From: Rhizobium oryzihabitans
Lineage (GTDB): Bacteria; Pseudomonadota; Alphaproteobacteria; Rhizobiales; Rhizobiaceae
Length of the DNA: 64,000 nt
Assembly: GCF_010669145.1 (NCBI RefSeq)
Contig: NZ_CP048632.1
Span: forward strand, 1,612,001-1,676,000
Reading direction: 5' to 3'
A program made the translations under genes and the position numbers. Shown piece by piece: positions 1-64,000 of the stretch. The number at the start of each line of letters is the position of its first letter. The stretch's first letter is position 1. Below the pieces are notes generated by a model. The model was not told the origin of the DNA. It searched no databases and worked only from the letters and a program-made list of their open reading frames with translations.

Positions 1-2
1 AA

Positions 3-608
3 TTCGCCCGTCTGGACGAAGGTGCGAAAACGGCGTCCGGTCTCGGGCTCGGCCTTTCCATCGTCGATCGGTTGTCGCGCATGCTGCACCATCCGGTGCA
101 GCTCATTTCAACGCCCGGAAAGGGCACGACATTCCGCATCCACCTGCCGCGCGAGGCGGACCGGATCGCACCCGCGAAAGCCGGTGGTGCAATCGTCAAT
201 CCGGCGGCGAGCGATCGCCTTCACGGTATCAGGGTCCTGTGCATCGACAACGAGCCGAAAATCCTTGAGGGCATGACCCTCCTGCTCTCGGGCTGGGGCT
301 GCGAGGTGTTACCCGCAGGCTCCGTTGCGGCACTGGAGGAACCCTTCCTGACCCTGACCGCAGCACCTGACGTTATCGTCGCCGATTACCATCTGGACGA
401 TGGCGACGGCATCAGCGCCATCCGCTTCATCAGGACTTTTTACGGCAAGGCGATCCCTGCCCTGCTTTTGACGGCAGACCGCAGCCCGGAAGTGCGAAGC
501 GATGCGGAGAAATACGGGATTTCCGTCCAGCACAAGCCGGTCAAGCCGGCTGCCCTGCGCGCCTATATCAACCAGATATCCAGCACGGCCCGCGCGGCGG
601 CGGAATGA
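3..608 (+). CDS. Hybrid sensor histidine kinase, C-terminal part (5' end outside window)
   Basis: The reading frame is open from base 3, so the start of the gene lies before the window. The first residues contain the ATP-lid/G2-box motif GLGLGLSIVDRL followed by a TPGKGTTF segment, which is the end of a HATPase_c domain. After a linker of about 35 residues comes a receiver domain: acidic pair in LCIDNEP, phosphoacceptor Asp in VADYHLDDGDG, Thr in LLTADRS and Lys in HKPVKP, so all receiver residues are present. The expected role is autophosphorylation on an upstream histidine and transfer to its own receiver. Sensor input domains and partner are not visible. It is transcribed toward the minus-strand chemoreceptor gene. 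Confidence 0.85.
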   Translation, partial: FARLDEGAKTASGLGLGLSIVDRLSRMLHHPVQLISTPGKGTTFRIHLPREADRIAPAKAGGAIVNPAASDRLHGIRVLCIDNEPKILEGMTLLLSGWGCEVLPAGSVAALEEPFLTLTAAPDVIVADYHLDDGDGISAIRFIRTFYGKAIPALLLTADRSPEVRSDAEKYGISVQHKPVKPAALRAYINQISSTARAAAE

Positions 609-716
609 AAAACTCCCAGACCTTGCGATCCGGGCGGTGTCGGTTTTCTAGAGTACGTCCAGTTTAAACGGAATCCACGGTACACGACACAAAGGTTTGT
701 CTGTTAGCGCAGCCCC

Positions 717-840
717 ACCCTCCTCATTCCTGTGCCTGTCACAGGAATCCAGTCAACGCGCGTCTGCGCGTTGGGAAAAGTCTTTTCAGCCCAAGGACTT
801 GGGCTGGCTGGATCCCTGTGACAAGCACAGGGATGAGGGG
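717..840. repeat. Composite palindromic intergenic element
   Basis: Two outer arms of about 33 bases (719-751 and 808-840) are inverted copies of each other with a few mismatches; both carry CCTGTG...TCACAGG-type cores. Between them sit two further small hairpins: 753-772 (CAACGCGC/GCGCGTTG) and 788-805 (AGCCCAAG/CTTGGGCT). The outer-arm core is repeated at 43794-43824. This is the layout of short non-coding mosaic palindromes known in rhizobia (RIME-like elements). It lies between two convergent genes, where it could also end transcription. The rest of 609-906 holds nothing else I recognise. Confidence 0.75.
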
Positions 841-906
841 CGAAGAGAACGCCGCGGACGAAAGCAAGCTTCGAGCCTGCCGCACTGTATGCTCCGAATG
901 CACCCG

Positions 907-2754
907 TCAGGCCGCGCGGCTCAATCGATCCCTGCCAGTCGCAGAGCCCTGCTCCATCTGGAACCGCTGAACCAGATCGAGCAGCGCCTCCACCTCGCCG
1001 GACAGTACCCTGCTCGCTGCGCTTGACTGTTCGGCAAGGGCTGCGTTCTGCTGGGTCATCTGATCCATCTGGTTGACGGAGCTGTTGACGTTGTGGAGTG
1101 CCGAGGACTGATCCTGCGTTGCCGTCGCAATGGTTTCAACGTGCTGGCTGACGGTGACGATCTGCCGGCTGATGGCGGAAAGTACGGTGCCTGCCTCCTG
1201 AACCAGCTTCGATCCCGAGTTGACCTCCTGTGTCGACTGGTTGATGAGCTGCTTGATCTCACGCGCCGCATCGGCAGAGCGTTGTGCCAGCTCGCGCACT
1301 TCCTGCGCCACGACCGCAAAACCCTTGCCCGCTTCACCCGCACGCGCCGCCTCGATGCCGGCATTCAGCGCGAGAAGGTTGGTCTGGAAGGCGATGTCGT
1401 CAATGACCTCAATGATCTGCTCGATCTTGCGTGAGGCGTCTTCAATGCGGCCCATGGCGTCAACGGCATTGCTGACGACCGAACCGGAACTGTCGGCGCT
1501 CTGCTTGGTAACGCGAACGGCCTCATTGGCCTCCCGCGCACGCTCGGCCGAGGATCTGACAGTCACCGTGATCTCGTCGACGGCGGCGGCGGTCTCTTCC
1601 AGAGAGGCTGCCTGGTTTTCGGTGCGCTTCGACAGATCGACCGACGATTGCTCGATTTCAAAGCCGCTGTGCTGGATGATGAGCGTGCGCTCGCGGATTT
1701 GGCCCAGCGCATCGCGCAGGTTGAGAAGGGATTCGTTGAAATCCGTGCGCAGCCGGTCCAGACGGCCGGCAAACGGCGTTTCGATCGTGCGGCTCAGATC
1801 ACCGCGCGAAAGCCTGCCAAGTCCGGAGGCGATCTCCCCGACCGCAAATTCGATCTGGCCGTCCAGCTCCTGCTTCTCGGTATCGTTGCGGTGACGTTCC
1901 GATTCCGCCATTGAGCGTTCCTCGGCACTTTTCCCCTCGATCGCGAGCTTCTCAAGCGCATTCTCGCGGAATATCACAAGAGCGCGGGCAATGTTGCCGA
2001 ACTCGTTGCTGTTCGTCGCATAGGGGATCGGCGTATCGAGATTGCCATCCGAAAGAGACTTCACCGCATCGGCAAGCCTGCTCAACGGCTGCAGGGTGCG
2101 CCTGATAACGAAATAAGCGAGCAGCCCCACACCGACCATGGCGAGGCCACCGCAGATCAGCATCAAGTCGCGCAGCCCGTATATCTGGGCTTCATAGACT
2201 TCCATCGGAACGCCGACGAAAAGGATGCCGACGGTTGCTCCGGTCTTGTTAACGACCGGCATGTAACCGGTCATGTAATTGACGCCGAAAAGCGTGGCCG
2301 GGCCGAAATAGGCTTCACCCTTGGTGACTTTTTCGAAAGCAGGATGATCGGTAGCCAGCTTCGTGCCTGCTGCCCTTTCACCCTTTTCATTTTTCAGATT
2401 GGTGGTGACACGAACGTATTCGCCGGCCTTGGTTTCAAAAACGGTGGCGATGCCGCCGTTTCCAGCCGCCGTGCGGTCGACAAGGTCGTTATCGCGCAAG
2501 GTTCCGATGCTGGCGCGGCCGACGCTCTTCAGCTCGCCGTCACCCATGTCGAGGGCAACACCGCCGACCTTCATCTCGTAGAGGATAGCCATGCCGCGCA
2601 TTGCACTCTGCGTATCGCGCAATGCGGTCGCGATAATATTGTCTTTCAACCGCATATAGGTGGAAACACCGACTGCTGCGACACTCAGCATGATCAGACC
2701 AAGCGTGAGCGCGACGACTTTACCCGCAACGGACTTAAAGAGCCGGTTGTGCAT
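907..2754 (-). CDS. Methyl-accepting chemotaxis protein (Cache sensor)
   Basis: About 615 residues. Order: short cytoplasmic start, membrane helix near residues 12-33, periplasmic Cache-type sensor (about 45-185, with the segment ending VGILFVGVP), second membrane helix about 197-217, HAMP domain, a second HAMP-like stretch, then the signalling hairpin with its highly conserved tip ([20 protein letters not shown]). It senses a periplasmic ligand and controls CheA. I see no CheR-tethering pentapeptide at the C-terminus. The start chosen is the ATG at 2754, which has GGGGAAC upstream and leads straight into the membrane helix; a longer frame to 2799 is possible but adds no membrane or sensor features. 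It follows visN-visR in the same direction. Ligand unknown. Confidence 0.9.
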   Translation of the reverse strand: MHNRLFKSVAGKVVALTLGLIMLSVAAVGVSTYMRLKDNIIATALRDTQSAMRGMAILYEMKVGGVALDMGDGELKSVGRASIGTLRDNDLVDRTAAGNGGIATVFETKAGEYVRVTTNLKNEKGERAAGTKLATDHPAFEKVTKGEAYFGPATLFGVNYMTGYMPVVNKTGATVGILFVGVPMEVYEAQIYGLRDLMLICGGLAMVGVGLLAYFVIRRTLQPLSRLADAVKSLSDGNLDTPIPYATNSNEFGNIARALVIFRENALEKLAIEGKSAEERSMAESERHRNDTEKQELDGQIEFAVGEIASGLGRLSRGDLSRTIETPFAGRLDRLRTDFNESLLNLRDALGQIRERTLIIQHSGFEIEQSSVDLSKRTENQAASLEETAAAVDEITVTVRSSAERAREANEAVRVTKQSADSSGSVVSNAVDAMGRIEDASRKIEQIIEVIDDIAFQTNLLALNAGIEAARAGEAGKGFAVVAQEVRELAQRSADAAREIKQLINQSTQEVNSGSKLVQEAGTVLSAISRQIVTVSQHVETIATATQDQSSALHNVNSSVNQMDQMTQQNAALAEQSSAASRVLSGEVEALLDLVQRFQMEQGSATGRDRLSRAA

Positions 2755-2911
2755 GAAACAGTTCCCCAAAGCCAAACCTGTGACAGTTCTAGTTGGCAAC
2801 TGTTAAAAAACGCGAAATGACCGGGGAAATAAGGCGTTCCGCAGCAGGGATCCTACCCTCGGCCTGCGCGAGGCGAGCCGGACAAGGAGGACGGGGGAGG
2901 CCCGTCCGCGA

Positions 2912-3655
2912 TCAATGGATGTAACCGAGACGGATCGCCTTTGCGATCGCCTGAATGCGGTTGACGGAATCGAGCTTGATCGTCGCCGAACCGAGATAGG
3001 CATTGACGGTATGCACGGAAAGCCCGAGCTTGACCGCGATCTCTTCGCTGATACGGCCATCACCGGCCAGTTGCAGGCAGGCGATTTCCCTCTCGCTCAA
3101 GGCTTCCGAAGGTGCCGCCTTGCGCTCGTCCAGCGCCAGCATGTCGACCATGATCTCGCAGCATTTAATGTGCTGCTCGATGACGACTTCATTGTCGAGA
3201 ACGAGATTGCTGCCGCAGAAAACGATGTAGCCGTTGCCGATGGTTCCGAGCCGCACCGGCAGGGCCAGGCCCGCATAGGGCAATGTGTCATTCTCGATCC
3301 GGCGCAGCAGCGCCGGCACGTCGGGAAGATCGGCAAAGCCGCCGGCGTTCTTGTTGCGCCAGATGACCGGCAGCAATGAGGTCTCGATATGATCGAGAAG
3401 AATGTCACCGACAGCGCGGATGAACTGCGTGCTCTGTTCTGCGGCATTCATGCCCCAATTTTCCAGCTCGCAGGTCATCTTCTTCTTGTTGGGGAAACCG
3501 GAAGCGGCGGCCTTCGTCACCACGAAATTCCGCGCGCCGACCACCTTCTGCATGGCGACGAGTTTCGGAAACAGGTCCGACCGGGTTGTCACGACCGGGC
3601 TGCGGTGAAACATCCCCGTTTGACCAAAGCCCTCATTGTCCTTCGTCTGTACCAT
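2912..3655 (-). CDS. visR: LuxR-family motility regulator VisR
   Basis: About 247 residues. The C-terminal 60 form a LuxR/FixJ helix-turn-helix (LSEREIACLQLAGDG, then SEEIAVKLGLSVHTVNAYL). The N-terminal part resembles an autoinducer-binding-like fold with no clear ligand motif. In Sinorhizobium and Agrobacterium, VisN and VisR form a heterodimer that is the master regulator of flagellar and chemotaxis genes. Position directly after visN and near fliF fits this. A TTG at 3673 would make it overlap visN by eight bases; I prefer the ATG at 3655, ten bases after the visN stop codon. Confidence 0.87.
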   Translation of the reverse strand: MVQTKDNEGFGQTGMFHRSPVVTTRSDLFPKLVAMQKVVGARNFVVTKAAASGFPNKKKMTCELENWGMNAAEQSTQFIRAVGDILLDHIETSLLPVIWRNKNAGGFADLPDVPALLRRIENDTLPYAGLALPVRLGTIGNGYIVFCGSNLVLDNEVVIEQHIKCCEIMVDMLALDERKAAPSEALSEREIACLQLAGDGRISEEIAVKLGLSVHTVNAYLGSATIKLDSVNRIQAIAKAIRLGYIH

Positions 3656-3665
3656 CGTTCGATGC

Positions 3666-4436
3666 CTATACAAGGTTGTTGCGCACGGCGTAGGCGATTG
3701 CCTCCGAGCGGGTTTTCGTCGCTGTTTTACGCATCACGCTTGTAATGTAATTATTGATCGTATTGCGAGAAATGCCAAGGATCATCGCAATTTCGTCACT
3801 GGTCTTGCCTTCGGCGATCCAGAACAGGCACTCAAGCTCACGTTCGGTAAGATCGATATCCCGCACCGCTTTTGCTTCGCTGGCGATGCCGAAACTGACG
3901 CAATACCCTGTCAGCAGGGCGATTTCGCGCAAACGTTCGGGTAACGGTACCGCATTTTCAGGAAACAGCAATAGCAGCGAAAGCCGGATGCGGCCCACGC
4001 AGAAGGACAGGGCCGAATATTGCCGGTCGATGCCGTAGGGAACGGACACATCGTCGGGAAGGAAAAGCAATTTCGGCCGCAGAAGCGAAAGGCATTTTTC
4101 CATTTCGCTTGATCTGTTCTGGCTGTTCGTCAGTTCAACACCGAGCCTACGCACCAGATCGAAGGGCCAGTCGGACGTGACGATAAATTTCAGCCCGGTT
4201 TCTTCGAGAAGATCATCCCGCGCCAGCAGATAATGCGAGGCGCCGGCGTAGGTTACGAGCAGATCCAGCGCGCCTGAAACGTTACCGGCAGCGGCCGTAG
4301 CAGCGACGTTTTTGGCAAGCTGGTCGCGCGGCAAGGGCTTACCCATGCCCTCCATAGGCTTGGCAGACAGCCTGCGGATATCAACATCGACTTTCAATCG
4401 CCTACGCCCTCTTGCTCCCAGCGGGAGATTATACAT
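3666..4436 (-). CDS. visN: LuxR-family motility regulator VisN
   Basis: 256 residues from the ATG at 4436; internal ATGs at 4355 and 4346 are alternative starts because no strong ribosome site precedes any of them. The C-terminus is a LuxR-type helix-turn-helix (LTERELECLFWIAEGKTSDE, then ISRNTINNYITSVMRKT). The N-terminal two thirds lack recognisable catalytic motifs, as expected for the regulatory half. It is the first gene of the visNR pair, and the roughly 300 bases upstream, beyond the fliF terminator, should hold its promoter. By homology it acts with VisR at the top of the flagellar hierarchy. Confidence 0.86.
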   Translation of the reverse strand: MYNLPLGARGRRRLKVDVDIRRLSAKPMEGMGKPLPRDQLAKNVAATAAAGNVSGALDLLVTYAGASHYLLARDDLLEETGLKFIVTSDWPFDLVRRLGVELTNSQNRSSEMEKCLSLLRPKLLFLPDDVSVPYGIDRQYSALSFCVGRIRLSLLLLFPENAVPLPERLREIALLTGYCVSFGIASEAKAVRDIDLTERELECLFWIAEGKTSDEIAMILGISRNTINNYITSVMRKTATKTRSEAIAYAVRNNLV

Positions 4437-4735
4437 CGGGATGGAATCATTCCATTCGAGAAGCTTACCAAAACGGGATGGCGCACCCCCGGAGACCGAA
4501 TCACTTCATTTTATGGAACCGACCGGAATTTGCCATTACCTGACAACAGCCTTTCCACGTATTTCCCTGCTCGTCTATTGCTAAAAAAACATACTGAAAA
4601 GCTGGCCAATCCATAAACGGCATTCTCAACCTATTCCCAGCAAACTGTATCGTTGCTGAATTTTTTGTAAACAGTGTCCTGAAACGAGAATGCAATCGCG
4701 CGCCTGCCAGCATATCAAAAAGCCCCTAAATGCGC

Positions 4736-4762
4736 AAAAGGCCGGGTAAACCCGGCCTTTTT
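4736..4762 (-). terminator. Rho-independent terminator after fliF
   Basis: Perfect stem AAGGCCGGG/CCCGGCCTT with a four-base loop, followed on the minus strand by a T-rich tail. It lies just after the fliF stop codon and separates fliF from visN. The remaining sequence to 4436 (about 300 bases) has no gene and presumably carries the visN promoter; I do not see a clear -35/-10 pair. Confidence 0.8.
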
Positions 4763-4767
4763 CAATA

Positions 4768-6450
4768 TCACGCGGCTTTTTCCACCGCCCATTTGCGAAG
4801 AATCTTGGCTGCTCTTTCCTCGCTGATTTCCACCATGCGGGAGAGCCTGCGCTCGGGTCCTTCGCGAACGCGGCGGTTGAAGGTGCCTTCGCTGTCGCCG
4901 CCAGCCAGAAGGTCGTCGGTGCTGTCGAAGCCGAAATCCGCCCCGAAACCTTCCATGAGACCACCTGCGCCGGCATCCATGCCCGGGGAGAAATCAGGCA
5001 GTTCGAGACCTGCGGCCTCCTGGCTGAGCTGGGCTGCCGCTGCACCGTTGCCGGCAACCGAGCGGACCAGGGGACGTACACCGAGCCAGATGACGAGGAA
5101 GGCGACGGCGACGAAGGCGAGCGAGTTGATGATGCCTGCCGAATTGCGGCTCAGCACTTCCATGATGCCCGGTCCGCTTGCGGCTTCATCGAGCAGCTGC
5201 GTTTCGAGGAAGTCCATGGCCGTCAGCGTGACCATATCGCCGCGATCGGAAGAAATGCCCGCAGCCGAGGTTACGATCTTCTGCATTTCCGCAAGATAGG
5301 CATCGATCTTGGCCTGATCGGCGGGTTCACCGACCATCTTGGCAATGCGACCCTTGTTGACGACCACGGCGACCGAAAGCTTCTCGACGGTATAACCGTT
5401 CTTAACGGTGGCGACCGTCTTGGAATTGATCTCGTAGTTGGTCTGTTCTTCTTTCTTCGCGGACTGGTCGGAAGACTGTGGACCACCGGCACCGCCCTGC
5501 GGCGCTGCCTGCGGCACGTTCTGCTCCACGGTCGCTGCCGTGTCGGGCTGCGTTTCCTGGGACTTCTGGTCTTCCTTCACCGTGCGGACGGAGCGCTCGA
5601 CGCGCGATTCCGGATCGTAGACGGTTTCCTGAATCTGGCGGCTGTCGGTATTGAGCTGCGCAGTCACGCTCGAGCGGAAATTGTCCATGCCGAGGAAAGG
5701 CGCCAGCGCCTTGTCGATATTGGTTGTGATTTCCTGCTGGACGTTCTGCGCCAGCGTCAGCGAGCGGTTCATGGCGGCATTGGTGACATCGTCGCCGGAA
5801 GCCAGAAGCTGGCCGGTCGAATCGAGCAGCGTCACGTCATCGACTTCAAGACCTGGAACGGCCGAGGCGACGAGGTGACGGATGGAGGCAGACGCCTTGC
5901 GCCCGGCGGTGGCACTGGCGCGGATCATGACCGATGCGGTGGGCTTCTGTTCGCCACGGCGGAAATTGCCGACATCCGGCATGACGATATGGACGCGTGC
6001 GGCCGCAATCCCGTCAATCTGCTGGATGGAGCGGCTGATCTCGCCTTCGAGGGCGCGAACCCGCGTCACTTCCTGCATGAAGGAGGTCAGGCCGAGAGAA
6101 CCGACATTGTCGAAAAGCTCATAACCGGCATTGGCGCTGTCGGGCAGGCCACGCTCAGCCAGCAGCAGACGTGCCTTGCTGGTAAGCCCGACGGGAACCT
6201 GAAGGCTCGAACCATCGGTTCCGACCTGAAAGTCCAGCCCCGATTCAGCAAGCGCAATGCTGATCTTGTTGAGGTCGCTCTTTTCAAGTCCCACATAGAG
6301 AGTCTCGTAGGTGGGACGGTTCACATAGAGTGCCGCTGCAAGGATAACGGCCATGGACAGAACGCCCACGCCGCCCAGCATCAGAAGCCGTGTCTGACCG
6401 AGAGCCGCGACATTCTTCAAGACCTGAGGGATTTGATTTAACAGATTCAT
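4768..6450 (-). CDS. fliF: Flagellar MS-ring protein FliF
   Basis: About 560 residues, the normal size for rhizobial FliF. Membrane helix near residues 23-43, then the YscJ/FliF ring-building domains (LYVGLEKSDLNKI and SIRHLVASAVPGLEVDDVTLLD are typical), a proline/glutamine-rich linker, a second membrane helix near residue 440 (SLAFVAVAFLVIWLGVRPLV), and a C-terminal acidic-to-basic tail ending ISEERAAKILRKWA, the FliG-binding segment. It forms the inner-membrane base of the flagellum. The ATG at 6450 has CGGAAC eight bases upstream; the ATG at 6468 has none, so the shorter start is chosen. A strong terminator follows. It lies 129 bases downstream of cheT. Confidence 0.95.
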   Translation of the reverse strand: MNLLNQIPQVLKNVAALGQTRLLMLGGVGVLSMAVILAAALYVNRPTYETLYVGLEKSDLNKISIALAESGLDFQVGTDGSSLQVPVGLTSKARLLLAERGLPDSANAGYELFDNVGSLGLTSFMQEVTRVRALEGEISRSIQQIDGIAAARVHIVMPDVGNFRRGEQKPTASVMIRASATAGRKASASIRHLVASAVPGLEVDDVTLLDSTGQLLASGDDVTNAAMNRSLTLAQNVQQEITTNIDKALAPFLGMDNFRSSVTAQLNTDSRQIQETVYDPESRVERSVRTVKEDQKSQETQPDTAATVEQNVPQAAPQGGAGGPQSSDQSAKKEEQTNYEINSKTVATVKNGYTVEKLSVAVVVNKGRIAKMVGEPADQAKIDAYLAEMQKIVTSAAGISSDRGDMVTLTAMDFLETQLLDEAASGPGIMEVLSRNSAGIINSLAFVAVAFLVIWLGVRPLVRSVAGNGAAAAQLSQEAAGLELPDFSPGMDAGAGGLMEGFGADFGFDSTDDLLAGGDSEGTFNRRVREGPERRLSRMVEISEERAAKILRKWAVEKAA

Positions 6451-6579
6451 TCTGTTCCGCACCGTCATTCATAGAGTCCGAGACCTTTTGGCCCCGTGGT
6501 GACAATAGGGTGCGAAGCTTGCGCGAGCGTTGCCTTTCTCCGTTATCCGCGAAGGAGGGATGAATGGCTGCTGTAGCGT

Positions 6580-6963
6580 CTAGAACAGATCGAAGTCGCC
6601 GGAGGCCTTGTCGAGCGGCTGGGAATGGCCGTGGCGGAAGGCCGCGCCCAGCGCCTTCTGCATCTCAGCAAGCTTGACGAGGCTGAGTGCGGTCGAGACG
6701 TCCACGATCCACTCACCGGGGATAGAGCCCGTGATGGTATCGATGAACTCGGCAAGGCCGCGGGTCTTTTGAACGGCAAGGTCGATGCCCTGCAGCAGTT
6801 TGACGCCGTCACCGGACAACTGGCCGCTGGTCGCTTCCAGCAATTGCGGCTCGATGCGTTCGATGAGATAGGCGACGTCGTGCAGCTCCGATACCACGCG
6901 CATGAGAACATCCGGCAGGGCTTCTTCGAACGGAGTGGTGCCGGTGTGGTCTGCAATCTGCAT
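6580..6963 (-). CDS. cheT: Chemotaxis protein CheT (last gene of the che operon)
   Basis: 127 residues, largely helical. Position immediately after cheD matches the small gene at the end of the che operon of Sinorhizobium meliloti, where it is called cheT. Residues 61-65 read DLAVQ, a D-x-x-x-Q motif like the catalytic motif of CheZ and related CheY phosphatases, in a predicted helix. The expected role is in signal termination and adaptation. The gene starts 14 bases after the cheD stop. The motif is seen in the sequence; phosphatase activity is inference from the family. Confidence 0.78.
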   Translation of the reverse strand: MQIADHTGTTPFEEALPDVLMRVVSELHDVAYLIERIEPQLLEATSGQLSGDGVKLLQGIDLAVQKTRGLAEFIDTITGSIPGEWIVDVSTALSLVKLAEMQKALGAAFRHGHSQPLDKASGDFDLF

Positions 6964-6977
6964 TGGAAACTCCGTGA

Positions 6978-7523
6978 CTAGAAAAATTCGATGTCGTTGG
7001 CGACGGGTTTGGGCGCCGGCACCGGACGCGTTTCCATCGCAACCGTCTTCTGGGTTTCCGCGCCGCTCAGCGGATGCTGTCGCGCACGACCGGAGACCGG
7101 CCAGAACTCGATCTTGCGGCCATGTTCCCCGCCCGTGGAGGAGCTTATGACCGGAATACCTTCATCCTTCAGAAACTGCATGGCGAAGATGGCATTCTGC
7201 TCGCCGACATTGGAGAAGCTGGCGATCGTCTTTGCGCCACCGAAAACCTTCGCCTCCAGCCGGTCGCGGCGGGCGCCCTTCTTCAGAAGGCCGTTGATCA
7301 GCAATTCCATGAGATGCACGCCATAACGCGTCGCATCTCCACCGGTCACATTGCCGGTTCCCGGCAGCAGGAAGTGGTTCATGCCTCCGAGGCCGGCAAC
7401 GGGGTCTCTCAGACAGGCGGCCACGCACGAACCGAGTATCGTCGTCAGAACCACGTCGGGATCGCTGACAACCTTATACTCGCCCTGAATGATATGTACG
7501 CGCTTGGCCGCAGTTTCAATCAT
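6978..7523 (-). CDS. cheD: Chemoreceptor glutamine deamidase CheD
   Basis: 181 residues. Catalytic Cys33 in [10 protein letters not shown] and His50 in GGMNHFLLP are present, with the later FGGAKTI and NVGEQNA motifs of the CheD fold. It deamidates glutamines on receptors to glutamates, making methylation sites. The ATG overlaps the cheY2 stop codon by four bases (ATGA), showing translational coupling. The C-terminal 30 residues are a proline-rich tail ending NDIEFF. The acidic-aromatic end also occurs in CheT (GDFDLF), which I note without assigning a function. Confidence 0.95.
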
Positions 7524-7909
7524 TTCAGCGATCCGAAAACCGCCTCGATGGCTGCACGCATCTTGTCGATGGTGAAGGGCTTGGCGAGCACGTTGTTGGC
7601 GCCGAGCTGGGCTGCCTTCTGCACCAGCGCGCGGTCACCCTGCGCGGTGAGGATGATGAAGGCGGCCTTCTTGGTGGTCGGGTTGGCCCGCACGGCGTGC
7701 AGGAAACCAAGACCGTCCATCTTCGGCATGTTGAAGTCGGAGATGACGAGATGATGGGGCTGCTGCTCCATGATCTTTAATCCCTGCTCGCCATCGCCAG
7801 CGGCAGTGATCTGCTTGAAGCCAAGCTGTGTCAGCGCATCGCTGAGGAGCAGCCGGCTGGTCACCTGATCGTCAACGATCAGAACTTTGATCTTTTCTGC
7901 GAGAGACAT
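7520..7909 (-). CDS. cheY2: Chemotaxis response regulator CheY2
   Basis: 129 residues, a stand-alone receiver domain. Asp13/Asp14, phosphoacceptor Asp58 in [12 protein letters not shown], Thr88 and Lys110 in LAKPFT are all present. In the rhizobial two-CheY system, CheY2 is the main output that slows flagellar rotation when phosphorylated, while CheY1 acts as a phosphate sink. It overlaps cheB by one base and cheD by four bases. Confidence 0.93.
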
Positions 7910-8964
7910 TAGTCAGCACCTTCTTTACGGGCAGTGGTTAGTTTCAGGATTTCTTCGCCGATGGAGGCCAACGGCAATTGCTGTTCCACGGCGCCAAGCT
8001 CATAGGCCACACGCGGCATGCCGTAAACGACACATGTTTTTTCGTTCTGACCGACCGTGCGTGCGCCGGCATGGCGCATTTTCAGCAGCCCGGCCGCACC
8101 ATCGCGGCCCATGCCGGTGAGAATGACGCCGACGGCGTTGCGGCCGGCAAGCTCGGCCACCGAATCGAACAGCACATCGACGGAGGGGCGATGGCCATTG
8201 ACCGGATCGCGCTCGACCAGGCGGCAGCAGGGTGCTGCACGATTGGCGATCTGCAGATGACGTTCGCCGCCCGGCGCAAGGTAGATCTTGCCAGTCTGGA
8301 GGCGTGCGCCGTCCGTCGCCTCTTCCACGACAGGTGCGCAGATGCGGTTCAGCCTTTCCGCGAAACTCTTGGTAAAGGTCGGCGGCATGTGCTGGGTGAT
8401 GACGGTCGGCGGGCAATTGGCCGGAAACTTCTGGAGCACGGCGATCAACGCCTCGACACCACCCGTGGAGGAGCCGATGGCCACGACCTTGCGGCCGGCG
8501 CGGTAATCGCTGACCGGGGTCGGCTGCGGGGCGGCAACGGTTTCGGGGCGCGCCGCGCGATAGGCCGCGTGCTGCGAGCGGGCAGCCGCCTTTACCTTGT
8601 CGGCGAGATCCCCGAAGGGGCGGGCATCGCCCGGCGCCGGCTTGCCGACGCAGTCAAAGGCGCCGATTTCAAGGGCTGCGAGCGAGGCATCCGCGCCGCG
8701 ATGCGTCAAGGACGAGACCATGATGACCGGCATTGGCCGCAGTCGCATGATCTTTTCGAGAAACTCGAGACCGTTCATCTCCGGCATCTCGATATCGAGC
8801 GTCACGACATCGGGATTGAGCTGCTTGATGGCGGCGCGCGCTTCCATGGCGTTGCCGGCCTGGCCCACCACCTCGACCTCCGGATCAGCCTTGAGGACGG
8901 CCGAAATCAGGCCGCGCATGGTTGGGGAATCATCGACGACGAGTACCCGTGCGAGTGCGCTCAT
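7909..8964 (-). CDS. cheB: Chemotaxis-specific methylesterase CheB
   Basis: 351 residues. N-terminal receiver with Asp57 in [14 protein letters not shown], a linker, then the methylesterase domain with the catalytic triad Ser166 (IGSSTGG), His192 (TQHMP) and Asp288 (GMGRDGA). It removes methyl groups from receptors, and phosphorylation by CheA activates it, giving adaptation. Start ATG overlaps the cheR stop (ATGA). Normal family length. Confidence 0.96.
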
Positions 8965-9869
8965 GCCTTCCTCCCGGATGCGTGACCAATGAAGCGGTAA
9001 GTGGTGATGCCCGTATTATCGAACAGGTTCTTTGCATCACCGGACACGCGTTCGGAATGCCCGATATAAAGATGACCGCCTTCCGGCAGCAGCCCGGCGA
9101 AGCGTGACCAGATTCGCATCTGGGTCGGCTCGTCGAAATAGATGACGACGTTGCGGCAGAAGATAACGTCGAAATTGCCCTTGAAGGGCCATTGCGTCAT
9201 CAGGTTCAGTTCGTTGAACGTGATGAGGCGCTTGACCTTGTCGTCGATGCGGAACTTGCGGCGACCGCCGGCATCGACTTCCGTGAACCATTGCTTGCGC
9301 ATGGCTGGGGAGACGGTTTCCAGCGCATTGTCGTCGTAAATGCCGGCACGGGCCTGCGCCAGTATCTTCGGATCGATATCCGTCGCCAGTATCTTGAAAT
9401 CGTAATCGGCCGCATTCGGAAACATGGCGAGCACGGTAAGCGCGATCGAATAGGGCTCCTGCCCGTCGGAACAGGCCGCAGACCAGATGCGGACACGCCC
9501 GCCGGATTTCGCCCGCGCGATGAGGCCCGGCAGGACCTCGTCCCGCAGATGTTCAAAATGATGGTTCTCGCGGAAGAAGCGGGTGAAATTCGTCGTCAGA
9601 TGCGACAGCATTTCGCGCCGCGCCTGCGCGCCCTCGGGCGAGGACACCAATGCGCAATATTCGCGGAAGCCCGACAGGCCGAGATTGCGGATGTGCTTGG
9701 ACAGGCGGGAATAGACCAGCGACGCCTTGGTGTCGTTGAGATAGATGCCCGCATCCGCGTAGATCATCGCAGCGATCTCCGACAGATCGCGCCTCGACAG
9801 CGGATATTCGCCGCTGGCAAGGACGTCGTCGGGAGACTGGCGCTGGTCGCTGAGATTAAGTGCTGCCAT
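8961..9869 (-). CDS. cheR: Chemoreceptor methyltransferase CheR
   Basis: About 302 residues from the ATG at 9869. An upstream TTG at 9899 lies inside cheA; the ATG has AGCGGAAC before it and lies 14 bases after the cheA stop. N-terminal helical domain (residues about 25-90), then the SAM-binding fold: [28 protein letters not shown], and CRNVVIYFD. It methylates glutamates on receptors using S-adenosylmethionine and pairs with CheB for adaptation. Confidence 0.95.
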
Positions 9870-9882
9870 GGATGTTCCGCTT

Positions 9883-12150
9883 TCAACCTGTCGCCGCAAG
9901 CGACATTTCCTGCTTCAGGGGCTGTCCGCGCGAGGCGCTGACGATGGCATCGACATCCAGAATGAGCGCAACGCGTCCGTCACCCAGAATGGTGGCGGCG
10001 GCAATGCCCGGAACATGGGTATAGTTGGCTTCCAACGACTTGATGACAACCTGGCGCTGACCCTGGATCGCATCAACCATCAGGGCACGCTGGCCGCCGC
10101 CTTCCGATTCCACCAGAAGGGCGACGCCTTCGACCGGATCGGCCTGGGTCGGGCGGAAGTTCAAAACGCGTCCGACATCGACCAGCGGGCAGAAGGAGTT
10201 GCGGATGGAGATCAGCCGCTGGTTGGCGCCGAAGGAGTGAATGTTCTTCGCTTCCGGCTGCAGGGTTTCCACGATTGCCGTCAACGGAACGACAAGTGTC
10301 TGCCCGGCCACCGTCACCACCATGCCGTCGAGAACGGCAAGCGTCAGCGGCAGGCTCATGGTGAAGGTTGAACCATGGCCGGGGCGCGAGGAAATGTTGA
10401 TGCGGCCGCCAAGCGCCTGAATGGAACGCTTGACCACATCCATGCCGACGCCACGGCCGGAAATGTCGGAAATCTTGTCCGCCGTGGAGAAGCCCGGAGC
10501 GAAGATCAGATTGTCGATTTCTTCATCGGTCAGGTTCGCATCGGCGGCGATGAGATCGTTGTCGATCGCCTTCTGGCGAACGCGCTCGCGGTTGATGCCC
10601 GCGCCATCGTCCTGAAGCTCGATCAGGATACGGCCCGAGCGGTGCTTGGCCGAAAGCTTGATGGTGCCTTCCGGGTTCTTGCCCGCCGCTTCGCGTTTTT
10701 CCGGCGTTTCGATACCGTGGTCGACGGCATTGCGGATCATGTGGGTCAAAGGTTCGGCCAGCTTGTCGATGACCGTCTTGTCGACTTCCGTGTTCTCGCC
10801 TTCGGTGACGAGGCGGATCTGCTTGCCGATCATGTCGGCGACTTCACGGACGATACGCGACATGCGCTGGAACACCGGCTTGACCGGCTGCGCGCGGATC
10901 GCCATGACGCTGTCCTGGATTTCGCGCGTCAATTGCTGGAGTTCGTCCAGCCCCATGTTTACGGCGGACGTGCCGCTCGCATCGTTTTCGATGACGCTCT
11001 GCGACAGCATCGCCTGATTGATGACGAGCTCGCCGACGAGGTTGATCAGGCGGTCGACACGGTCGAGATCGACACGGATGGTCTGGCCGGCGCTTGCATT
11101 GGCCGCCGCATTGGCGTTCGCCTGGGCTGCGGCGGGCGCTGCCGCCGCTTCGCGCTTTTCGATGGCGGCATTGACGCTCTGGGCGATCTGGGTGGTTGCG
11201 ACGGCCGCCTCGACGGCTGCGGCAACGAAAGGTTCTTCCGCCGCGACGGCTTCGACGGCAGGTTCTTCCTCCGGCCCGCTATCGAGAGCCGAGAGATCGA
11301 ACGGAACCGGGATCATCGGAAGTTCTTCCTCATCCGCGGCAGCATCCGACACAACGGGGGTGATTTCGAGGTCGCAATCCCATTCGGCGAATTCGAAGAC
11401 GCTGCGGATACCTTCCTCGCCCTTGTCGGTCGTGATCGAAACCGTCCAGGAGAGATAGGAGGCTTCGGGATCGAGCTTGTCGAGCGAAGGCAGCGCTGAC
11501 ATGTCGCAATTGATGCTCATCTCGCCGATGCGCGAAAGATCGCGCAGGAGAAGGGCTGCTTCATTGCCTTTCGAATAAAGCGATGCGTGCGGCTTGAACG
11601 CGATCTGGAAGGACGGTGCTTCCATCAACGGCGTGGTTTCGTCGGCAAAGTCCGAGAAGGAGAATGGGATTGGCTCGAAACCGCTCTCGTCCGTCGGCTT
11701 GGGCGCGACGGGTTCAGGCATCTTCGCAGCAGCTGGCGCTGCTACTGCTGCGGAAACCTGGATGGTTTCCCCGTTTGCCAGCGCTTCCAGTTCCTTGACG
11801 AGGCCACGGGTGCGGCTTTCATCGACGCTGCCGCCGTCTCTCGCCGCATTGGTCAGGTCCGCCAGCACGTCGGCGGAGCGCAGCATGACTTTCAGGACGT
11901 CCTGTGTCGGCTCCAGCTTGTTGGAACGGACGCAGTCGAGGGTCGTTTCAAAAACGTGGGCGAAGGCCACGAGATCATCGAGACCGAAGGCACCCGCCCC
12001 GCCCTTGATGGAATGAACGGCACGGAAAACGGCATTGACGGTTTCCGGATCACGGTCGCCGTCATTCAATTTAAGAAGCCCCGATTCCAGTTCAGCGAGC
12101 TGCTCCTCGCATTCCTGGAAAAAGATTTCCTTGATTTCGTTCATATCCAT
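9883..12150 (-). CDS. cheA: Chemotaxis histidine kinase CheA
   Basis: 755 residues. Hpt domain at the N-terminus with phosphorylated His46 in AVHSIKGGAGAFG; a variable CheY/CheB-binding region; an alanine-rich linker near residues 300-345; dimerisation helices (RVDRLINLVGELVINQAML); ATPase domain with N box (MIRNAVDHGIE) and G boxes (DDGAGINRERV, GRGVGMDVVKRSI); and a C-terminal CheW-like regulatory domain. It couples receptors to CheY1, CheY2 and CheB by phosphotransfer. No cheW lies in this operon in the window, so the adaptor must be encoded elsewhere. Confidence 0.96.
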   Translation of the reverse strand: MDMNEIKEIFFQECEEQLAELESGLLKLNDGDRDPETVNAVFRAVHSIKGGAGAFGLDDLVAFAHVFETTLDCVRSNKLEPTQDVLKVMLRSADVLADLTNAARDGGSVDESRTRGLVKELEALANGETIQVSAAVAAPAAAKMPEPVAPKPTDESGFEPIPFSFSDFADETTPLMEAPSFQIAFKPHASLYSKGNEAALLLRDLSRIGEMSINCDMSALPSLDKLDPEASYLSWTVSITTDKGEEGIRSVFEFAEWDCDLEITPVVSDAAADEEELPMIPVPFDLSALDSGPEEEPAVEAVAAEEPFVAAAVEAAVATTQIAQSVNAAIEKREAAAAPAAAQANANAAANASAGQTIRVDLDRVDRLINLVGELVINQAMLSQSVIENDASGTSAVNMGLDELQQLTREIQDSVMAIRAQPVKPVFQRMSRIVREVADMIGKQIRLVTEGENTEVDKTVIDKLAEPLTHMIRNAVDHGIETPEKREAAGKNPEGTIKLSAKHRSGRILIELQDDGAGINRERVRQKAIDNDLIAADANLTDEEIDNLIFAPGFSTADKISDISGRGVGMDVVKRSIQALGGRINISSRPGHGSTFTMSLPLTLAVLDGMVVTVAGQTLVVPLTAIVETLQPEAKNIHSFGANQRLISIRNSFCPLVDVGRVLNFRPTQADPVEGVALLVESEGGGQRALMVDAIQGQRQVVIKSLEANYTHVPGIAAATILGDGRVALILDVDAIVSASRGQPLKQEMSLAATG

Positions 12151-12166
12151 CGTGAAATGTCCCGTA

Positions 12167-12532
12167 TCAGGCGGTTACGCGTTCAATGGCATCTATGAGT
12201 TTTGCAGGGTCGAACGGCTTGACGATCCAGCCTGTCGCACCGGCCTGACGGGCGCGGTTCTTCTTCTCTGCATCGCTTTCGGTCGTCAGGACGAGGATCG
12301 GTATGGCGCGGTATTTTTCATTGCGCCGTACACCCTCGATGAAGCCGAAACCGTCGAGACGGGGCATGTTGATATCAGTCACGATGACATCGGGGTTGCT
12401 CTGCTCGAGCACTTCGAGACCTTCGATGCCGTCTTCGGCCTGAATGGTCTCGAAACCGGCATTGTTGAGCGTGACCAGGAGCATGTTCCTGATCGTCCGG
12501 GAATCATCCACGGTCAGAACTTTTTTCTTCAC
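12167..12532 (-). CDS. cheY1: Chemotaxis response regulator CheY1
   Basis: 121 residues. Receiver residues Asp9/Asp10, Asp53 in VTDINMPRLDG, Thr83/84 and Lys105 are present. It starts with GTG at 12532, preceded at eight bases by GAAGGAG, and overlaps the cheS stop codon by four bases (GTGA). A frame extending to 12679 exists but only runs back through cheS. In S. meliloti this protein drains phosphate from CheY2-P through CheA. Confidence 0.92.
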   Translation of the reverse strand: MKKKVLTVDDSRTIRNMLLVTLNNAGFETIQAEDGIEGLEVLEQSNPDVIVTDINMPRLDGFGFIEGVRRNEKYRAIPILVLTTESDAEKKNRARQAGATGWIVKPFDPAKLIDAIERVTA

Positions 12533-12828
12533 TTTTGCATCTCCTTCAGGAGCAAATGATCGATATCGACGCCTATCAGTTTCATGGTCTTGTCGAATGC
12601 ATCGGACACCCTGGCAAAACCGAACCGCTTGCCATCCTCTTCCCAGGATTTCGCGCCGGCCATGAGGACCTGGACGCAAAGTGCTCCGATACGCTCAACC
12701 TCCGACGCATCGACCGACAACGGTGCTCCCCTCAGCGTCATCAGCTTGCCGTGCAGCGCCGATGCCTCGTTGAGATCCAGCACCGGTGACAGTTTCAGCG
12801 TCGCCTCAGCTGCTTTTCTGGCTGCCAT
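12529..12828 (-). CDS. cheS: STAS-domain chemotaxis protein CheS
   Basis: 99 residues. Fold of a STAS/MlaB-type domain (LDLNEASALHGKLMTLRG, SVDASEVERIGALCVQVLMAG). It occupies the slot of CheS in rhizobial che operons, between the soluble receptor and cheY1. CheS binds CheA and speeds phosphate drain through CheY1 in S. meliloti. Cys51 sits where anti-sigma-antagonist STAS proteins often carry the phosphorylated Ser/Thr, so a phosphorylation switch is not evident. Confidence 0.85.
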   Translation of the reverse strand: MAARKAAEATLKLSPVLDLNEASALHGKLMTLRGAPLSVDASEVERIGALCVQVLMAGAKSWEEDGKRFGFARVSDAFDKTMKLIGVDIDHLLLKEMQK

Positions 12829-14423
12829 TACATGACTCCTTGGCGTCTGAATTGTTGGTAATCCTGGCCGTAATCCGTGCGGTTATCCTCACGGGCCATA
12901 AATGATGTGTCCTGCCGCGCCGCGCCGGGCGTCGCGCTTGGCTGTCCCTGGCGGGCAATGCGGAATTCGCGAATGGTGCGGCCGAGTTCCAGAATGACGG
13001 TCTGAAGCGTGTCGGCCTCGGATGCACTTGCGCCGATATCGGCGACGATCCGGCTCGCATGCCTTTCCTGCTCGCCGATGTCGGCGGCGACCGATTGCAG
13101 TTCGCCGGCCTGCTGAGCGGTATGCCGGGAGACTTCGGCGATCATCTCGTTGATACCCGACACCTGCCGGACGACCCCGCCGATTGCTTCCTGCGTGCGG
13201 TTCACCATGCGCACGCCGCCCTCGACCTGTGTCTTCGTGGTGCCGACAAGGCTCTTGATCTCTCTTGCCGCATCGGCGGAACGCTGGGCGAGCGCCCGGA
13301 CTTCCTGCGCGACGACGGCAAAACCGCGTCCGCTGTCCCCGGCTCGCGCCGCCTCGATGCCTGCATTGAGGGCGAGAAGGTTCGTCTGAAAAGCAATCTC
13401 GTCGATCGTGCCGATGATCCTGCCGATCTGTTCGGCGGATTGCTCGATATCGGACATGGCGTCGATTGCTTCGCCGATCGCCTTGCCGCTTTCGACTGCC
13501 GACTCACGGGCACGGGTAACGGCCGTTTCCGCCGCCGATATGCGCGCGCCATTTTCAGCCACGGTCCCGATCATCGCCTGGATGGCGCGGGAGGTTTCGG
13601 CAAGGGCTGCGGCCTGCTGGCTGGAACGTTCCGCCATGGCACGACCAATCTCGGCAAAACGTGCGCTCAGCGCCTCGGCCTCGCCGATGCTGTTTTGCGC
13701 CGATATCAGCGAGGTGCCGATCGTTTCGAGCGCCGCATTAAAGGAGACAGCAACGTCCGCGTAAGCCTCAGGCACATTGCCACCGATGCGGGCCTGCAAG
13801 TTCCCTGCGGCAAAGGCTGTCAGCGCCTCGCCCAGCAGGCTTGCCGCTTCGGAGCGGTCGCTGTCGCGCTGTTCCGCCAGTTCCCGGCCATGGCGCAGGC
13901 GCAATTCATTAAAGCGCAGCGACACGGCGATCTCGGTATCGACCATCACCAGACGGACGACGTTCTTCACGACTTCCGCCAGCTCGCGGCTTTTCCTGCG
14001 ATTACCGGGAAGGATGGAACGCGGGGCGTGCTCGGTCACCAGCCCGCCGAGCAGATGTTCCAGAACGATCGCGTGGCTGGCAATCTGCCAGCGCGGGTCG
14101 AGGCCCATGCGGCTGGCATTGTCGGAAAGAACCTTTACCCGCTCGGCATAAAGCGCATCGAAGCGCGCATCGGTCAAAACGCTCCAATGCGAGGATTGCA
14201 GATCGTGCAGGCGGTTGAGCTGGTTTTCGCTTTCGAAAGACGGCGAACAGTCCGGCATGGACTGGAAACGATTCATCACGTCACGCAGGCCCGCCTTGAC
14301 GTAGGGTTCCAGCATGCCGCGATAATTGCGCAGGAAATCGGATTGCGTCTCATCAAGGCCGGCAAAGCGCAGCCGCCCCGCCAGGCTTCCGCCTGCCGAT
14401 CTGCGCGCTTGATCTGATGGCAA
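12828..14423 (-). CDS. icpA: Globin-coupled soluble chemoreceptor (IcpA-like)
   Basis: About 531 residues without membrane helices. The N-terminal 170 residues fit a sensor globin ([20 protein letters not shown] at the start; candidate proximal histidine in [12 protein letters not shown]). Then a HAMP-like region ([13 protein letters not shown]) and the MCP signalling hairpin ([20 protein letters not shown]). Globin-coupled receptors of this type (HemAT) sense oxygen; IcpA is the soluble receptor heading the S. meliloti che operon. The start is uncertain: no ATG precedes the globin domain, and I chose TTG at 14423, with GGGGCAGG upstream. Another TTG at 14477 would add 18 residues. It is the first gene of the che operon. 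Confidence 0.83.
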
Positions 14424-14930
14424 GTCCTGCCCCAACCGACGTCCCCAATAACATGACGGCCGGTAAAACCCGGCCAATTGGCCAAGGTTCAGAACGCCAG
14501 CACCCTAAGGGGGATTTTTGAACGAACATACCCATCGCGGACGATGCGGCATCGACGCTTGCCTGACCTTCTTGAACCAAGAAACGAAATACCGGATCGG
14601 CACCGGTACGGCAGTGCGGCGTCATGCCTGGAAGGGGAGAGAACCCCATTCCGCCGTGGAAATACCATCAATCTTTATGGTTAATTCCTTGCTTGAAAGT
14701 TAAGAAACATAAGCATCGGCGTCAAACGGTAAAATTTGTAAAAGCTTTTAGCCATTGTCGCCCTCACTTTGCCGCAAACGGGCAAAAACGAAAAGGAATC
14801 GGACGCTGCGGGCGGATTTTCCGGCCTGTGCGCTGGACAAGCGTGTCCGCCTTCCCCTAAAACAAATCAACGGGATATTCGCTCAGCGGTGATGCTTTAA
14901 AGAGACCTTTACGATCAAGGAGATGCCAAC
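14424..14930. other. Intergenic region upstream of the che operon
   Basis: About 500 bases without a supported gene between the divergent che operon and the small plus-strand gene at 14931. It should carry the che operon promoter and leader. There is a relatively AT-rich part around 14660-14760. I see no clear sigma-factor consensus, riboswitch or repeat. Confidence 0.5.
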
Positions 14931-15317
14931 TTGTTATGGATGGAGAAATGCCGCTTTTCAGGCCGCCATCCGCAAGTGTTGATCGGCCTCGTGGTCGCAA
15001 GCCTGCTCGTCATGATCGGCTTTCAGGCGCCTTCCGGCGTCAAGACAATCTCGAAGGCCAGCCGTCTGGAACGTTTGCAGACGGTGGATCTCGGCCGATC
15101 CCCTTCTCTTCGCGACAAAGAATGCACAAGCGGCAGTGATTTCGGCTGCAAGGCCGGCGACGCCGGTTCGGGCTTTCGCCTCAGCGATTTCGCCTCATCC
15201 ACCCTGCGGATAACGCCAGAAGCCAGGCCGGCGGTCACACCTGTTGCCGTCGTGCCACAAGCTTTCCGAGACTTTGCGAGCGTGGTTCCAAGAGCGCCCC
15301 CGCATATTATCTATTAG
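14931..15317 (+). CDS. Hypothetical protein, membrane-anchored or secreted
   Basis: 128 residues, not recognised. Residues about 15-31 (PQVLIGLVVASLLVMIG) form one hydrophobic segment after a basic start, which fits a signal anchor or signal peptide. The rest is polar and has two cysteines ten residues apart (C near residues 64 and 73). An AAGGAG ribosome site lies exactly eight bases before TTG at 14931; an ATG at 14940 is the alternative start. It precedes the Mrp operon by 106 bases in the same direction but no functional link is evident. Confidence 0.5.
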   Translation: MLWMEKCRFSGRHPQVLIGLVVASLLVMIGFQAPSGVKTISKASRLERLQTVDLGRSPSLRDKECTSGSDFGCKAGDAGSGFRLSDFASSTLRITPEARPAVTPVAVVPQAFRDFASVVPRAPPHIIY

Positions 15318-15423
15318 TCATTCCGGCGGTCCTCATCATTCGGTTCATCATGAACCTTGAGGGATCGGAGTCGTCGGAAACCCGCCGTAGGCTCCAATTC
15401 CAGAGAGAAAACCGCCGCCGCAT

Positions 15424-18378
15424 ATGACACTTGCAACCATTCTTCCATTTATTGTCGCATTGCCGTTCGTCGGCGCTCTCCTGACGGCTTTCATGCCGCG
15501 CGATGGTGCGGCGGCCGGTCCGGCCTCTGTCGCCGGCGCTGTCGCCCTCTTCGGTCTTGTCGCCAGCATGTTTCTTTATTCGACCGTCAGTGGCGGCGGG
15601 GCGCTGAAATATGATGTGGAATGGCTGCCGCAGCTAGGGCTTAATTTCACCCTTCGGCTGGACGGATTTGCCTGGATCTTCGCGATCCTCATTACCGGCA
15701 TCGGCCTGCTCGTGGTCCTCTACGCCCGGTACTACATGTCCGCAGAAGACCCGATCCCGCGTTTCTTCGCCTTTCTGCTCGCCTTCATGGGCTCGATGCT
15801 GGGCGTCGTCCTCTCCGGCAACGTCATCCTGCTGTCGATCTTCTGGGAAATGACGAGCATCTTCTCATTCCTGCTGATCGGCTACTGGCACCAGAACGCC
15901 GGTGCGCGCGACGGGGCGCGCATGGCGTTGACCGTGACCGGTATCGGTGGCTTCAGCTTGCTGGCCGGACTGCTCATCCTCGGCCACATGGCGGGCAGCT
16001 ACGATCTCGACAAGATCATCGAGGCCGGTGCCGATATCCGCGCCCATTCTCTCTATCTGCCGGCGCTTATCCTCATTCTCGGCGGTGCGCTGACGAAGAG
16101 CGCGCAGTTTCCGTTCCATTTCTGGCTGCCCAACGCCATGGCAGCGCCAACGCCCGTTTCCGCCTATCTGCATTCGGCAACCATGGTGAAAGCAGGCGTC
16201 TTCCTGCTCGCGCGGTTCTGGCCCGTGCTGGCGGGCACGCCGGAATGGTTCTGGCTGGTAGGCGTGGCCGGCGTCATCACACTGCTGCTCGGCGCTTATT
16301 TCGCCATGTTCCAGCAGGACCTGAAAGGTTTGCTCGCCTATTCCACCATCAGCCACCTCGGGCTCATTACCACGCTGCTCAGCCTCGGCAGCCCGCTTGC
16401 GGCGGTTGCGGCGATCTTCCACATGGTCAACCACGCCACTTTCAAGGCATCGCTTTTCATGGCGGCGGGCATCATCGACCATGAAACCGGCACCCGCGAC
16501 ATGCGGCGACTGAGCGGGCTCTATACCTATATGCCGGCAACCGCCACGCTTGCCATGGCGGCGAGTGCGGCCATGGCCGGCGTGCCGCTGTTCAACGGCT
16601 TCCTCTCCAAGGAAATGTTCTTTGCCGAGGCCGTCGAGACCCATGCCGACTCGCTTCTGGACCGGGCCCTGCCCTATGTCGCGACGCTGTCGGGCGCATT
16701 CGCCGTCGCCTATTCGCTGCGCTTCATTCACACGGTCTTCTTCGGCCCCAAGCCCGTTGACCTGCCGAACCCCAATCCGCACGAGCCGCCGCGCTGGATG
16801 CGTTTCCCGATCGAGTTCCTGGTTTTCGCCTGTCTCATCGTCGGCATCGTTCCGAGCCTGTCGATCGGCCCGTTCCTGCATTCGGCCGTGCTTTCCGTTC
16901 TCGGTCCGCAGACGCCCGTTTACAGCCTGTCGATCTGGCACGGTTTCAACCTGCCGCTCATCATGAGTATCGCGGCACTTATCGGCGGCGTTACCATCTA
17001 TGTCCTGCTCGGCGGTTATTTCTCGCGTTGCGACGACGGTCCGCCGGTCTTCCGGCATTTGCGGGGACAGCGCATCTTCGAGCGCATTCTCGTCACCGTG
17101 TCCTGGAAGTGGGCGCGGTGGCTGGAAAGCAGGCTCGGCACGCGGCGTCTGCAGCCGCAGCTGAGACTCCTCATCCTCGTGGCGCTTCTTGCCGGTTTCT
17201 CACCCCTGTTCCTTTCGGAATTCTCCCTGTCGCTGCCGCGCGTAACAACCTTCGATCCGATCTTTGCCATTCTCTGGCTGATCGGCATGATCGCCGCGAT
17301 GGGCGCCGCCTGGCAGGCGAAATATCATCGCCTCGCCGCCCTCGTCATGCTTGGTGTCTCGGGTCTGGTTACCTGCCTTACCTTCGTCTGGCTATCCGCG
17401 CCCGATCTCGCAATCACCCAGCTGCTGGTCGAAATCGTCACCACGGTTCTCATCCTGCTCGGTCTCAGATGGCTGCCGAAACGCTTCGAGAAGGTCGACA
17501 GCAGCGACGAGTTGCCGGCGCAGCTTCGCCGCGCGCGTGACTTCCTGCTGGCCGCCGCAAGCGGCATCGGCATGTCCGTCATCGCCTATGCGGTCATGAC
17601 CCTGCCCGTTCCGAACGCCATCGCGACCTATTTCCTTGAGCGCGCCTATTCGGAAGGCGGCGGCACCAATGTCGTCAACGTCATCCTCGTCGATTTCCGT
17701 GGCTTCGATACCTTCGGGGAAATCGCGGTGCTGGCCATCGTGGCGCTCACCGTCTTTGCGCTGCTTCGCCGTTTCCGTCCCGCGCATGAAAGCATCGGGG
17801 TGCCGGAACAACAGCAGATGCAAAACGCCTTCGATGCCGAGCGCCCGGATCGTAGCAAAGGCGATACGGTCCGCGATTATCTCTATGTGCCATCGATCGT
17901 GATGCAGTGGATGTTCCCCGTCATCATCACCTTCTCGATCTTCCTGTTCATGCGCGGCCACGACATGCCGGGCGGCGGGTTTGCAGCCGGCATCACCATG
18001 GCGATCGCCTTCCTGCTGCAGTATCTCGCCGGTGGCGCGCGCTGGGCGGAGGATCGCATCCGCATCCTGCCACTGCGCTGGATGGGCTTTGGCCTCTTGA
18101 TGGCGGCGTCAACGGGTATCGGCTCCTGGTATTTCGGTTACCCGTTCCTGACCTCCTATTTCCAGTATACGGAGATACCCTATATCGGCAAAATGCCGAC
18201 GGCATCGGCCCTGATGTTCGACCTCGGCGTCTTCTCGCTGGTCGTCGGCTCCACCGTTCTTATCCTGATAGCACTGGCACACCAATCGTTGCGTAACTAC
18301 CGCGTTCGCACGCCTGAAGCCGCAAAAGCGGAGGACGTGTCATGGAACTCATTCTTGCAATCGGCATCGGCATCATGA
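15424..18378 (+). CDS. mnhA: Mrp antiporter subunit A, fused to MnhB (PhaAB)
   Basis: 984 residues, many membrane helices. The N-terminal 500 residues are the proton-pumping NuoL/MrpA module (GARMALTVTGIGGFSLLAGL, TKSAQFPFHFWLPNAM, HSATMVKAGVFLLAR). The C-terminal part contains the MrpA tail and an MnhB domain (MFPVIITFSIFLFMRGHDMP, GGGFAAGITMAIAFLLQYLA). This A-B fusion is the arrangement of rhizobial phaAB. The complex exchanges Na+ or K+ for protons across the inner membrane; pha in S. meliloti is needed for K+ and alkaline adaptation. It is first in a tightly packed seven-subunit operon and overlaps mnhC by 37 bases. Confidence 0.95.
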   Translation: MTLATILPFIVALPFVGALLTAFMPRDGAAAGPASVAGAVALFGLVASMFLYSTVSGGGALKYDVEWLPQLGLNFTLRLDGFAWIFAILITGIGLLVVLYARYYMSAEDPIPRFFAFLLAFMGSMLGVVLSGNVILLSIFWEMTSIFSFLLIGYWHQNAGARDGARMALTVTGIGGFSLLAGLLILGHMAGSYDLDKIIEAGADIRAHSLYLPALILILGGALTKSAQFPFHFWLPNAMAAPTPVSAYLHSATMVKAGVFLLARFWPVLAGTPEWFWLVGVAGVITLLLGAYFAMFQQDLKGLLAYSTISHLGLITTLLSLGSPLAAVAAIFHMVNHATFKASLFMAAGIIDHETGTRDMRRLSGLYTYMPATATLAMAASAAMAGVPLFNGFLSKEMFFAEAVETHADSLLDRALPYVATLSGAFAVAYSLRFIHTVFFGPKPVDLPNPNPHEPPRWMRFPIEFLVFACLIVGIVPSLSIGPFLHSAVLSVLGPQTPVYSLSIWHGFNLPLIMSIAALIGGVTIYVLLGGYFSRCDDGPPVFRHLRGQRIFERILVTVSWKWARWLESRLGTRRLQPQLRLLILVALLAGFSPLFLSEFSLSLPRVTTFDPIFAILWLIGMIAAMGAAWQAKYHRLAALVMLGVSGLVTCLTFVWLSAPDLAITQLLVEIVTTVLILLGLRWLPKRFEKVDSSDELPAQLRRARDFLLAAASGIGMSVIAYAVMTLPVPNAIATYFLERAYSEGGGTNVVNVILVDFRGFDTFGEIAVLAIVALTVFALLRRFRPAHESIGVPEQQQMQNAFDAERPDRSKGDTVRDYLYVPSIVMQWMFPVIITFSIFLFMRGHDMPGGGFAAGITMAIAFLLQYLAGGARWAEDRIRILPLRWMGFGLLMAASTGIGSWYFGYPFLTSYFQYTEIPYIGKMPTASALMFDLGVFSLVVGSTVLILIALAHQSLRNYRVRTPEAAKAEDVSWNSFLQSASAS

Positions 18379-18677
18379 CCGGCTCCGGCGTGTGGCTTAT
18401 CCTGCGCCCGCGCACCTATCAGGTCATTGTCGGGCTTTCGCTTTTGTCTTACGCCGTCAACCTGTTCATCTTCGGTGTCGGCGGCATCAAGACCAATGCG
18501 CCGCCGGTGCTGGTCAATGGCGTTGACAGCTCCACGCTCGCCGACCCCGTGCCGCAGGCGCTGGTGCTGACGGCCATCGTCATCGGCTTTGCGACCACCG
18601 CATTGTTCCTCGTCGTGCTGCTTGCCGCCCGCGGCCTTACCGGCACCGACCATGTGGACGGGAGGGAGTCGAAATGA
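18342..18677 (+). CDS. mnhC: Mrp antiporter subunit C
   Basis: 111 residues, NuoK-like, three membrane helices (MELILAIGIGIMTGSGVWLI, then YQVIVGLSLLSYAVNLFIFG, then a third near residues 65-90 ending ALFLVVLLAARGL). The ATG at 18342 lies inside the end of mnhA and has GGAGG eight bases upstream. It overlaps mnhD by four bases. Confidence 0.94.
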   Translation: MELILAIGIGIMTGSGVWLILRPRTYQVIVGLSLLSYAVNLFIFGVGGIKTNAPPVLVNGVDSSTLADPVPQALVLTAIVIGFATTALFLVVLLAARGLTGTDHVDGRESK

Positions 18678-20320
18678 TGTCATTCCCCTTCCACATCGTC
18701 ATCGCCCCCATTCTGGTGCCGTTGATAACCGCAGCGCTGCTTTTGTTTTTTGATGAGCGCCAGCGTGTTGCGAAAGCCGCCATCAGCCTTGCCTCAACAA
18801 TCATATTGCTCGTTGTCGCCATTCTGCTGTTCCGCGAGGTGAACTCGACGGTCAATACGGAGATCGCAGCGGTGGTTTCGAGCGGCGTCTATCTGCTCGG
18901 CAACTGGCCCGCGCCCTTTGGCATCGTGCTTGTGGCCGATCGTCTTTCCGGGCTGATGGTGCTTCTGACGGCACTTCTTGCCATCCCGTCGCTGATCTAT
19001 TCGATGGCGAAGTGGCACAAGGCAGGTGCCCATTTCCATTCACTGTTCCAGATGATGCTGATGGGCGTCAACGGCGCATTCCTGACCGGCGACCTCTTCA
19101 ATCTCTTCGTCTTCTTCGAAGTGATGCTGGCGGCTTCCTACGGCCTGCTGCTGCATGGTTCCGGCCAGCAGCGCGTCAAGGCCGGGCTGCATTACATCGC
19201 CATCAACCTCGTGGCGGCGCTGTTCTTCCTCATCGGCGTCAGCCTCATCTATGGCGTCACCGGCACGCTGAACATGGGCGACCTTGCCCATCGCATCGAA
19301 GGGCTCAACCCGGACCAGCGCATGCTGCTGGAAACCGGCGCTGCGGTCCTCGGCATCGCATTCCTGGTCAAGGCCGGCATGTGGCCGCTGAATTTCTGGC
19401 TGCCTTCCGCCTATGGCTCGGCTTCGGCCCCGGTTGGCGGGCTGTTTGCGATCATGAGCAAGGTCGGCATTTACGTCATCGCCCGCCTGTCCTTCCTGCT
19501 TTTCGGACAGACGGCCGGCGAATCCGCCGGTTTCGGCCATGATGCCCTGCTTGTCGGCGGCATCGCCACCATCATCTTCGGGGCCATCGGCGTTCTGGCA
19601 TCGCAGGCGCTCGGCCGGCTGGCCGGGTTTTCGGTTCTGGTATCGTCGGGAACGCTTCTCGCCGCCATGGGCACAGGCAACCCGACGGTGGCGGCCGGCG
19701 CGCTCTATTATCTCGTCAGTTCCACGCTCACCATCAGTGCCTTCTTCATGCTGATCGAACTCGTCGAACGCGGGCAGGATGCGGGCGCGAACGTTCTTGC
19801 CGTCACCATGGAAGCCTATGGCGAGGGCGAAGATGAGGAGGAGGAAGAGGAAGTCGGCGTGACCATGCCCGGCACCATGGCGGTGCTCGGCGCTTGTTTT
19901 GCAGCCTGCGGCATTCTTTTGGCCGGCCTGCCGCCGCTCTCGGGCTTCATCGCCAAATTCTCCATGCTGACCGCCATTCTCAACCCTTCCGGGCTCGGCG
20001 CCAATGACAGCGTCTCCACGCTTTCCTGGTGGCTTGTCTTCCTGATCGTCTTTGCCGGTTTCGCCTCGCTGATCTCGATGACGCGTGCGGGTATCCGCAC
20101 CTTCTGGGCCTCCATTGAAGGCACGGTGCCGCGCGTTCTCGTCATCGAAATCGCGCCGATCATGCTGCTGCTCGGCCTGACACTTGCCATGACCGTGCAG
20201 GCCGGGCCGGTGATGCGCTACATGCAGGAGACGGCACGTATTCTCGATCTGCCGGCGAGCTACATTCAGGGCGTCATTTCCGCACCGAGGGCGGGAAGCA
20301 ATCCGGAGGCGCAGCCATGA
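18674..20320 (+). CDS. mnhD: Mrp antiporter subunit D
   Basis: 548 residues, NuoN/M-like antiporter subunit with about 14 membrane helices. Conserved segments: GDLFNLFVFFEVMLAASYGL with the key glutamate, VKAGMWPLNFWLPSAYGSAS with the key lysine. Unusual: an acidic loop around residues 382-394 (GEGEDEEEEEEV) between helices. The gene overlaps mnhC and mnhE by four bases each. Confidence 0.95.
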   Translation: MMSFPFHIVIAPILVPLITAALLLFFDERQRVAKAAISLASTIILLVVAILLFREVNSTVNTEIAAVVSSGVYLLGNWPAPFGIVLVADRLSGLMVLLTALLAIPSLIYSMAKWHKAGAHFHSLFQMMLMGVNGAFLTGDLFNLFVFFEVMLAASYGLLLHGSGQQRVKAGLHYIAINLVAALFFLIGVSLIYGVTGTLNMGDLAHRIEGLNPDQRMLLETGAAVLGIAFLVKAGMWPLNFWLPSAYGSASAPVGGLFAIMSKVGIYVIARLSFLLFGQTAGESAGFGHDALLVGGIATIIFGAIGVLASQALGRLAGFSVLVSSGTLLAAMGTGNPTVAAGALYYLVSSTLTISAFFMLIELVERGQDAGANVLAVTMEAYGEGEDEEEEEEVGVTMPGTMAVLGACFAACGILLAGLPPLSGFIAKFSMLTAILNPSGLGANDSVSTLSWWLVFLIVFAGFASLISMTRAGIRTFWASIEGTVPRVLVIEIAPIMLLLGLTLAMTVQAGPVMRYMQETARILDLPASYIQGVISAPRAGSNPEAQP

Positions 20321-20805
20321 TGAGCCGTGTTCTGCCCTACCCGCTGCTGACGGTCTCGCTGATCTTCTTCTGGATGACGATCAACAGTTTTTCGCCGGGG
20401 CATCTGCTGCTCGGCACCTGTGTGGCCCTCATCGCCTCCTGGGCGATGGCGTCGCTCAGGCCCGCGAAACCGCGCATCCGCAACTGGCACAAGCTCGTCA
20501 AGCTGATTGCCATCGTGCTTTACGACATCATCCGGTCTAATATTTCGGTCATGAGGATCATTCTGTTCCAGCGCGAGAGAGACCGCAAATCCGGCTTCCT
20601 TGCCGTCCCGCTCGAGATTCGCGATCCGATGGGGCTTGCCGTTCTGGCAACGATCCTCACCTCTACACCCGGAAGCGCCTGGCTCGAATATAATTCCAGC
20701 CAGGGCACGCTTCTCCTTCATGTTCTCGATGACGTCGATGAGGCGGCCTGGATAAGCCTTATCAAAAACCGATATGAAAAACTGCTGATGGAGATATTCG
20801 AATGA
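20317..20805 (+). CDS. mnhE: Mrp antiporter subunit E
   Basis: 162 residues. Two hydrophobic N-terminal segments (YPLLTVSLIFFWMTINSFSP, LLLGTCVALIASWAMASL), then the conserved MnhE region (AVLATILTSTPGSAWLEY). Start overlaps mnhD by four bases and the end overlaps mnhF by four. Confidence 0.94.
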   Translation: MMSRVLPYPLLTVSLIFFWMTINSFSPGHLLLGTCVALIASWAMASLRPAKPRIRNWHKLVKLIAIVLYDIIRSNISVMRIILFQRERDRKSGFLAVPLEIRDPMGLAVLATILTSTPGSAWLEYNSSQGTLLLHVLDDVDEAAWISLIKNRYEKLLMEIFE

Positions 20806-21083
20806 GTTCGATTATCCTTTTCTGGTCCTTTTCGCTTGCGCAGCTGATGCTGGCCATCGCCATGACGATCTCCGTCTACCGCATCGCCATCGGCCCGCGG
20901 GCCCAGGACCGGGTGCTGGGCATTGATACGCTCTACGTCAACGCCATGCTGCTTCTCCTGACTTTCGGCCTGCGCACCGGCAACGACATCTATTTCGAGG
21001 CCTCGCTGCTCATCGCAATCCTCGGCTTCGTCTCCACCGTTGCCCTTTCCAAATTCATGATGCGTGGCGAGGTGATCGAATGA
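20802..21083 (+). CDS. mnhF: Mrp antiporter subunit F
   Basis: 93 residues, three membrane helices, with the conserved IGPRAQDRVLGIDTLYVNAM stretch typical of MnhF/PhaF. Start overlaps mnhE and stop overlaps mnhG by four bases each. Confidence 0.93.
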   Translation: MSSIILFWSFSLAQLMLAIAMTISVYRIAIGPRAQDRVLGIDTLYVNAMLLLLTFGLRTGNDIYFEASLLIAILGFVSTVALSKFMMRGEVIE

Positions 21084-21423
21084 GCAATGCCGCAGAATTC
21101 CCGCTCTGGGCCGCCATTGCCGTGGCGTTCTTCGTACTCCTCGGCGCCTCGCTGACGCTGATCGGCACGATTGGCTTTGCCAAGCTCAACAGCTTCTATG
21201 AGCGCCTGCATGCGCCCACACTCGGCACCAGCTGGGCACCGGCGGCATCGTCATGGCCTCGATCATCTATTTCTCCGTCTCCGGCGACCGCTTCGCCTTC
21301 CACGAAATCTTCATCGGCATCTTCGTGACGGTAACGACGCCGGTGTCGCTGATGCTGCTGGGGCGTGCGGCGCTTTACCGGGACCGGGCGGAGCAGAATT
21401 CGGATAACCGGGAGCATTTGTAA
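21080..21423 (+). pseudogene. mnhG: Mrp antiporter subunit G, one-base frameshift
   Basis: The frame starting at 21080 reads a normal MnhG N-terminus (SLTLIGTIGFAKLNSFYERL, then HAPTLGTSW). It then leaves the family at about 21234-21236, where three G occur. Adding one G there continues as GTGGIVMASIIYFSVSGDRF and then FAFHEIFIGIFVTVTTPVSL, ending in TAA at 21421-21423. The repaired protein would be 114 residues, the right size. All other operon members are intact, so a missing base in the assembly is more likely than a dead gene. If real, the antiporter would lack a full G subunit. Confidence 0.88.
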
Positions 21424-21538
21424 CGCCTTGGTAGTTTGGTAGGTCGAGCAAACACTTTGCAATTGAGAAGCTGTCCCGCCCATCCGTTCCCGAAGAATCG
21501 GTGATGCGCGAGAGTAACCGCATTTCCAACCTAGCGGC

Positions 21539-21958
21539 TCAAAGCGGTAGGGCTCTCAACCGCGTCATTCGTTTAATAGGTACTTCATGCATGGAAGGTG
21601 CCGCCAAAATTTCGGTAAGTCGAAGAATTTCCGGCCAATGCCAAAGAAGGATAGCAGCAACCTGATTTAGAGGAGTTTTCTGATAGCCGGGCGCTAGCAC
21701 AAATCCGTGCAAACCTGCTGAACGCAAGGCTGCTCTCTCAGCTGGATTTTTCAATATTCGTCCGTCGCCGGAAATGAATGTCCAAACCTCGTTTGAGGAC
21801 TGCAAATACTCAATCCATTCGAGGTCGGATGAATTGCGCCCATTCGGAAGCTCCTCGACATCACGGATGTGAATTGCGGAATGTCCATAGTGGCTAACGA
21901 AGCCATTAAGCGTCGACGCAAAGAGAGGGGCTGTGCAGTTGTCAAACAAGACCTTCAA
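21539..21958 (-). CDS. VapC45-like PIN-domain toxin
   Basis: 139 residues. N-terminal MKVLFDNCTAP with an early Asp, a DVEEL acidic patch and a later ISGDGRI Asp fit a PIN-like ribonuclease of the VapC45 type. It lies 12 bases downstream of the VapB45-like gene in the same direction. Base composition here is lower in GC than in the flanking operons, which together with the adjacent tRNA suggests acquisition. The toxin would cleave RNA when freed from its partner; the target is unknown. Confidence 0.65.
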   Translation of the reverse strand: MKVLFDNCTAPLFASTLNGFVSHYGHSAIHIRDVEELPNGRNSSDLEWIEYLQSSNEVWTFISGDGRILKNPAERAALRSAGLHGFVLAPGYQKTPLNQVAAILLWHWPEILRLTEILAAPSMHEVPIKRMTRLRALPL

Positions 21959-21970
21959 CCGCTTACACCG

Positions 21971-22648
21971 TCAATTCAAGGAATGTTCAAACTCGACGGC
22001 GCGACGTACGGAGCCTTCGGGTACATCGTAAGCAATTGATGTCTCCTCAATCCCAAGCGCGGCTGCTGAGGTAGCTAAGACAGCTGTAGGGACGCTCGTG
22101 ATGCCATCGATTGGCTGCCCAAAAGCTCTCATCGGGTCTACGAGAATGTTTATCCTTCGCCCGGCGGGATACCACAGCCGAGGTGACCCACTATCATCGA
22201 AATCAACAGTTTTAAGGATAGGTTCAATCACCTCTTTAAATTCGTATTGCCGACGAAAAAGGTTGAGCAAGCGCTCACGCTCTATTCCTTCAGCATCATT
22301 TTCGAAAACCCTCAAAAGAATGCTTCTGCCATCTGTCTTAAAGCGCTCGGCAGAAAGCGGATATTTTTCGTCAAGCACTTCGCGCGCATATTCGATTGCG
22401 GCGCGCACCTGAATAGCCGAAACGCCCGCGCGCAGAAATGCATCTGCTACCCGTATCTCCATCAAGTCTCGAAAACCAAGTATTGTGCGTTCGTTTGTGA
22501 ATTCGACTGCGGGCACCCATAGTGGCAGGTAATCCCGGCCCGCGATTGAATGGCCCTTAAGCCAACGAGATATCTTTGACGGGGAGACGTGCAAAAGCCT
22601 TCCAGCTTCTGCCGGCGTGTACAATCCAACTCCAATCAGTCCATCCAT
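21971..22648 (-). CDS. VapB45-like antitoxin with HTH and DUF433 regions
   Basis: 225 residues. N-terminal MerR-like helix-turn-helix (YTPAEAGRLLHVSPSKISRW), middle helical region (RDLMEIRVADAFLRAGVSAI), C-terminal DUF433-type segment (VPTAVLATSAAALGIEETSI, then AYDVPEGSVRRAVEFE). This size and order match VapB45 of Mycobacterium (Rv2018), which pairs with a PIN toxin. The ATG at 22648 has GAGGG upstream; a TTG at 22696 is less likely. It probably represses its own operon. Confidence 0.68.
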   Translation of the reverse strand: MDGLIGVGLYTPAEAGRLLHVSPSKISRWLKGHSIAGRDYLPLWVPAVEFTNERTILGFRDLMEIRVADAFLRAGVSAIQVRAAIEYAREVLDEKYPLSAERFKTDGRSILLRVFENDAEGIERERLLNLFRRQYEFKEVIEPILKTVDFDDSGSPRLWYPAGRRINILVDPMRAFGQPIDGITSVPTAVLATSAAALGIEETSIAYDVPEGSVRRAVEFEHSLN

Positions 22649-22856
22649 CACGTACCCTCGCCATGCTGTAGTTCCAGCACATGATTGTTGTGTCAACAGC
22701 GCCGCGTCGGTTTTGCAAACTTAGTCCTAGCCACACTTCTTGCAAGAGGTTAGTTCGAAGAACGAATAGTTAAATAGGTTGGTTTGATTTACTCACATCG
22801 TTGAGCAGATAGTGAATCCTGCATTTTCATAGACGATGGACATGACTGAAAGAAAA

Positions 22857-22932
22857 TGGTGCCCGGAGGCGGATTTGAACCACCGACACGCGGATTTTCA
22901 ATCCGCTGCTCTACCAACTGAGCTATCCGGGC
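22857..22932 (-). tRNA. tRNA-Phe (anticodon GAA)
   Basis: Full 76-base cloverleaf on the minus strand: acceptor GCCCGGA/TCCGGGC, D arm TAGCTCAGTTGGTAGAGCA, anticodon loop TTGAAAA with anticodon GAA, T arm GGTTCGAATCC, and an encoded CCA. The toxin-antitoxin pair lies next to it on the left. I found no duplicated tRNA end nearby that would mark an integrated element. Confidence 0.95.
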
Positions 22933-23171
22933 ACTTCAGGTCCTTGAAGAACCTCCGCTTTTGGCGGGCGGGGCTGTTTGGTGCCCCGAAAGTGAGCGGG
23001 GTTATAACATCTTGTTCGGACATGGCAAGCGCCATCGCGAAGTTTTTTGACAGTTTTTTCACGGCGCCTGTGGATGGCTGAAAAGTCTGCCCGGCGAAGG
23101 CCGGATTGCGGCGGAAAACCAGCGCTTGGGCATCCGCCGGACCAGCGGGCGGTGGCGCGGCAGGGGATGGC

Positions 23172-23597
23172 TTATGCCCCCTCATTGCGCCGTGCGGCAA
23201 GGCCAAGCGCGATTGGCAGAACGGCCACCAGCGCCGCCATGACGGGCGAGGAGGCGAAGATGCGGCTTGCCAGCGAGGTGACGGCAACGGAGCGCACCAC
23301 CGTCATCAGGCGCGAATTCTCGCGGTCGCGCTCATGCCGGGCATCGGCGGTTTTGTGGTGCGACGGATTGGCGGCGGCTTCCAGCCGTTTGACGTCGCGG
23401 CGAATCTTTTCTAGCTGTTTGCGCAGATCTTCCAGTTCCGCGCGCAAGGATGATTCCTGTGTGGCGGAGGCCCGCACCCTTCGGGCAGCAGCGGGTTTTG
23501 CAGCCTTCTTCTCCACGGCCTCTTCGTCCAGTTCGGCCAGATGGTCGTCAAGGTCCGAGGGCTTGTCGAAACCGTGGGATCGCAGTGGTGCTTTCAT
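23172..23597 (-). CDS. Hypothetical coiled-coil protein with C-terminal membrane helix
   Basis: 141 residues from the ATG at 23597, which has AGGAG nine bases upstream; the longer frame to 23708 has no ribosome site. Alanine- and lysine-rich middle, a heptad-like stretch near residues 50-75 (LRAELEDLRKQLEKIRRDV, then KRLEAAAN) indicating a coiled coil, then a hydrophobic end (SSPVMAALVAVLPIALGLAA). Family not recognised. It lies between tRNA-Phe and the beta-oxidation operon. Confidence 0.65.
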   Translation of the reverse strand: MKAPLRSHGFDKPSDLDDHLAELDEEAVEKKAAKPAAARRVRASATQESSLRAELEDLRKQLEKIRRDVKRLEAAANPSHHKTADARHERDRENSRLMTVVRSVAVTSLASRIFASSPVMAALVAVLPIALGLAARRNEGA

Positions 23598-23709
23598 CGC
23601 TGTCTCCTGAGGCGCGCTGAATTGCGGCGGCGGGCGCTTTTGCCCTGTCAGCCTTTTCAACGCCTCAGGCGGGCAAAAGATGCACGGAAAGCAGGGAGAC
23701 GGGCACAAT

Positions 23710-23734
23710 AAAACAGGCCCCGAAGGGCCTGTTG
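23710..23734 (-). terminator. Rho-independent terminator after fadJ
   Basis: Stem ACAGGCCC/GGGCCTGT with a four-base CGAA loop; on the minus strand it is followed by TTTTATTG. It lies about 20 bases beyond the fadJ stop codon and ends the beta-oxidation operon. Confidence 0.82.
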
Positions 23735-23752
23735 AATGTCTTACTTGAAGCC

Positions 23753-25968
23753 TTATGCCGCTTTGGCGGCGCTGGCATAGGGATCGAAACGACCGTAGAA
23801 GGTCTCGCCCTTGGCGGCCATGTCCTTCAGAAGCGGCGTCGGCTTGAAGCGTGGGCCATAGCTCTCGCTCAGCTTTTCGGCGAGCGCCACGAAAGTCTTC
23901 ACGCCCATGCCGTCGATGTAGGAGAGCGCACCCCCGGTGTAGGGCGCAAAGCCAAAACCGAGGATGGAGCCGACATCCGCCTCACGCGGATCGGTGACGA
24001 TGCCTTCTTCCACCGTGCGGGCGGCTTCCAGAGCGACCGTGACGAGGAAGCGCTGTTTCAGCACTTCCATATCCACATCCTCAGGCTTCTGCTGCGGATA
24101 GAGATTCTTCAGGCCGGGCCAGAGGGACTTCTTGGCGGGCTTTGGCGGGTAGTCGTAAAAGCCCTTGGCGTTCTTGCGGCCGAAGCGGCCCTCGCCTTCC
24201 ACCAGCGTCTTCACCAGCTCCATATGGCGCGGGTCGACGGCCTTTTCGCCGAGATCGGCGACGGTGGCCTTCAGGATCTTGTAGGAAAGATCGATGGCCA
24301 CCTCATCATTCAGCGCCAGCGGACCGACCGGCATGCCGGCGAATTTCGCGGCATTTTCGATCATGGCGGGCGGTACGCCCTCGATCAGCATGTCGTAGCT
24401 TTCCGCCATGTAGCGCAGCACGCAGCGATTGACGAAGAAGCCGCGCGTATCGTTGACGACGATCGGCGTCTTCTTGATCTTGGCCACGTAATCCAGCGCG
24501 ACGGCCAGCGCCTTGTCGCCCGTTTCCTTGCCGAGGATCACTTCCGTCAGCATCATCTTCTCGACCGGCGAGAAGAAGTGGATGCCGATGAAATCCGCCG
24601 GGCGCTTGGAGTTCTTCGCCAGGCCAGTGATCGGCAAGGTGGAGGTGTTGGAGGCGAAGATCGCTCCTTCAGGCAGCACGGCCTCCACGGCCTCGATGAC
24701 GGCCTTTTTCACATCCCGGTCTTCGAAGACGGCCTCGATGACGAGATCGGCGTCAGAAAGCGCCGCATAGTCCGCCGTGGGGGTGACGAGGTCGAGCAGG
24801 GCCTTGCCCTCCTCCTGCGTCAGCCTGCCCTTGCCGATGGCCGCCTTGACGCTTTCCTCGCAATGGCCCTTGCCCTTGTCGGCCGCCTCCTGATCGCGAT
24901 CCACCAGCACAACGGGGATGCCGGCGGCTGCGGTGACATAAGCGACGGCAGCGCCCATGAAGCCCGCGCCGACGACGCCGACCTTATTGAACTCGGTCTT
25001 CGGCTGGCCTGCCGGGCGGCGCGCGCCCTTGCCTAGTTCCTGCATGGACACGAACAGCGAGCGGATCATGCCGAAGGCTTCCTTCGAGCGAAGGATTTCC
25101 GTGAAATAACGCTGCTCCACCTTCAGCGCCGTGTCGAAGGGCAATTGCAGGCCTTCATAGACGCATTTGAGGATTGCGAGTGCAGCCGGATAGTTGCCGG
25201 CGCTTTCACGGCGCAGGATCGCCGGTGCTGCGGGCCAGAGCTGGGCAGCGGCGGGCGTCCAGATGCCGCCGCCGGGGCCTTGAAGCCCTTTTCATCCCAG
25301 GGTGCGACCGGCTTCAGGCCGTCCTTGATCATCTGCTTTGCGGTGGCGACCAGTTGATCCGGCTCCACCACCTGATGCACCAGACCCATGGCCTTGGCGC
25401 GCGCGCCGGTCAGCGATTGGCCCGTCGTCATCATCTGCAGCGCCGATTGCGCATCGGTCAGGCGCGGCACACGCTGGGTGCCGCCGGCACCGGGGAAAAT
25501 GCCGACCTTGACTTCCGGCAGGGCGATCTTGAGGTTCTTGGCGCTGGAGGCGACCCGGCCGTGGCAGGCAAGCGAGAGTTCGAAAGCGCCGCCCATGCAG
25601 GTGCCGTTGATGGCGGAAACCCAGGGCTTGCCGTTAGTCTCGATCTTGCGGAACAGGCCAGTCATCCGGCCAACCAGTTCGAACAGCTTTGCCGCCGCCT
25701 GATCCGGGTTCTTCGTCTTCTCGTCATTGTAGAAGGAGAACATCGACTTGATCATCGAAAGATCGGCGCCGCCGGAAAAGGTGCTCTTGCCGGAGGTGAA
25801 GACAACGCCCTTGACGGCGCTATCTGCGACAGTCGCGTCAACAATGGCGTTCAGTTCGTCCATCACCTCTGACGTGAAGACGTTCATGGATTTTTCCGGC
25901 ATGTCCCAGGTGACGAGGGCAATGCCGTCTGCGTCCGTCTCGATGGTGAAATTGGTGTAAGTGCTCAT
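23753..25968 (-). pseudogene. fadJ: Fatty-acid oxidation complex alpha subunit, one-base frameshift
   Basis: Two frames form one FadB/FadJ protein. Bases 25968 to about 25275 encode the enoyl-CoA hydratase half (oxyanion motifs SGGADLSMIKS and INGTCMGGAFELSLACHGR). Bases below about 25270 encode the 3-hydroxyacyl-CoA dehydrogenase half (NAD motif VGVVGAGFMGAAVAYVTAAA, HFFSPVEKMMLTEVI). The break is at 25271-25276: restoring one base in the C/G run turns APAAAS into APGGGIWTPAAAQ and joins both frames. The repaired protein has 738 residues, normal for the family. The start at 25968 has AGGAATCC upstream. Most likely a consensus error; a real break would separate the two activities. fadB is an equally valid name. 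Confidence 0.88.
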
Positions 25969-26011
25969 TTTGGGATTCCTCTTCCCTGAATCTTAATGGC
26001 CGCTTCGCTTT

Positions 26012-26088
26012 CTCCGTCATCCTCGGGCTTGACCCGAGGATCTAAGCACCGGGGATAGATCCTCGGGTCAAGCCCGAGGATGACGGAG
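26012..26088. repeat. Long perfect intergenic palindrome
   Basis: A 32-base arm (26012-26043) is repeated exactly in inverse at 26057-26088 around a 13-base spacer. Each arm itself contains the smaller inverted repeat CCTCGGGC/GACCCGAGG. Such CCTCGGG-type palindromes are common between genes in rhizobia. It sits between fadA and fadJ, which run in the same direction, so it could form a strong mRNA hairpin inside the operon transcript. Confidence 0.85.
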
Positions 26089-26116
26089 GAGCCGCTGCGG
26101 TATCAGCCGAAGCCTC

Positions 26117-27325
26117 TCAAACCCGCTCGATAACGGTCGCCGTGCCCATTCCAGCGCCGATGCAGAGTGTGACGAGCGCGGTGTTCAGGTCGCGCCGCTC
26201 CAGCTCATCCAGCACCGTGCCAAGGATCATCGCACCCGTGGCACCCAGCGGATGGCCCATGGCGATTGCGCCCCCGTTGACGTTCATCTTGTCGTGGTCG
26301 ATCTCGAAAGCCTGCATGTAACGCAGCACGACGGCGGCAAAAGCTTCATTGAGTTCGAAGAGATCGATATCGGCAAGCGACATTCCGGTCTTTTTCAGGA
26401 GCTTTTCCGTCACATCAACGGGGCCGGTCAGCATCAGCGCCGGATCGGAGCCGATATTGGCGAAAGCCTTGATGCGGGCGCGCGGTTTCACGCCCATCGC
26501 GTCGCCGCCAGCCTTGGAGCCGATCAGCACAGCGGCGGCGCCATCGACGATGCCGGACGAATTGCCGGCGTGGTGCACGTAATTGATCCGCTCCACTTCC
26601 GGATGCGCCATAATGCCGACGGCTTCGAAGCCGCCCATTTCACCCGGCATCTGGAAGGAGGGGTTGAGGGAGGCAAGCGCCTGCATGTCCGTGCCGGGGC
26701 GCATATGCTCGTCGCGGTCAAGGATCGTCAGGCCGTTGCGGTCCTTCACGGGAATGACGGACTTGTTGAAATAGCCCTTTTCCCAGGCATGCGCCGCACG
26801 CTTCTGGCTCTCCACGGCATAGGCATCGACATCGTCACGGGAAAAACCGTATTTGGTGGCGATGAGATCGGCCGAGACGCCCTGCGGCATGAAGAAGGCC
26901 GGGAAGTTGACCGAGGGGTCCATGTACCAGGCGCCGCCCGACATGCCCATGCCGACGCGGGACATGCTTTCCACGCCGCCGGCGATGACGATATCGTCAG
27001 ACCCGGCCTTGACCTTGCCGGCCGCGAAGTTGATGGCGTCGAGACCCGAAGCGCAGAAGCGCGAGATCTGCATGCCCGGCGCCCTGTTGGAATAACCGGC
27101 CTCGAAGGCGGCGGCTTTCGGGATCACCGCACCGGCATCCATGACAGGATCGACACAGCCCATGATGATGTCATCGACAGCAGATGTATCCAGCCCGTTG
27201 CGATCGCGGATGGCTTCCAGCGTCTTGGCAGCAAGGCGAACGGAAGGCACCTCGTGCAGGCTGCCATCCTTCTTGCCGCGTCCACGCGGGGTGCGGACAT
27301 GGTCGTAGATATAAACGTCGGTCAT
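26117..27325 (-). CDS. fadA: Acetyl-CoA C-acyltransferase (thiolase)
   Basis: 402 residues. Thiolase active-site residues: nucleophilic Cys in SRFCASGLDAINFAAG, His in AIAMGHPLGATGA, and second Cys in TLCIGAGMGTATVIERV. It carries out the last step of beta-oxidation, releasing acetyl-CoA, together with the FadJ-type subunit encoded downstream. ATG at 27325 is preceded by GAGGGAGAG. It lies between the acyl-CoA dehydrogenase gene and fadJ in one operon. Confidence 0.95.
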   Translation of the reverse strand: MTDVYIYDHVRTPRGRGKKDGSLHEVPSVRLAAKTLEAIRDRNGLDTSAVDDIIMGCVDPVMDAGAVIPKAAAFEAGYSNRAPGMQISRFCASGLDAINFAAGKVKAGSDDIVIAGGVESMSRVGMGMSGGAWYMDPSVNFPAFFMPQGVSADLIATKYGFSRDDVDAYAVESQKRAAHAWEKGYFNKSVIPVKDRNGLTILDRDEHMRPGTDMQALASLNPSFQMPGEMGGFEAVGIMAHPEVERINYVHHAGNSSGIVDGAAAVLIGSKAGGDAMGVKPRARIKAFANIGSDPALMLTGPVDVTEKLLKKTGMSLADIDLFELNEAFAAVVLRYMQAFEIDHDKMNVNGGAIAMGHPLGATGAMILGTVLDELERRDLNTALVTLCIGAGMGTATVIERV

Positions 27326-27357
27326 TAACTCTCTCCCTCGGCGCTTGAAACGCCCTG

Positions 27358-29154
27358 TCAGAATGCTTCCGCAGCCAGTTCCATCATGGTGTCCGCGCCG
27401 GTTTCGATGCGGGCCTTGCGCAGCGCCGTTTCCGGCATGATGCGCTCCATATAAAACTTTGCCGTGACGAGCTTCGTCTTGAGGTAATCCTCGTCCGAAG
27501 TGCTACCTGCCGCAAGGGCTTCGCTCGCCGCCTTCGCCATGCGGGCCTGCATGTAACCCAGCAACACGATGCCGAAGAGGTGCATGTAGTCGGTTGAACC
27601 GGCACCGGCATTGTCTGGCTTGGCCATGGCGTTCTGCATGAACCACATGGTTGCGGCCTGCAGGTCGTTCAAGCCCTTCTTCAGGCCCTTGGTGTAGAGG
27701 CTCAGCTTTTCGTCGGCGCGGTTTTCCTCGCAGAAATCGCCGATTTCCTTGAACAGCGCCATGACGGCGCGGCCGCCATTCATGCCGAGCTTGCGGCCGA
27801 CCAGATCAAGCGCCTGAATGCCGTTGGCGCCCTCATAGATCATGGTGATGCGGGCATCGCGGACATATTGGCTCATGCCGTGTTCCTCGATGTAGCCGTG
27901 GCCACCGAAGACCTGCTGCGCCATCACGGCGTGATCGAAGCCCTTGTCGGTCAAGACACCTTTCAGGATCGGCGTGACGAGGCCGAGCAGGTCGTCCGCC
28001 GCCTGCCGCTGCTTTTCATCGGCGGCGCGATGGGCGATGTCGGATTGCAGCGCCGTCCACAGAAGAAAGGCGCGGCCGGCCTCGTTATAGGCCTTGATGG
28101 TCATCAGCGTGCGGCGGATATCGGGATGCACGATGATCGGATCAGCCTTTTTATCCGGGAACTTGGCACCGGAAAGCGAGCGGCCCTGAATGCGGTCACG
28201 CGCATATTCCACCGCGTTCTGGTAGGCGATCTCGCCAACGGAAAGACCCTGCAGGCCAACACCGAGGCGGGCCTCGTTCATCATCACGAACATGGCGGAG
28301 AGACCCTTGTTCTCCGCGCCCAGCAGATAACCCGTCGCATCGTCATAGTTCATGACGCAGGTGGCGTTGCCGTGAATGCCCATCTTGTGCTCGATCGCAC
28401 CGCAGGTGACGCCATTGCGTTCGCCGAGCGTACCATCTTCCTTGACGAGGAACTTTGGCACGATGAACAGCGAAATACCCTTGGTACCTTCCGGCGCGCC
28501 CTCGATACGGGCAATCACCAGATGGACGATATTATCAGTCATGGAATGTTCGCCGGCGGAGATGAAGATCTTCTGGCCGGAAATCTTGTAAGTGCCGTCG
28601 CCCTGCGGAACTGCTTTTGTGCGCAGAAGACCGAGATCGGTGCCGCAATGAGGTTCGGTCAGATTCATGGTGCCGGACCATGTGCCTTCGACCATCTTCG
28701 GCAGATAAGTCTGCTTCTGCTCCTGAGTGCCATGCACGAGAACCGCCGCGATGGCACCCTGCGTCAGGCCGGGATACATCATCAGCGACAGGTTGGCGGA
28801 CGACATATATTCGCCGATCGCGGCATGAAGCGTATAGGGCAGGCCCTGACCGCCGAATTCCTGCGGAACGGCAAGACCGATCCAGCCGCCTTCACAATAG
28901 GCGTCGTACGCTTCCTTGAAACCATCAGGCACGGAGACCGAACCGTCGTCGGCGCGCTTGCAGCCCTGCTGGTCGCCGGAAAGGTTGAGCGGGAAAAGCC
29001 GCTCTTCGGCAAGCTTGGCGGCTTCACCGGTGATCGCCTCGATCATGTCAGGGGTTGCATCCTCGAAGCCGGGCAGGTTGTTATACCGCTCGAGGCCGAG
29101 AACGTCGTTCAGGATAAAAAGCGTGTCTTTGACTGGGGCCTTGTAAACAGGCAT
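27358..29154 (-). CDS. Acyl-CoA dehydrogenase (large, about 600 residues)
   Basis: 598 residues from the ATG at 29154 (GGAGGAA upstream); the longer frame to 29238 lacks a ribosome site. N-, middle and C-terminal acyl-CoA dehydrogenase domains are clear: [35 protein letters not shown], and catalytic Glu in [21 protein letters not shown]-terminal extension of about 120 residues is normal for this subfamily. It uses FAD to make the 2-enoyl-CoA that FadJ and FadA then process. First gene of the operon acyl-CoA dehydrogenase-fadA-fadJ. Confidence 0.93.
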
Positions 29155-29532
29155 TACCGATGTTCCTCCGCATCGTGAAAGCCGGAGCCGATCCGGCCAA
29201 TATGGGATGACAATATTTGACGTGCGCGTAAACGTCAAATAAATTCCGGCGGATTATCGCCCGCCCTTTCCGCCGAATGAATGGTCTGCGCCCGCGCGAG
29301 AGGGCCACGCGCCCCAAAAGTTAAAAAATTCCGACCATAGTTAACCACTTCTTTACCACGTTTCGTGAATTCTCCCGACAGAGGTAACTGCTTCGTCCAT
29401 CGGCGCATTTTCCTCAAAGGGGGCAAATACCGGCTCTAGAATTGCTGCTTGTTGCGGCGACGGCATGTCCAGACAGGCAACCGTCGCGACAAACAACCGG
29501 GCACGCCGGACGGAAGCGAAGCGAGCGAGAAG
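29155..29532. other. Divergent promoter region between beta-oxidation operon and podJ
   Basis: About 380 bases with no supported gene. It must carry promoters for two divergent transcripts. AT-rich tracts lie near 29200-29245 and 29318-29360. I see no operator I can name with confidence. Confidence 0.45.
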
Positions 29533-32500
29533 ATGAACGGATTGCGATCGAAAACCCAACAGCCAGGCGACAGATCGTCTCTTGATGCTCTCAATCGCAC
29601 CATTGAAGGCCTGGAAGCCCGTATCGAGGGGTTGATGAGCCAGAAGTTCCCGCGCGAGCCGCGCGCGGCCACCCCCGCGCCGGAACCAAAAACCGAGGCT
29701 TACGCCGCGCCGCGCGAACCACGCGCCACGATTACCCCGCCGCAGCTCGACCCCGTCAACGAAATCCGCCAGCGCCAGCGCCTGCTCGAATCAAGCTTCC
29801 AGCGCCCGCAGGAGCCCGTTGCGCGCCCGGAACGGACCATCATCAGACCGCTTGCGCCCGAATATCGCCCGAACGACGTTCAGACCGCGGCAGCGGCGGC
29901 CGCACCGCGTGCGCGTTCCATCCCGCCCTATCAGGAGCAGCAGCGTAACGACGCGGCCCTGCAGGAGATCGCACAGGCGCTCGTCAACCTGCGCCACGAG
30001 CTGAAGCACGATATTTCCGAAGGCGTAGCGCGCGAGGCGCAGGGGCTGCGCGCTGAAATTCGCAACATTCGCGCCATCGCTGAAGACCAGCAATTCATCG
30101 GCGATCTGCGCGACGATATCGCACGGCTTGCCGGCAGCATCGACCAGCTCGGCAATCTCGCAGCTCCTGATGCCTACGGCCTGCGCAACGAATTCGAGGA
30201 CCTGCGCCTCACGATCGACCAGCTTGCGCGTGAAGACAGCGTGCACCGGATCGAAAGCCGCTGGAACAATGTGGAAGATACGCTGCGCGGCTTCGACGCG
30301 ACCTCGCTGCAGGATGAGGTCGTCTCGCTCGCCTATCGTCTCGACGACATCAAGACCCAGCTTGGCGGCATGAGCAACAATCCGGCCGTGCGCGTGCTTG
30401 AGGAAAAGCTGATCGCGATTGCAAGCGCCGTAGAGCAGCTTGGCAAACATATGCAGCCCAATGAGGCTGCCTTTACCGAACAGTTTTCCGGTCTCGACCA
30501 GCGGCTGGACGAAATCAGCCGCGCGATTGCCGCGACCGGCGCGCGTTCCAATGCGCAGGCGACGGACAACGCGCTGGCGCAGCGGCTGGAAACCCGTCTG
30601 AACGGCCTTGCCGAACAGCTTGATGACATCAACCGCCTTGCCGCCGCCAAGCCTGAACCGGCTCTTGATCTGACCGCCCGCCTCGAAACGCTGGCCGGCA
30701 AGATCGACGAGCTGAGCACCGCGCGCGACGCAGCACAGCTGCATGAGCGGCTGGACCAGCTTTCCCTGCTTCTGGAGCGTTCGCAGCGCCCGTCGCAACA
30801 GGCGGAACTGACATCCTTCCTCAGCGACATCTCCCAAAAGATCGACGCGCTGGATCACGGCGCCGTCAATGACGGTCTGGCGGAACGGCTCGATACGCTT
30901 TCGCGGCGCATCGAGGATCTCGACTATCGCTACAGCCAGCCGCAGCCGGCATCCGGTTTCAACGAAAGCGCCTTTTCGCGCCTGGAAGAACGGCTTGGCG
31001 ATATCGCCGCCCGTCTGGACGAGTCCGCCCATGCCGCACCCGCCGACAGCGGCGCGCTGGCAAGCCTCGAAAACCAGATATCCCACCTCTCCTCGCTGAT
31101 CAGCCAGCCCGGTCACCACCAGCCAGCGGGCATGTCGCCCGAACTCGACGCCCGCATGTCGGCGATCGAAGACTATATGGCGTCGAACGACGAATATATC
31201 ATCGAAGCGGCACGGCAGGCCGCCGAAGCCGTTCTGGACGCCTTTACGCGCAATAATGTCTCCTCCGGCGCAAACCTCGCCGACATGACCATGCTGACCG
31301 ATCTTGCCACCGATCTGCGCAGCCTGGAGGCCTTGAGCCGCAACACCGAGGAACGCACGCACCGCACCTTCGAGGCGCTGCACGAGACGCTGGTGCAGAT
31401 CGCCGGACGGCTGGACAGCCTCGACAATCGCGATGCCGCCCCCGCCTATCGCCAGGAGACGACCGCCGCGCGCAATGTCGCACAGCATATGGTCTCTTCC
31501 GCCCGCGAAGATGTGCCAATGCCGGCTGGCATCTTCCCGGAAGAGGGTTATATCGCCGAAGAGCAGGCCATTCTCGACGCTGATGACGCTGGCGAAAACG
31601 ACGCGGATGCCATCGTGCCGCCCGCTGCCGCCAAGCCCGCAAAAGCGGAAAAGAAAAGCCTGCTTGCCGGCCTGACGAAACGTTTCAAAACCGGCACGGC
31701 AAAGACCGCCAAACCGGTAGAAGAACCCGTGGCTGCCGCCTCGACACGCACCCAGGTTGAACCGGCCCCGTCGCTTGATCCGATCGACGTTCTGCCGGCC
31801 GGCCAGGAGAACGAACTACTGGAGCCGGGTTCGGGCGCGCCTGATATCAAGAAGATACTGGAACGCGTGCGCGCCAGCCAGGTTGCCGCCAGCGGCAAGG
31901 CTGCAGACGCCGAAGGGCGGACGGATTTCATTGCCGCTGCCCGTCGCGCGGCTCAGGCCGCCGCCATGGAAACGTCACCGGAGAAACTTGAAACCAGCAA
32001 GAAGAGCCGCAAGGCCGACGCCTCTGCGCTGTCGCGCTATCGTCGCCCGCTGCTGCTCGGTATCGGCGCCATTCTTCTCGCCATGATGGCCATGCCGCTC
32101 GTCAAGACGATGATCGGCGGCGCGGAAGCCCCGACACCGCTCATCGAACAGAAAATGGACAATGCTCCGGTCTCCGCACTGCCCGAGACCGGCGACAAGG
32201 CCGTGACAATCCCGTCCGATCTCGTCATCGATCCGCAGCAGCAGGCATCCGCCGACAGCATCGAAAACGCAGCACCGCCGCAGAATACCATTGATCCCCG
32301 CACCATCGGCGGCGCACCGCTTGCCGACGAGCCACCGGTCGCCGACGCACCGGTCGTGGATACGGTGACGCCTGACACGGTTGCAAAGAACGAGCCGCAG
32401 GCGCCGGCGCCAGCAGCTGCGACGGCTACCCCCGCGCAGGACGCGATTACGGTTCCCGCCGGCATCGAGCCCGCATCGCTTGCCGAGGCGGCCGCCAAGG

Positions 32501-33303
32501 GCGAAACACAGGCGCTGTTCGAGATTGCAGCACGCTACACCGACGGTCGTGGTGTGACCGCCGATCGCGCGGAAGCCGCCAAATGGTACAAGCTGGCGGC
32601 GGATCGCGGCCTTGCGCCCGCGCAATATCGTCTCGCCAACCTTTACGAGAAGGCAAACGGTGTCGAGCGTAACCTTTCCGAAGCCAAGCGCTATTACACA
32701 CTGGCCGCAGATCAGGGTAATGCCGGCGCGATGCACAATCTCGCCGTCCTGCTCGCCTCCGACGCAGCCGGCCAACCGGATTTCACTGCCGCCGCACAGT
32801 GGTTCATCAAGGCTTCCGAACTCGGTGTCCGTGACAGCCAGTTCAACCTCGCCATTCTCTACGCCCGCGGAAGCGGCGTGAAGCAGGATATCGAGGAATC
32901 CTACAAGTGGTTCGCGATTGCAGCCAAGGATGGCGACGCCGACGCTGCCCAGAAGCGCGACGAGGTTGCAGGAGCGATGAACCCGCAACAGCTTCAGAGC
33001 GCTCAGGCCAAAGTGGAAACATGGAAGGTCAAACCGCTTTCGGAAGACGCCAACAGCGTCAACCCGCCCGAGGAATGGGCCGGCAAGCAGGGCGTCAAGA
33101 CCGCTTCCGTGGACATGGAAAAGGCGATCCGCAACATTCAGGCAATCCTGAACAAGAACGGTTTCGATGCCGGCCAGCCCGACGGCAAGCTTGGCAAGAA
33201 CACCGTCACCGCGATCAAGGACTTCCAGAAATCCGTGGGCCAGACGCCTGACGGGCGCATTACCAACGAACTGGTGACCGCGCTGCTGGCCCGCAACAAA
33301 TAA
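29533..33303 (+). CDS. podJ: Polarity and localization factor PodJ
   Basis: 1256 residues from the ATG at 29533 (a TTG at 29449 would add 28). Residues 1-730 are long, charged and rich in heptad-like stretches, so largely coiled coil. Acidic and basic linker follows, then one membrane helix near 836-857 (RRPLLLGIGAILLAMMAM), a proline-rich periplasmic stretch, three to four Sel1/TPR-like repeats (AAKWYKLAADRGLAPAQYRL, AKRYYTLAADQGNAGAMHNL, SYKWFAIAAKDGDADAAQ), and a C-terminal peptidoglycan-binding domain (IQAILNKNGFDAGQPDGKLG). This is the PodJ architecture. In Agrobacterium it marks the growing pole and helps its change to an old pole. No frameshift found. Confidence 0.9.
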   Translation: MNGLRSKTQQPGDRSSLDALNRTIEGLEARIEGLMSQKFPREPRAATPAPEPKTEAYAAPREPRATITPPQLDPVNEIRQRQRLLESSFQRPQEPVARPERTIIRPLAPEYRPNDVQTAAAAAAPRARSIPPYQEQQRNDAALQEIAQALVNLRHELKHDISEGVAREAQGLRAEIRNIRAIAEDQQFIGDLRDDIARLAGSIDQLGNLAAPDAYGLRNEFEDLRLTIDQLAREDSVHRIESRWNNVEDTLRGFDATSLQDEVVSLAYRLDDIKTQLGGMSNNPAVRVLEEKLIAIASAVEQLGKHMQPNEAAFTEQFSGLDQRLDEISRAIAATGARSNAQATDNALAQRLETRLNGLAEQLDDINRLAAAKPEPALDLTARLETLAGKIDELSTARDAAQLHERLDQLSLLLERSQRPSQQAELTSFLSDISQKIDALDHGAVNDGLAERLDTLSRRIEDLDYRYSQPQPASGFNESAFSRLEERLGDIAARLDESAHAAPADSGALASLENQISHLSSLISQPGHHQPAGMSPELDARMSAIEDYMASNDEYIIEAARQAAEAVLDAFTRNNVSSGANLADMTMLTDLATDLRSLEALSRNTEERTHRTFEALHETLVQIAGRLDSLDNRDAAPAYRQETTAARNVAQHMVSSAREDVPMPAGIFPEEGYIAEEQAILDADDAGENDADAIVPPAAAKPAKAEKKSLLAGLTKRFKTGTAKTAKPVEEPVAAASTRTQVEPAPSLDPIDVLPAGQENELLEPGSGAPDIKKILERVRASQVAASGKAADAEGRTDFIAAARRAAQAAAMETSPEKLETSKKSRKADASALSRYRRPLLLGIGAILLAMMAMPLVKTMIGGAEAPTPLIEQKMDNAPVSALPETGDKAVTIPSDLVIDPQQQASADSIENAAPPQNTIDPRTIGGAPLADEPPVADAPVVDTVTPDTVAKNEPQAPAPAAATATPAQDAITVPAGIEPASLAEAAAKGETQALFEIAARYTDGRGVTADRAEAAKWYKLAADRGLAPAQYRLANLYEKANGVERNLSEAKRYYTLAADQGNAGAMHNLAVLLASDAAGQPDFTAAAQWFIKASELGVRDSQFNLAILYARGSGVKQDIEESYKWFAIAAKDGDADAAQKRDEVAGAMNPQQLQSAQAKVETWKVKPLSEDANSVNPPEEWAGKQGVKTASVDMEKAIRNIQAILNKNGFDAGQPDGKLGKNTVTAIKDFQKSVGQTPDGRITNELVTALLARNK

Positions 33304-33565
33304 CCGTTCCGCAACGGTTGGAGCGGCCGCAGCGGCCGCTTCCCTTGAGTTTGGCGTCGGAATGTGGCGCAGCCCCACGCCTGGTCTCTATCTTTCCAAA
33401 TTATCAACGTATTTACCGTTGAATGTTGACACGTCAGACCCTCGCGGGCATGACGAATGAAGGCTGGGCATGCCCGGTCTTTTCAGACAGAAAGTATAAT
33501 CGCGGCGCGGCCCCCTCACCCGGACAAGCCCTGCCGCCCGGAACCATTTGCCCGAGGTCCGAGCC

Positions 33566-34492
33566 GTGACTGTCTATCTGCCGATCGCAGAACTGTCGGT
33601 GAATATTTTCATCATTCTCGGCATGGGCGCGGCTGTCGGTTTTCTTTCCGGCATGTTCGGCGTGGGCGGCGGCTTTCTGATCACGCCGCTGTTGATTTTT
33701 TACAATATTCCGCCCGTGGTAGCTGTTGCGACCGGCGCGAACCAGGTGGTGGCCTCCTCCGTTTCCGGCTCCATCACGCATTTCCGGCGCGGGACGCTGG
33801 ACGTCAAGCTCGGCAGTGTTTTGCTTGTCGGCGGTCTGGTCGGCGCCACGGTCGGCGTGTGGATATTCTCCTTTCTGCGCAGCATCGGCCAGCTCGATCT
33901 CATTGTCTCGCTGCTCTACGTCATCCTGCTCGGCACCGTTGGCGGGCTGATGCTGAAGGAAAGCATTTCCGCGCTGCGCCGCGCCGCCCGCAACGAAACC
34001 GTAACGCTGCGCCGCCCGGGCCATCACAACTGGGTTCACCGCCTGCCGCTGAAAATGCGGTTCAAGAAATCGAAGATCTATCTCAGCATCATTCCCATCG
34101 TGACGCTGGGTTTCGGCATCGGCATTCTCACCTCCATCATGGGTGTCGGCGGCGGCTTCATCATGGTGCCGGCGATGATCTATCTCCTCCGCATCCCGAC
34201 CAGCGTGGTTGTCGGCACCTCGCTGTTCCAGATCATTTTCGTGACCGCCTATACGACCATCGTCCAGGCCGCGACGAACTATTCCGTCGACGTGGTACTG
34301 GCCTTCATCCTGATGGTGGCCGGCGTCATCGGCGCGCAATATGGCGTGCGCGTGGGGCAGAAATTGCGCGGCGAACAGTTGCGCGCGCTTCTGGCGCTGC
34401 TGGTTCTCGCGGTCGCCCTTCGCCTTGCAGTATCGCTGGTGGTGCGCCCGGAAGACCTGTTTTCGGTTGCCGTCGGAGGGTTAGGCTATTGA
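33566..34492 (+). CDS. TSUP/TauE-SafE family membrane transporter
   Basis: 308 residues from GTG at 33566, eight bases after an AGG; TTG at 33548 is an alternative. Two-fold repeat typical of this family: GAAVGFLSGMFGVGGGFLIT near the start and LTSIMGVGGGFIMVPAMIYL in the second half, with about eight membrane helices. Members move sulfite, sulfonates or other organic anions. The substrate is not determined by sequence. It overlaps the next gene by four bases (TTGA), and that gene is the usual partner of this transporter subtype in alphaproteobacteria. Confidence 0.88.
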   Translation: MTVYLPIAELSVNIFIILGMGAAVGFLSGMFGVGGGFLITPLLIFYNIPPVVAVATGANQVVASSVSGSITHFRRGTLDVKLGSVLLVGGLVGATVGVWIFSFLRSIGQLDLIVSLLYVILLGTVGGLMLKESISALRRAARNETVTLRRPGHHNWVHRLPLKMRFKKSKIYLSIIPIVTLGFGIGILTSIMGVGGGFIMVPAMIYLLRIPTSVVVGTSLFQIIFVTAYTTIVQAATNYSVDVVLAFILMVAGVIGAQYGVRVGQKLRGEQLRALLALLVLAVALRLAVSLVVRPEDLFSVAVGGLGY

Positions 34493-35316
34493 CCCGCCAT
34501 CTGTCGTTTGCCGCACTTTTTCTGGTGCCATTCCTTGCCTTTGGGAGCATGGCGTCGGCGCAGACGCCGCCGCTTGCCTTGCCGCCCGGTCCGCAACAGC
34601 GATCCCTGCTGGAAAACATCGAAATCGGCGCTTCAACGACAGAAATTCCCATCGCCTCGGATTTTCGCGGCGCGGATTTCACTCTCTTCGGCGCGCTGAA
34701 CAATACCGACCAATTGCTGCTCGCCATCGGGCAATATGATATCGTCGTGACGCTCGAAGGGCCGAGCGACTATATGACCGTGCGCAAGAAGGAGCGGGTG
34801 GCGGGCATCTGGATCAATACCAGCGCCATCACCTTCACGCCCCTGCCGGAATCCTATTCCATGGCCAGCACGCGCGATATCAGCGCCGTTGCCTCTCCCG
34901 GCACCTTGCGGGCCATGGGGCTTGGCGTCGATCATCTGTCGCTGAAAAGCGCGGTCTTCTCCGGCGTGCCTGACAATGTCTTCGATTTTCAGGAGGCCTA
35001 TCGTCGGCTCAAGCTTTCAAGCGGCATCTATCGCAACGATACGACCGGGGTGAGGCTGGAACGCACCGGCCTGTTCTGGGCGACACTGCGCCTGCCGGCC
35101 AACGTGCCGAACGGCGTGCACACCGCCCGTGCCTATCTGTTCAAGAGCGGCAAGTTCATCGCCCAGCGCGAGCTGAAACTGCGCGTCGTCAAGACCGGCA
35201 TGGAACAGGCGATCACCGATGCGGCGCATCAGACGCCGCTTGCCTATGGCGCGCTATGCGTTCTGCTGGCCGTCGTCACCGGCTGGGGCGCCAGCATCAT
35301 CTTCCGCAAGGACTGA
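34489..35316 (+). CDS. TIGR02186-type conserved secreted protein with C-terminal anchor
   Basis: 275 residues from TTG at 34489, with GGAGG nine bases upstream. Signal peptide (about residues 1-24, ending SMASAQ), then a periplasmic domain (LLENIEIGASTTEIPIASDF, QYDIVVTLEGPSDYMTVRKK), and a C-terminal membrane helix (ALCVLLAVVTGWGASIIF) before a basic end. This matches the uncharacterised alphaproteobacterial family TIGR02186, found next to TSUP transporters. An auxiliary role for the transporter is inference. The same frame runs further upstream as an open frame but only in the shadow of the transporter gene. Confidence 0.85.
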   Translation: MTRHLSFAALFLVPFLAFGSMASAQTPPLALPPGPQQRSLLENIEIGASTTEIPIASDFRGADFTLFGALNNTDQLLLAIGQYDIVVTLEGPSDYMTVRKKERVAGIWINTSAITFTPLPESYSMASTRDISAVASPGTLRAMGLGVDHLSLKSAVFSGVPDNVFDFQEAYRRLKLSSGIYRNDTTGVRLERTGLFWATLRLPANVPNGVHTARAYLFKSGKFIAQRELKLRVVKTGMEQAITDAAHQTPLAYGALCVLLAVVTGWGASIIFRKD

Positions 35317-35475
35317 GCGTTTTCAATCGCGCAAAAGAGAGCGTCTGCCGCCCGCGCGGGCAAAGATAGCATTCGCTTCCTTCCGGGGTTTGCTGTAAAA
35401 TTCAAGATGTTACAACCGCGCACGCAGCTAATGGCGGCAAATGCGGTTGTGACCGGGATGAAAAGGAGAAATGTC

Positions 35476-35912
35476 ATGTTCAAGCACATTCTCATTCCCA
35501 CCGTGGCTCGCCGCTGGCGCAGATCGCAATCGACCAAGGGTTCGCTCTCGCCAGAGAGGCAGGCGCAAAGGTGACCGTCGTGACGGTATCCGAACCCTTT
35601 CACGTGATTGCCAGCGATGTCGAGGACATTGCCGCCATTGCCGAAGAGGAATTCCACCGTTGCGAGGAGGCAGAGCATCTTCTGAGAGACACGCAGGCGC
35701 ACGCCGCAGCCATGGGGCTTGATTGCGAGGCGCTGCTGGCGCGGGCGGGGCGGCCGGACGAGGCGATCATCGAAATCGCCGACAGAACCGGCTGCGACCT
35801 CATCGCCATGGCTTCACACCGTCGCAGAAGCTTCATCGAGATGCTTCTCGGCAGTGTCACGGCCAAGGTGCTGAAAAACTCGAAGATACCGGTGCTGGTC
35901 TACCGTCAATAG
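35476..35912 (+). pseudogene. Universal stress protein, one-base frameshift
   Basis: ATG at 35476 (AAGGAG upstream) begins MFKHILIPT, the usual UspA start. At 35503/35504 the sequence reads CCGTGG where CCGATGG would give the DGS turn; with the extra A the frame runs on as DGSPLAQIAIDQGFALAREA and joins the downstream frame to the stop at 35912. The repaired protein has 145 residues, with the ATP-loop motif ASHRRRSFIEMLLGSVTAKV. The lost base is an A, not part of a long run. Likely a consensus error, but the aspartate lost is a conserved nucleotide-site residue. Confidence 0.85.
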
Positions 35913-35936
35913 GCGGCCGAAGCGGAGTGATTGCGC

Positions 35937-36664
35937 TCAGCCGAGCAGATTTGAAAACCGCACCGAATAGATGCGGTCCCGTCCCATCAGATGCGCCACG
36001 AGTTCAGCGTGATCGAAAAGGCCGCGCATCGCCTTGTGGCGCAAATCCAGCCCGCCGCTCATGACCCCGAAGGCCGGCATCAAAAGCCGTGAACCATCCG
36101 TAGCAAAACAGGGCCGCCGCACCGTCTTTTCGCGTCGGCGAACCGTGGCGGAGGGATGCAGGTGGCCGGCGATTTCGCCTGCAGCATCTCCCACCTTCGG
36201 CTCATGGCGGAAAACGAGATTGCCATAAAACATCTCGTCCACCGAAGACCCCGGCAGATCGACCGTACCATCAGGATCGTGATTGCCGTTGATCCATATC
36301 CATTCCCGGCTACGGGCCATCTCGCGGATGAGTTCGCGCAGCATAAGCGGCAGATGCTCGGACCCGACGCGGTCGTGAAAATTATCGCCGAGGCTGACGA
36401 CGATCTTCGGATCGTAGCGGCTGACGAGCGAAGACAGGATTTTGAGGGTTGCGATCGTGTCGTAAGGGGCAGCATGCGCCCGCGCCGGGCAAAGGCCGCA
36501 CCTTTTTCCAGATGCAGATCGGAAACGACGAGCAGAGACAGGTCCGGCAGGTAAAGCCCGCCGAGCGGATCGCACCAGGCGGCGACGCCGTTGACGGCGG
36601 TTTCGCTGCCGAGGCATTCGAAGCCATTCGAAAACCTGTCGCTCAATGTCAGCCGGCTTAGCAC
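35937..36664 (-). pseudogene. pdeM: Ligase-associated metallophosphoesterase PdeM, one-base frameshift
   Basis: Two frames form one calcineurin-like phosphoesterase. The start (GTG at 36664 or TTG at 36646) gives DLSLLVVSDLHLEKGAAFAR with the metal motif D-x-H. The break is at the G run 36466-36469; one added base joins RMLP to YDTIATLKILSSLVSRYDPK and then VVSLGDNFHDR, WINGNHD and GEIAGHLHPSA, the remaining metal-binding motifs. The repaired length is 242 residues. PdeM-type enzymes accompany the Lhr-like helicase of the ligase-associated DNA-repair set, and the helicase gene is 35 bases upstream. A consensus error is the simplest explanation. Confidence 0.87.
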
Positions 36665-36698
36665 TTTTATCTTCGTTCCTTCATTCCAGTTTAATGCT

Positions 36699-39217
36699 TC
36701 AGGACATGGCTTCGGCGATCAGCTCGTCTGCGGCCTCCGCAAGAACCTGATCCATCGCCTCGCCCGCCACCGTCTCGCGGCCGATTTCCAGCATGACAGG
36801 AACGGCAAGCGGAGAGACGTGCTCCAGCGCACGGTGGGTGGTGTGGCCCTTGATTCGCTTCAGCATATCGCCAAGACGGCCAATGTCCAAAAGTCCCGCG
36901 GCCGCATCGCGCCTCGTGGCCTCCAGCAGGATATGATCCGGCTCATGGCTGCGAAGAACGTCATAAATAAGATCGGCCGAGACAGTGACCTGACGGCCGG
37001 TCTTTTCCTTGCCGGGATGGCGGCGTTCGATGAGGCCGGAAATGACGGCGCAGTTGCGGAAGGTACGCTTCAGCATGAAGGACTCGTCCAGCCATGCCTC
37101 CAGATCATCGCCCAACATATCCTCGTCGAAGAGGTCCGCCAGTGATAGTCGGCGGGATTTCAGCCGGCTGCCGATATCGTCCATGGCCCAGATGGCGAGC
37201 GAATAATCGGTGGCGACAAAACCAATAGGCTTTGCGCCCGCCCGTTCCAGCCGCCGCGTCAGAAGCATGCCGAGCGTCTGGTGCGCCAGCCGCCCTTCGA
37301 AGGGATACATGACCATGAAGAAGCGCTTGCGGAAGGGAAAGGTCTCGACCAGCAACTCGTCGCGCTTGGGAATGATCGACTTTTCCTTCTGGATCGCCAG
37401 CCAGTCGCGCACCTGATCCGGCAGGGCATGCCAGCGTGCCGGGTCTGCCAGCATGGACCGCACCTGATCCGCTAGGTAGGTGGAGAGCGGGAACTTGCCG
37501 CCGGCATAAGAGGGAATTTTCGGGTCCATGGAGAAGGCCTGGGAGACCAGGCATTCATTCTCCCTGATACCCTCGAAGCGCAGCACCTTGCCGGCGAAAA
37601 GAAACGTATCGCCCTGCACCAGCTGTTCAAGGAAATATTCCTCGACCTTGCCGAGCGACATGCCGCCGCGTCCGACAGAGCCCTTGGCATTGCGCTTGAC
37701 CATGCGAACATTGAGTTCCGCCGCCTCGACGATGGTGCCGAGGTTCAGGCGATATTGCTGCGCGACCGCCGGATTGGAGACGCGCCAGCGGCCGTCCTTC
37801 ATCTGCCGGATGCGGGCGTAACGCTCATAGGTGCGCAGCGCGTAACCGCCGGTGGCGGTGAAATCCACCACCCGCTCGAAGGTGGCGCGTGGCAGATCGG
37901 CATAGGGCGAGGCGCTCGTCACTTCACGATAGAGATCGTCCGCATCGAAAGGCTCGGCGCAGGCCATGCCGAGTATGTGCTGGGCCAGAACATCGAGCGC
38001 GCCTTCGGCAATGGGGGCGTATCCTGCGCGCCGATATAGTTCGCATCAAGGGCTGCCCGGCACTCCATCACCTCGAAACGGTTGGCGGGAACGAGGATCG
38101 CCTTTGACGGCTCATCCATGCGGTGGTTGGCGCGGCCGATGCGCTGGGCCAGGCGGCTCGCGCCCTTTGGCGCTCCGACATGCATGACAAGATCGACATC
38201 GCCCCAGTCTATGCCGAGATCGAGCGTGGAGGTGGCGACGACGGCGCGCAGCCGGTTTTCGGCCATGGCCGCCTCCACCCTTCGGCGCTGGCCGGCATCC
38301 AGTGAGCCGTGATGCAGGGCAATCGGCAGATTATCGTCATTGATGGTCCAGAGTTCCTGGAAGATCAGCTCCGCCTGCGAGCGGGTGTTGACGAAGATCA
38401 GCGTCGTCTGGTGGTCCTTCAGCGCGGCGTACAAATCCTTCATCGCGTAACGCGCCGAATGGCCGGACCAAGGGATGCGCTCTTCCGTGCTCAGGATGGA
38501 GATATCCGGCTTTGCCCCGCCTTCGACGGTGATGAGACCGGCGGGCGGCTCAGCCTGTCCCTGCGGCGCGAGATAACGGCGCAAATCCATCGGCTCCGCC
38601 ACCGTGGCCGAAAGGCCGATAAAGCGCACATCGGGTGCGTGCCGGCGCACCCGGGCGAGCGCCAGCGACAGCAGATGGCCGCGTTTGGAGGTGACGAGCG
38701 AATGCAGCTCGTCGAGCACCACATATTTCAGGCCACGGAAAAAGCGCTCGGCCTCCTTGTTGGCGAGCAGCAGCGAGACCTGTTCGGGTGTCGTCAGCAG
38801 AATATCCGGCGGGTTGACCTTCTGGCGCTGGCGTTTTCCCTGCGGCGTATCGCCGGTGCGCGTCTCGATGGAAATCGGCAGGCCCATTTCGGAGACAGGC
38901 CTGGTGAGGTTGCGTTCGATATCCACCGCCAACGCCTTAAGCGGCGAGATATAGAGCGTGTGCACGCCGACGAAGCCGGAGCCCGCCGGCACCTTGCCGC
39001 GCTCTGCCAGATCGGTGAGCGAGGCCATGAAGCCGCCCAGCGTCTTGCCGGCGCCGGTGGGCGCGATCAGCAGCATGTTCTCGCCGCCGCGCGCCCGCGC
39101 CATCAGCTCCAATTGATAAGCGCGCGGAGACCACCCCTTTTCGGCAAACCATTTCTGGAATGGAAGGGGCAAAGCGCCGACATGGGTGCCGGAAATGGGA
39201 GACTCGGTGTGTTTCAC
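36699..39217 (-). pseudogene. lhr: Ligase-associated DEXH helicase (Lhr-like), one-base frameshift
   Basis: The upstream frame (39217 to about 38015) holds helicase motifs: Walker A LLIAPTGAGKTLGGFMASL, DEXH box VVLDELHSLVTSKRG, GLSATVAEP, and motif VI QRIGRANHRMDEPSKAI. The downstream frame continues with MACAEPFDADDLYREV and the Lhr C-terminal domain (MVMYPFEGRLAHQTLGMLLT). The break falls in a run of five G (plus strand, 38013-38017); a sixth restores AEGALDVLAQHILGMACAEP and an 839-residue protein, normal for the family. Start is GTG at 39217. These helicases act in DNA repair with PdeM, an exonuclease and an ATP-dependent ligase. The last two are not in the window. Confidence 0.9.
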
Positions 39218-39338
39218 GTCTTCAAGGTAGTGAAAAAGCTGCAAAAAAGAAGGGCGGAACGGGGTCGCTTGACAGAAAGCATAATCACGGATAAATTTTA
39301 TCCACGATACTGAAACAAACCGCACAGGGACAAGTCGG

Positions 39339-39842
39339 ATGAAACTCGGCGACGGCGTGGAACAGGCCATTCACAGCGTGGGCATGCTGGCGGGGCTTTC
39401 CGAAGGCGGCGTGCTGTCTGCAGCGGCGCTGGCGGAATTTCACGGCGTTTCCACAAGCTATCTTCTCAAGCATCTCCAGTCGCTGTCCAGTGCGGGGATT
39501 GTTGCTACCGTGCCGGGGCCGAAGGGCGGTTACCGTCTGGCTCGGGCGACCGACAGGATCACCCTGCTCGATATCGTGCTGGCCGTCGAAGGGCCGCAGC
39601 CTGCCTTCCGCTGCGCAGAAATCCGCCAGCGCGGGCCAAACCCCTTGCCGGGGCGTTATTTCACCAAGCCCTGCGGCATCAATGCCGCGATGCTGAAAGC
39701 GGAAAAGGCCTATCGGGCCGAACTCGCCAAGACTACCATCGCCGATATTCTGGACGATCTCGCCGCCAATGATGATGGCGGGATTGCCGCGCGTGGCTGC
39801 GCCTTTCTGGAGCTGAACGAGCGCAAGACGATGACGCGCTGA
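39339..39842 (+). CDS. Rrf2-family transcriptional regulator
   Basis: 167 residues. N-terminal winged helix (LSAAALAEFHGVSTSYLLKH, VPGPKGGYRLARATDRITLL). Two cysteines (FRCAEI and KPCGIN) lie in the region where Fe-S members carry three, so cluster binding is possible but not shown; redox sensing by the pair is an alternative. It is followed after about 110 bases by an AhpD-like gene in the same direction, its probable target. The upstream gap to lhr is about 120 bases and divergent. Confidence 0.88.
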   Translation: MKLGDGVEQAIHSVGMLAGLSEGGVLSAAALAEFHGVSTSYLLKHLQSLSSAGIVATVPGPKGGYRLARATDRITLLDIVLAVEGPQPAFRCAEIRQRGPNPLPGRYFTKPCGINAAMLKAEKAYRAELAKTTIADILDDLAANDDGGIAARGCAFLELNERKTMTR

Positions 39843-39950
39843 GACCCGAAAACAGGCCCCCAAAAAAAGATCGACCTGCACCGGAGAGCTTCGCCACTTT
39901 CCGGACCGATGACGCATGACTTCAAACAGACCCAACCAATGGAGAGACCC

Positions 39951-40412
39951 ATGAAAACCCGTATCAACTATGCCAAAGCATCGCCCGAAGCCTTCAAGGC
40001 CGTCATGGCTCTGGAAAATTACGTTCAGGGCAGCGGGCTAGAGCGTCGCTTCGTTCATCTCATCAAGCTGCGCGCCTCGATCATCAACGGCTGCGCCTTC
40101 TGTGTGGACATGCATGTGAAGGAGAGCCGCCATGACGGGCTTTCCGAACAATGGATCAACCTGATGAGCGTGTGGCGGGAATCCCCCGTTTATACCCAGC
40201 AGGAACGGGCGCTGCTCGGCTGGGTGGATGCGGTGACGAAAATTGCCGAAACCGGCGCCCCGGATGACGCCTTCGAGACGCTGAAAGCACATTTTTCCGA
40301 TGAGGATATCGTGAAGATCACGGTCGCCATCGGCGCCATCAACACCTGGAACCGCATCGCCGTCGGTTTCCGCTCGCAGCATCCGGTCGATGCGGCTGCG
40401 AAGGCGGCGTGA
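39951..40412 (+). CDS. Carboxymuconolactone decarboxylase/AhpD-family protein
   Basis: 153 residues from the ATG at 39951 (GGAGAG seven bases upstream). The redox signature GCAFCVDMHVKESRHDG (C-x-x-C with following His) is intact, as in AhpD-type peroxidase partners. The later IVKITVAIGAINTWNRIAVG stretch is typical of the family. The function is probably peroxide or thiol handling, fitting control by the upstream Rrf2 regulator. A longer frame to 39909 lacks a ribosome site. Confidence 0.88.
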   Translation: MKTRINYAKASPEAFKAVMALENYVQGSGLERRFVHLIKLRASIINGCAFCVDMHVKESRHDGLSEQWINLMSVWRESPVYTQQERALLGWVDAVTKIAETGAPDDAFETLKAHFSDEDIVKITVAIGAINTWNRIAVGFRSQHPVDAAAKAA

Positions 40413-40435
40413 CCTCTTAAACCCAAAATGGGCGG

Positions 40436-40457
40436 CCGCTACATGGCGATGTAGCGG
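40436..40457 (+). terminator. Candidate terminator hairpin between convergent genes
   Basis: Nine-base perfect stem CCGCTACAT/ATGTAGCGG with a GGCG loop, followed by TCGTTTCTA on the plus strand, 24 bases after the AhpD-like gene. It also contains the restored stop codon of the convergent YitT gene. The T run is short, so strength is uncertain. Confidence 0.45.
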
Positions 40458-41079
40458 TCGTTTCTATGATTGATGGCAAGCGTCAGGTTCATGACCAGCG
40501 CCCGAGAATGGAGCAGACGATGACGAAAGGCGTGGCCACGAAGAACGAGCAGGCCAGCACCATGCCGTCAAAGGCGAGCTGGACGAGGCCGGCGCGCCAG
40601 CCGAAACGATCCTGAAGATAAAGCGCGAGGATGCCGAAACCGCCGAGACTGGTGCGATGACGGAACAGCGCCAGCATTCCGGCCGCGACCGTTAATCCGC
40701 CAAAGAGAGCGGCAGCAACCGGATTGATGCTCTGAAAGGCGAAAAAGCCGGGCATATATTCGGAAAGAAGCGCAGTCATGGCGATGGCGCAGAAGGTCTT
40801 GACCGTGAAGGCAAGGCCGAGACGGCGGAAGGCGAGATAATAGAACGGCAGATTGACGAGGAAGAACACCGCGCCGAAGCTGAAGCCGGTGGAATAATGC
40901 GCCAGAAAGGCAAGGCCCACCGTGCCGCCGGTGAGCAGGCCCGCGGTGGACAGCAGCGTCACACCCAGCGAGACGAGCATGCTGCCAGCCAGAACGCCCT
41001 GGGCATCCTCGAGCAGCGAATGACGATCGGGCGCGGAAGCCCAGATATTCACGCGCTTGCGCACAGTCGTATCGCCCAT
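40439..41079 (-). pseudogene. YitT/DUF161 membrane protein (copy 1), one-base frameshift near the 3' end
   Basis: As read, the frame stops early with SILGRWS. One added G in the run at 40501-40503 gives SILGALVMNLTLAINHRNDR and then YIAM before TAG at 40439-40441. This matches the end of the neighbouring copy (GAFVLNMFLAINHRSDRYI). The repaired protein has 213 residues and about six membrane helices; GGTVGLAFLAHYSTGFSFGA and LFRHRTSLGGFGILALYLQD are shared family segments. ATG at 41079 has AGGGGAA upstream. Function of YitT proteins is unknown; some are proposed transporters. The early stop as sequenced would change the last 22 residues or so. Confidence 0.85.
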
Positions 41080-41151
41080 GTCCGTTCCCCTGATTTTCCG
41101 GCCTTGATCGAGCTATTGCGCAAAAGCGCGATGGATTTCAAGCGGCTTTAC

Positions 41152-41790
41152 TCAGCGCACGACGATGTATCTGTCCGAACGGTGATTAATGGCGAGAAAC
41201 ATGTTGAGCACGAAAGCGCCGACAATCGAATAGACGACGGTGGCCGGATCGATGACGAGGAAGGCGCAGAGCATCACAAAAGCGTCGAAGGCGAGCTGGA
41301 TCAGACCGGCACGGATGCCGAAGCGATCCTGAATATAGATGGCCAGAATGCCGATACCGCCTAGGCTGGCGCGGTGGCGATAAAGCGCCAGCAATCCGTA
41401 ACCCAAAAGCAAGCCGCCCAGCAGCGCCGCCCAGAGCGGGTTGATGCTGTCAATGACCATCCAGCGCGCTTCCACTTCCGTCAGCACCGAAACGAGACCG
41501 ATGGCAATGAAGGTCTTGAAGGAAAAGGCAAGACCGAGGCGGCGGAAGGAAAGATAGTAGAACGGCAGATTGACGAGAAAGAACAGGAGGCCGAAGCTGA
41601 TGCCGAAGGCATAATGAATGAGGAAGGCGACGCCGGCGGTGCCGCCGGTCAGAAGGCCGACCTTGTTCAGCAGATAAAAGCCGAGTGCCGACACGATGGC
41701 TCCGGTGACGATGCCCTGCACGTCTTCCACCGGCGCATGTTTCGCCGGGTCCGAACTCCACATGCTGTAAACGCTTCTCGTTCTGCTCAC
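41152..41790 (-). CDS. YitT/DUF161 membrane protein (copy 2)
   Basis: 212 residues from GTG at 41790 (GAGG ten bases upstream), aligned with the start of copy 1; a longer frame to 41844 is open. The same segments occur as in copy 1 (GLLTGGTAGVAFLIHYAFGI, ALYRHRASLGGIGILAIYIQ, ending NHRSDRYIVVR). About half the residues agree by eye, so the two genes are an old tandem duplication, both on the minus strand, 72 bases apart. Substrate unknown. Confidence 0.88.
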   Translation of the reverse strand: MSRTRSVYSMWSSDPAKHAPVEDVQGIVTGAIVSALGFYLLNKVGLLTGGTAGVAFLIHYAFGISFGLLFFLVNLPFYYLSFRRLGLAFSFKTFIAIGLVSVLTEVEARWMVIDSINPLWAALLGGLLLGYGLLALYRHRASLGGIGILAIYIQDRFGIRAGLIQLAFDAFVMLCAFLVIDPATVVYSIVGAFVLNMFLAINHRSDRYIVVR

Positions 41791-41898
41791 GCTTTTTTCC
41801 CTCAGGTTCCGGCGTATTTTGCACTGCAAAAAACAGCCGATCAAGATGGATGCGTAAGGAAGGCTGACCTATCGTGAAAAAGGCAAGAAACGAGATGT

Positions 41899-42839
41899 TC
41901 AGGCTTTGGCGCGTGCAAGAAAAAGAATGCCGGAAAGGGGTTTTCCGGCATCCTTGCGAATGGTGGTTTTGCGGATTTCGATGAGAGAAAAGCCCGTCCG
42001 CTCCAGAAGGCCGGTCACGTAGCTTTTCGAATGCGCGTAACGAAGAGATTCCCGCAGAACGAAACCCTCCTCATCCCCCGCATCCTCTACCGAAAAGGCA
42101 AAGAAGCCGGAGGGCGCAAGCAGGGCTGAAACGATCGGCATGACGGTTTCGAGACTGCCGAGATACATCATCACATCGGCAGCGGCGACAAGGCCGGCGC
42201 GGTGTTCCACACTTTCCGGGCTGAACAGCCCGAGGTGGCGGCGTCCAGCGAAAGATCGGCCTGGCCGAGATGGTCGTAAAGACCCTTTTCCTCGGCCTTG
42301 GCAAGCATGTTCTGGGAGATATCGAAACCTTCCAGCCGCTTTGCCAGGGAGCGGATTTCGATGCCGAGAAGGCCTGTGCCGCAGCCAATGTCGACAATGG
42401 TGTCGAAGACGCCGCCATCCGCCGCCCTGCCGATCAGCTCCGCCAGTTTCTGCGGTACGCTGTAATCCAGTTTCTCGACGAGCGACGTTTCGAAACGGTC
42501 GGCATAATCGTCGAACAGCCCTTCCACATAACGGCTCGGCGGCTGCTCGGGTGTTTCCGCGGCACCGAGAACCGCGAGTTTCAGTTCGGCTGCGAACAGC
42601 CCTTCCGTATCCAGTGTGGCGACTTTCTCGTAAGCCGCCACGGCTTTTGCAGTCTCCTGGGCCTTTTCGTGATATTCCCCGAAGCGAAACCAGCCCGCCG
42701 TCCACCGTGGCGCAAGTTCAAGCGCCTGTTCCATGAGTTCGGCGGCGGCGGGATAATCACCGCTCTCCGCCAACATGCGGGCATAGTCCGCCCGGCGGTC
42801 GGCAATGACGTCACCGGAAGAAAACTGGTTTGGGGCCAT
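41899..42839 (-). pseudogene. TPR-containing SAM-dependent methyltransferase, one-base frameshift
   Basis: The frame from the ATG at 42839 (CAGGAATC upstream) gives two TPR-like helices (YPAAAELMEQALELAPRWTA), then the SAM motif FDTIVDIGCGTGLLGIEIRS. The frame breaks near 42227-42231; one extra base joins LSLDAATSG to LFSPESVEHRAGLVAAADVM and MYLGSLETVM, continuing to the stop at 41899. The repaired protein has 313 residues. It resembles the NDUFAF5/BioC-like methyltransferases with TPR start seen in alphaproteobacteria; substrate unknown. A consensus error is likely. Confidence 0.84.
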
Positions 42840-42996
42840 TCAAGATTCCTGAGAAGATGCGGGCTGTCATTTATCAAGCCATAAAAAAACTCAAGTCCTA
42901 TTTCATGGCAGCGGCGAATATGGCGCGATATAGTGCGCGAAAACTTGCATCGAAGCGGTGCGCCCCATATGTCAGGACAAAACAGGAGACTTGCTG

Positions 42997-43263
42997 ATGG
43001 CCGGTGAGGTCAACAAAATGCTGGGTGATACGGTGGCCCGTACCGTGGTGAAGCTGCTGGTGGTTTCATTGCTCGTCGGCTTTCTGATGGCGATCTTCGG
43101 ATTGACGCCGTGGAACATCATCTATGGCGCGCGCGATTTCGTGGTCGATCTCTGGCGCAGCGGTTTCCATGCGCTGGGCGCAATCGGCGACTATCTGATC
43201 CTCGGCGCTACGATCGTCATTCCCGTTTTCATCATCCTGCGTCTCCTGAGCTATCGCCGCTGA
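42997..43263 (+). CDS. Small membrane protein (DUF6460-like)
   Basis: 88 residues from the ATG at 42997 (AGGAG nine bases upstream). Two hydrophobic segments (VKLLVVSLLVGFLMAIFG, GDYLILGATIVIPVFIILRL) around an amphipathic middle. It starts GEVNKMLGDTVARTVVK, typical of DUF6460 proteins. Role unknown. The next gene begins one base after its stop, so the two are probably cotranscribed. Confidence 0.75.
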   Translation: MAGEVNKMLGDTVARTVVKLLVVSLLVGFLMAIFGLTPWNIIYGARDFVVDLWRSGFHALGAIGDYLILGATIVIPVFIILRLLSYRR

Positions 43264-43264
43264 C

Positions 43265-43762
43265 ATGACCGACACATCATTCCAGACGCTCACCCGGCGC
43301 GGCTTCGTGCTGATTTCCGCCGGCTCCGTTCTTTCCGCCTGCGTTTCCGTGCCCACCAACAAGGGCATGCCGTCCGGCACCCGCGATGAGACCGCGGCAG
43401 CGCTTCCGATGGTTAACGAGTTGCGCCGCTCGAAGGGCCTTTCGCCACTCGCCATTAATGGCGCAGCAAGCGGTGCTGCCGCTTATCAGGCCGGCCGCAT
43501 GGTCAAGGCGCAGAAGATGGCGCATCTGATCGGCCTGACCGACAGTTTCCTCATCCGCATGAAGGACGGCAATGTGCCGCTACCAGCGGCGGAGAACGTG
43601 GCCGCAGGTCAGGACAGCGTCGAGCGGGTCGTCAAGGCCTGGATCGGCTCTAAACATCATCTCGAAAACATGCTTGGGCCTTATAATGGCCTCGGCGTCG
43701 CGGTTGCCTATGATGCCGCCAGCCGCAACCGGCCCTATTGGGCGATGGTGCTCTGCGCGTGA
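43265..43762 (+). CDS. CAP-domain (SCP/YkwD-like) lipoprotein
   Basis: 165 residues. N-terminal signal with a twin-arginine-like RRGFVLIS and a lipobox LSAC at about residues 23-26, so a lipid-anchored envelope protein. The CAP domain follows: VNELRRSKGLSPLAINGAAS, KAQKMAHLIGLT, AENVAAGQDSVERVVKAWIG, HHLENMLGPYNGLGVAV. Bacterial CAP proteins are envelope proteins of mostly unknown function. Confidence 0.85.
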   Translation: MTDTSFQTLTRRGFVLISAGSVLSACVSVPTNKGMPSGTRDETAAALPMVNELRRSKGLSPLAINGAASGAAAYQAGRMVKAQKMAHLIGLTDSFLIRMKDGNVPLPAAENVAAGQDSVERVVKAWIGSKHHLENMLGPYNGLGVAVAYDAASRNRPYWAMVLCA

Positions 43763-43793
43763 GATAATGGGGCGGGGGCTAAAACCCCTCCAC

Positions 43794-43824
43794 CCTCATT
43801 CCTGTGCCTGTCACAGGAATGAGG
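43794..43824. repeat. Intergenic hairpin, core shared with the element at 717-840
   Basis: Perfect 13-base stem CCTCATTCCTGTG/CACAGGAATGAGG around five bases. The first 25 or so bases match 721-746 almost exactly, so this is a smaller member of the same repeat family. It lies between convergent genes (CAP protein and pyrD) and could end both transcripts. Confidence 0.8.
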
Positions 43825-43889
43825 AGGAGGGCGCACCACAAGAAGCACTCCTCTTAACTGACGGCACCGTCTCGACCTTTAGATCATGC

Positions 43890-44981
43890 TCAGCCAAGCT
43901 TACGGTCGGCCCAGCGGTCCACCGCGCTGTCGCGCAAGTCGCGGATCGACTCCACGCCTTCGCGGGCGACCAGCTTCGACAGGCCCTTGACGATTGACGA
44001 CGGCAGGCCGGGGCCTTCATAGACCATGCAGGAATAGAGCTGAACCAGATCGGCCCCTGCCCTTACCTTTTCCAATGCCGTTTCCGGCGAAGAAACCCCA
44101 CCCACGCCGATGATGGGCAGATTGCCGCCCACGCGACGGCGCATCTTGGCGAGAACCGTGGTCGAAAGCTCGAATAGCGGCTTGCCGGACAACCCGCCGG
44201 CCTCACCCTTGTGCGGACCGGGCCGCAGGCCTTCGCGCGAAAGAGTGGTGTTCGATACGATCAGGCCATCGAGATCATGGGCCAAGGCCTCTTCTGCAAC
44301 ATCATCCAGCCCTTCCTCGGTCAGATCGGGCGCGATCTTGAGGAAGATCGGAATGCGTTTGCCAAAGCGTTCTGCCTCCACTTTCCGGCGTTCCAGCACG
44401 GCGGCGAGAAGTGCTGCGAGGCTTTCTCGCGCCTGCAGGTCGCGCAGGCCCGGCGTGTTGGGCGAGGAGATATTGACGGTGAAATAGGATGCAACCGAAT
44501 AAAAGGCCTCGATGCCCTGCACATAATCGGCGATGCGGTCTTCGCTATCCTTGTTGGCGCCGATATTGACGCCGACGATACCGCGCAGCCTTGCCTGCTT
44601 CAGACGTTCCAGGGCGGCCGCATGGCCTTCATTGTTGAAGCCGAGGCGATTGATGACGCCCTCATCCTCGACCAGACGGAAGATACGCGGCCTGGGATTG
44701 CCCGATTGCGCACGCGGCGTGACGGTACCGATTTCGGTAAAGCCGAAACCGAGCCGCAGAAGTGGTCCCGGCACTTCCGCATTCTTGTCGTAACCCGCAG
44801 CCATGCCGAGCGGATTGGGAAAAACGAGGCCTGCCACGGTCTGCTGCAGACGCGGATCGTGCGGCACCATGCAGGTCGGCAGGAAGCCGCTTTTCAGCGC
44901 CGCCACGGAGAGGCCATGCGCCTTTTCCGCATCGACCAGAAACAGACCCCTGCGGCCGATCGAGGAAAATAATCCGCTCAT
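43890..44981 (-). CDS. pyrD: Dihydroorotate dehydrogenase (quinone), class 2
   Basis: 363 residues. FMN-binding and substrate motifs are clear: PNPLGMAAGYDKNAEVPGPL, the class 2 serine motif VNISSPNTPGLRDLQ, ISNTTLSREGL and IIGVGGVSSPETALEKVRAG. It oxidises dihydroorotate to orotate at the inner membrane in pyrimidine synthesis, passing electrons to quinone. ATG at 44981 overlaps by one base the stop of the upstream DUF952 gene (TGATG). The family pairing DUF952-pyrD is common in rhizobia. Confidence 0.95.
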   Translation of the reverse strand: MSGLFSSIGRRGLFLVDAEKAHGLSVAALKSGFLPTCMVPHDPRLQQTVAGLVFPNPLGMAAGYDKNAEVPGPLLRLGFGFTEIGTVTPRAQSGNPRPRIFRLVEDEGVINRLGFNNEGHAAALERLKQARLRGIVGVNIGANKDSEDRIADYVQGIEAFYSVASYFTVNISSPNTPGLRDLQARESLAALLAAVLERRKVEAERFGKRIPIFLKIAPDLTEEGLDDVAEEALAHDLDGLIVSNTTLSREGLRPGPHKGEAGGLSGKPLFELSTTVLAKMRRRVGGNLPIIGVGGVSSPETALEKVRAGADLVQLYSCMVYEGPGLPSSIVKGLSKLVAREGVESIRDLRDSAVDRWADRKLG

Positions 44982-45334
44982 CACAAAATCTCCGGAAACT
45001 GGTGCTGGCCATCATGGCCAAGTGAAAGCGGCGTTTCCCAAAGCACGGCGGTCAGGGGAAGAGACGCATAAAGATGGGGGAAAAGATCGCCGCCTCTCGA
45101 GGGTTCATAGACCAGCTTGTCGCCAAGCCCGCCCCCGTCGACCGCGATCAGAAGCAGGTCAACCTGGCCGGAAAAGTGCCTTGCGGCGGTCTCGGCCACC
45201 TGCTTTGCCGTCGAGAAATGAATGAAGCCGTCGGTCAGATCGATGGCGGCGCCTTCGAAGACGCCCTTCGCTTTGGCCGCATTCCACAACGTCTCCGGCA
45301 CGATTTTATAGATGATCGCGGGCGTTTCCTGCAT
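44981..45334 (-). CDS. DUF952 family protein
   Basis: 117 residues from the ATG at 45334 (GGAGAG upstream); the longer open frame to 45565 has no ribosome site. Typical segments: IYKIVPETLWNAAKAKGVFE, DLTDGFIHFSTAKQVAETAA, YEPSRGGDLFPHLYASLPLT. DUF952 proteins are small, soluble and of unknown function. Translationally coupled to pyrD. Confidence 0.88.
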   Translation of the reverse strand: MQETPAIIYKIVPETLWNAAKAKGVFEGAAIDLTDGFIHFSTAKQVAETAARHFSGQVDLLLIAVDGGGLGDKLVYEPSRGGDLFPHLYASLPLTAVLWETPLSLGHDGQHQFPEIL

Positions 45335-45588
45335 GGGGCTCTCCGAAGGCTTTCCAAGGCTTTTCAGTCTGGGCGGTTTGCCGCAAAGCGGGTCGATTGT
45401 CCACAGTTTCCACCGCATTTTTATTGCTGAAGCCGTCAAAGGCTGCCTGTCCACAAGCTTTTTCTTGTAATGCGTAACCGATTGGAGCAACCTTTGAGCG
45501 GAGGAGCCGGTAGCGTTTCGACCGCCGGCAAATGGGAGTGCATCAGACCAGCGAAAGAACCGCATAACGCCCTTGGGAGGGGGCCAGA

Positions 45589-46239
45589 ATGTCGGAACTT
45601 GTCATTATCATAGCAGACGACCACCCGCTTTTTCGCGGCGCCCTCAAACAAGCCGTATCCGGTCTTGACGGGCAGCAGACCATCATAGAAGCCGGGGATT
45701 TCGAGGCCGCCCGAAGTGCCGCGACGGCGCGTAACGACGCCGATCTGATGCTTCTCGACCTCGCCATGCCGGGGGTGAGCGGATTTTCAGGCCTGATGGC
45801 GCTCCGGGCGGAATTTTCGAGCCTGCCGATCGTCATCGTTTCGGCAACGGATGATGCGACCACCGTTCGCCGGTCCATCGAACTCGGCGCTTCCGGTTTC
45901 ATTTCCAAATCCTCCGGCATCGACGATATTCGCGATGGTATTCGCGCCGTTCTGGAAGGGGACGTCTGGATACCGGCGAGCAGCCACGGTGACAAGGAAA
46001 ACGACCCGGATGTGGCTGATCTCATAGGCCGGCTCAGAACGCTGACGCCGCAGCAAAGCCGGGTTCTGGGCATGCTGGCCGAAGGATTGCTGAACAAGCA
46101 GATCGCCTATGAGCTGAATGTTTCGGAAGCCACCATCAAGGCGCATGTCTCCGCGATCCTGCTGAAACTCAAGGTCGACAGCCGCACGCAGGCGGTGATC
46201 CAGCTCGCCAAGATAAACACATCGGCCATGGTGGCGTGA
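45589..46239 (+). CDS. NarL/FixJ-type response regulator
   Basis: 216 residues. Receiver domain with Asp10/Asp11 and phosphoacceptor Asp57 in LLDLAMPGVSG, then a LuxR-type helix-turn-helix (LTPQQSRVLGMLAEGLLNKQ, ATIKAHVSAILLKLKVDSRT). No histidine kinase lies beside it, so it is an orphan regulator here. The 254 bases upstream have no gene and are relatively AT-rich near 45450. Confidence 0.9.
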   Translation: MSELVIIIADDHPLFRGALKQAVSGLDGQQTIIEAGDFEAARSAATARNDADLMLLDLAMPGVSGFSGLMALRAEFSSLPIVIVSATDDATTVRRSIELGASGFISKSSGIDDIRDGIRAVLEGDVWIPASSHGDKENDPDVADLIGRLRTLTPQQSRVLGMLAEGLLNKQIAYELNVSEATIKAHVSAILLKLKVDSRTQAVIQLAKINTSAMVA

Positions 46240-46264
46240 TCAAGGATTTTATTCCTTTCCTTTC

Positions 46265-46304
46265 TTTACTCCGGGCCGGATATGGTCTAGATTCCGGGAG
46301 TAAA
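46265..46304. promoter_or_regulatory. Candidate operator upstream of the S24 regulator gene
   Basis: Inverted repeat TTTACTCC (46265-46272) and GGAGTAAA (46297-46304), with further CCGG near each inner edge and a TATGGT-like -10 between the arms. It lies 48 bases before the proposed ATG at 46352. Self-binding by the encoded repressor is inference. Confidence 0.45.
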
Positions 46305-46351
46305 TGACAGGAGCTTTTCCGCTTTCGGCTCCACCTGCGGGCTTTCTTACC

Positions 46352-47005
46352 ATGCTGTCACACGAGACGATCTGGGGCGCCATCGATACGCTTGCCAAAC
46401 GCCATGAGCTGACGCCCTCGGCATTGGCGAAGCGCGCCGGTCTCGATCCGACCTCATTCAACAAATCGAAGCGCTTCGGCCCGGATGGCCGCAAACGCTG
46501 GCCTTCGACGGAATCCGTCTCCAAGGTGCTGGAGGCGACGGGGGCAAGCGTCGACCAGTTTTTCGGCTATGCTTTTGGCAAGGCCGCCCAGACGATGCAG
46601 CCTTCCGGCGCGGACAATGCCATACCCCTGCTCGGTTTTGCGCAGGCGGGTTCCGGCGGCTTCTTCGATGATGGTGGTTTTCCGGCCGGTCAGGGCTGGG
46701 ATGTGGTGGAATTCCCCTCTTCTCCCGAACGCAAGCAGGGCGTCTATGCGCTGGAGGTACAGGGCGAAAGCATGATGCCGCTTTACCGCGATGGTGACAT
46801 CCTGATCGTGGAGCCGGGCGCGCAGGTGCGGCGCGGCGACCGCGTGGTGCTGAAAAGCCGCGACGGCGAAGTGATGGCCAAGGTGCTGGCGCGGCAAAGC
46901 CCCAAGAATATCGAGCTTCTTTCGCTCAACCCCGAACATCCGAACCGCAGCTTCGACATGGCCGAGGTGGAATGGATCGCCCGCATCATCTGGGCCAGCC
47001 AATAG
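46352..47005 (+). CDS. S24/LexA-like transcriptional repressor with XRE-type HTH
   Basis: 217 residues from the ATG at 46352. N-terminal helix-turn-helix (AIDTLAKRHELTPSALAKRA, GLDPTSFNKSKRF), then an S24 peptidase domain with the serine of VQGESMMPLYRDGD and the lysine of GEVMAKVLARQSPKN. Such proteins may cleave themselves when induced, as LexA and CI repressors do, but no Ala-Gly cleavage site is evident to me. A start at ATG 46304 is possible; it has GGGAG just upstream but adds 16 residues not typical of the family. Confidence 0.85.
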   Translation: MLSHETIWGAIDTLAKRHELTPSALAKRAGLDPTSFNKSKRFGPDGRKRWPSTESVSKVLEATGASVDQFFGYAFGKAAQTMQPSGADNAIPLLGFAQAGSGGFFDDGGFPAGQGWDVVEFPSSPERKQGVYALEVQGESMMPLYRDGDILIVEPGAQVRRGDRVVLKSRDGEVMAKVLARQSPKNIELLSLNPEHPNRSFDMAEVEWIARIIWASQ

Positions 47006-47070
47006 GCAATGAGCGTGCGGGCCTCCCGCTTACATCGCTACCCTCTCCGCACCCTGCCTCCAATATCCCT

Positions 47071-47823
47071 TTACAGGCTGAGTGCGCTGACAGCGGCATC
47101 AACCGGCATGACCTTCGCACCGCCGGACACCGCCCTGCGGACAAGGCCTTGCAACCTGTCTTCCGGGCAACCGTAAAAGCTCGGCGCAGGCGAGACATCA
47201 TGCGTGAAAATGATGAGCCAGCCGCCATTTTGCAAAACATCCTCAAGCCAGCGATCGGCAGCGTTGAGATAGTTCTGATCGGGCCGCAATTCCACCGCAG
47301 CCAGATTATAGGGATCGATGCTGCCCCGGTTGATGCCGGCCGTGATGCCACGGGCCGTCCTGAACCTGCGCCGCAACAATGGTTGCATGAGGGGTGAGGC
47401 CATGCCGAAGGGAACGGAAAAATTCCGTTTATGCCCATTTTGGTTGAATGATCCGAGCACGCTTTCGTTGCGATCGAGATCCTCCTCAAGCCCGCGCCGC
47501 GAAAAGCTTGAGAGTTTGCGGTGAGAATAGGTGTGGCAGGCTAGCTCGTGGCCGGCCGCTGCCAGTTCCGAACAGCCCTGCGTGGAGATCATCTCCTGCT
47601 GCTCATCATGCGTGTCGATGAAAACGCCCGCAATGTAAAACGTCCCGCAAACACCCTCGTTTTCCAGTATGCGTGCGCCCTTTGTCCAGGCGGTTGCGGG
47701 TACATCGTCGAATGTGAAGGAGACGATCGGTTCGGATGTCTCGATCCGAGCCGCCGGTCCCGGAAAATAGCGTACGAGCCGATTATTGATCCGGTCCGCA
47801 AATGTCCCGATTTTTTGCGCCAT
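47071..47823 (-). CDS. Polysaccharide deacetylase family protein
   Basis: 250 residues from the ATG at 47823. NodB-type motifs: SFTFDDVPATAW with the metal/acid Asp pair, ELACHTYSHRKL with the H-x-x-x-H metal site, and a late IIFTHDVSPAP. No signal peptide is evident, so the enzyme may be cytoplasmic. It lies 25 bases downstream of the O-antigen ligase-like gene in the same direction. It probably removes acetyl groups from a sugar polymer or lipid-linked precursor; the exact substrate is unknown. Confidence 0.87.
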   Translation of the reverse strand: MAQKIGTFADRINNRLVRYFPGPAARIETSEPIVSFTFDDVPATAWTKGARILENEGVCGTFYIAGVFIDTHDEQQEMISTQGCSELAAAGHELACHTYSHRKLSSFSRRGLEEDLDRNESVLGSFNQNGHKRNFSVPFGMASPLMQPLLRRRFRTARGITAGINRGSIDPYNLAAVELRPDQNYLNAADRWLEDVLQNGGWLIIFTHDVSPAPSFYGCPEDRLQGLVRRAVSGGAKVMPVDAAVSALSL

Positions 47824-47848
47824 GCATAGCCCCCGGCCTTTCTGCAAA

Positions 47849-49144
47849 TTACTGCCCTTGTTCAAGTATGTCGTAAGCCTGATGCCTCAAACAATAGATT
47901 GCGATCAGAAGAGAAGACCAGATAGGCCCAGTTCCAGTAAAGAAATTACTCTCAATACACGAAGAAAGCAGTGCATACACCCAAATTCGGGCAAAAAGCC
48001 GCGTCAATCCCGGATCGGTTCCCCTTTCCACCGCTATACGAAAATCATTTGCAGGTATGATGACGAGCCATATGACTATGAGAATAAAGGCCGGCAGGCC
48101 GCCATTCAGCAGGCTTTCTACATAGCCGTTATGGGCATGGGAGGCCGTGACCGCCCAGGTTTCGGAGATATCGGCCTGCGACAGGAGCGCGCTGCTCGTC
48201 CAGAATGCCTGGAAACCCTGCCCGAAAATCGGCGATTGCGCAAAGGTGTCGAAGGACAGACGCCATATGTCCGTTCGGCCGGTAAAGGTGGAATCGATCC
48301 CCAGACTTTCGACCAGATTCTGTATGCTCGGAAAATAGGTGGAGCCGACTGCGAGGATGTTGAAGAAGGCCAGAAGGCCGCCGATCATCAGCAATGTGCG
48401 GCCTGCATGTCTTTCCAGAATCCAGATCAGCGCGATGGTGACTGGCAACAGCATCGCCGCGGTTTTTCCATTGGTTTTCCAGAGGAAGAAACCTGCCAGG
48501 AGCGTGATTGCGATACCGCCAACCGTCGACCAGGCATTACGCAGGTAAAGCCCGACCATGAAAAGAATGATCATGGCCGGAGCAGCCGCGTTCTTGTGGT
48601 TGAAGATGCCGCGCCAATCGCCCGCAAGCGACGTTTCATCGAGATCGTAGGGCTGATGGATCGAGCGCGAGCTCAGAAAGAGCACCCCGAAATAGCAGAG
48701 CGCCAGCAGGATGATGGCGAAGATGGCCATCATCCGGTCAAATTGACGCCGGTCCCGGGGCATGACGACGAGGACGCTGGTGATGAAACAGAGAAGGGCC
48801 GTAAAGATCAGGCGTTGCAGCGAGGTCCCCGGCTGCTCGCCAAGCACCGAGCAGATCACCAGCCAGAAAAACAACAGGAGGATGGGCAGACGCGGCCGCA
48901 GCAAAAGTCCTGTCAGCCGGTGGCGCAGGGCAAAAACACCCAAAATCAAAGCAATGACAAGCCCGGTGAGCTGGTTTGCGGCCGCATGTGGCACCGGCGC
49001 AGCCGCGAGATTTTCAAATGGGGCAACGGAAATCCAGATATAAAGCATCGTGCCGACGAAAAAAATCGCGTCACGACGGCTGCCCGTAAGCGACATGGCA
49101 TTGCTTGGCGCAGAAATGGGCTGGGTATCAGCAAAACGCGGCAT
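47849..49144 (-). CDS. O-antigen ligase/polymerase family membrane protein
   Basis: 431 residues with about eleven membrane helices. The late periplasmic loop contains FGQGFQAFWTSSALL and TASHAHNGYVESLLNGGLPA, the H-x-x-Y/F-x-E pattern of the WaaL/Wzy/ExoQ family. It would polymerise or ligate lipid-linked oligosaccharides at the periplasmic face. It is divergent from the flippase gene at 49414, with about 270 bases between them. Confidence 0.86.
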   Translation of the reverse strand: MPRFADTQPISAPSNAMSLTGSRRDAIFFVGTMLYIWISVAPFENLAAAPVPHAAANQLTGLVIALILGVFALRHRLTGLLLRPRLPILLLFFWLVICSVLGEQPGTSLQRLIFTALLCFITSVLVVMPRDRRQFDRMMAIFAIILLALCYFGVLFLSSRSIHQPYDLDETSLAGDWRGIFNHKNAAAPAMIILFMVGLYLRNAWSTVGGIAITLLAGFFLWKTNGKTAAMLLPVTIALIWILERHAGRTLLMIGGLLAFFNILAVGSTYFPSIQNLVESLGIDSTFTGRTDIWRLSFDTFAQSPIFGQGFQAFWTSSALLSQADISETWAVTASHAHNGYVESLLNGGLPAFILIVIWLVIIPANDFRIAVERGTDPGLTRLFARIWVYALLSSCIESNFFTGTGPIWSSLLIAIYCLRHQAYDILEQGQ

Positions 49145-49413
49145 GGTCGCCTGTACGGAGAACGGATAATCGGATCATCTATGGTCTGCTCTGGGACGAA
49201 CGACGAAACCCTTTTTTTGAAACCAGGCCCTGTCCAAACAACCATAAACAGTCATTATCATCATTATTGTGTAATTGCTTTAACCCTCTCTTACCTCAAA
49301 GAAGGCTAAGACAGAAGAAACTGTCATTCATCGGTTCACCGGCATTCAGATTACTGGCCGGACGCCGGCTTTCAGTTCGCCAAATATTACAAAGCAGGGC
49401 AGTCATTTTTTGA

Positions 49414-50730
49414 ATGCGTCCGGCAATGTCGGAAAACATGGAGAATGAGGTGTCGTTCAATACGCCGCGGCTCGGCCATCTAGTCAGACTGGGATTGACC
49501 TATATGGCGTCCGGCGGGGCTCTGCTGATGTCCAGCGCCGCCCAGCTTTTGACATTCGCCCTGCTTGCCCGTCATCTCGGCGTCGAACAATTCGCGCTCT
49601 ATGCGTCGATCACGGCCGTCACCAATCTTGGCGTGCAGATCTGCGGCATCGGTTCGCAGGAATCTCTGATCCGCCGCGTCGCGCAGGATCGCAGCATGTT
49701 TCCCGTCATGCTCGGCCACAGCTATCTTCTCAGTGCGGCGACAGGCGTGGTACTGACCTTCATCGGCATGGTGACGATCCCGGTGTTTTTCCCGACGTCG
49801 GAAACATTGCTGCATACACTCATCACCACCTTCCTGATCCTGATAACGAACCTCGTTCTTCTGAAAGTCATTTCGCTTTCCACGCAGAGCTTCATCGCCC
49901 ATTCCGACTTCGCTTCAGCCAACAAGCTGGAAGTGATGTTCGCCGTCGCACGCACGATTGCCGCCGTGGTTGCCTGCCTCATCTTCAAGATAGAAACGGT
50001 CGAGGCCTGGGCCTTGTGGAACCTTGCCGCCCACGCCATTGCGACGGTGATCTCGGTCAAGGCGATCGGCAGGCTTGGCAAGCCGGTTTTCCGGATCGTT
50101 CGCGATGAAATCCGCATCGGCATTCTGTTCTCCACCCAGTTCCTGTTCAAGGCCGTGCGCGGCAATGCCGATATTCTCGTTCTCGGCGCCATTGCCAGCG
50201 CCGAGGTCCTGGGCAGCTATTCCATCGCCCGGCGGATTCTCGACAGCTCCTACCTCTCGGTGGAGGCCCTTAACCGCCTGATCTATCCGGGTTCGGCCTC
50301 GGCCGCTCTGCAGGGCATCGGAAAGACCATAGAACGCGCCTATAATGTGCTGAAGGCGGCGCTCGTTATCGCAGTTGGCAGCGCGCTGGCGATCTTCATC
50401 ATCGCGCCTTTCCTGCCCCTGTTGTTCGGCGACGAATATGTCTCGCTGCCCATCATTACCCGTGTCCTTTGCTGGGTCGTTTTACCGATGGCGGTGGCGG
50501 CGACGGCGCTTGAAGCACTCGGTGCATCCGGGCGGCAGGATATTCGCGCCAAGATCTGGAACAGCGGCAACCTTATCGGCTCCGTTGTCGTCGCCGTCTT
50601 CACCTGGTTCTTCAGCATTTCGGGAACGATCGGCAGCTATTTCCTGGTGGAATCCGCTATTGCCGCGGCCGTCTGGATCGCGCTTCTGCGCCTGCGGCGC
50701 AACGATGAGGCCTTTGCACCTGCCAAATAG
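49414..50730 (+). CDS. Wzx-like polysaccharide flippase (MOP superfamily)
   Basis: 438 residues, about twelve to fourteen membrane helices. Typical start ALLMSSAAQLLTFALLARHL, later FKAVRGNADILVLGAIASAE and LPLLFGDEYVSLPIITRVLC. It would move lipid-linked sugars across the inner membrane. Starts at 49414, 49426 and 49438 are all ATG; the last has GGAAAAC close upstream. Function follows from the neighbours: deacetylase, polymerase and glycosyltransferase. Confidence 0.87.
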   Translation: MRPAMSENMENEVSFNTPRLGHLVRLGLTYMASGGALLMSSAAQLLTFALLARHLGVEQFALYASITAVTNLGVQICGIGSQESLIRRVAQDRSMFPVMLGHSYLLSAATGVVLTFIGMVTIPVFFPTSETLLHTLITTFLILITNLVLLKVISLSTQSFIAHSDFASANKLEVMFAVARTIAAVVACLIFKIETVEAWALWNLAAHAIATVISVKAIGRLGKPVFRIVRDEIRIGILFSTQFLFKAVRGNADILVLGAIASAEVLGSYSIARRILDSSYLSVEALNRLIYPGSASAALQGIGKTIERAYNVLKAALVIAVGSALAIFIIAPFLPLLFGDEYVSLPIITRVLCWVVLPMAVAATALEALGASGRQDIRAKIWNSGNLIGSVVVAVFTWFFSISGTIGSYFLVESAIAAAVWIALLRLRRNDEAFAPAK

Positions 50731-50742
50731 ACGGCGCTTTCT

Positions 50743-51621
50743 TTAATAAAGCCCATAGGGGAAATAACGCCGGTAGATTTCTTCCAGCCGGCCGTTGCGG
50801 GAAAGTGCGGCAAGCGCCTGATCAAAGGCCGGCACAAGCACATTGTCCGGATCGACAGCCATGATGGACAGGCCTTCACCAAGAAATCTGTCGGACATGT
50901 AAGGCCCGCCGAAGAGCGAGCAGCAGCCTTCGGACGCGCTTCCTGAAACCCAGAAAGGCAGGCGCAGACCATCGGCGAAAACGGCGTCCACCTTGCCCGT
51001 CTTCAACGCGTCGTACATGGGTTCATAGCCCTCGAAACCTTCAGCCGCGGCCTTTGGAAAAAATGCCTTCAGCATCTGCTCGTGCCGCGAACCCGTGACA
51101 ACGCCTACCTTTTTTCCCGAGAGGGCTTCAGCGCCGGAACCGGTGAATTTCCCCGCCTTGTTGACGGCCAGGCGGGCGGGCAATAGCAGATAGGGGCGTG
51201 AGAAGGTGAAACTCTTGCGTAGATCGGCGGTGGTGGCGAGACCGGAAATCACCGCTTCCCCCTCCCCCATCTCGAGGGCCGCTTCCAGCTCGTCAAACGG
51301 CAGCGCCTGCACCTGGCATTTGCTTTCAACCTTCAGCTGGGCACAGATTTCACGCACGAGATCGACATGAAAACCCGCAAGCCGGCCTTCCTGATCGGTA
51401 AAATTGAAGGGTGGGAAATCGACCGACATCAGAAACCTGATGCGGGGAACGGAAGAAAGATCGCCGCCCGGAAACCGCTCCTGCGCATCAAACAGCACCG
51501 GCATGCGGTTTCCGTCCGACAGACCTTCCGCATGAACTTTGCTAAAAAAGCCAACAAATTGTAAAGCGACAACTAAAGTAAAAACAAGACTTACATTCCG
51601 CGTTACATTCGTCATTCTCAT
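50743..51621 (-). CDS. Family 3 extracellular solute-binding protein
   Basis: 292 residues. Signal peptide about 1-31 (SLVFTLVVALQFVGFFSKVH). SBP_bac_3 motifs: FLMSVDFPPFNFTDQEGRLA, VDLVREICAQLKVE, GEGEAVISGLATTADLRKSF, VGVVTGSRHEQML. These bind amino acids or related small molecules. No permease or ATPase gene is adjacent, so it is an orphan in this window. It ends only 13 bases from the end of the convergent flippase gene and is divergent from the glycosyltransferase. Confidence 0.85.
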   Translation of the reverse strand: MRMTNVTRNVSLVFTLVVALQFVGFFSKVHAEGLSDGNRMPVLFDAQERFPGGDLSSVPRIRFLMSVDFPPFNFTDQEGRLAGFHVDLVREICAQLKVESKCQVQALPFDELEAALEMGEGEAVISGLATTADLRKSFTFSRPYLLLPARLAVNKAGKFTGSGAEALSGKKVGVVTGSRHEQMLKAFFPKAAAEGFEGYEPMYDALKTGKVDAVFADGLRLPFWVSGSASEGCCSLFGGPYMSDRFLGEGLSIMAVDPDNVLVPAFDQALAALSRNGRLEEIYRRYFPYGLY

Positions 51622-51674
51622 CTATACTGTCCGTAGCAGGAATTGGCGCGTTACCATGACAGCGGCGGCGATGC

Positions 51675-53612
51675 ATGGATTATTTTAGGCAGTATACACG
51701 AGAATCGTTTCGCACGACGCCGGCGGGACGAAAAATTGCGTTTTCGCTCATTGGTGACAATCCGCTCTGGATGGCTCCCCAACAGGACGAGCCCGGACCA
51801 ACGCGCTTTCTCTCTTCGCTGGGGTTTGGCAAGCCCTATATCAGCACATTCGAAGAACGGGCCCTGAAAAACGGCTCGACCGTGGAAGACGAATTGCTGG
51901 CAAGCGGTCTTGTCGATGCGGATGCCTATTACGGCGCCTTTGCCAGATTTTTGCGATTGCCTTTTCTTGCGGAAATCGATCCCGGCCGGGTATCAGACAT
52001 CAAACATCTGGACGTGCAACTTGCCGAACCACGGCTTCTGCGGCTGGCATCACTGAACGGCAAACCGATGCTGCTGATCGTGCCGGAACTGGCACGGATG
52101 GAATTGCTGAAAAGCATGCTCGATCAGCGTCCGCAGCTTTTCGACGAACTGGCTGTGACCACACCGAAGGCGATGCGCGGCGCAATCTGGAAGGCGGGCG
52201 AGGCGCGCCGCTGCCAGGACACGCGACATCGGCTTTTCAACGCGGCGCCGCAGCATTCGGCCAGAATCACGCTGCAAGGGCAGCAGGGTTTTACAAGCGG
52301 TGTCCTCGTTACCCTGCTCGTTCTGTCGCTGCTGTTTTATACGCAGGCGACCCTGGTCTATATTCACGTCACGCTGACAATGCTTTATCTTTCCACCCTG
52401 CTTTTCAGGCTTTTTGCGCTCGTCCATGCGCCCAGAGAAAACGATGCAAAAACCATCGTCCCGCTCCCGCAGGACGGAGATCTGCCGGTCTACACCATTC
52501 TCGTGGCGCTTTATCGCGAAGAAGCGGTCGTCGAGCAGCTTGTCGGTGCGCTGGATCGGCTGGACTGGCCCAAATCCCGGCTCGACATCAAGCTCGTCTG
52601 CGAGGCGGACGACGCCGCGACGATTAAGGCTATCCAGCGGACAAATCCGGGTTCGCATGTGGAGATCATAAGGGTTCCGCCGTCCCTGCCGCGCACCAAA
52701 CCCAAGGCGCTGACCTATGCACTCTCCGGCGCACGCGGCACATTCGTTGCCGTTTACGATGCCGAAGACCGACCGCATCCGCAGCAATTGCGCGAAGCCC
52801 ATGCCGCCTTTCACGACCAGCCGGAAGAGGTGGCCTGCCTGCAGGCGCCGCTTATCATCAGCAATGCGCGCTCCTCCTGGCTCAGCGCCTGTTTCGCACT
52901 GGAATATTCCGGTCTCTTTCGCTGCATGTTGCCCGTTCTCGCCGCGCACAGGCTGCCGTTGCCGCTTGGCGGCACCTCCAACCATTTCCGCACCGCCGTC
53001 TTGCGCCGGGTCGGCGCCTGGGACCCGTACAATGTGACGGAAGACGCCGATATGGGCCTCAGGCTGCACAGGCTCGGTTATCGCTGCGGTGTCATCCGGC
53101 GACAGACGCTGGAGGATGCGCCGACCTCGCTTCCCGTGTGGCTGAACCAGCGTGCGCGATGGTACAAGGGCTGGCTGCAAAGCTGGCTGGTGATGACCCG
53201 CGCGCCCTTCACGACCGCACGCCACATGGGATGGGGTGCCTATACGGTCTTTCAGTTACTGATCGGCGGGATGCTCCTGTCGTCGCTAACGCATCCCCTG
53301 CTGTTCGTTTCCTTCGCTTTCATGGTCGTGGCGATCCGTGAAAATGGCGCGGATATGCTACTTTCCTGGCAGGGGGCTCTATTTCTCATCGATACGCTGA
53401 ATATTTTCGGCAGCTACGCCATCTTCGTGCTGATGGGCCGAAACAGGATGATAGCCTACGAAAAACAACAGATCGGACGTCGCTGGATGGCAATCCCGCT
53501 CTATTGGCTGATGATGTCTGTTGCCGCCTGGCGCGCCGTGGTGGAGCTGAAAACCAGACCTTTCGTCTGGAACAAGACGCCGCATGTGCCTGTCGTCAAA
53601 GATGCGGCGTGA
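51675..53612 (+). CDS. GT2 glycosyltransferase with N-terminal GspE_N/MshEN-like domain
   Basis: 645 residues. Residues about 70-150 (TVEDELLASGLVDADAYYGA, FARFLRLPFL) look like the GspE_N/MshEN fold. Then two membrane helices near 215-255, a family 2 glycosyltransferase domain (YTILVALYREEAVVEQLVGA, DxD-like VYDAEDRPHP, TEDADMGLRLH, and QRARWYKGW), and C-terminal membrane helices. It is cellulose-synthase-like in layout, so it probably builds and exports a beta-linked polymer. Some MshEN domains bind cyclic di-GMP; whether this one does cannot be told here. Confidence 0.86.
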   Translation: MDYFRQYTRESFRTTPAGRKIAFSLIGDNPLWMAPQQDEPGPTRFLSSLGFGKPYISTFEERALKNGSTVEDELLASGLVDADAYYGAFARFLRLPFLAEIDPGRVSDIKHLDVQLAEPRLLRLASLNGKPMLLIVPELARMELLKSMLDQRPQLFDELAVTTPKAMRGAIWKAGEARRCQDTRHRLFNAAPQHSARITLQGQQGFTSGVLVTLLVLSLLFYTQATLVYIHVTLTMLYLSTLLFRLFALVHAPRENDAKTIVPLPQDGDLPVYTILVALYREEAVVEQLVGALDRLDWPKSRLDIKLVCEADDAATIKAIQRTNPGSHVEIIRVPPSLPRTKPKALTYALSGARGTFVAVYDAEDRPHPQQLREAHAAFHDQPEEVACLQAPLIISNARSSWLSACFALEYSGLFRCMLPVLAAHRLPLPLGGTSNHFRTAVLRRVGAWDPYNVTEDADMGLRLHRLGYRCGVIRRQTLEDAPTSLPVWLNQRARWYKGWLQSWLVMTRAPFTTARHMGWGAYTVFQLLIGGMLLSSLTHPLLFVSFAFMVVAIRENGADMLLSWQGALFLIDTLNIFGSYAIFVLMGRNRMIAYEKQQIGRRWMAIPLYWLMMSVAAWRAVVELKTRPFVWNKTPHVPVVKDAA

Positions 53613-53814
53613 CGAGACATAGCCGGGGGAAGCGCTTACTTCGCGCTTTCTCACGATACATGGAATACTTTCAGTCCGCGCTTCCGCAATCGGAAAACCA
53701 TTCCGGCTTCGACGGCGATGCCGCTATAGCAGCGGCAATACTTAAAATGCCTTGCCGAACGAGGCTTGTCTCCCGGCAAGGTCTTTCACTTCGCCACCGA
53801 AGCGGCTGAAAACT

Positions 53815-54108
53815 TTATTTGGCGACGAGCTTGTTCTTGATCAGGCCGACAATGACCTGGACGATCAGACCGCCCACACCGCCACCAACGAGCTGGCCGG
53901 CAAGAGCGGCGATATCCACGCCGCCGGCTGCCGCCGTGCCTGCAGTCCCGAGCAGCGATCCGAGAACCGTTCCGCCGCCGATGCCACCGATGGCGCCGGC
54001 GATCAGGTTTCCGAGCGAACCGAGATCGGAATCCTTCAGTATCTTTCCGCCTGCCGTGCCGCCAACCGCACCACCAACGATTTGGGCCAATATCGAAGTA
54101 AGATCCAT
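53815..54108 (-). CDS. Glycine-zipper-rich small protein
   Basis: 97 residues from the ATG at 54108, with GAGGAGG upstream. Composition is almost entirely Gly, Ala, Ile, Leu and Val with G-x-x-x-G spacings (VGGAVGGTAGGKILKDSD, AGAIGGIGGGTVLGSLLG). This fits membrane-inserting glycine zippers, possibly two or three helices. No signal peptide. Function unknown. It lies 52 bases after aqpZ in the same direction. Confidence 0.75.
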   Translation of the reverse strand: MDLTSILAQIVGGAVGGTAGGKILKDSDLGSLGNLIAGAIGGIGGGTVLGSLLGTAGTAAAGGVDIAALAGQLVGGGVGGLIVQVIVGLIKNKLVAK

Positions 54109-54160
54109 GTCATCCTCCTCACTTGTTTCCCCGACCATTCGGGGAAACAAAGCCTCTTAT

Positions 54161-54886
54161 TCATGTCTGCGCAGGCTGGACGGTACCGGCGTGGCCGGCC
54201 TTCTCTTCCTCGCCAAAGATTTTCCAGACCACGGCGCCAATGACGCCGCCGAGGATCGGAGCGAGCCAGAACAGCCAGAGCTGTTGCACCGCCCATCCAC
54301 CGACGAACAAGGCCTGCCCCGTGGAGCGGGCCGGATTGACGGATGTGTTGGTGACCGGAATGGAAATCAGATGAATAAGGGTGAGGGCAAGACCGATGGC
54401 GATCGGCGCGAAGCCGGATGGAACCCTGCCATGCGTCGATCCCAGAATGACGATCAGGAAAAAGGCCGTCAGGATGACCTCGATCAGCAGCGCCGAGACG
54501 AGAGAATAACCACCCGGCGAATGTTCACCATAACCATTGGCGGCAAAACCGCCAATGTCCGCCCCTGCCTTGCCTGTAAGGATGACATAAAGCGCCGCGG
54601 CCGCGACAATCGCCCCCAGAACCTGCGCCACTATATAGGGCAGGAGGTTCGCTGCCGGAAATTTACCGGCAACCGACAGGCCGACGGAAACGGCCGGATT
54701 GAAATGACCGCCCGAAATGCCGCCAACCGCATAGGCCATGGTCAAAACCGTCAGGCCGAAAGCGAAAGCGACACCAAGAAAACCAATGCCGAGTTCAGGA
54801 AAAGCAGCGGCAAAAACCGCACTGCCGCAGCCTCCGAACACGAGCCAAAAGGTACCCAGAAATTCCGAAAGAAGCTTGCGACTCAT
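54161..54886 (-). CDS. aqpZ: Aquaporin Z
   Basis: 241 residues, six membrane helices plus two half-helices with both NPA boxes ([13 protein letters not shown] and [13 protein letters not shown]). The arginine after the second NPA box and a preceding Ser-Val fit water-selective aquaporins. It lets water pass the inner membrane. The extended C-terminal tail ([18 protein letters not shown]) is polar. Starts at ATG 54886. Confidence 0.94.
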
Positions 54887-55224
54887 AACATTTCCCCATC
54901 ATGTTACGACTGCATCAACTATTACGTGCAATTTAATAGTAGTCAAGCTAAATCGCATATTCACGCGACTGCCAGGGCGTCAATGCGCTCCCGCACGACA
55001 CAGCGTTCCTCTGCCTCTGCTCGCACACCAGCGCCTGAAGCGTTTCAAAAAGACAACGCAGGGTGAGATCGGCTGACGCTTAGCAACTTCAGGCTCAGGC
55101 AAGCCCGATTGCGTAATGAGCCTTTGCAAAGTGATGGACTTGAACGGACGCTCTTCGGGGTATTGGCAAATAAATCATTTGTTGCTGTTGAGAATTTGGC
55201 CTTAGCCTTTAGGATTTTCCGGAC
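54887..55224. other. Intergenic region before the octapeptide-repeat gene
   Basis: About 340 bases without a supported gene, between divergent aqpZ and the repeat-protein gene. It includes an AT-rich tract near 54905-54960 and another near 55150-55215, which could hold the two promoters. AGGA lies eleven bases before the ATG at 55225, a weak ribosome site. Confidence 0.45.
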
Positions 55225-58200
55225 ATGACTTCGATCATTTCTTCCCTGAATGTCAATCAGATCAAATATCTTTCGACAGCAGCAGTTGCAGCCTGGACAA
55301 CCGATGAGGTGGCGACGCTTTCCACGGCTCAGATTAAAGCGCTTTCTTCCGATCAAGTCGCGGCACTGGATGCAGAGGATGTCAAAGTCCTCAACTCCCG
55401 ACAGTTAAGCGCCATCTCACAGGGCGCCATCATCGGTTTGACGTTGGATCAGCTGAACATCCTCGATCAATACGCCATCAAGAGCCTGAGTGCGGGTCAG
55501 ATTTCTGCGCTCACCACCACGCAGATCGATGCGCTGACGGTCGATCAAGCGGAGGCGTTGACCGCGCCCCAGGTGAGCGCCCTCAAAGCAACGCAACTTG
55601 CGGCCTTCAGCGCGGAGGAATTAGCGACCTTCTCGACCGCCGATATTGCGGCGATAGCCGCGAGAGCCATGCCCGGCTTGAGCACGGAGGCGATCGCAGC
55701 GCTTACCCCAGATCAGATCGCGGCTCTGAACATAAGCGCCATTGCGAGCCTGACGACCGATCAGATCGCGGTTTTGAGTCCAGGTCAGATCGAAGCCCTG
55801 TCGCCCGCACAGATCAGGATGCTGAATTCGGCGCAACTCGCGGCCTTCAGCGTGGAGGATATAGCAACCTTCTCGACCGCCGATATTGCGGCGATCAACG
55901 CCAAGGCCCTGCCGGGCATGACCACGGATAGTGTCGCCGCCCTGTCCCTCGATCAGATCGCCGCATTGACGGCAGCTCAGGTTGCCGCACTCAAAACGAC
56001 ACAGGTCGCGGCCTTCAGCGTCGGCCAGATCGAAGCCCTGTCGCCGGCGCAGGTGATGGCGCTGAGTTCGGCGCAACTCGCGGTGCTCAGCACGGATGCC
56101 ATAGCGGCCTTCTCCCTCGCCGACCTCGCGGCGGTGACGGCCAGAGCCGTGCCGGGCCTGAGCACGCAGGCGCTATCAGGCTTTACCCCCGATCAGACCG
56201 CTGCCCTCAGCACGGGCGTAATTGCAAGCCTGACGACCGATCAGATCGAAGTCTTGAGTACCGATCAGATCGCAGCCTTGACGACGGCTCAGATTGCCGC
56301 ACTCGGGACGAAACAGATTTCGGCTTTCAGCACGAGCCAGATCGAGGCCCTGTCACCGGCGCAGGTGAAGGCGTTGAGTGCGGCGCAACTCACCGCCCTC
56401 GGCGCCGAGGATATAGCAACCTTCTCCACCGCTGATATCGCGGCGATCAACAGCAAAGCAATCTTCCGCCTGGGTACGGAGGCGATCGCTTCGCTTAGCG
56501 ATGATCAGATCGCAGCCTTGACGACAGCCCAGCTCAACGCCCTCAGCGCAGCGCAGTTTCAAGTCCTGAACGCCACTCAGATCGAACTCCTGTCGACCGC
56601 CCAGATTGCCGCCCTGAACGCCGGCGTGATCGCAAGCCTGACAGCAGATCAGATCGACATCTTGAGCACCAGTCAGGTCGAGGCCCTGTCCTCCGCGCAG
56701 GTGAGGTCGCTGAGTTCGACGCAACTCGCGGCCCTGCGTCTGGAGCAGCTGATGACATTCTCGACCGCTGATGTCGCGGCAATCACGAACAAGGCCCTGC
56801 CGGGCCTGAGCGTGGATGCTATCGCCGCGCTGACCAGAGATCAGATCGCTGCTCTAAGCGCCAGCGCAGTCACGGGCCTGACCACCGATCAGGTCGAAGC
56901 CCTCAGTCGCGATCAGGTCGGCCTTCTCTCCGCCGCGCAGCTTAAAGCGTTGAGTTCGGCGCAGGTCGCTGCCCTTGGCAGCGATGTGACGGTCCTCTCC
57001 ACCAGCCAAACCGCAATGTTGGGTGCAGCGGGTGTCAGGGGCCTGAGCGCCGATCAGATTGCCGCCATGAGCGTCGGTCAGTTTTCGGCCTTGACCGCAG
57101 TCCAGATCAGCGCGCTCAGCGCGGCGCAGATCGCGGCCGTGAGCGAGGACACCATAAAATCACTTTCGCCGGTCCAGATCGCGGCCATAAGCGCCGCAGG
57201 CATCGCGGGACTTTCAACCAGTCAGATCACCGCTTTGAGCACCGATCAGATTTCACGTCTGACCACCCGGCAGATGGCAAGCTTAAGCTCGGCGCAAATT
57301 GCCGGTCTGGGCACAGACGACATAGCTGCTCTTTCAAAAAACCAGATCGCTTCCATAAGTGCCGCAGGCATTATGGGACTGAGCGCCGAGCAGCTGGCGA
57401 CCTTCAGCACCGGTCAGGCCAGCGCCCTGACGGGCGCGCAGATTGTCAATCTCGATTCCACGCAGATTTCGGCACTGGGCACGGATGATCTCGCGACATT
57501 CACACCCAGGGAGATTGCCGCCATCGGTTCGACGGCGATCCCGGGCTTGTCGACCGAAACGATGGTGTCCCTGACGACGGCGCAGATCGCCGCCCTGAAT
57601 ACGCAAAGCATCAGTGCACTGAGCACGGCGCAGATCGCCGCCCTGACCACCGCTCAGGTGGCTGCCCTGACCCCTGCACAGGTCAGCGCGCTCTCCTTGA
57701 AGCAGATCGCCGTCTTGAGCACGGATGACATTGCAACATTCTCGACCAAGGATATTGCCGCGATCAGCTTAAACGCGATCCAAGGTCTGTCGACCGAGAC
57801 CCTAGCCTCCATGACAACGGGTCAGATTTCGGCTCTCAACGCACAAAGCATCGGCGCGCTGACCACCGCGCAGATTGCCGCCTTGACGACGGCACAGGTG
57901 GAGGCTTTGACCACCGCACAGGTCGGCGCTCTCACCTCGAAACAGATCGCCGTCTTGAGCACGGAGGACATTGCAACATTCTCCGCCAGGGATATTGCCG
58001 CGATCAGCGCCAGCGCCATCCCCGGCCTGTCAACGGAGACCATAGCCTCCTTGACGACGATGCAGATTGCCGCCCTGAGTTCCGCTGGCATTGGTGGACT
58101 GAGCACCGGGCAGGTGGCCGCCTTGACCAGCGGTCAGGTGAACGCGCTGACCAATGCCCAAATCCGTGCCCTCGCCTCCAGACAGATTGCGGCGTTGCGC

Positions 58201-60369
58201 CCGGACGATATCGTCTCGCTTTCAGCAAGCCAGATAGCCGCTCTCAGCGCTGCGGGGATTATGGGCCTCACCCCTGATCAGATTGACGCCCTCACCACCG
58301 ATCAGGTCGCGGCTCTGAACAGCGCTCAGATCGGCGCGCTTAACTCGAAACAGATTGCCGCCCTCAGTCCTGATGATCTCAACACCTTCACCGCCGCCGA
58401 GCTGGCTGCAATCAGCTCCACAGCGATCCGGGGTCTGTCGACAGCAACGGTCGCTTTGCTGACGACGGCTCAGATCGCAGCGCTGGGCACGGCAATATCG
58501 GGCATGACCACCGACCAGGTTGCAGCCCTCGGGACCAATCAGGTGGGCGCCCTGACCAGCGCCCAGGTCAGCGCCCTCACCTCCAGACAGATTGCAGCGC
58601 TGGGTACAGACGACATCGCCTCGCTTTCGGCAAACCAGATCGCCGCTCTCGGCACAGCGGGTGTGACTGGCCTGACCACCGATCAGGTCGCGGCGCTCAG
58701 CGCCGATCAGGTCGAGGCCCTGACCAGTGCCCAGATCGGCGCTCTCAGCTCCAAACAGCTTGCCGCCCTCGGTGCTGATGACCTCAGCACTTTCACGACC
58801 GCGGAGCTGGCCGCAATCAGCCTGAATGCGATCCCCGGCTTGTCGACGACCACGATCGCTTCGTTGACGACCGCACAGATCGCCGCCTTCGGCACGGCGG
58901 CGATAGCCAGCCTGACCATCGACCAAATTGGCGCGCTCGGCACCAGCCAGGTAGAGGCCATGAGCAACGCCCAAATCGGCGCCTTCACCTCCAAACAGAT
59001 TGCAGCGCTAGGCACGAATGACATCGCCTCGCTTTCAACAGCCCAGATCGCCGCTCTCAGCACGGCGGGCATAACAGGCCTGACCAGCGATCAGATTGTG
59101 GCGTTGAGCAACGATCAGGTCGAGGCTCTGACCGGCGCTCAGATCGGCGCGCTCGACTCGAAACAGATCGTGGCCCTCAGCGCCGATGATCTGGTCACAT
59201 TTACCAATTCCGAGCTGGCTGCAATCGGCATGAATGCGATCGCGGGTCTTTCAACGGAGACCATAGCGTCGCTGACGGCAGCGCAGATCGCAGCATTGAG
59301 CCCGGATGCCATCAGTGGGCTGAGCACCGGGCAGGTGGCCGTCTTGACCAGTAGCCAGTTGAACACCCTGAGCAATGCCCAGGTTAGTGCCCTCACCTCC
59401 AGACAGATTGCCGTCCTCAGCCCCGCCCACATCGCCTCATTCTCGGCAACCCAGATAGCGGCTCTCGATGCTCTGGCTGCATCCGGCTTCAGCGGCGCAC
59501 AGATCGGCGCCCTGAGTGGTGGGCAGATCGAAGCGCTCTCCACCCGCCACATCGCATCGTTGAGTTCGGAGGCGCTCACGGGCCTGTCTCCGGCCATGCT
59601 GAAAACCTTCTCGCCGGCGGAACTCGCTGCGATTGGCTCGAACGCGATAAGGGGATTGTCTACCGACTTCATCGCCACATTGTCTTCCACTGACGTTGCG
59701 GCCTTGAGTACAGCCGGCGTCGCCGGATTGACCAGCGACCAGATCGGCGCTTTCGGCAAGGAGCAGATCCGGGCACTCACCACCGGCCAGATCGCCGCGT
59801 TGAGTTCAGCCGCACTAGCAGGGTTGACGGCGGAAGGTCTGGCAACCTTTACCACCGAGGAACTCGCCGCGATCAACTCGTCGGCGATCAGGGGGCTTTC
59901 CACCGGCGTCATAGCGTCCCTTTCCTCTCAGGGTGTAGGCGCACTGACGACAAGCCAGGTGGCTTCGCTGAGCTACGGCCAGGTGGCGGCAATGGGTTCC
60001 GCGCAAATCGGAGCCCTGACATTGACGCAGGTCGGCGCCCTTAAATCGCTGCAGACAGCCGCATTTGGCGGAGACGATCTCGCCGCATTGTCCACCGAGC
60101 AAATCATCAGCTTGAGTTCAAACGCGATCTCGGGATTGAGCACCAGCGCGCTCGCCGCATTGACGGCCTCGCAGGCGGCGGCCTTCACACCGGGTCAGAT
60201 CGCCGCCATGAGTTCAGCGCAGGTCGTGGCTTTGAACAGCGACGATCCAGTCAGCAGCTCCGCCCAAACCATCGCCTCATCCACCGTAGCCGACACGTCG
60301 ACGACGCAGGCGACGTCTCAACAGTCGCCAGACGTCGCTGCTGCGATTTTGTCCTACCTGAACGCATGA
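55225..60369 (+). CDS. Giant octapeptide-repeat protein of unknown function
   Basis: 1714 residues. After seven N-terminal residues, the chain parses without gaps into eight-residue units of the form L-[ST]-x-x-Q-[IV]-x-A up to residue 1669; then a 45-residue Ser/Thr/Ala-rich tail ending DVAAAILSYLNA. By length arithmetic there are 208 units; two are seven residues long (near 56974 and 58483). Ser/Thr followed three residues later by Gln fits a helix-capping box, so a compact helical solenoid is plausible. I see no Cys, one Trp, few Lys/Arg, no signal peptide and no membrane segment. The tail could be a type I secretion signal, but no transporter lies near. The 24-base units differ at DNA level, which argues for an old, maintained array. 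Lies beside a prophage attachment site. I do not recognise the family. Confidence 0.9.
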   Translation: MTSIISSLNVNQIKYLSTAAVAAWTTDEVATLSTAQIKALSSDQVAALDAEDVKVLNSRQLSAISQGAIIGLTLDQLNILDQYAIKSLSAGQISALTTTQIDALTVDQAEALTAPQVSALKATQLAAFSAEELATFSTADIAAIAARAMPGLSTEAIAALTPDQIAALNISAIASLTTDQIAVLSPGQIEALSPAQIRMLNSAQLAAFSVEDIATFSTADIAAINAKALPGMTTDSVAALSLDQIAALTAAQVAALKTTQVAAFSVGQIEALSPAQVMALSSAQLAVLSTDAIAAFSLADLAAVTARAVPGLSTQALSGFTPDQTAALSTGVIASLTTDQIEVLSTDQIAALTTAQIAALGTKQISAFSTSQIEALSPAQVKALSAAQLTALGAEDIATFSTADIAAINSKAIFRLGTEAIASLSDDQIAALTTAQLNALSAAQFQVLNATQIELLSTAQIAALNAGVIASLTADQIDILSTSQVEALSSAQVRSLSSTQLAALRLEQLMTFSTADVAAITNKALPGLSVDAIAALTRDQIAALSASAVTGLTTDQVEALSRDQVGLLSAAQLKALSSAQVAALGSDVTVLSTSQTAMLGAAGVRGLSADQIAAMSVGQFSALTAVQISALSAAQIAAVSEDTIKSLSPVQIAAISAAGIAGLSTSQITALSTDQISRLTTRQMASLSSAQIAGLGTDDIAALSKNQIASISAAGIMGLSAEQLATFSTGQASALTGAQIVNLDSTQISALGTDDLATFTPREIAAIGSTAIPGLSTETMVSLTTAQIAALNTQSISALSTAQIAALTTAQVAALTPAQVSALSLKQIAVLSTDDIATFSTKDIAAISLNAIQGLSTETLASMTTGQISALNAQSIGALTTAQIAALTTAQVEALTTAQVGALTSKQIAVLSTEDIATFSARDIAAISASAIPGLSTETIASLTTMQIAALSSAGIGGLSTGQVAALTSGQVNALTNAQIRALASRQIAALRPDDIVSLSASQIAALSAAGIMGLTPDQIDALTTDQVAALNSAQIGALNSKQIAALSPDDLNTFTAAELAAISSTAIRGLSTATVALLTTAQIAALGTAISGMTTDQVAALGTNQVGALTSAQVSALTSRQIAALGTDDIASLSANQIAALGTAGVTGLTTDQVAALSADQVEALTSAQIGALSSKQLAALGADDLSTFTTAELAAISLNAIPGLSTTTIASLTTAQIAAFGTAAIASLTIDQIGALGTSQVEAMSNAQIGAFTSKQIAALGTNDIASLSTAQIAALSTAGITGLTSDQIVALSNDQVEALTGAQIGALDSKQIVALSADDLVTFTNSELAAIGMNAIAGLSTETIASLTAAQIAALSPDAISGLSTGQVAVLTSSQLNTLSNAQVSALTSRQIAVLSPAHIASFSATQIAALDALAASGFSGAQIGALSGGQIEALSTRHIASLSSEALTGLSPAMLKTFSPAELAAIGSNAIRGLSTDFIATLSSTDVAALSTAGVAGLTSDQIGAFGKEQIRALTTGQIAALSSAALAGLTAEGLATFTTEELAAINSSAIRGLSTGVIASLSSQGVGALTTSQVASLSYGQVAAMGSAQIGALTLTQVGALKSLQTAAFGGDDLAALSTEQIISLSSNAISGLSTSALAALTASQAAAFTPGQIAAMSSAQVVALNSDDPVSSSAQTIASSTVADTSTTQATSQQSPDVAAAILSYLNA
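55246..60231 (+). repeat. Tandem 24-base coding repeats (208 units)
   Basis: The units are in frame throughout the giant gene. A three-unit landmark recurs thirteen times: a unit ending [DE][DE][IL]AT or similar, then F[ST]xx[DE][IL]AA, then a unit ending AxPG, AIRG or AIxG. In the first 300 residues the landmarks begin exactly ten units apart (residues 64, 144, 224 and 304; 80 residues or 240 bases); later spacing widens to 13-14 units. Growth by duplication of multi-unit blocks is implied. Confidence 0.88.
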
Positions 60370-60407
60370 CCTTCAGTGCGACGCATGCTGGAGTAAAGAA
60401 AGATAGC

Positions 60408-60454
60408 TGGAGCGGGTGAAGGGAATCGAACCCTCGTATTCAGCTTGGGAAGCT
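60408..60454 (-). other. Prophage attachment site: 3' part of tRNA-Gly(CCC)
   Basis: Minus strand reads the 3' half of a tRNA-Gly: anticodon loop TTCCCAA with anticodon CCC, T arm GAGGGTTCGATTCCCTTC, acceptor ACCCGC and TCCA end. Homology to a tRNA stops at 60454; the 5' half is replaced by unrelated sequence. This is the classic remnant left at one end of an element that integrates in a tRNA gene and restores it at the other end. Orientation predicts that the element extends to the right and that the intact tRNA lies beyond the window. Confidence 0.85.
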
Positions 60455-60634
60455 CGATCTATGTCAGGAATTTCAAGCACTTGCGGGTAAAACTCGTTTT
60501 CTCGCGTCAAAATTCTCTCAATGTTTTCAATAGCGCTGTAAAACTTTGCCAGTCCTAAAACATGGCGGAGCCACTCCATATTGACTCTCTTCTAAAATGA
60601 GAACATTTATAGAACAAACGAGAGAGCAAGAGAT

Positions 60635-60874
60635 ATGTCAGACGCCGAAAAGATCATCGTAGTACAGTTCAAAAAGGGACGCGGAGGCATTGTGCCGGGC
60701 GACATGCGACCCGCAACCAGCCAAGCATCCGCTGAAAAAATTGCTAGCGCCATGGCACCGCGTCATATCGGCGTTGCGGCATACGCCGTTACCGTGGACG
60801 AAGAAAGCGGCAGCATGGCTAACCCTCGCCTGCTGGTCCAGCACGGCCAAATTGCCGACCTTATGCCAGACTGA
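60635..60874 (+). CDS. Hypothetical prophage protein
   Basis: 79 residues (MSDAEKIIVVQFKKGRGGIV start). Mixed alpha-beta composition, no recognised motif, no signal peptide. First gene inside the element after the attachment site. Possibly an early or regulatory gene by position. Confidence 0.6.
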   Translation: MSDAEKIIVVQFKKGRGGIVPGDMRPATSQASAEKIASAMAPRHIGVAAYAVTVDEESGSMANPRLLVQHGQIADLMPD

Positions 60875-60947
60875 TTTACCGGCGCGGGGGCGCGCGCCTT
60901 TTCATGACAGGGGAAACTTTGCGGCTCTGAAACAGGAGATTGGAAAC

Positions 60948-61142
60948 GTGCGCCCGAACGCAATCAAACAGCCGGACGATATCGCGGCCTATGTCATTCA
61001 GTGCCATGACGGCAATGCTGTTGCCGCCGTGGAAACCTTGCTAGACGAAATCCACCATCTGCAAAACCAGCTATCCATCGCCGTCGCAGCGATGGGCCGG
61101 GGATATACACGCGGATGGAAGCCGAGCGCCGAACGAGAATGA
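60948..61142 (+). CDS. Hypothetical small prophage protein
   Basis: 64 residues from GTG at 60948, with AGGAG nine bases upstream. Helical (DDIAAYVIQCHDGNAVAAVE, TLLDEIHHLQNQLSIAVAAM). The frame is open further upstream but only through the previous gene. Function unknown; the next gene begins two bases after its stop. Confidence 0.6.
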   Translation: MRPNAIKQPDDIAAYVIQCHDGNAVAAVETLLDEIHHLQNQLSIAVAAMGRGYTRGWKPSAERE

Positions 61143-61143
61143 C

Positions 61144-61452
61144 ATGCGCCATCGTCGCGGCATCGATCTAACCGGCGGCAATAATGACAACATGCCACCA
61201 AAGCCGACAGGCATTTTTGTACCGCAGCGCGATCACTCGGCGACCTTGGCCGATCTGCCGCAATGGTATGTCGTCGGCGCGCAATGCTGGCGCTGCAAAC
61301 GCGTCGGTATGTTGGACAGGTGGGCGCTACAGCGTCGTTATGGAAAATTCCGGCCCATCATATCCATGGAACCGCTCTTGAGGTGTCTTGGCTGCGGCAA
61401 TCGCGAGAAAAACAGTTTCGTTCTGGCGCGCGCAAAGAGGGACTGGCCATGA
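61144..61452 (+). CDS. Prophage zinc-ribbon-like protein
   Basis: 102 residues. Two C-x-x-C pairs (AQCWRCKRVGMLDRW and RCLGCGNREKNSF) about 37 residues apart suggest a zinc ribbon. Overlaps the next gene by four bases (ATGA). Function unknown; nucleic-acid binding is plausible. Confidence 0.62.
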   Translation: MRHRRGIDLTGGNNDNMPPKPTGIFVPQRDHSATLADLPQWYVVGAQCWRCKRVGMLDRWALQRRYGKFRPIISMEPLLRCLGCGNREKNSFVLARAKRDWP

Positions 61453-61769
61453 ACTATGAGCCGCAGCCCGGCACCTATGGTTATTTGTGGGTCAACTGCT
61501 ACACCGTGACGGCCTACTGCACGCCGTGTAGCCGCGTCGTCAAAGTCGATCTAGAGATGATGCCACCCGAGCAAAGCTACATCAACAGGCGCTGGAGGTG
61601 CCAGTATTGCCACGGGTTAGGGCAAGCTAATTTAAGCCCGGATCATTCGCCGCGAGACTCACCCGCCGCCAAAGCGCTTGAAATCGAGAGGGCGCGCCGC
61701 AAGGAGGCGCTGACCCAGCGGATGGCCCTCAAACGCAAAAAGCCGCCCGGCGAACCAGACGGCTTTTGA
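61449..61769 (+). CDS. Prophage zinc-ribbon-like protein
   Basis: 106 residues from the ATG at 61449. C-x-x-C pairs in AYCTPCSRVVKVDLEMM and RCQYCHGLGQANL suggest another zinc ribbon; the C-terminus is basic and helical (RARRKEALTQRMALKRKK). Translationally coupled to the previous gene, and similar in layout, so the pair may act together. The convergent holin gene ends 16 bases beyond. Confidence 0.62.
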   Translation: MNYEPQPGTYGYLWVNCYTVTAYCTPCSRVVKVDLEMMPPEQSYINRRWRCQYCHGLGQANLSPDHSPRDSPAAKALEIERARRKEALTQRMALKRKKPPGEPDGF

Positions 61770-61785
61770 CAATGGTAGGGATTGA

Positions 61786-62109
61786 TCAACCGGCCATGCG
61801 CCTGTCAAACCACTTATGGAACAGCGCTTCGACACCGCGCGGCCCGAGATAGGCCAGAAGCGCAATCAACCCGGTTGATGCAGGCTGACCAAGATCGGCG
61901 TAGGCGGCTGCACTTTCTCCGATGACTGCCATGCCGAGCGCGACCGGCAGTTCCCAAAACAGTTCGATGCCGAAGAACTTGCGGCGACCCTTCCGGGCCT
62001 CGTTGCCGTGCCACATGAACCGCCCAAGCAAGGCGGCGATAATGGTGGTGAAGGCACCGCCAACCCAAGCATTCATCAGTTCGATGAAAGAAGTGTACTT
62101 TTCCGGCAT
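61786..62109 (-). CDS. Phage holin, LydA-like
   Basis: 107 residues from the ATG at 62109, with AAAGGGCG upstream. Two to three membrane segments (WVGGAFTTIIAALLGRFMWH, FWELPVALGMAVIGESAAAY, STGLIALLAYLGPRGVEALF) fit the LydA/holin superfamily III. It would form membrane lesions that let the lysozyme reach the wall. The start follows the stop of the lipoprotein gene by one base (TGATATG), giving coupling. A longer frame to 62304 is the shadow of that upstream gene. Confidence 0.78.
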   Translation of the reverse strand: MPEKYTSFIELMNAWVGGAFTTIIAALLGRFMWHGNEARKGRRKFFGIELFWELPVALGMAVIGESAAAYADLGQPASTGLIALLAYLGPRGVEALFHKWFDRRMAG

Positions 62110-62110
62110 A

Positions 62111-62350
62111 TCAGCGCCCTTTGCCATGCCGGGCGCATTCGTCCCGGTTCCAGACGTCGCCGCCGCAAAGGCCCACAACAGTCCTGTCGATTTTTCTTTG
62201 ATCTTCCGGCGTTGCACCACGCGCGCCGATGAGGTCAGTCCCGACCACCCGGCGCAGGCCGGATACATCGCCCGGCCCCGAAATCCCACACCCCGCCAGC
62301 GCAATCGTCAAAACGCCCACGAGCACCATCCGCCCGATCCCCAGCCGCAT
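62111..62350 (-). CDS. Prophage lipoprotein, candidate Rz1-type spanin
   Basis: 79 residues. Signal peptide with lipobox: GRMVLVGVLTIALAGC, Cys at residue 21, so a lipid-anchored envelope protein. Two later cysteines (LCGGD, DECARH). ATG at 62350 has AAAGGCAG upstream. It overlaps the next upstream gene in a different frame, the arrangement seen in Rz/Rz1 spanin pairs that fuse the membranes at lysis. Proline content is low for a classical Rz1. Confidence 0.65.
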   Translation of the reverse strand: MRLGIGRMVLVGVLTIALAGCGISGPGDVSGLRRVVGTDLIGARGATPEDQRKIDRTVVGLCGGDVWNRDECARHGKGR

Positions 62351-62474
62351 TATTCTGCCTTTCAGTTTTGGTGACCGCGCGGTACGTCGCGTTGCGGTCG
62401 ATGTAGAGGATGCCGGTGGCGATGAGAGACACCGCCGCCAGCCCGAGCAAAAGATAAAATCCGGTTTTCGCCAT
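62235..62474 (-). CDS. Small prophage membrane protein, candidate Rz-type spanin partner
   Basis: 79 residues from the ATG at 62474, which overlaps the lysozyme stop (ATGA). N-terminal membrane helix (KTGFYLLLGLAAVSLIATGI) followed by a charged soluble part. The last 116 bases overlap the lipoprotein gene in another frame. It is shorter than classical Rz and has no long coiled coil, so spanin function is a hypothesis. Confidence 0.55.
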   Translation of the reverse strand: MAKTGFYLLLGLAAVSLIATGILYIDRNATYRAVTKTERQNNAAGDRADGARGRFDDCAGGVWDFGAGRCIRPAPGGRD

Positions 62475-63403
62475 CACACCGCGACCTCGCGACCGAACAA
62501 ACTGTTGATCCGCCGGGAAAGGACATCGCGTTTGCGGTAGGCGATGACGCCGAGCACCACCGCCGCCGTAAGCAGCGCGATCCACCCCCAGGGCAAACCG
62601 AGCGACCATGCAGCAAAGCCGGAACCGAAGAGCGAGCCTGCACCGCCCTGCACCGCCTCTTTCGTGGCGGCAGCGTCACGACGCAACTGCGACAAGGTGG
62701 CGGGACCAATGATGCCATCGGCAACAAGGTGCGGGTGCGCAGACTGATATGCCTTGACTGCGGCGGCAGTCTTTTCGCCCATCCACCCATCAATTGCGCC
62801 GGGATTGAAGCCCTTCGCAGAAAGGATAGCCTGCGCTTCCTTCACCACCGGATCGGGCTGCGTCGGCGCATTCTCTTGGGCGGAGCGCGGTACGCCTTCA
62901 CCGACGCCCGTATAGATACCCTTTTCGAACAAAAGGGCCTCTTCCTTGCGCCTGCGAACGAGACCGGGCAGCTTCTTGCCACCAGCAGTATTATGATGAC
63001 TGCCGAGGTAATCCGCAGCCTGCTTGGGTTTTCCTGCGCGCCACAGCTTCGCCCACTGCCAATCCATAGCGCCAGTGCCGAGATTGAATATCGCCGACAC
63101 TGCCGCATCCATTTCATGCTGTTTGCGCGCATCCGGCGACTTGGCGACCACGGCAGGCTCGAATTCATCGCGAAGCACCGCCGCGAAAATGGAGTCCGAT
63201 TGTGCTGACGTGAGTTTCGTTTTGCCCGGCACCAGCTTTGTAATACCGATCTTTTCCAGTTCGCGGCGAACAGCCCGGCTTCGCATCGTGAAGCCGCGCC
63301 CGATGGTCGGAATGCGGACAGGGTCAAGATAACAGGTAAGGGGGTTGCCTTCATGAGCGTCCATAAAGGTACGCCCACGCGGTGACGTGGTCACAACGGA
63401 CAT
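62474..63403 (-). CDS. Phage endolysin: GH24 lysozyme with peptidoglycan-binding domain and C-terminal anchor
   Basis: 309 residues. T4-type catalytic triad spacing is intact: Glu18, Asp27 and Thr33 (HEGNPLTCYLDPVRIPTIGR). Then the lysozyme core (AVSAIFNLGTGAMDWQWAKL), a peptidoglycan-binding domain near residues 190-245 (AQAILSAKGFNPGAIDGWMG), and a C-terminal membrane helix (WGWIALLTAAVVLGVIAYRK). It cleaves the glycan strands of the wall. The C-terminal anchor is unusual compared with soluble T4 lysozyme. Confidence 0.88.
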   Translation of the reverse strand: MSVVTTSPRGRTFMDAHEGNPLTCYLDPVRIPTIGRGFTMRSRAVRRELEKIGITKLVPGKTKLTSAQSDSIFAAVLRDEFEPAVVAKSPDARKQHEMDAAVSAIFNLGTGAMDWQWAKLWRAGKPKQAADYLGSHHNTAGGKKLPGLVRRRKEEALLFEKGIYTGVGEGVPRSAQENAPTQPDPVVKEAQAILSAKGFNPGAIDGWMGEKTAAAVKAYQSAHPHLVADGIIGPATLSQLRRDAAATKEAVQGGAGSLFGSGFAAWSLGLPWGWIALLTAAVVLGVIAYRKRDVLSRRINSLFGREVAV

Positions 63404-63454
63404 GGATATCTCCTTGAGATTTTAGTGGAAGAATGATGGGAGCGCGACCGCGCT

Positions 63455-64000
63455 CTAGTTCTCGTCTGTCCGCCCGAAGCGGCGCGGGGTCAGGAAAGAG
63501 GAAGGCGTGGCCGGGGTGCCGGGCGCACTGTTCGGGGCAACCTTACCGGTCGCTTTCGCAGCATCCGGGGCGGCGCTGGAACTGCTGCTTTCCGTGCCGG
63601 CCGATTTCTCGGTTGCTGATTTGCCATCGTAGAGCCTGCCCGAAACCGCCACTTCAAGAGCGCCGGTTTTGGTGTAGGCCGTTTTGGCCGTCTTGATAAT
63701 GTACGGCACGCCGTCAACGCCGGGCCGAACATCGGCGAACAACAATGGCAAGCCTGCATCAATACCTGCATCGCCGATCACGGTGACAGACACCGAACCT
63801 TCGCCGCGCTGCAATTCCTTGGCCTTGGCCTGCGCCGCCTTATCGGCTTCGGCGGGCGATGCATAAGGTTCCGGCAAACGATAAACGCTGTCGCCGTCAG
63901 CATCCGCATCGGCGTCGATTTCCACCCGTTCAGCCTTGTCGGAATCCTGATAGTAGGCCACGACCTTGCTATATTTCGTGCGGTCGTTGATTTCGACTTT
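63455..64000 (-). CDS. Phage tail protein, P2 gpD/late control-like (5' end outside window)
   Basis: The frame stays open to base 64000 (KVEINDRTKYSKVVAYYQDS at the edge), so this is the C-terminal part only, about 180 residues. The segment with Asp-Ala repeats, AKAKELQRGEGSVSVTVIGD and VDGVPYIIKTAKTAYTKTG resembles the end of P2 gpD-type baseplate/tail proteins. The last 45 residues are a Ser/Ala/Pro-rich tail. It lies directly before the lysozyme gene. Confidence 0.7.
   Translation of the reverse strand, partial: KVEINDRTKYSKVVAYYQDSDKAERVEIDADADADGDSVYRLPEPYASPAEADKAAQAKAKELQRGEGSVSVTVIGDAGIDAGLPLLFADVRPGVDGVPYIIKTAKTAYTKTGALEVAVSGRLYDGKSATEKSAGTESSSSSAAPDAAKATGKVAPNSAPGTPATPSSFLTPRRFGRTDEN

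What the first reader, a model, noticed from the sequence alone, without database searches (positions are those of the whole stretch)
55225..60369. Giant protein made almost wholly of a strict eight-residue repeat
By direct parsing the chain is a gap-free series of units L-[ST]-x-x-Q-[IV]-x-A from residue 8 to 1669. The pattern of Ser/Thr then Gln three residues later, with hydrophobic residues at positions 1 and 6, suggests repeated capped helical turns in a solenoid. I cannot place it in a named repeat family. Its size, lack of Cys and low charge suggest a structural, surface or binding role.
Basis: partly seen in the sequence, partly recalled or inferred. Interest (0 to 1): 0.85.

Follow-up and report, generated by a model that had tools for sequence, protein, structure and literature searches.

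The report
Giant octapeptide-repeat protein with glycosyltransferase partner
This giant bacterial protein is a long helical spring of eight-residue repeats from a named but little-studied repeat family; in relatives its gene often stands beside a sugar-attaching enzyme, and sometimes near a protein-export system, which suggests a sugar-coated protein sent out of the cell.

Summary
The ORF is real (55225-60369 +, 1714 aa): 206 octads plus two heptads, so not quite gap-free; 58 of 206 octads fit the strict motif. It belongs to a named family, Pfam PF20080 ALTTAQ repeat (947.6 bits, cut-off 26.4). A solved octad protein, 9zem 'HeliScrew4', matches at 1.8e-17. AlphaFold2 gives a regular solenoid of short helices (mean pLDDT 83.5 and 77.6).

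New here is the gene's company. A TPR-GT41 (OGT/SPINDLY-like) glycosyltransferase gene has ALTTAQ within 10 kb in 75 of 80 loci, mostly Rhizobiaceae, and also in Cereibacter, Niveispirillum, Rhodovastum and Pseudomonas. In this genome it lies beside a second ALTTAQ gene on another contig, not in the window. Export genes can be close: flagellar (17 of 80 loci, four sites; Rhodovastum), type I (Cereibacter, Niveispirillum, Pseudomonas) or injectisome (one genome). Most likely it is a cytosolically O-glycosylated, non-Sec-exported fibre protein; for this copy the route is undecided, the flagellar exporter favoured weakly. Glycosylation and export are inferred, not shown. 8 of 23 ALTTAQ genomes in a family sample lack GT41.

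The parts
55225..60369 (+). ALTTAQ-repeat giant protein, 1714 aa
55225..55245 (+). N-terminal cap MTSIISS, recurrent in relatives (N-terminal motif in 72 of 98 frames of the 80 loci with a stop upstream) and resembling rhizobial flagellin N-termini
   Evidence: predicted as part of the first helical turn
55246..60231 (+). Repeat array: 206 octads and 2 heptads (residues 8-1669)
   Evidence: helical solenoid in AlphaFold2 models of residues 1-420 and 1349-1714
56974..56994 (+). Heptad unit LGSDVTV (register shift, residues 584-590)
58483..58503 (+). Heptad unit LGTAISG (register shift, residues 1087-1093)
60232..60366 (+). Ser/Thr/Gln-rich tail (residues 1670-1714) ending in the recurrent C-terminal peptide DVAAAILSYLNA
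   Evidence: block-mean pLDDT under 55; C-terminal motif in 72 of 92 frames of the 80 loci with a stop downstream
6469..6980 (.). Interval between the FliF (4771-6468) and CheD (6981-7523) matches: the site where sister species carry GT41, UDP-galactopyranose mutase and ALTTAQ; the cassette is absent here

Best explanation
The gene encodes a very long alpha-solenoid in which each eight-residue ALTTAQ unit is one helical turn: residues 1 and 6 pack inside, residue 2 (Ser/Thr/Gly/Asn) caps the helix, residues 3-7 form the helix (predicted). In the cytosol a TPR-GT41 O-glycosyltransferase adds sugars to Ser/Thr of the repeats, most likely at position 3; in this genome the only GT41 gene found is beside the short paralogue on contig C4. 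The protein shows no Sec signal to the eye (no predictor run) and leaves the cell in one step, through whichever machine the lineage has paired with it: type I secretion in Cereibacter, Niveispirillum and Pseudomonas; in Rhizobiaceae more likely the flagellar type III exporter. Outside it forms an extended, sugar-coated fibre for adhesion or surface coating. Shown: repeat, family membership, gene linkage in relatives. Predicted: fold. Inferred: glycosylation, export, route, function.
For: Family: PF20080 947.6 bits. Fold; 9zem at 1.8e-17.

GT41 linkage: ALTTAQ within 10 kb of 75 of 80 GT41 loci, mostly Rhizobiaceae by record title, UDP-galactopyranose mutase near 59 of 80. Of 37 genus genomes 26 have both families, 10 neither, 1 ALTTAQ only, 0 GT41 only. 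ALTTAQ and GT41 are direct neighbours in G046 and G263, Cereibacter, Pseudomonas and Rhodovastum. 26 of 57 ALTTAQ plasmid records have GT41 within 10 kb, compared by hand (a lower bound, as 60 of 100 GT41 records were listed; 11 of the 26 are Cereibacter). Of 14 named control genomes Caulobacter vibrioides has both families, Synechococcus GT41 only.

Acceptor site: in-register Ser+Thr at octad position 3 is 0.80 in 102 proteins of GT41-linked loci (15144 units), 0.48 in 4 proteins from GT41-less genomes and 0.28 in 3 proteins without GT41 within 10 kb, while cap position 2 stays at 0.62-0.84.

Export: at least two distinct flagellar/chemotaxis genes in 17 of 80 loci at four different sites, also near ALTTAQ in G263 and Rhodovastum; T1SS beside it in Cereibacter, Pseudomonas and Niveispirillum-type genomes; an injectisome in G382. 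FliP-family gate in 23 of 23 ALTTAQ genomes of the family sample against 101 of 128 others (p 0.007), and 6 of 6 against 171 of 283 in the class sample (p 0.05). A profile of 56 ALTTAQ N-termini puts 34 flagellins at median rank 39.5 of 3144 other frames.
Against: The window copy itself has neither GT41 nor T1SS nor flagellar genes next to it; its flagellar cluster is 45 kb away. In the family sample 8 of 23 ALTTAQ genomes have no GT41, and 23 genomes have GT41 without ALTTAQ, so neither gene needs the other. 63 of 80 loci have fewer than two flagellar genes within 10 kb. For G382 and G433 the FliP matches score only like the weaker second copies of other genomes, probably injectisome gates, which leaves 21 of 23 with a clear flagellar one.

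The flagellin-like N-terminus may simply be the solenoid cap: the model puts residues 4-7 in the first helix, and a Pseudomonas protein with a T1SS beside it starts similarly. In the same ranking exported FlgE (658.5, n=2) and FlgF (679.5, n=6) stand no better than non-exported FliF (320.5, n=6) and FliP (460, n=6), and about half of the top 45 frames are not flagellins.

Position 3 is Ser/Thr in only 0.55 of window units and 0.58 in GT41-linked G046, close to the 0.48 of GT41-less genomes; two of the three proteins behind the value 0.28 come from genomes that do hold GT41 elsewhere. Genome counts are not corrected for relatedness. The seeds of the 80-locus scan were partly chosen for lying beside ALTTAQ. 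No mass data, no secretion data.
Confidence: 0.55

Rival explanations
1. Same glycoprotein, but exported in this genus by a type I secretion system encoded elsewhere; the flagellar neighbourhood is only a favoured insertion site.
For: T1SS genes flank ALTTAQ and GT41 in Cereibacter and Pseudomonas and lie near them in two Niveispirillum-type genomes; 2 of 80 loci, L150 and L164, have T1SS genes. The C-terminal peptide recurs even behind a Ser/Thr/Gln-rich linker, as a C-terminal signal would.
Against: T1SS hits lie in only 5 of 128 loci, one of them partial. The window protein has no RTX match and the window no hit to five T1SS queries. Flagellar neighbours recur at four sites.
Confidence: 0.25
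2. An intracellular scaffold: the solenoid stays in the cytosol, organises a large assembly such as a polar chemotaxis or flagellar site, and GT41 modifies it as regulation.
For: No signal peptide is visible by eye; GT41 enzymes of this kind work in the cytosol (recalled; FlmG, PMC7591256, is cytosolic); flagellar and chemotaxis neighbours occur.
Against: Of 90 relatives found, 9 carry RTX PF00353, 15 two-partner PF05860, 7 Ig-like PF13205 and 2 DUF4347 PF14252, domains of secreted proteins. T1SS neighbours occur.
Confidence: 0.15
3. ALTTAQ protein is not the substrate but a binding partner of GT41, whose real target is another protein such as flagellin.
For: GT41 genes lie within about 1 kb of FliP in seven genomes of the family sample without ALTTAQ (G376, G394, G401, G418, G439, G474, G486), and FlmG, a TPR protein with a GT-B domain, modifies flagellins in Caulobacter (PMC7591256; abstract, one section and passages).
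Against: The FliP-linked enzyme of L201 scores 576 bits to the local GT41 profile against 1015 and 1144 for two ALTTAQ-linked ones, so it may be another subgroup (no tree made). In Cereibacter and Pseudomonas the pair lies with T1SS, not flagellar genes. Position-3 Ser/Thr is highest in GT41-linked proteins.
Confidence: 0.12
4. A fast-evolving selfish or near-neutral repeat gene without a firm role.
For: Length varies from 254 to 2631 aa among relatives with the shared N-terminus; the C4 paralogue holds 4.5 copies of a 399-bp unit at 98% match; 10 of 37 genus genomes lack the family; some relatives are split over frames, such as L055 and L117, L118.
Against: Long frames stay open over kilobases in most copies seen, both ends recur, and the partner enzyme is kept alongside.
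Confidence: 0.05

Closest known systems
Pfam PF20080 ALTTAQ repeat
   Same: The window protein is a member: 64 stretches, 947.6 bits against a cut-off of 26.4.
   Different: No paper in the held library contains the words ALTTAQ or PF20080. The GT41 and export linkage is added here.
PDB 9zem 'HeliScrew4'
   Same: 120 aa of ALTTAQ-like octads, E 1.8e-17 to the window protein, 3.2e-14 to a 120-aa window segment.
   Different: Short; the name suggests a designed protein (inferred). No paper with the word HeliScrew found; not among the Foldseek rows shown.
FlmG and flagellins of Caulobacter (PMC7591256)
   Same: A soluble enzyme with an N-terminal TPR domain and a GT-B domain O-glycosylates a protein in the cytosol before export.
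   Different: The acceptor is flagellin and the sugar pseudaminic acid (abstract, section 10 and passages seen); whether FlmG is GT41 was not tested.
HMW1A/HMW1C adhesin system
   Same: Giant secreted protein glycosylated by a GT41-type enzyme, known here from the search listing only (PMC3983070, PMC3012730).
   Different: There N-glycosylation and two-partner secretion; the window protein has no PF05860 match.
Mesothelin/stereocilin superhelix
   Same: Best natural Foldseek hits of both models (E 3.3e-4 and 1.2e-4).

Membership tests
PF20080 ALTTAQ repeat | Model score over the curated cut-off | tested here: met
   947.6 bits against 26.4
PF20080 ALTTAQ repeat | Tandem array of octads | tested here: met
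   206 octads and 2 heptads
HMW-type two-partner secretion substrate | N-terminal haemagglutination-activity (TPS) domain | tested here: not met
   no PF05860 match in the window protein at E up to 10, within HMMER's filters
RTX / type I secretion substrate | RTX calcium-binding repeats | tested here: not met
   no PF00353 match
RTX / type I secretion substrate | T1SS genes near the gene | tested here: not met
   no tblastn hit at 1e-10 in the window with two ABC, two HlyD and one TolC query; met for relatives in Cereibacter, Pseudomonas and Niveispirillum
Flagellar type III export substrate | N-terminal export signal | tested here: inconclusive
   N-terminal profile ranks flagellins high but FlgE and FlgF not; the stretch may be a structural cap
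Flagellar type III export substrate | Export depends on the flagellar gate | not testable with these tools
   needs FliP/FlhA deletion and secretome
Cytosolically O-glycosylated repeat protein | Dedicated glycosyltransferase encoded with it | tested here: inconclusive
   yes for 75 of 80 enzyme loci and the C4 paralogue; not beside the window copy
Cytosolically O-glycosylated repeat protein | Sugar on the protein | not testable with these tools
   needs mass spectrometry
Armadillo/mesothelin-type superhelix | Same fold and kinship | tested here: inconclusive
   weak hits only

The most novel reading that the evidence does not exclude
ALTTAQ proteins and TPR-GT41 enzymes form a modular system spread over several lineages of Pseudomonadota: one rigid helical turn per octad with about one sugar at position 3, giving a ruler-like glycan array of tens to hundreds of evenly spaced sugars, exported by exchangeable one-step machines (T1SS, flagellar or injectisome T3SS). 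In Rhizobiaceae the flagellar exporter would send out a giant non-flagellar glycoprotein.
Probability: 0.3. Interest if true: 0.82.

Novelty: new variant of a known kind. Interest (0 to 1): 0.62.

Why it matters
The repeat family is named, but no paper in the held library contains its name or accession, and public records call members 'hypothetical protein', 'ICE nucleation protein' or 'heme utilization protein'. The linkage gives a testable function to a family of giant proteins, a candidate natural substrate for bacterial OGT-like enzymes whose targets are mostly unknown (recalled), and possibly a non-flagellar cargo of the flagellar exporter. A regular array with a candidate sugar site in about half or more of the octads would also be a clean model of how TPR-OGT enzymes read repeated acceptors.

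Tried and rejected
First guess, T1SS: the conserved ~685-aa and ~385-aa neighbours looked by size like an ABC transporter and HlyD; NCBIfam and Pfam showed TPR-GT41 and UDP-galactopyranose mutase instead.

Pfam hits above cut-off to CAAP1, LRR_EndoS and Sigma70_r4_2 on the window protein were taken as repeat-driven false positives. Leucine-rich-repeat PDB hits likewise; with a 120-aa query only 9zem remained at E up to 0.01.

Segment alignment A1 misaligned the repeats and was not used for folding; both models are single-sequence. Foldseek and VIA matches show only generic superhelices; 9zem was not in the rows shown. A sloppy unit parser (first part) mixed registers; the in-register count replaces it.

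One search counted 18 of 80 flagellar loci; in L156 two flagellin queries hit one gene, so the recount gives 17. An earlier count said 18 of 80, 9 of the top 11 and 26 of the top 45; the calls bear out 17 of 80, 10 of 11 and 23 of 45. An earlier count said 14 of 21 loci; the profile search gives 16 of 21.

P0075, an ORF joining ALTTAQ and GT41, has a middle that does not look in frame, so it is taken as neighbouring genes, not as a proven fusion. A tRNA remnant read by eye at about 60412 was not confirmed.

Paper searches for HeliScrew, ALTTAQ, octapeptide repeat + solenoid, octad repeats and PF20080 gave nothing relevant. The mesothelin paper PMC2628672 was seen in a listing and searched for five words, without a hit.

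Full report
OBSERVATION. The ORF at 55225-60369 (+) encodes 1714 aa without Cys. Its repeat is beyond chance: among lags 1-59 identity is 0.29-0.35 at multiples of 8 and 0.04-0.12 elsewhere, and 58 strict motifs stand against a maximum of 1 in 200 shuffles. In register: position 1 Leu 75%, position 2 Ser/Thr 79%, position 3 Ser/Thr 54%, position 5 Gln 58%, position 6 Ile/Val/Leu 94%, positions 7 and 8 Ala in 51% and 57%. A coarser period of 80 residues and one of 136 are also present, as if blocks of 10 and 17 units had been duplicated.

FAMILY AND FOLD. Pfam names the repeat: PF20080 ALTTAQ_rpt, 947.6 bits, 64 stretches. NCBIfam has no match over its cut-off. A solved protein, 9zem HeliScrew4, consists of such octads over most of its 120 residues. 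AlphaFold2 on single sequences gives mean pLDDT 83.5 for residues 1-420 and 77.6 for 1349-1714; most units are a three-residue turn plus a five-residue helix at positions 3-7, with position 2 before the helix start. Foldseek and VIA find only generic superhelices, mesothelin and armadillo proteins, at low TM-score.

GENOME AND RELATIVES. The window lies in contig C1 of a 5.86-Mb genome; a second ALTTAQ gene lies on C4, 840 aa from the first start codon, 803 aa from the MTSI start. Of 90 database relatives found with residues 1400-1714, 15 carry the two-partner domain PF05860, 9 RTX PF00353, 8 the peptidase PF00648, 7 Ig-like PF13205 and 2 DUF4347 PF14252, most of them marks of secreted proteins.

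THE PARTNER. In 16 of 21 first loci (window plus L038-L057) a TPR-GT41 gene lies near an ALTTAQ gene, in 15 of these 16 with UDP-galactopyranose mutase (families); the window, L044, L048, L052 and L057 lack it. In this genome the only GT41 gene found is beside the C4 paralogue, in the order ALTTAQ, GT2 glycosyltransferase, GT41, mutase (L038). Presence tracks presence: of 61 relatives 27 have both families, 1 ALTTAQ only (a 254-aa remnant), 3 GT41 only, 30 neither. In a family sample of 151 the figures are 15, 8, 23, 105 (p 1e-5); in the class sample GT41 is in 5 of 6 ALTTAQ genomes and 101 of 283 others (p 0.03). These tests ignore relatedness. The five without ALTTAQ are L115, L119, L121, L133 and L167; L115 and L133 lie near contig ends. 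Beyond these, ALTTAQ and GT41 are neighbours in G046 and G263, Cereibacter sphaeroides 2.4.1, a Pseudomonas plasmid and Rhodovastum, and lie some 4-6 kb apart in Niveispirillum. Comparing places by hand, 26 of 57 ALTTAQ plasmid records have a GT41 place within 10 kb (11 of them Cereibacter), with only 60 of 100 GT41 records listed; a Thioclava record shows none annotated within 10 kb. The ten GT41 proteins aligned share invariant SSDxxxH, K445 and DTxPYxA; matching these to OGT catalytic residues is recalled, not tested.

A CANDIDATE ACCEPTOR SITE. Counting in register, Ser+Thr at position 3 is 0.80 in 102 proteins of the GT41-linked loci, 0.95 in two Niveispirillum-type proteins (G235, G331), 0.70 and 0.66 in the linked and unlinked copies of G263, 0.67 in the own genus, 0.58 in G046, 0.55 in the window, 0.48 in four proteins from GT41-less genomes and 0.28 in three proteins with no GT41 within 10 kb (of whose genomes G100 and G235 do hold GT41 elsewhere). 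The capping position 2 hardly changes, 0.62 to 0.84. This fits, and does not prove, sugar at position 3. In G046, G263, G235 and G331 position 4 is also 0.66-0.88 Ser/Thr.

EXPORT. At least two distinct flagellar or chemotaxis genes lie in 17 of 80 loci, at four places of the flagellar cluster: between FliN/FliG and FlhB (L123, L128, L130), among flagellin, Mot and FliL-FliP genes (L113, L140, L154, L163, L168, L171, L181, L184), beside FliQ-FlgD (L173, L179, L180, L182, L183) and between CheD and FliF (L186); L156 has one flagellin gene. If a flagellar cluster takes about 60 kb of 5 Mb (an assumption), about 1.3 of 80 are expected (p 2e-14), ignoring relatedness. In seven own-genus loci ALTTAQ sits directly before FliF (L039, L040, L042, L043, L046, L047, L050). 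The window holds the same CheR-CheB-CheD-FliF-VisN-VisR cluster at 2915-9869 without the cassette. Flagellar genes also lie near ALTTAQ in G263 and Rhodovastum. In Cereibacter, Pseudomonas and Niveispirillum-type genomes the neighbours are instead T1SS genes, and in G382 an injectisome. A FliP-family gate is present in 23 of 23 ALTTAQ genomes of the family sample against 101 of 128 others, and in 6 of 6 of the class sample against 171 of 283; for G382 and G433 the FliP matches score only like probable injectisome gates.

TERMINI. Copies from 254 to 2631 aa share an N-terminus like MTSI[IV]x[SN]L[ST]xxQI and a C-terminus like QVAAVIxAYxA, also where a Ser/Thr/Gln-rich linker separates it from the repeats, as here. 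In the 80 loci the N-terminal motif is found in 72 of 98 frames with a stop upstream and the C-terminal one in 72 of 92 with a stop downstream; the rest include split and differing copies. A profile of the first residues of 56 such N-termini ranked 3144 other open frames of the same loci, real genes and chance frames alike: 34 flagellins had median rank 39.5, FlgD 124.5 (n=6), FlgL 98 (n=1), FlgK 79 and 1152, against 1088.5 for MotB (n=8), 2283 for FliL (n=7) and 2605 for FliN (n=5). Against the idea, exported FlgE (658.5, n=2) and FlgF (679.5, n=6) rank behind non-exported FliF (320.5, n=6) and FliP (460, n=6). The model places residues 4-7 in the first helix and the T1SS-linked Pseudomonas protein starts MSSFISSL, so a structural cap is an equal reading of the N-terminus.

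JUDGEMENT. I file the protein as a member of PF20080 and propose, at 0.55, a cytosolically O-glycosylated, non-Sec-exported fibre protein; the flagellar route for this copy would be lower, about 0.35. The corrections made on checking (17 instead of 18 loci, fuller contrary ranks) do not move these odds. It works like FlmG-flagellin (PMC7591256; abstract, section 10 and passages seen) or HMW1C-HMW1A (search listing only), without being a member of either. Not in print as far as the held library shows, by searches for HeliScrew, ALTTAQ, octad repeats and PF20080.

Noticed in passing
G376, G394, G401, G418, G439, G474, G486, G491 (coordinates); L201: A GT41 gene lies within about 1 kb of FliP; all of these but G491 had no ALTTAQ match. 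In L201 (G491) it stands between flagellins and FliP. It looks like a flagellin O-glycosyltransferase distinct from the ALTTAQ-linked enzyme (inferred).
   Followed up: partly
L197 6896-13789 (G382) and L203: A 2297-aa protein with ALTTAQ, DUF4781 and SH3 matches lies in an injectisome-type T3SS locus (T3SS ATPase, YscJ/FliF, YscK, FliP and export-protein family 1 matches).
   Followed up: partly
L212 5734-9186: A Spiroplasma plasmid encodes an ALTTAQ-like octad protein with a hydrophobic stretch near its C-terminus, far from Pseudomonadota.
   Followed up: no
L038 8459-10265: The C4 paralogue contains 4.5 copies of a 399-bp unit at 98% match, a recent expansion.
   Followed up: no
window 61786-63403: Holin and phage lysozyme genes, so a prophage-like region begins shortly downstream of the repeat gene.
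   Followed up: no
window 55225-60369: Pfam models CAAP1, LRR_EndoS and Sigma70_r4_2 score above their cut-offs on the repeats, a source of misannotation.
   Followed up: no
L207 11980-16665: The Cereibacter sphaeroides 2.4.1 member is annotated 'ICE nucleation protein'; other records say 'heme utilization protein'.
   Followed up: no
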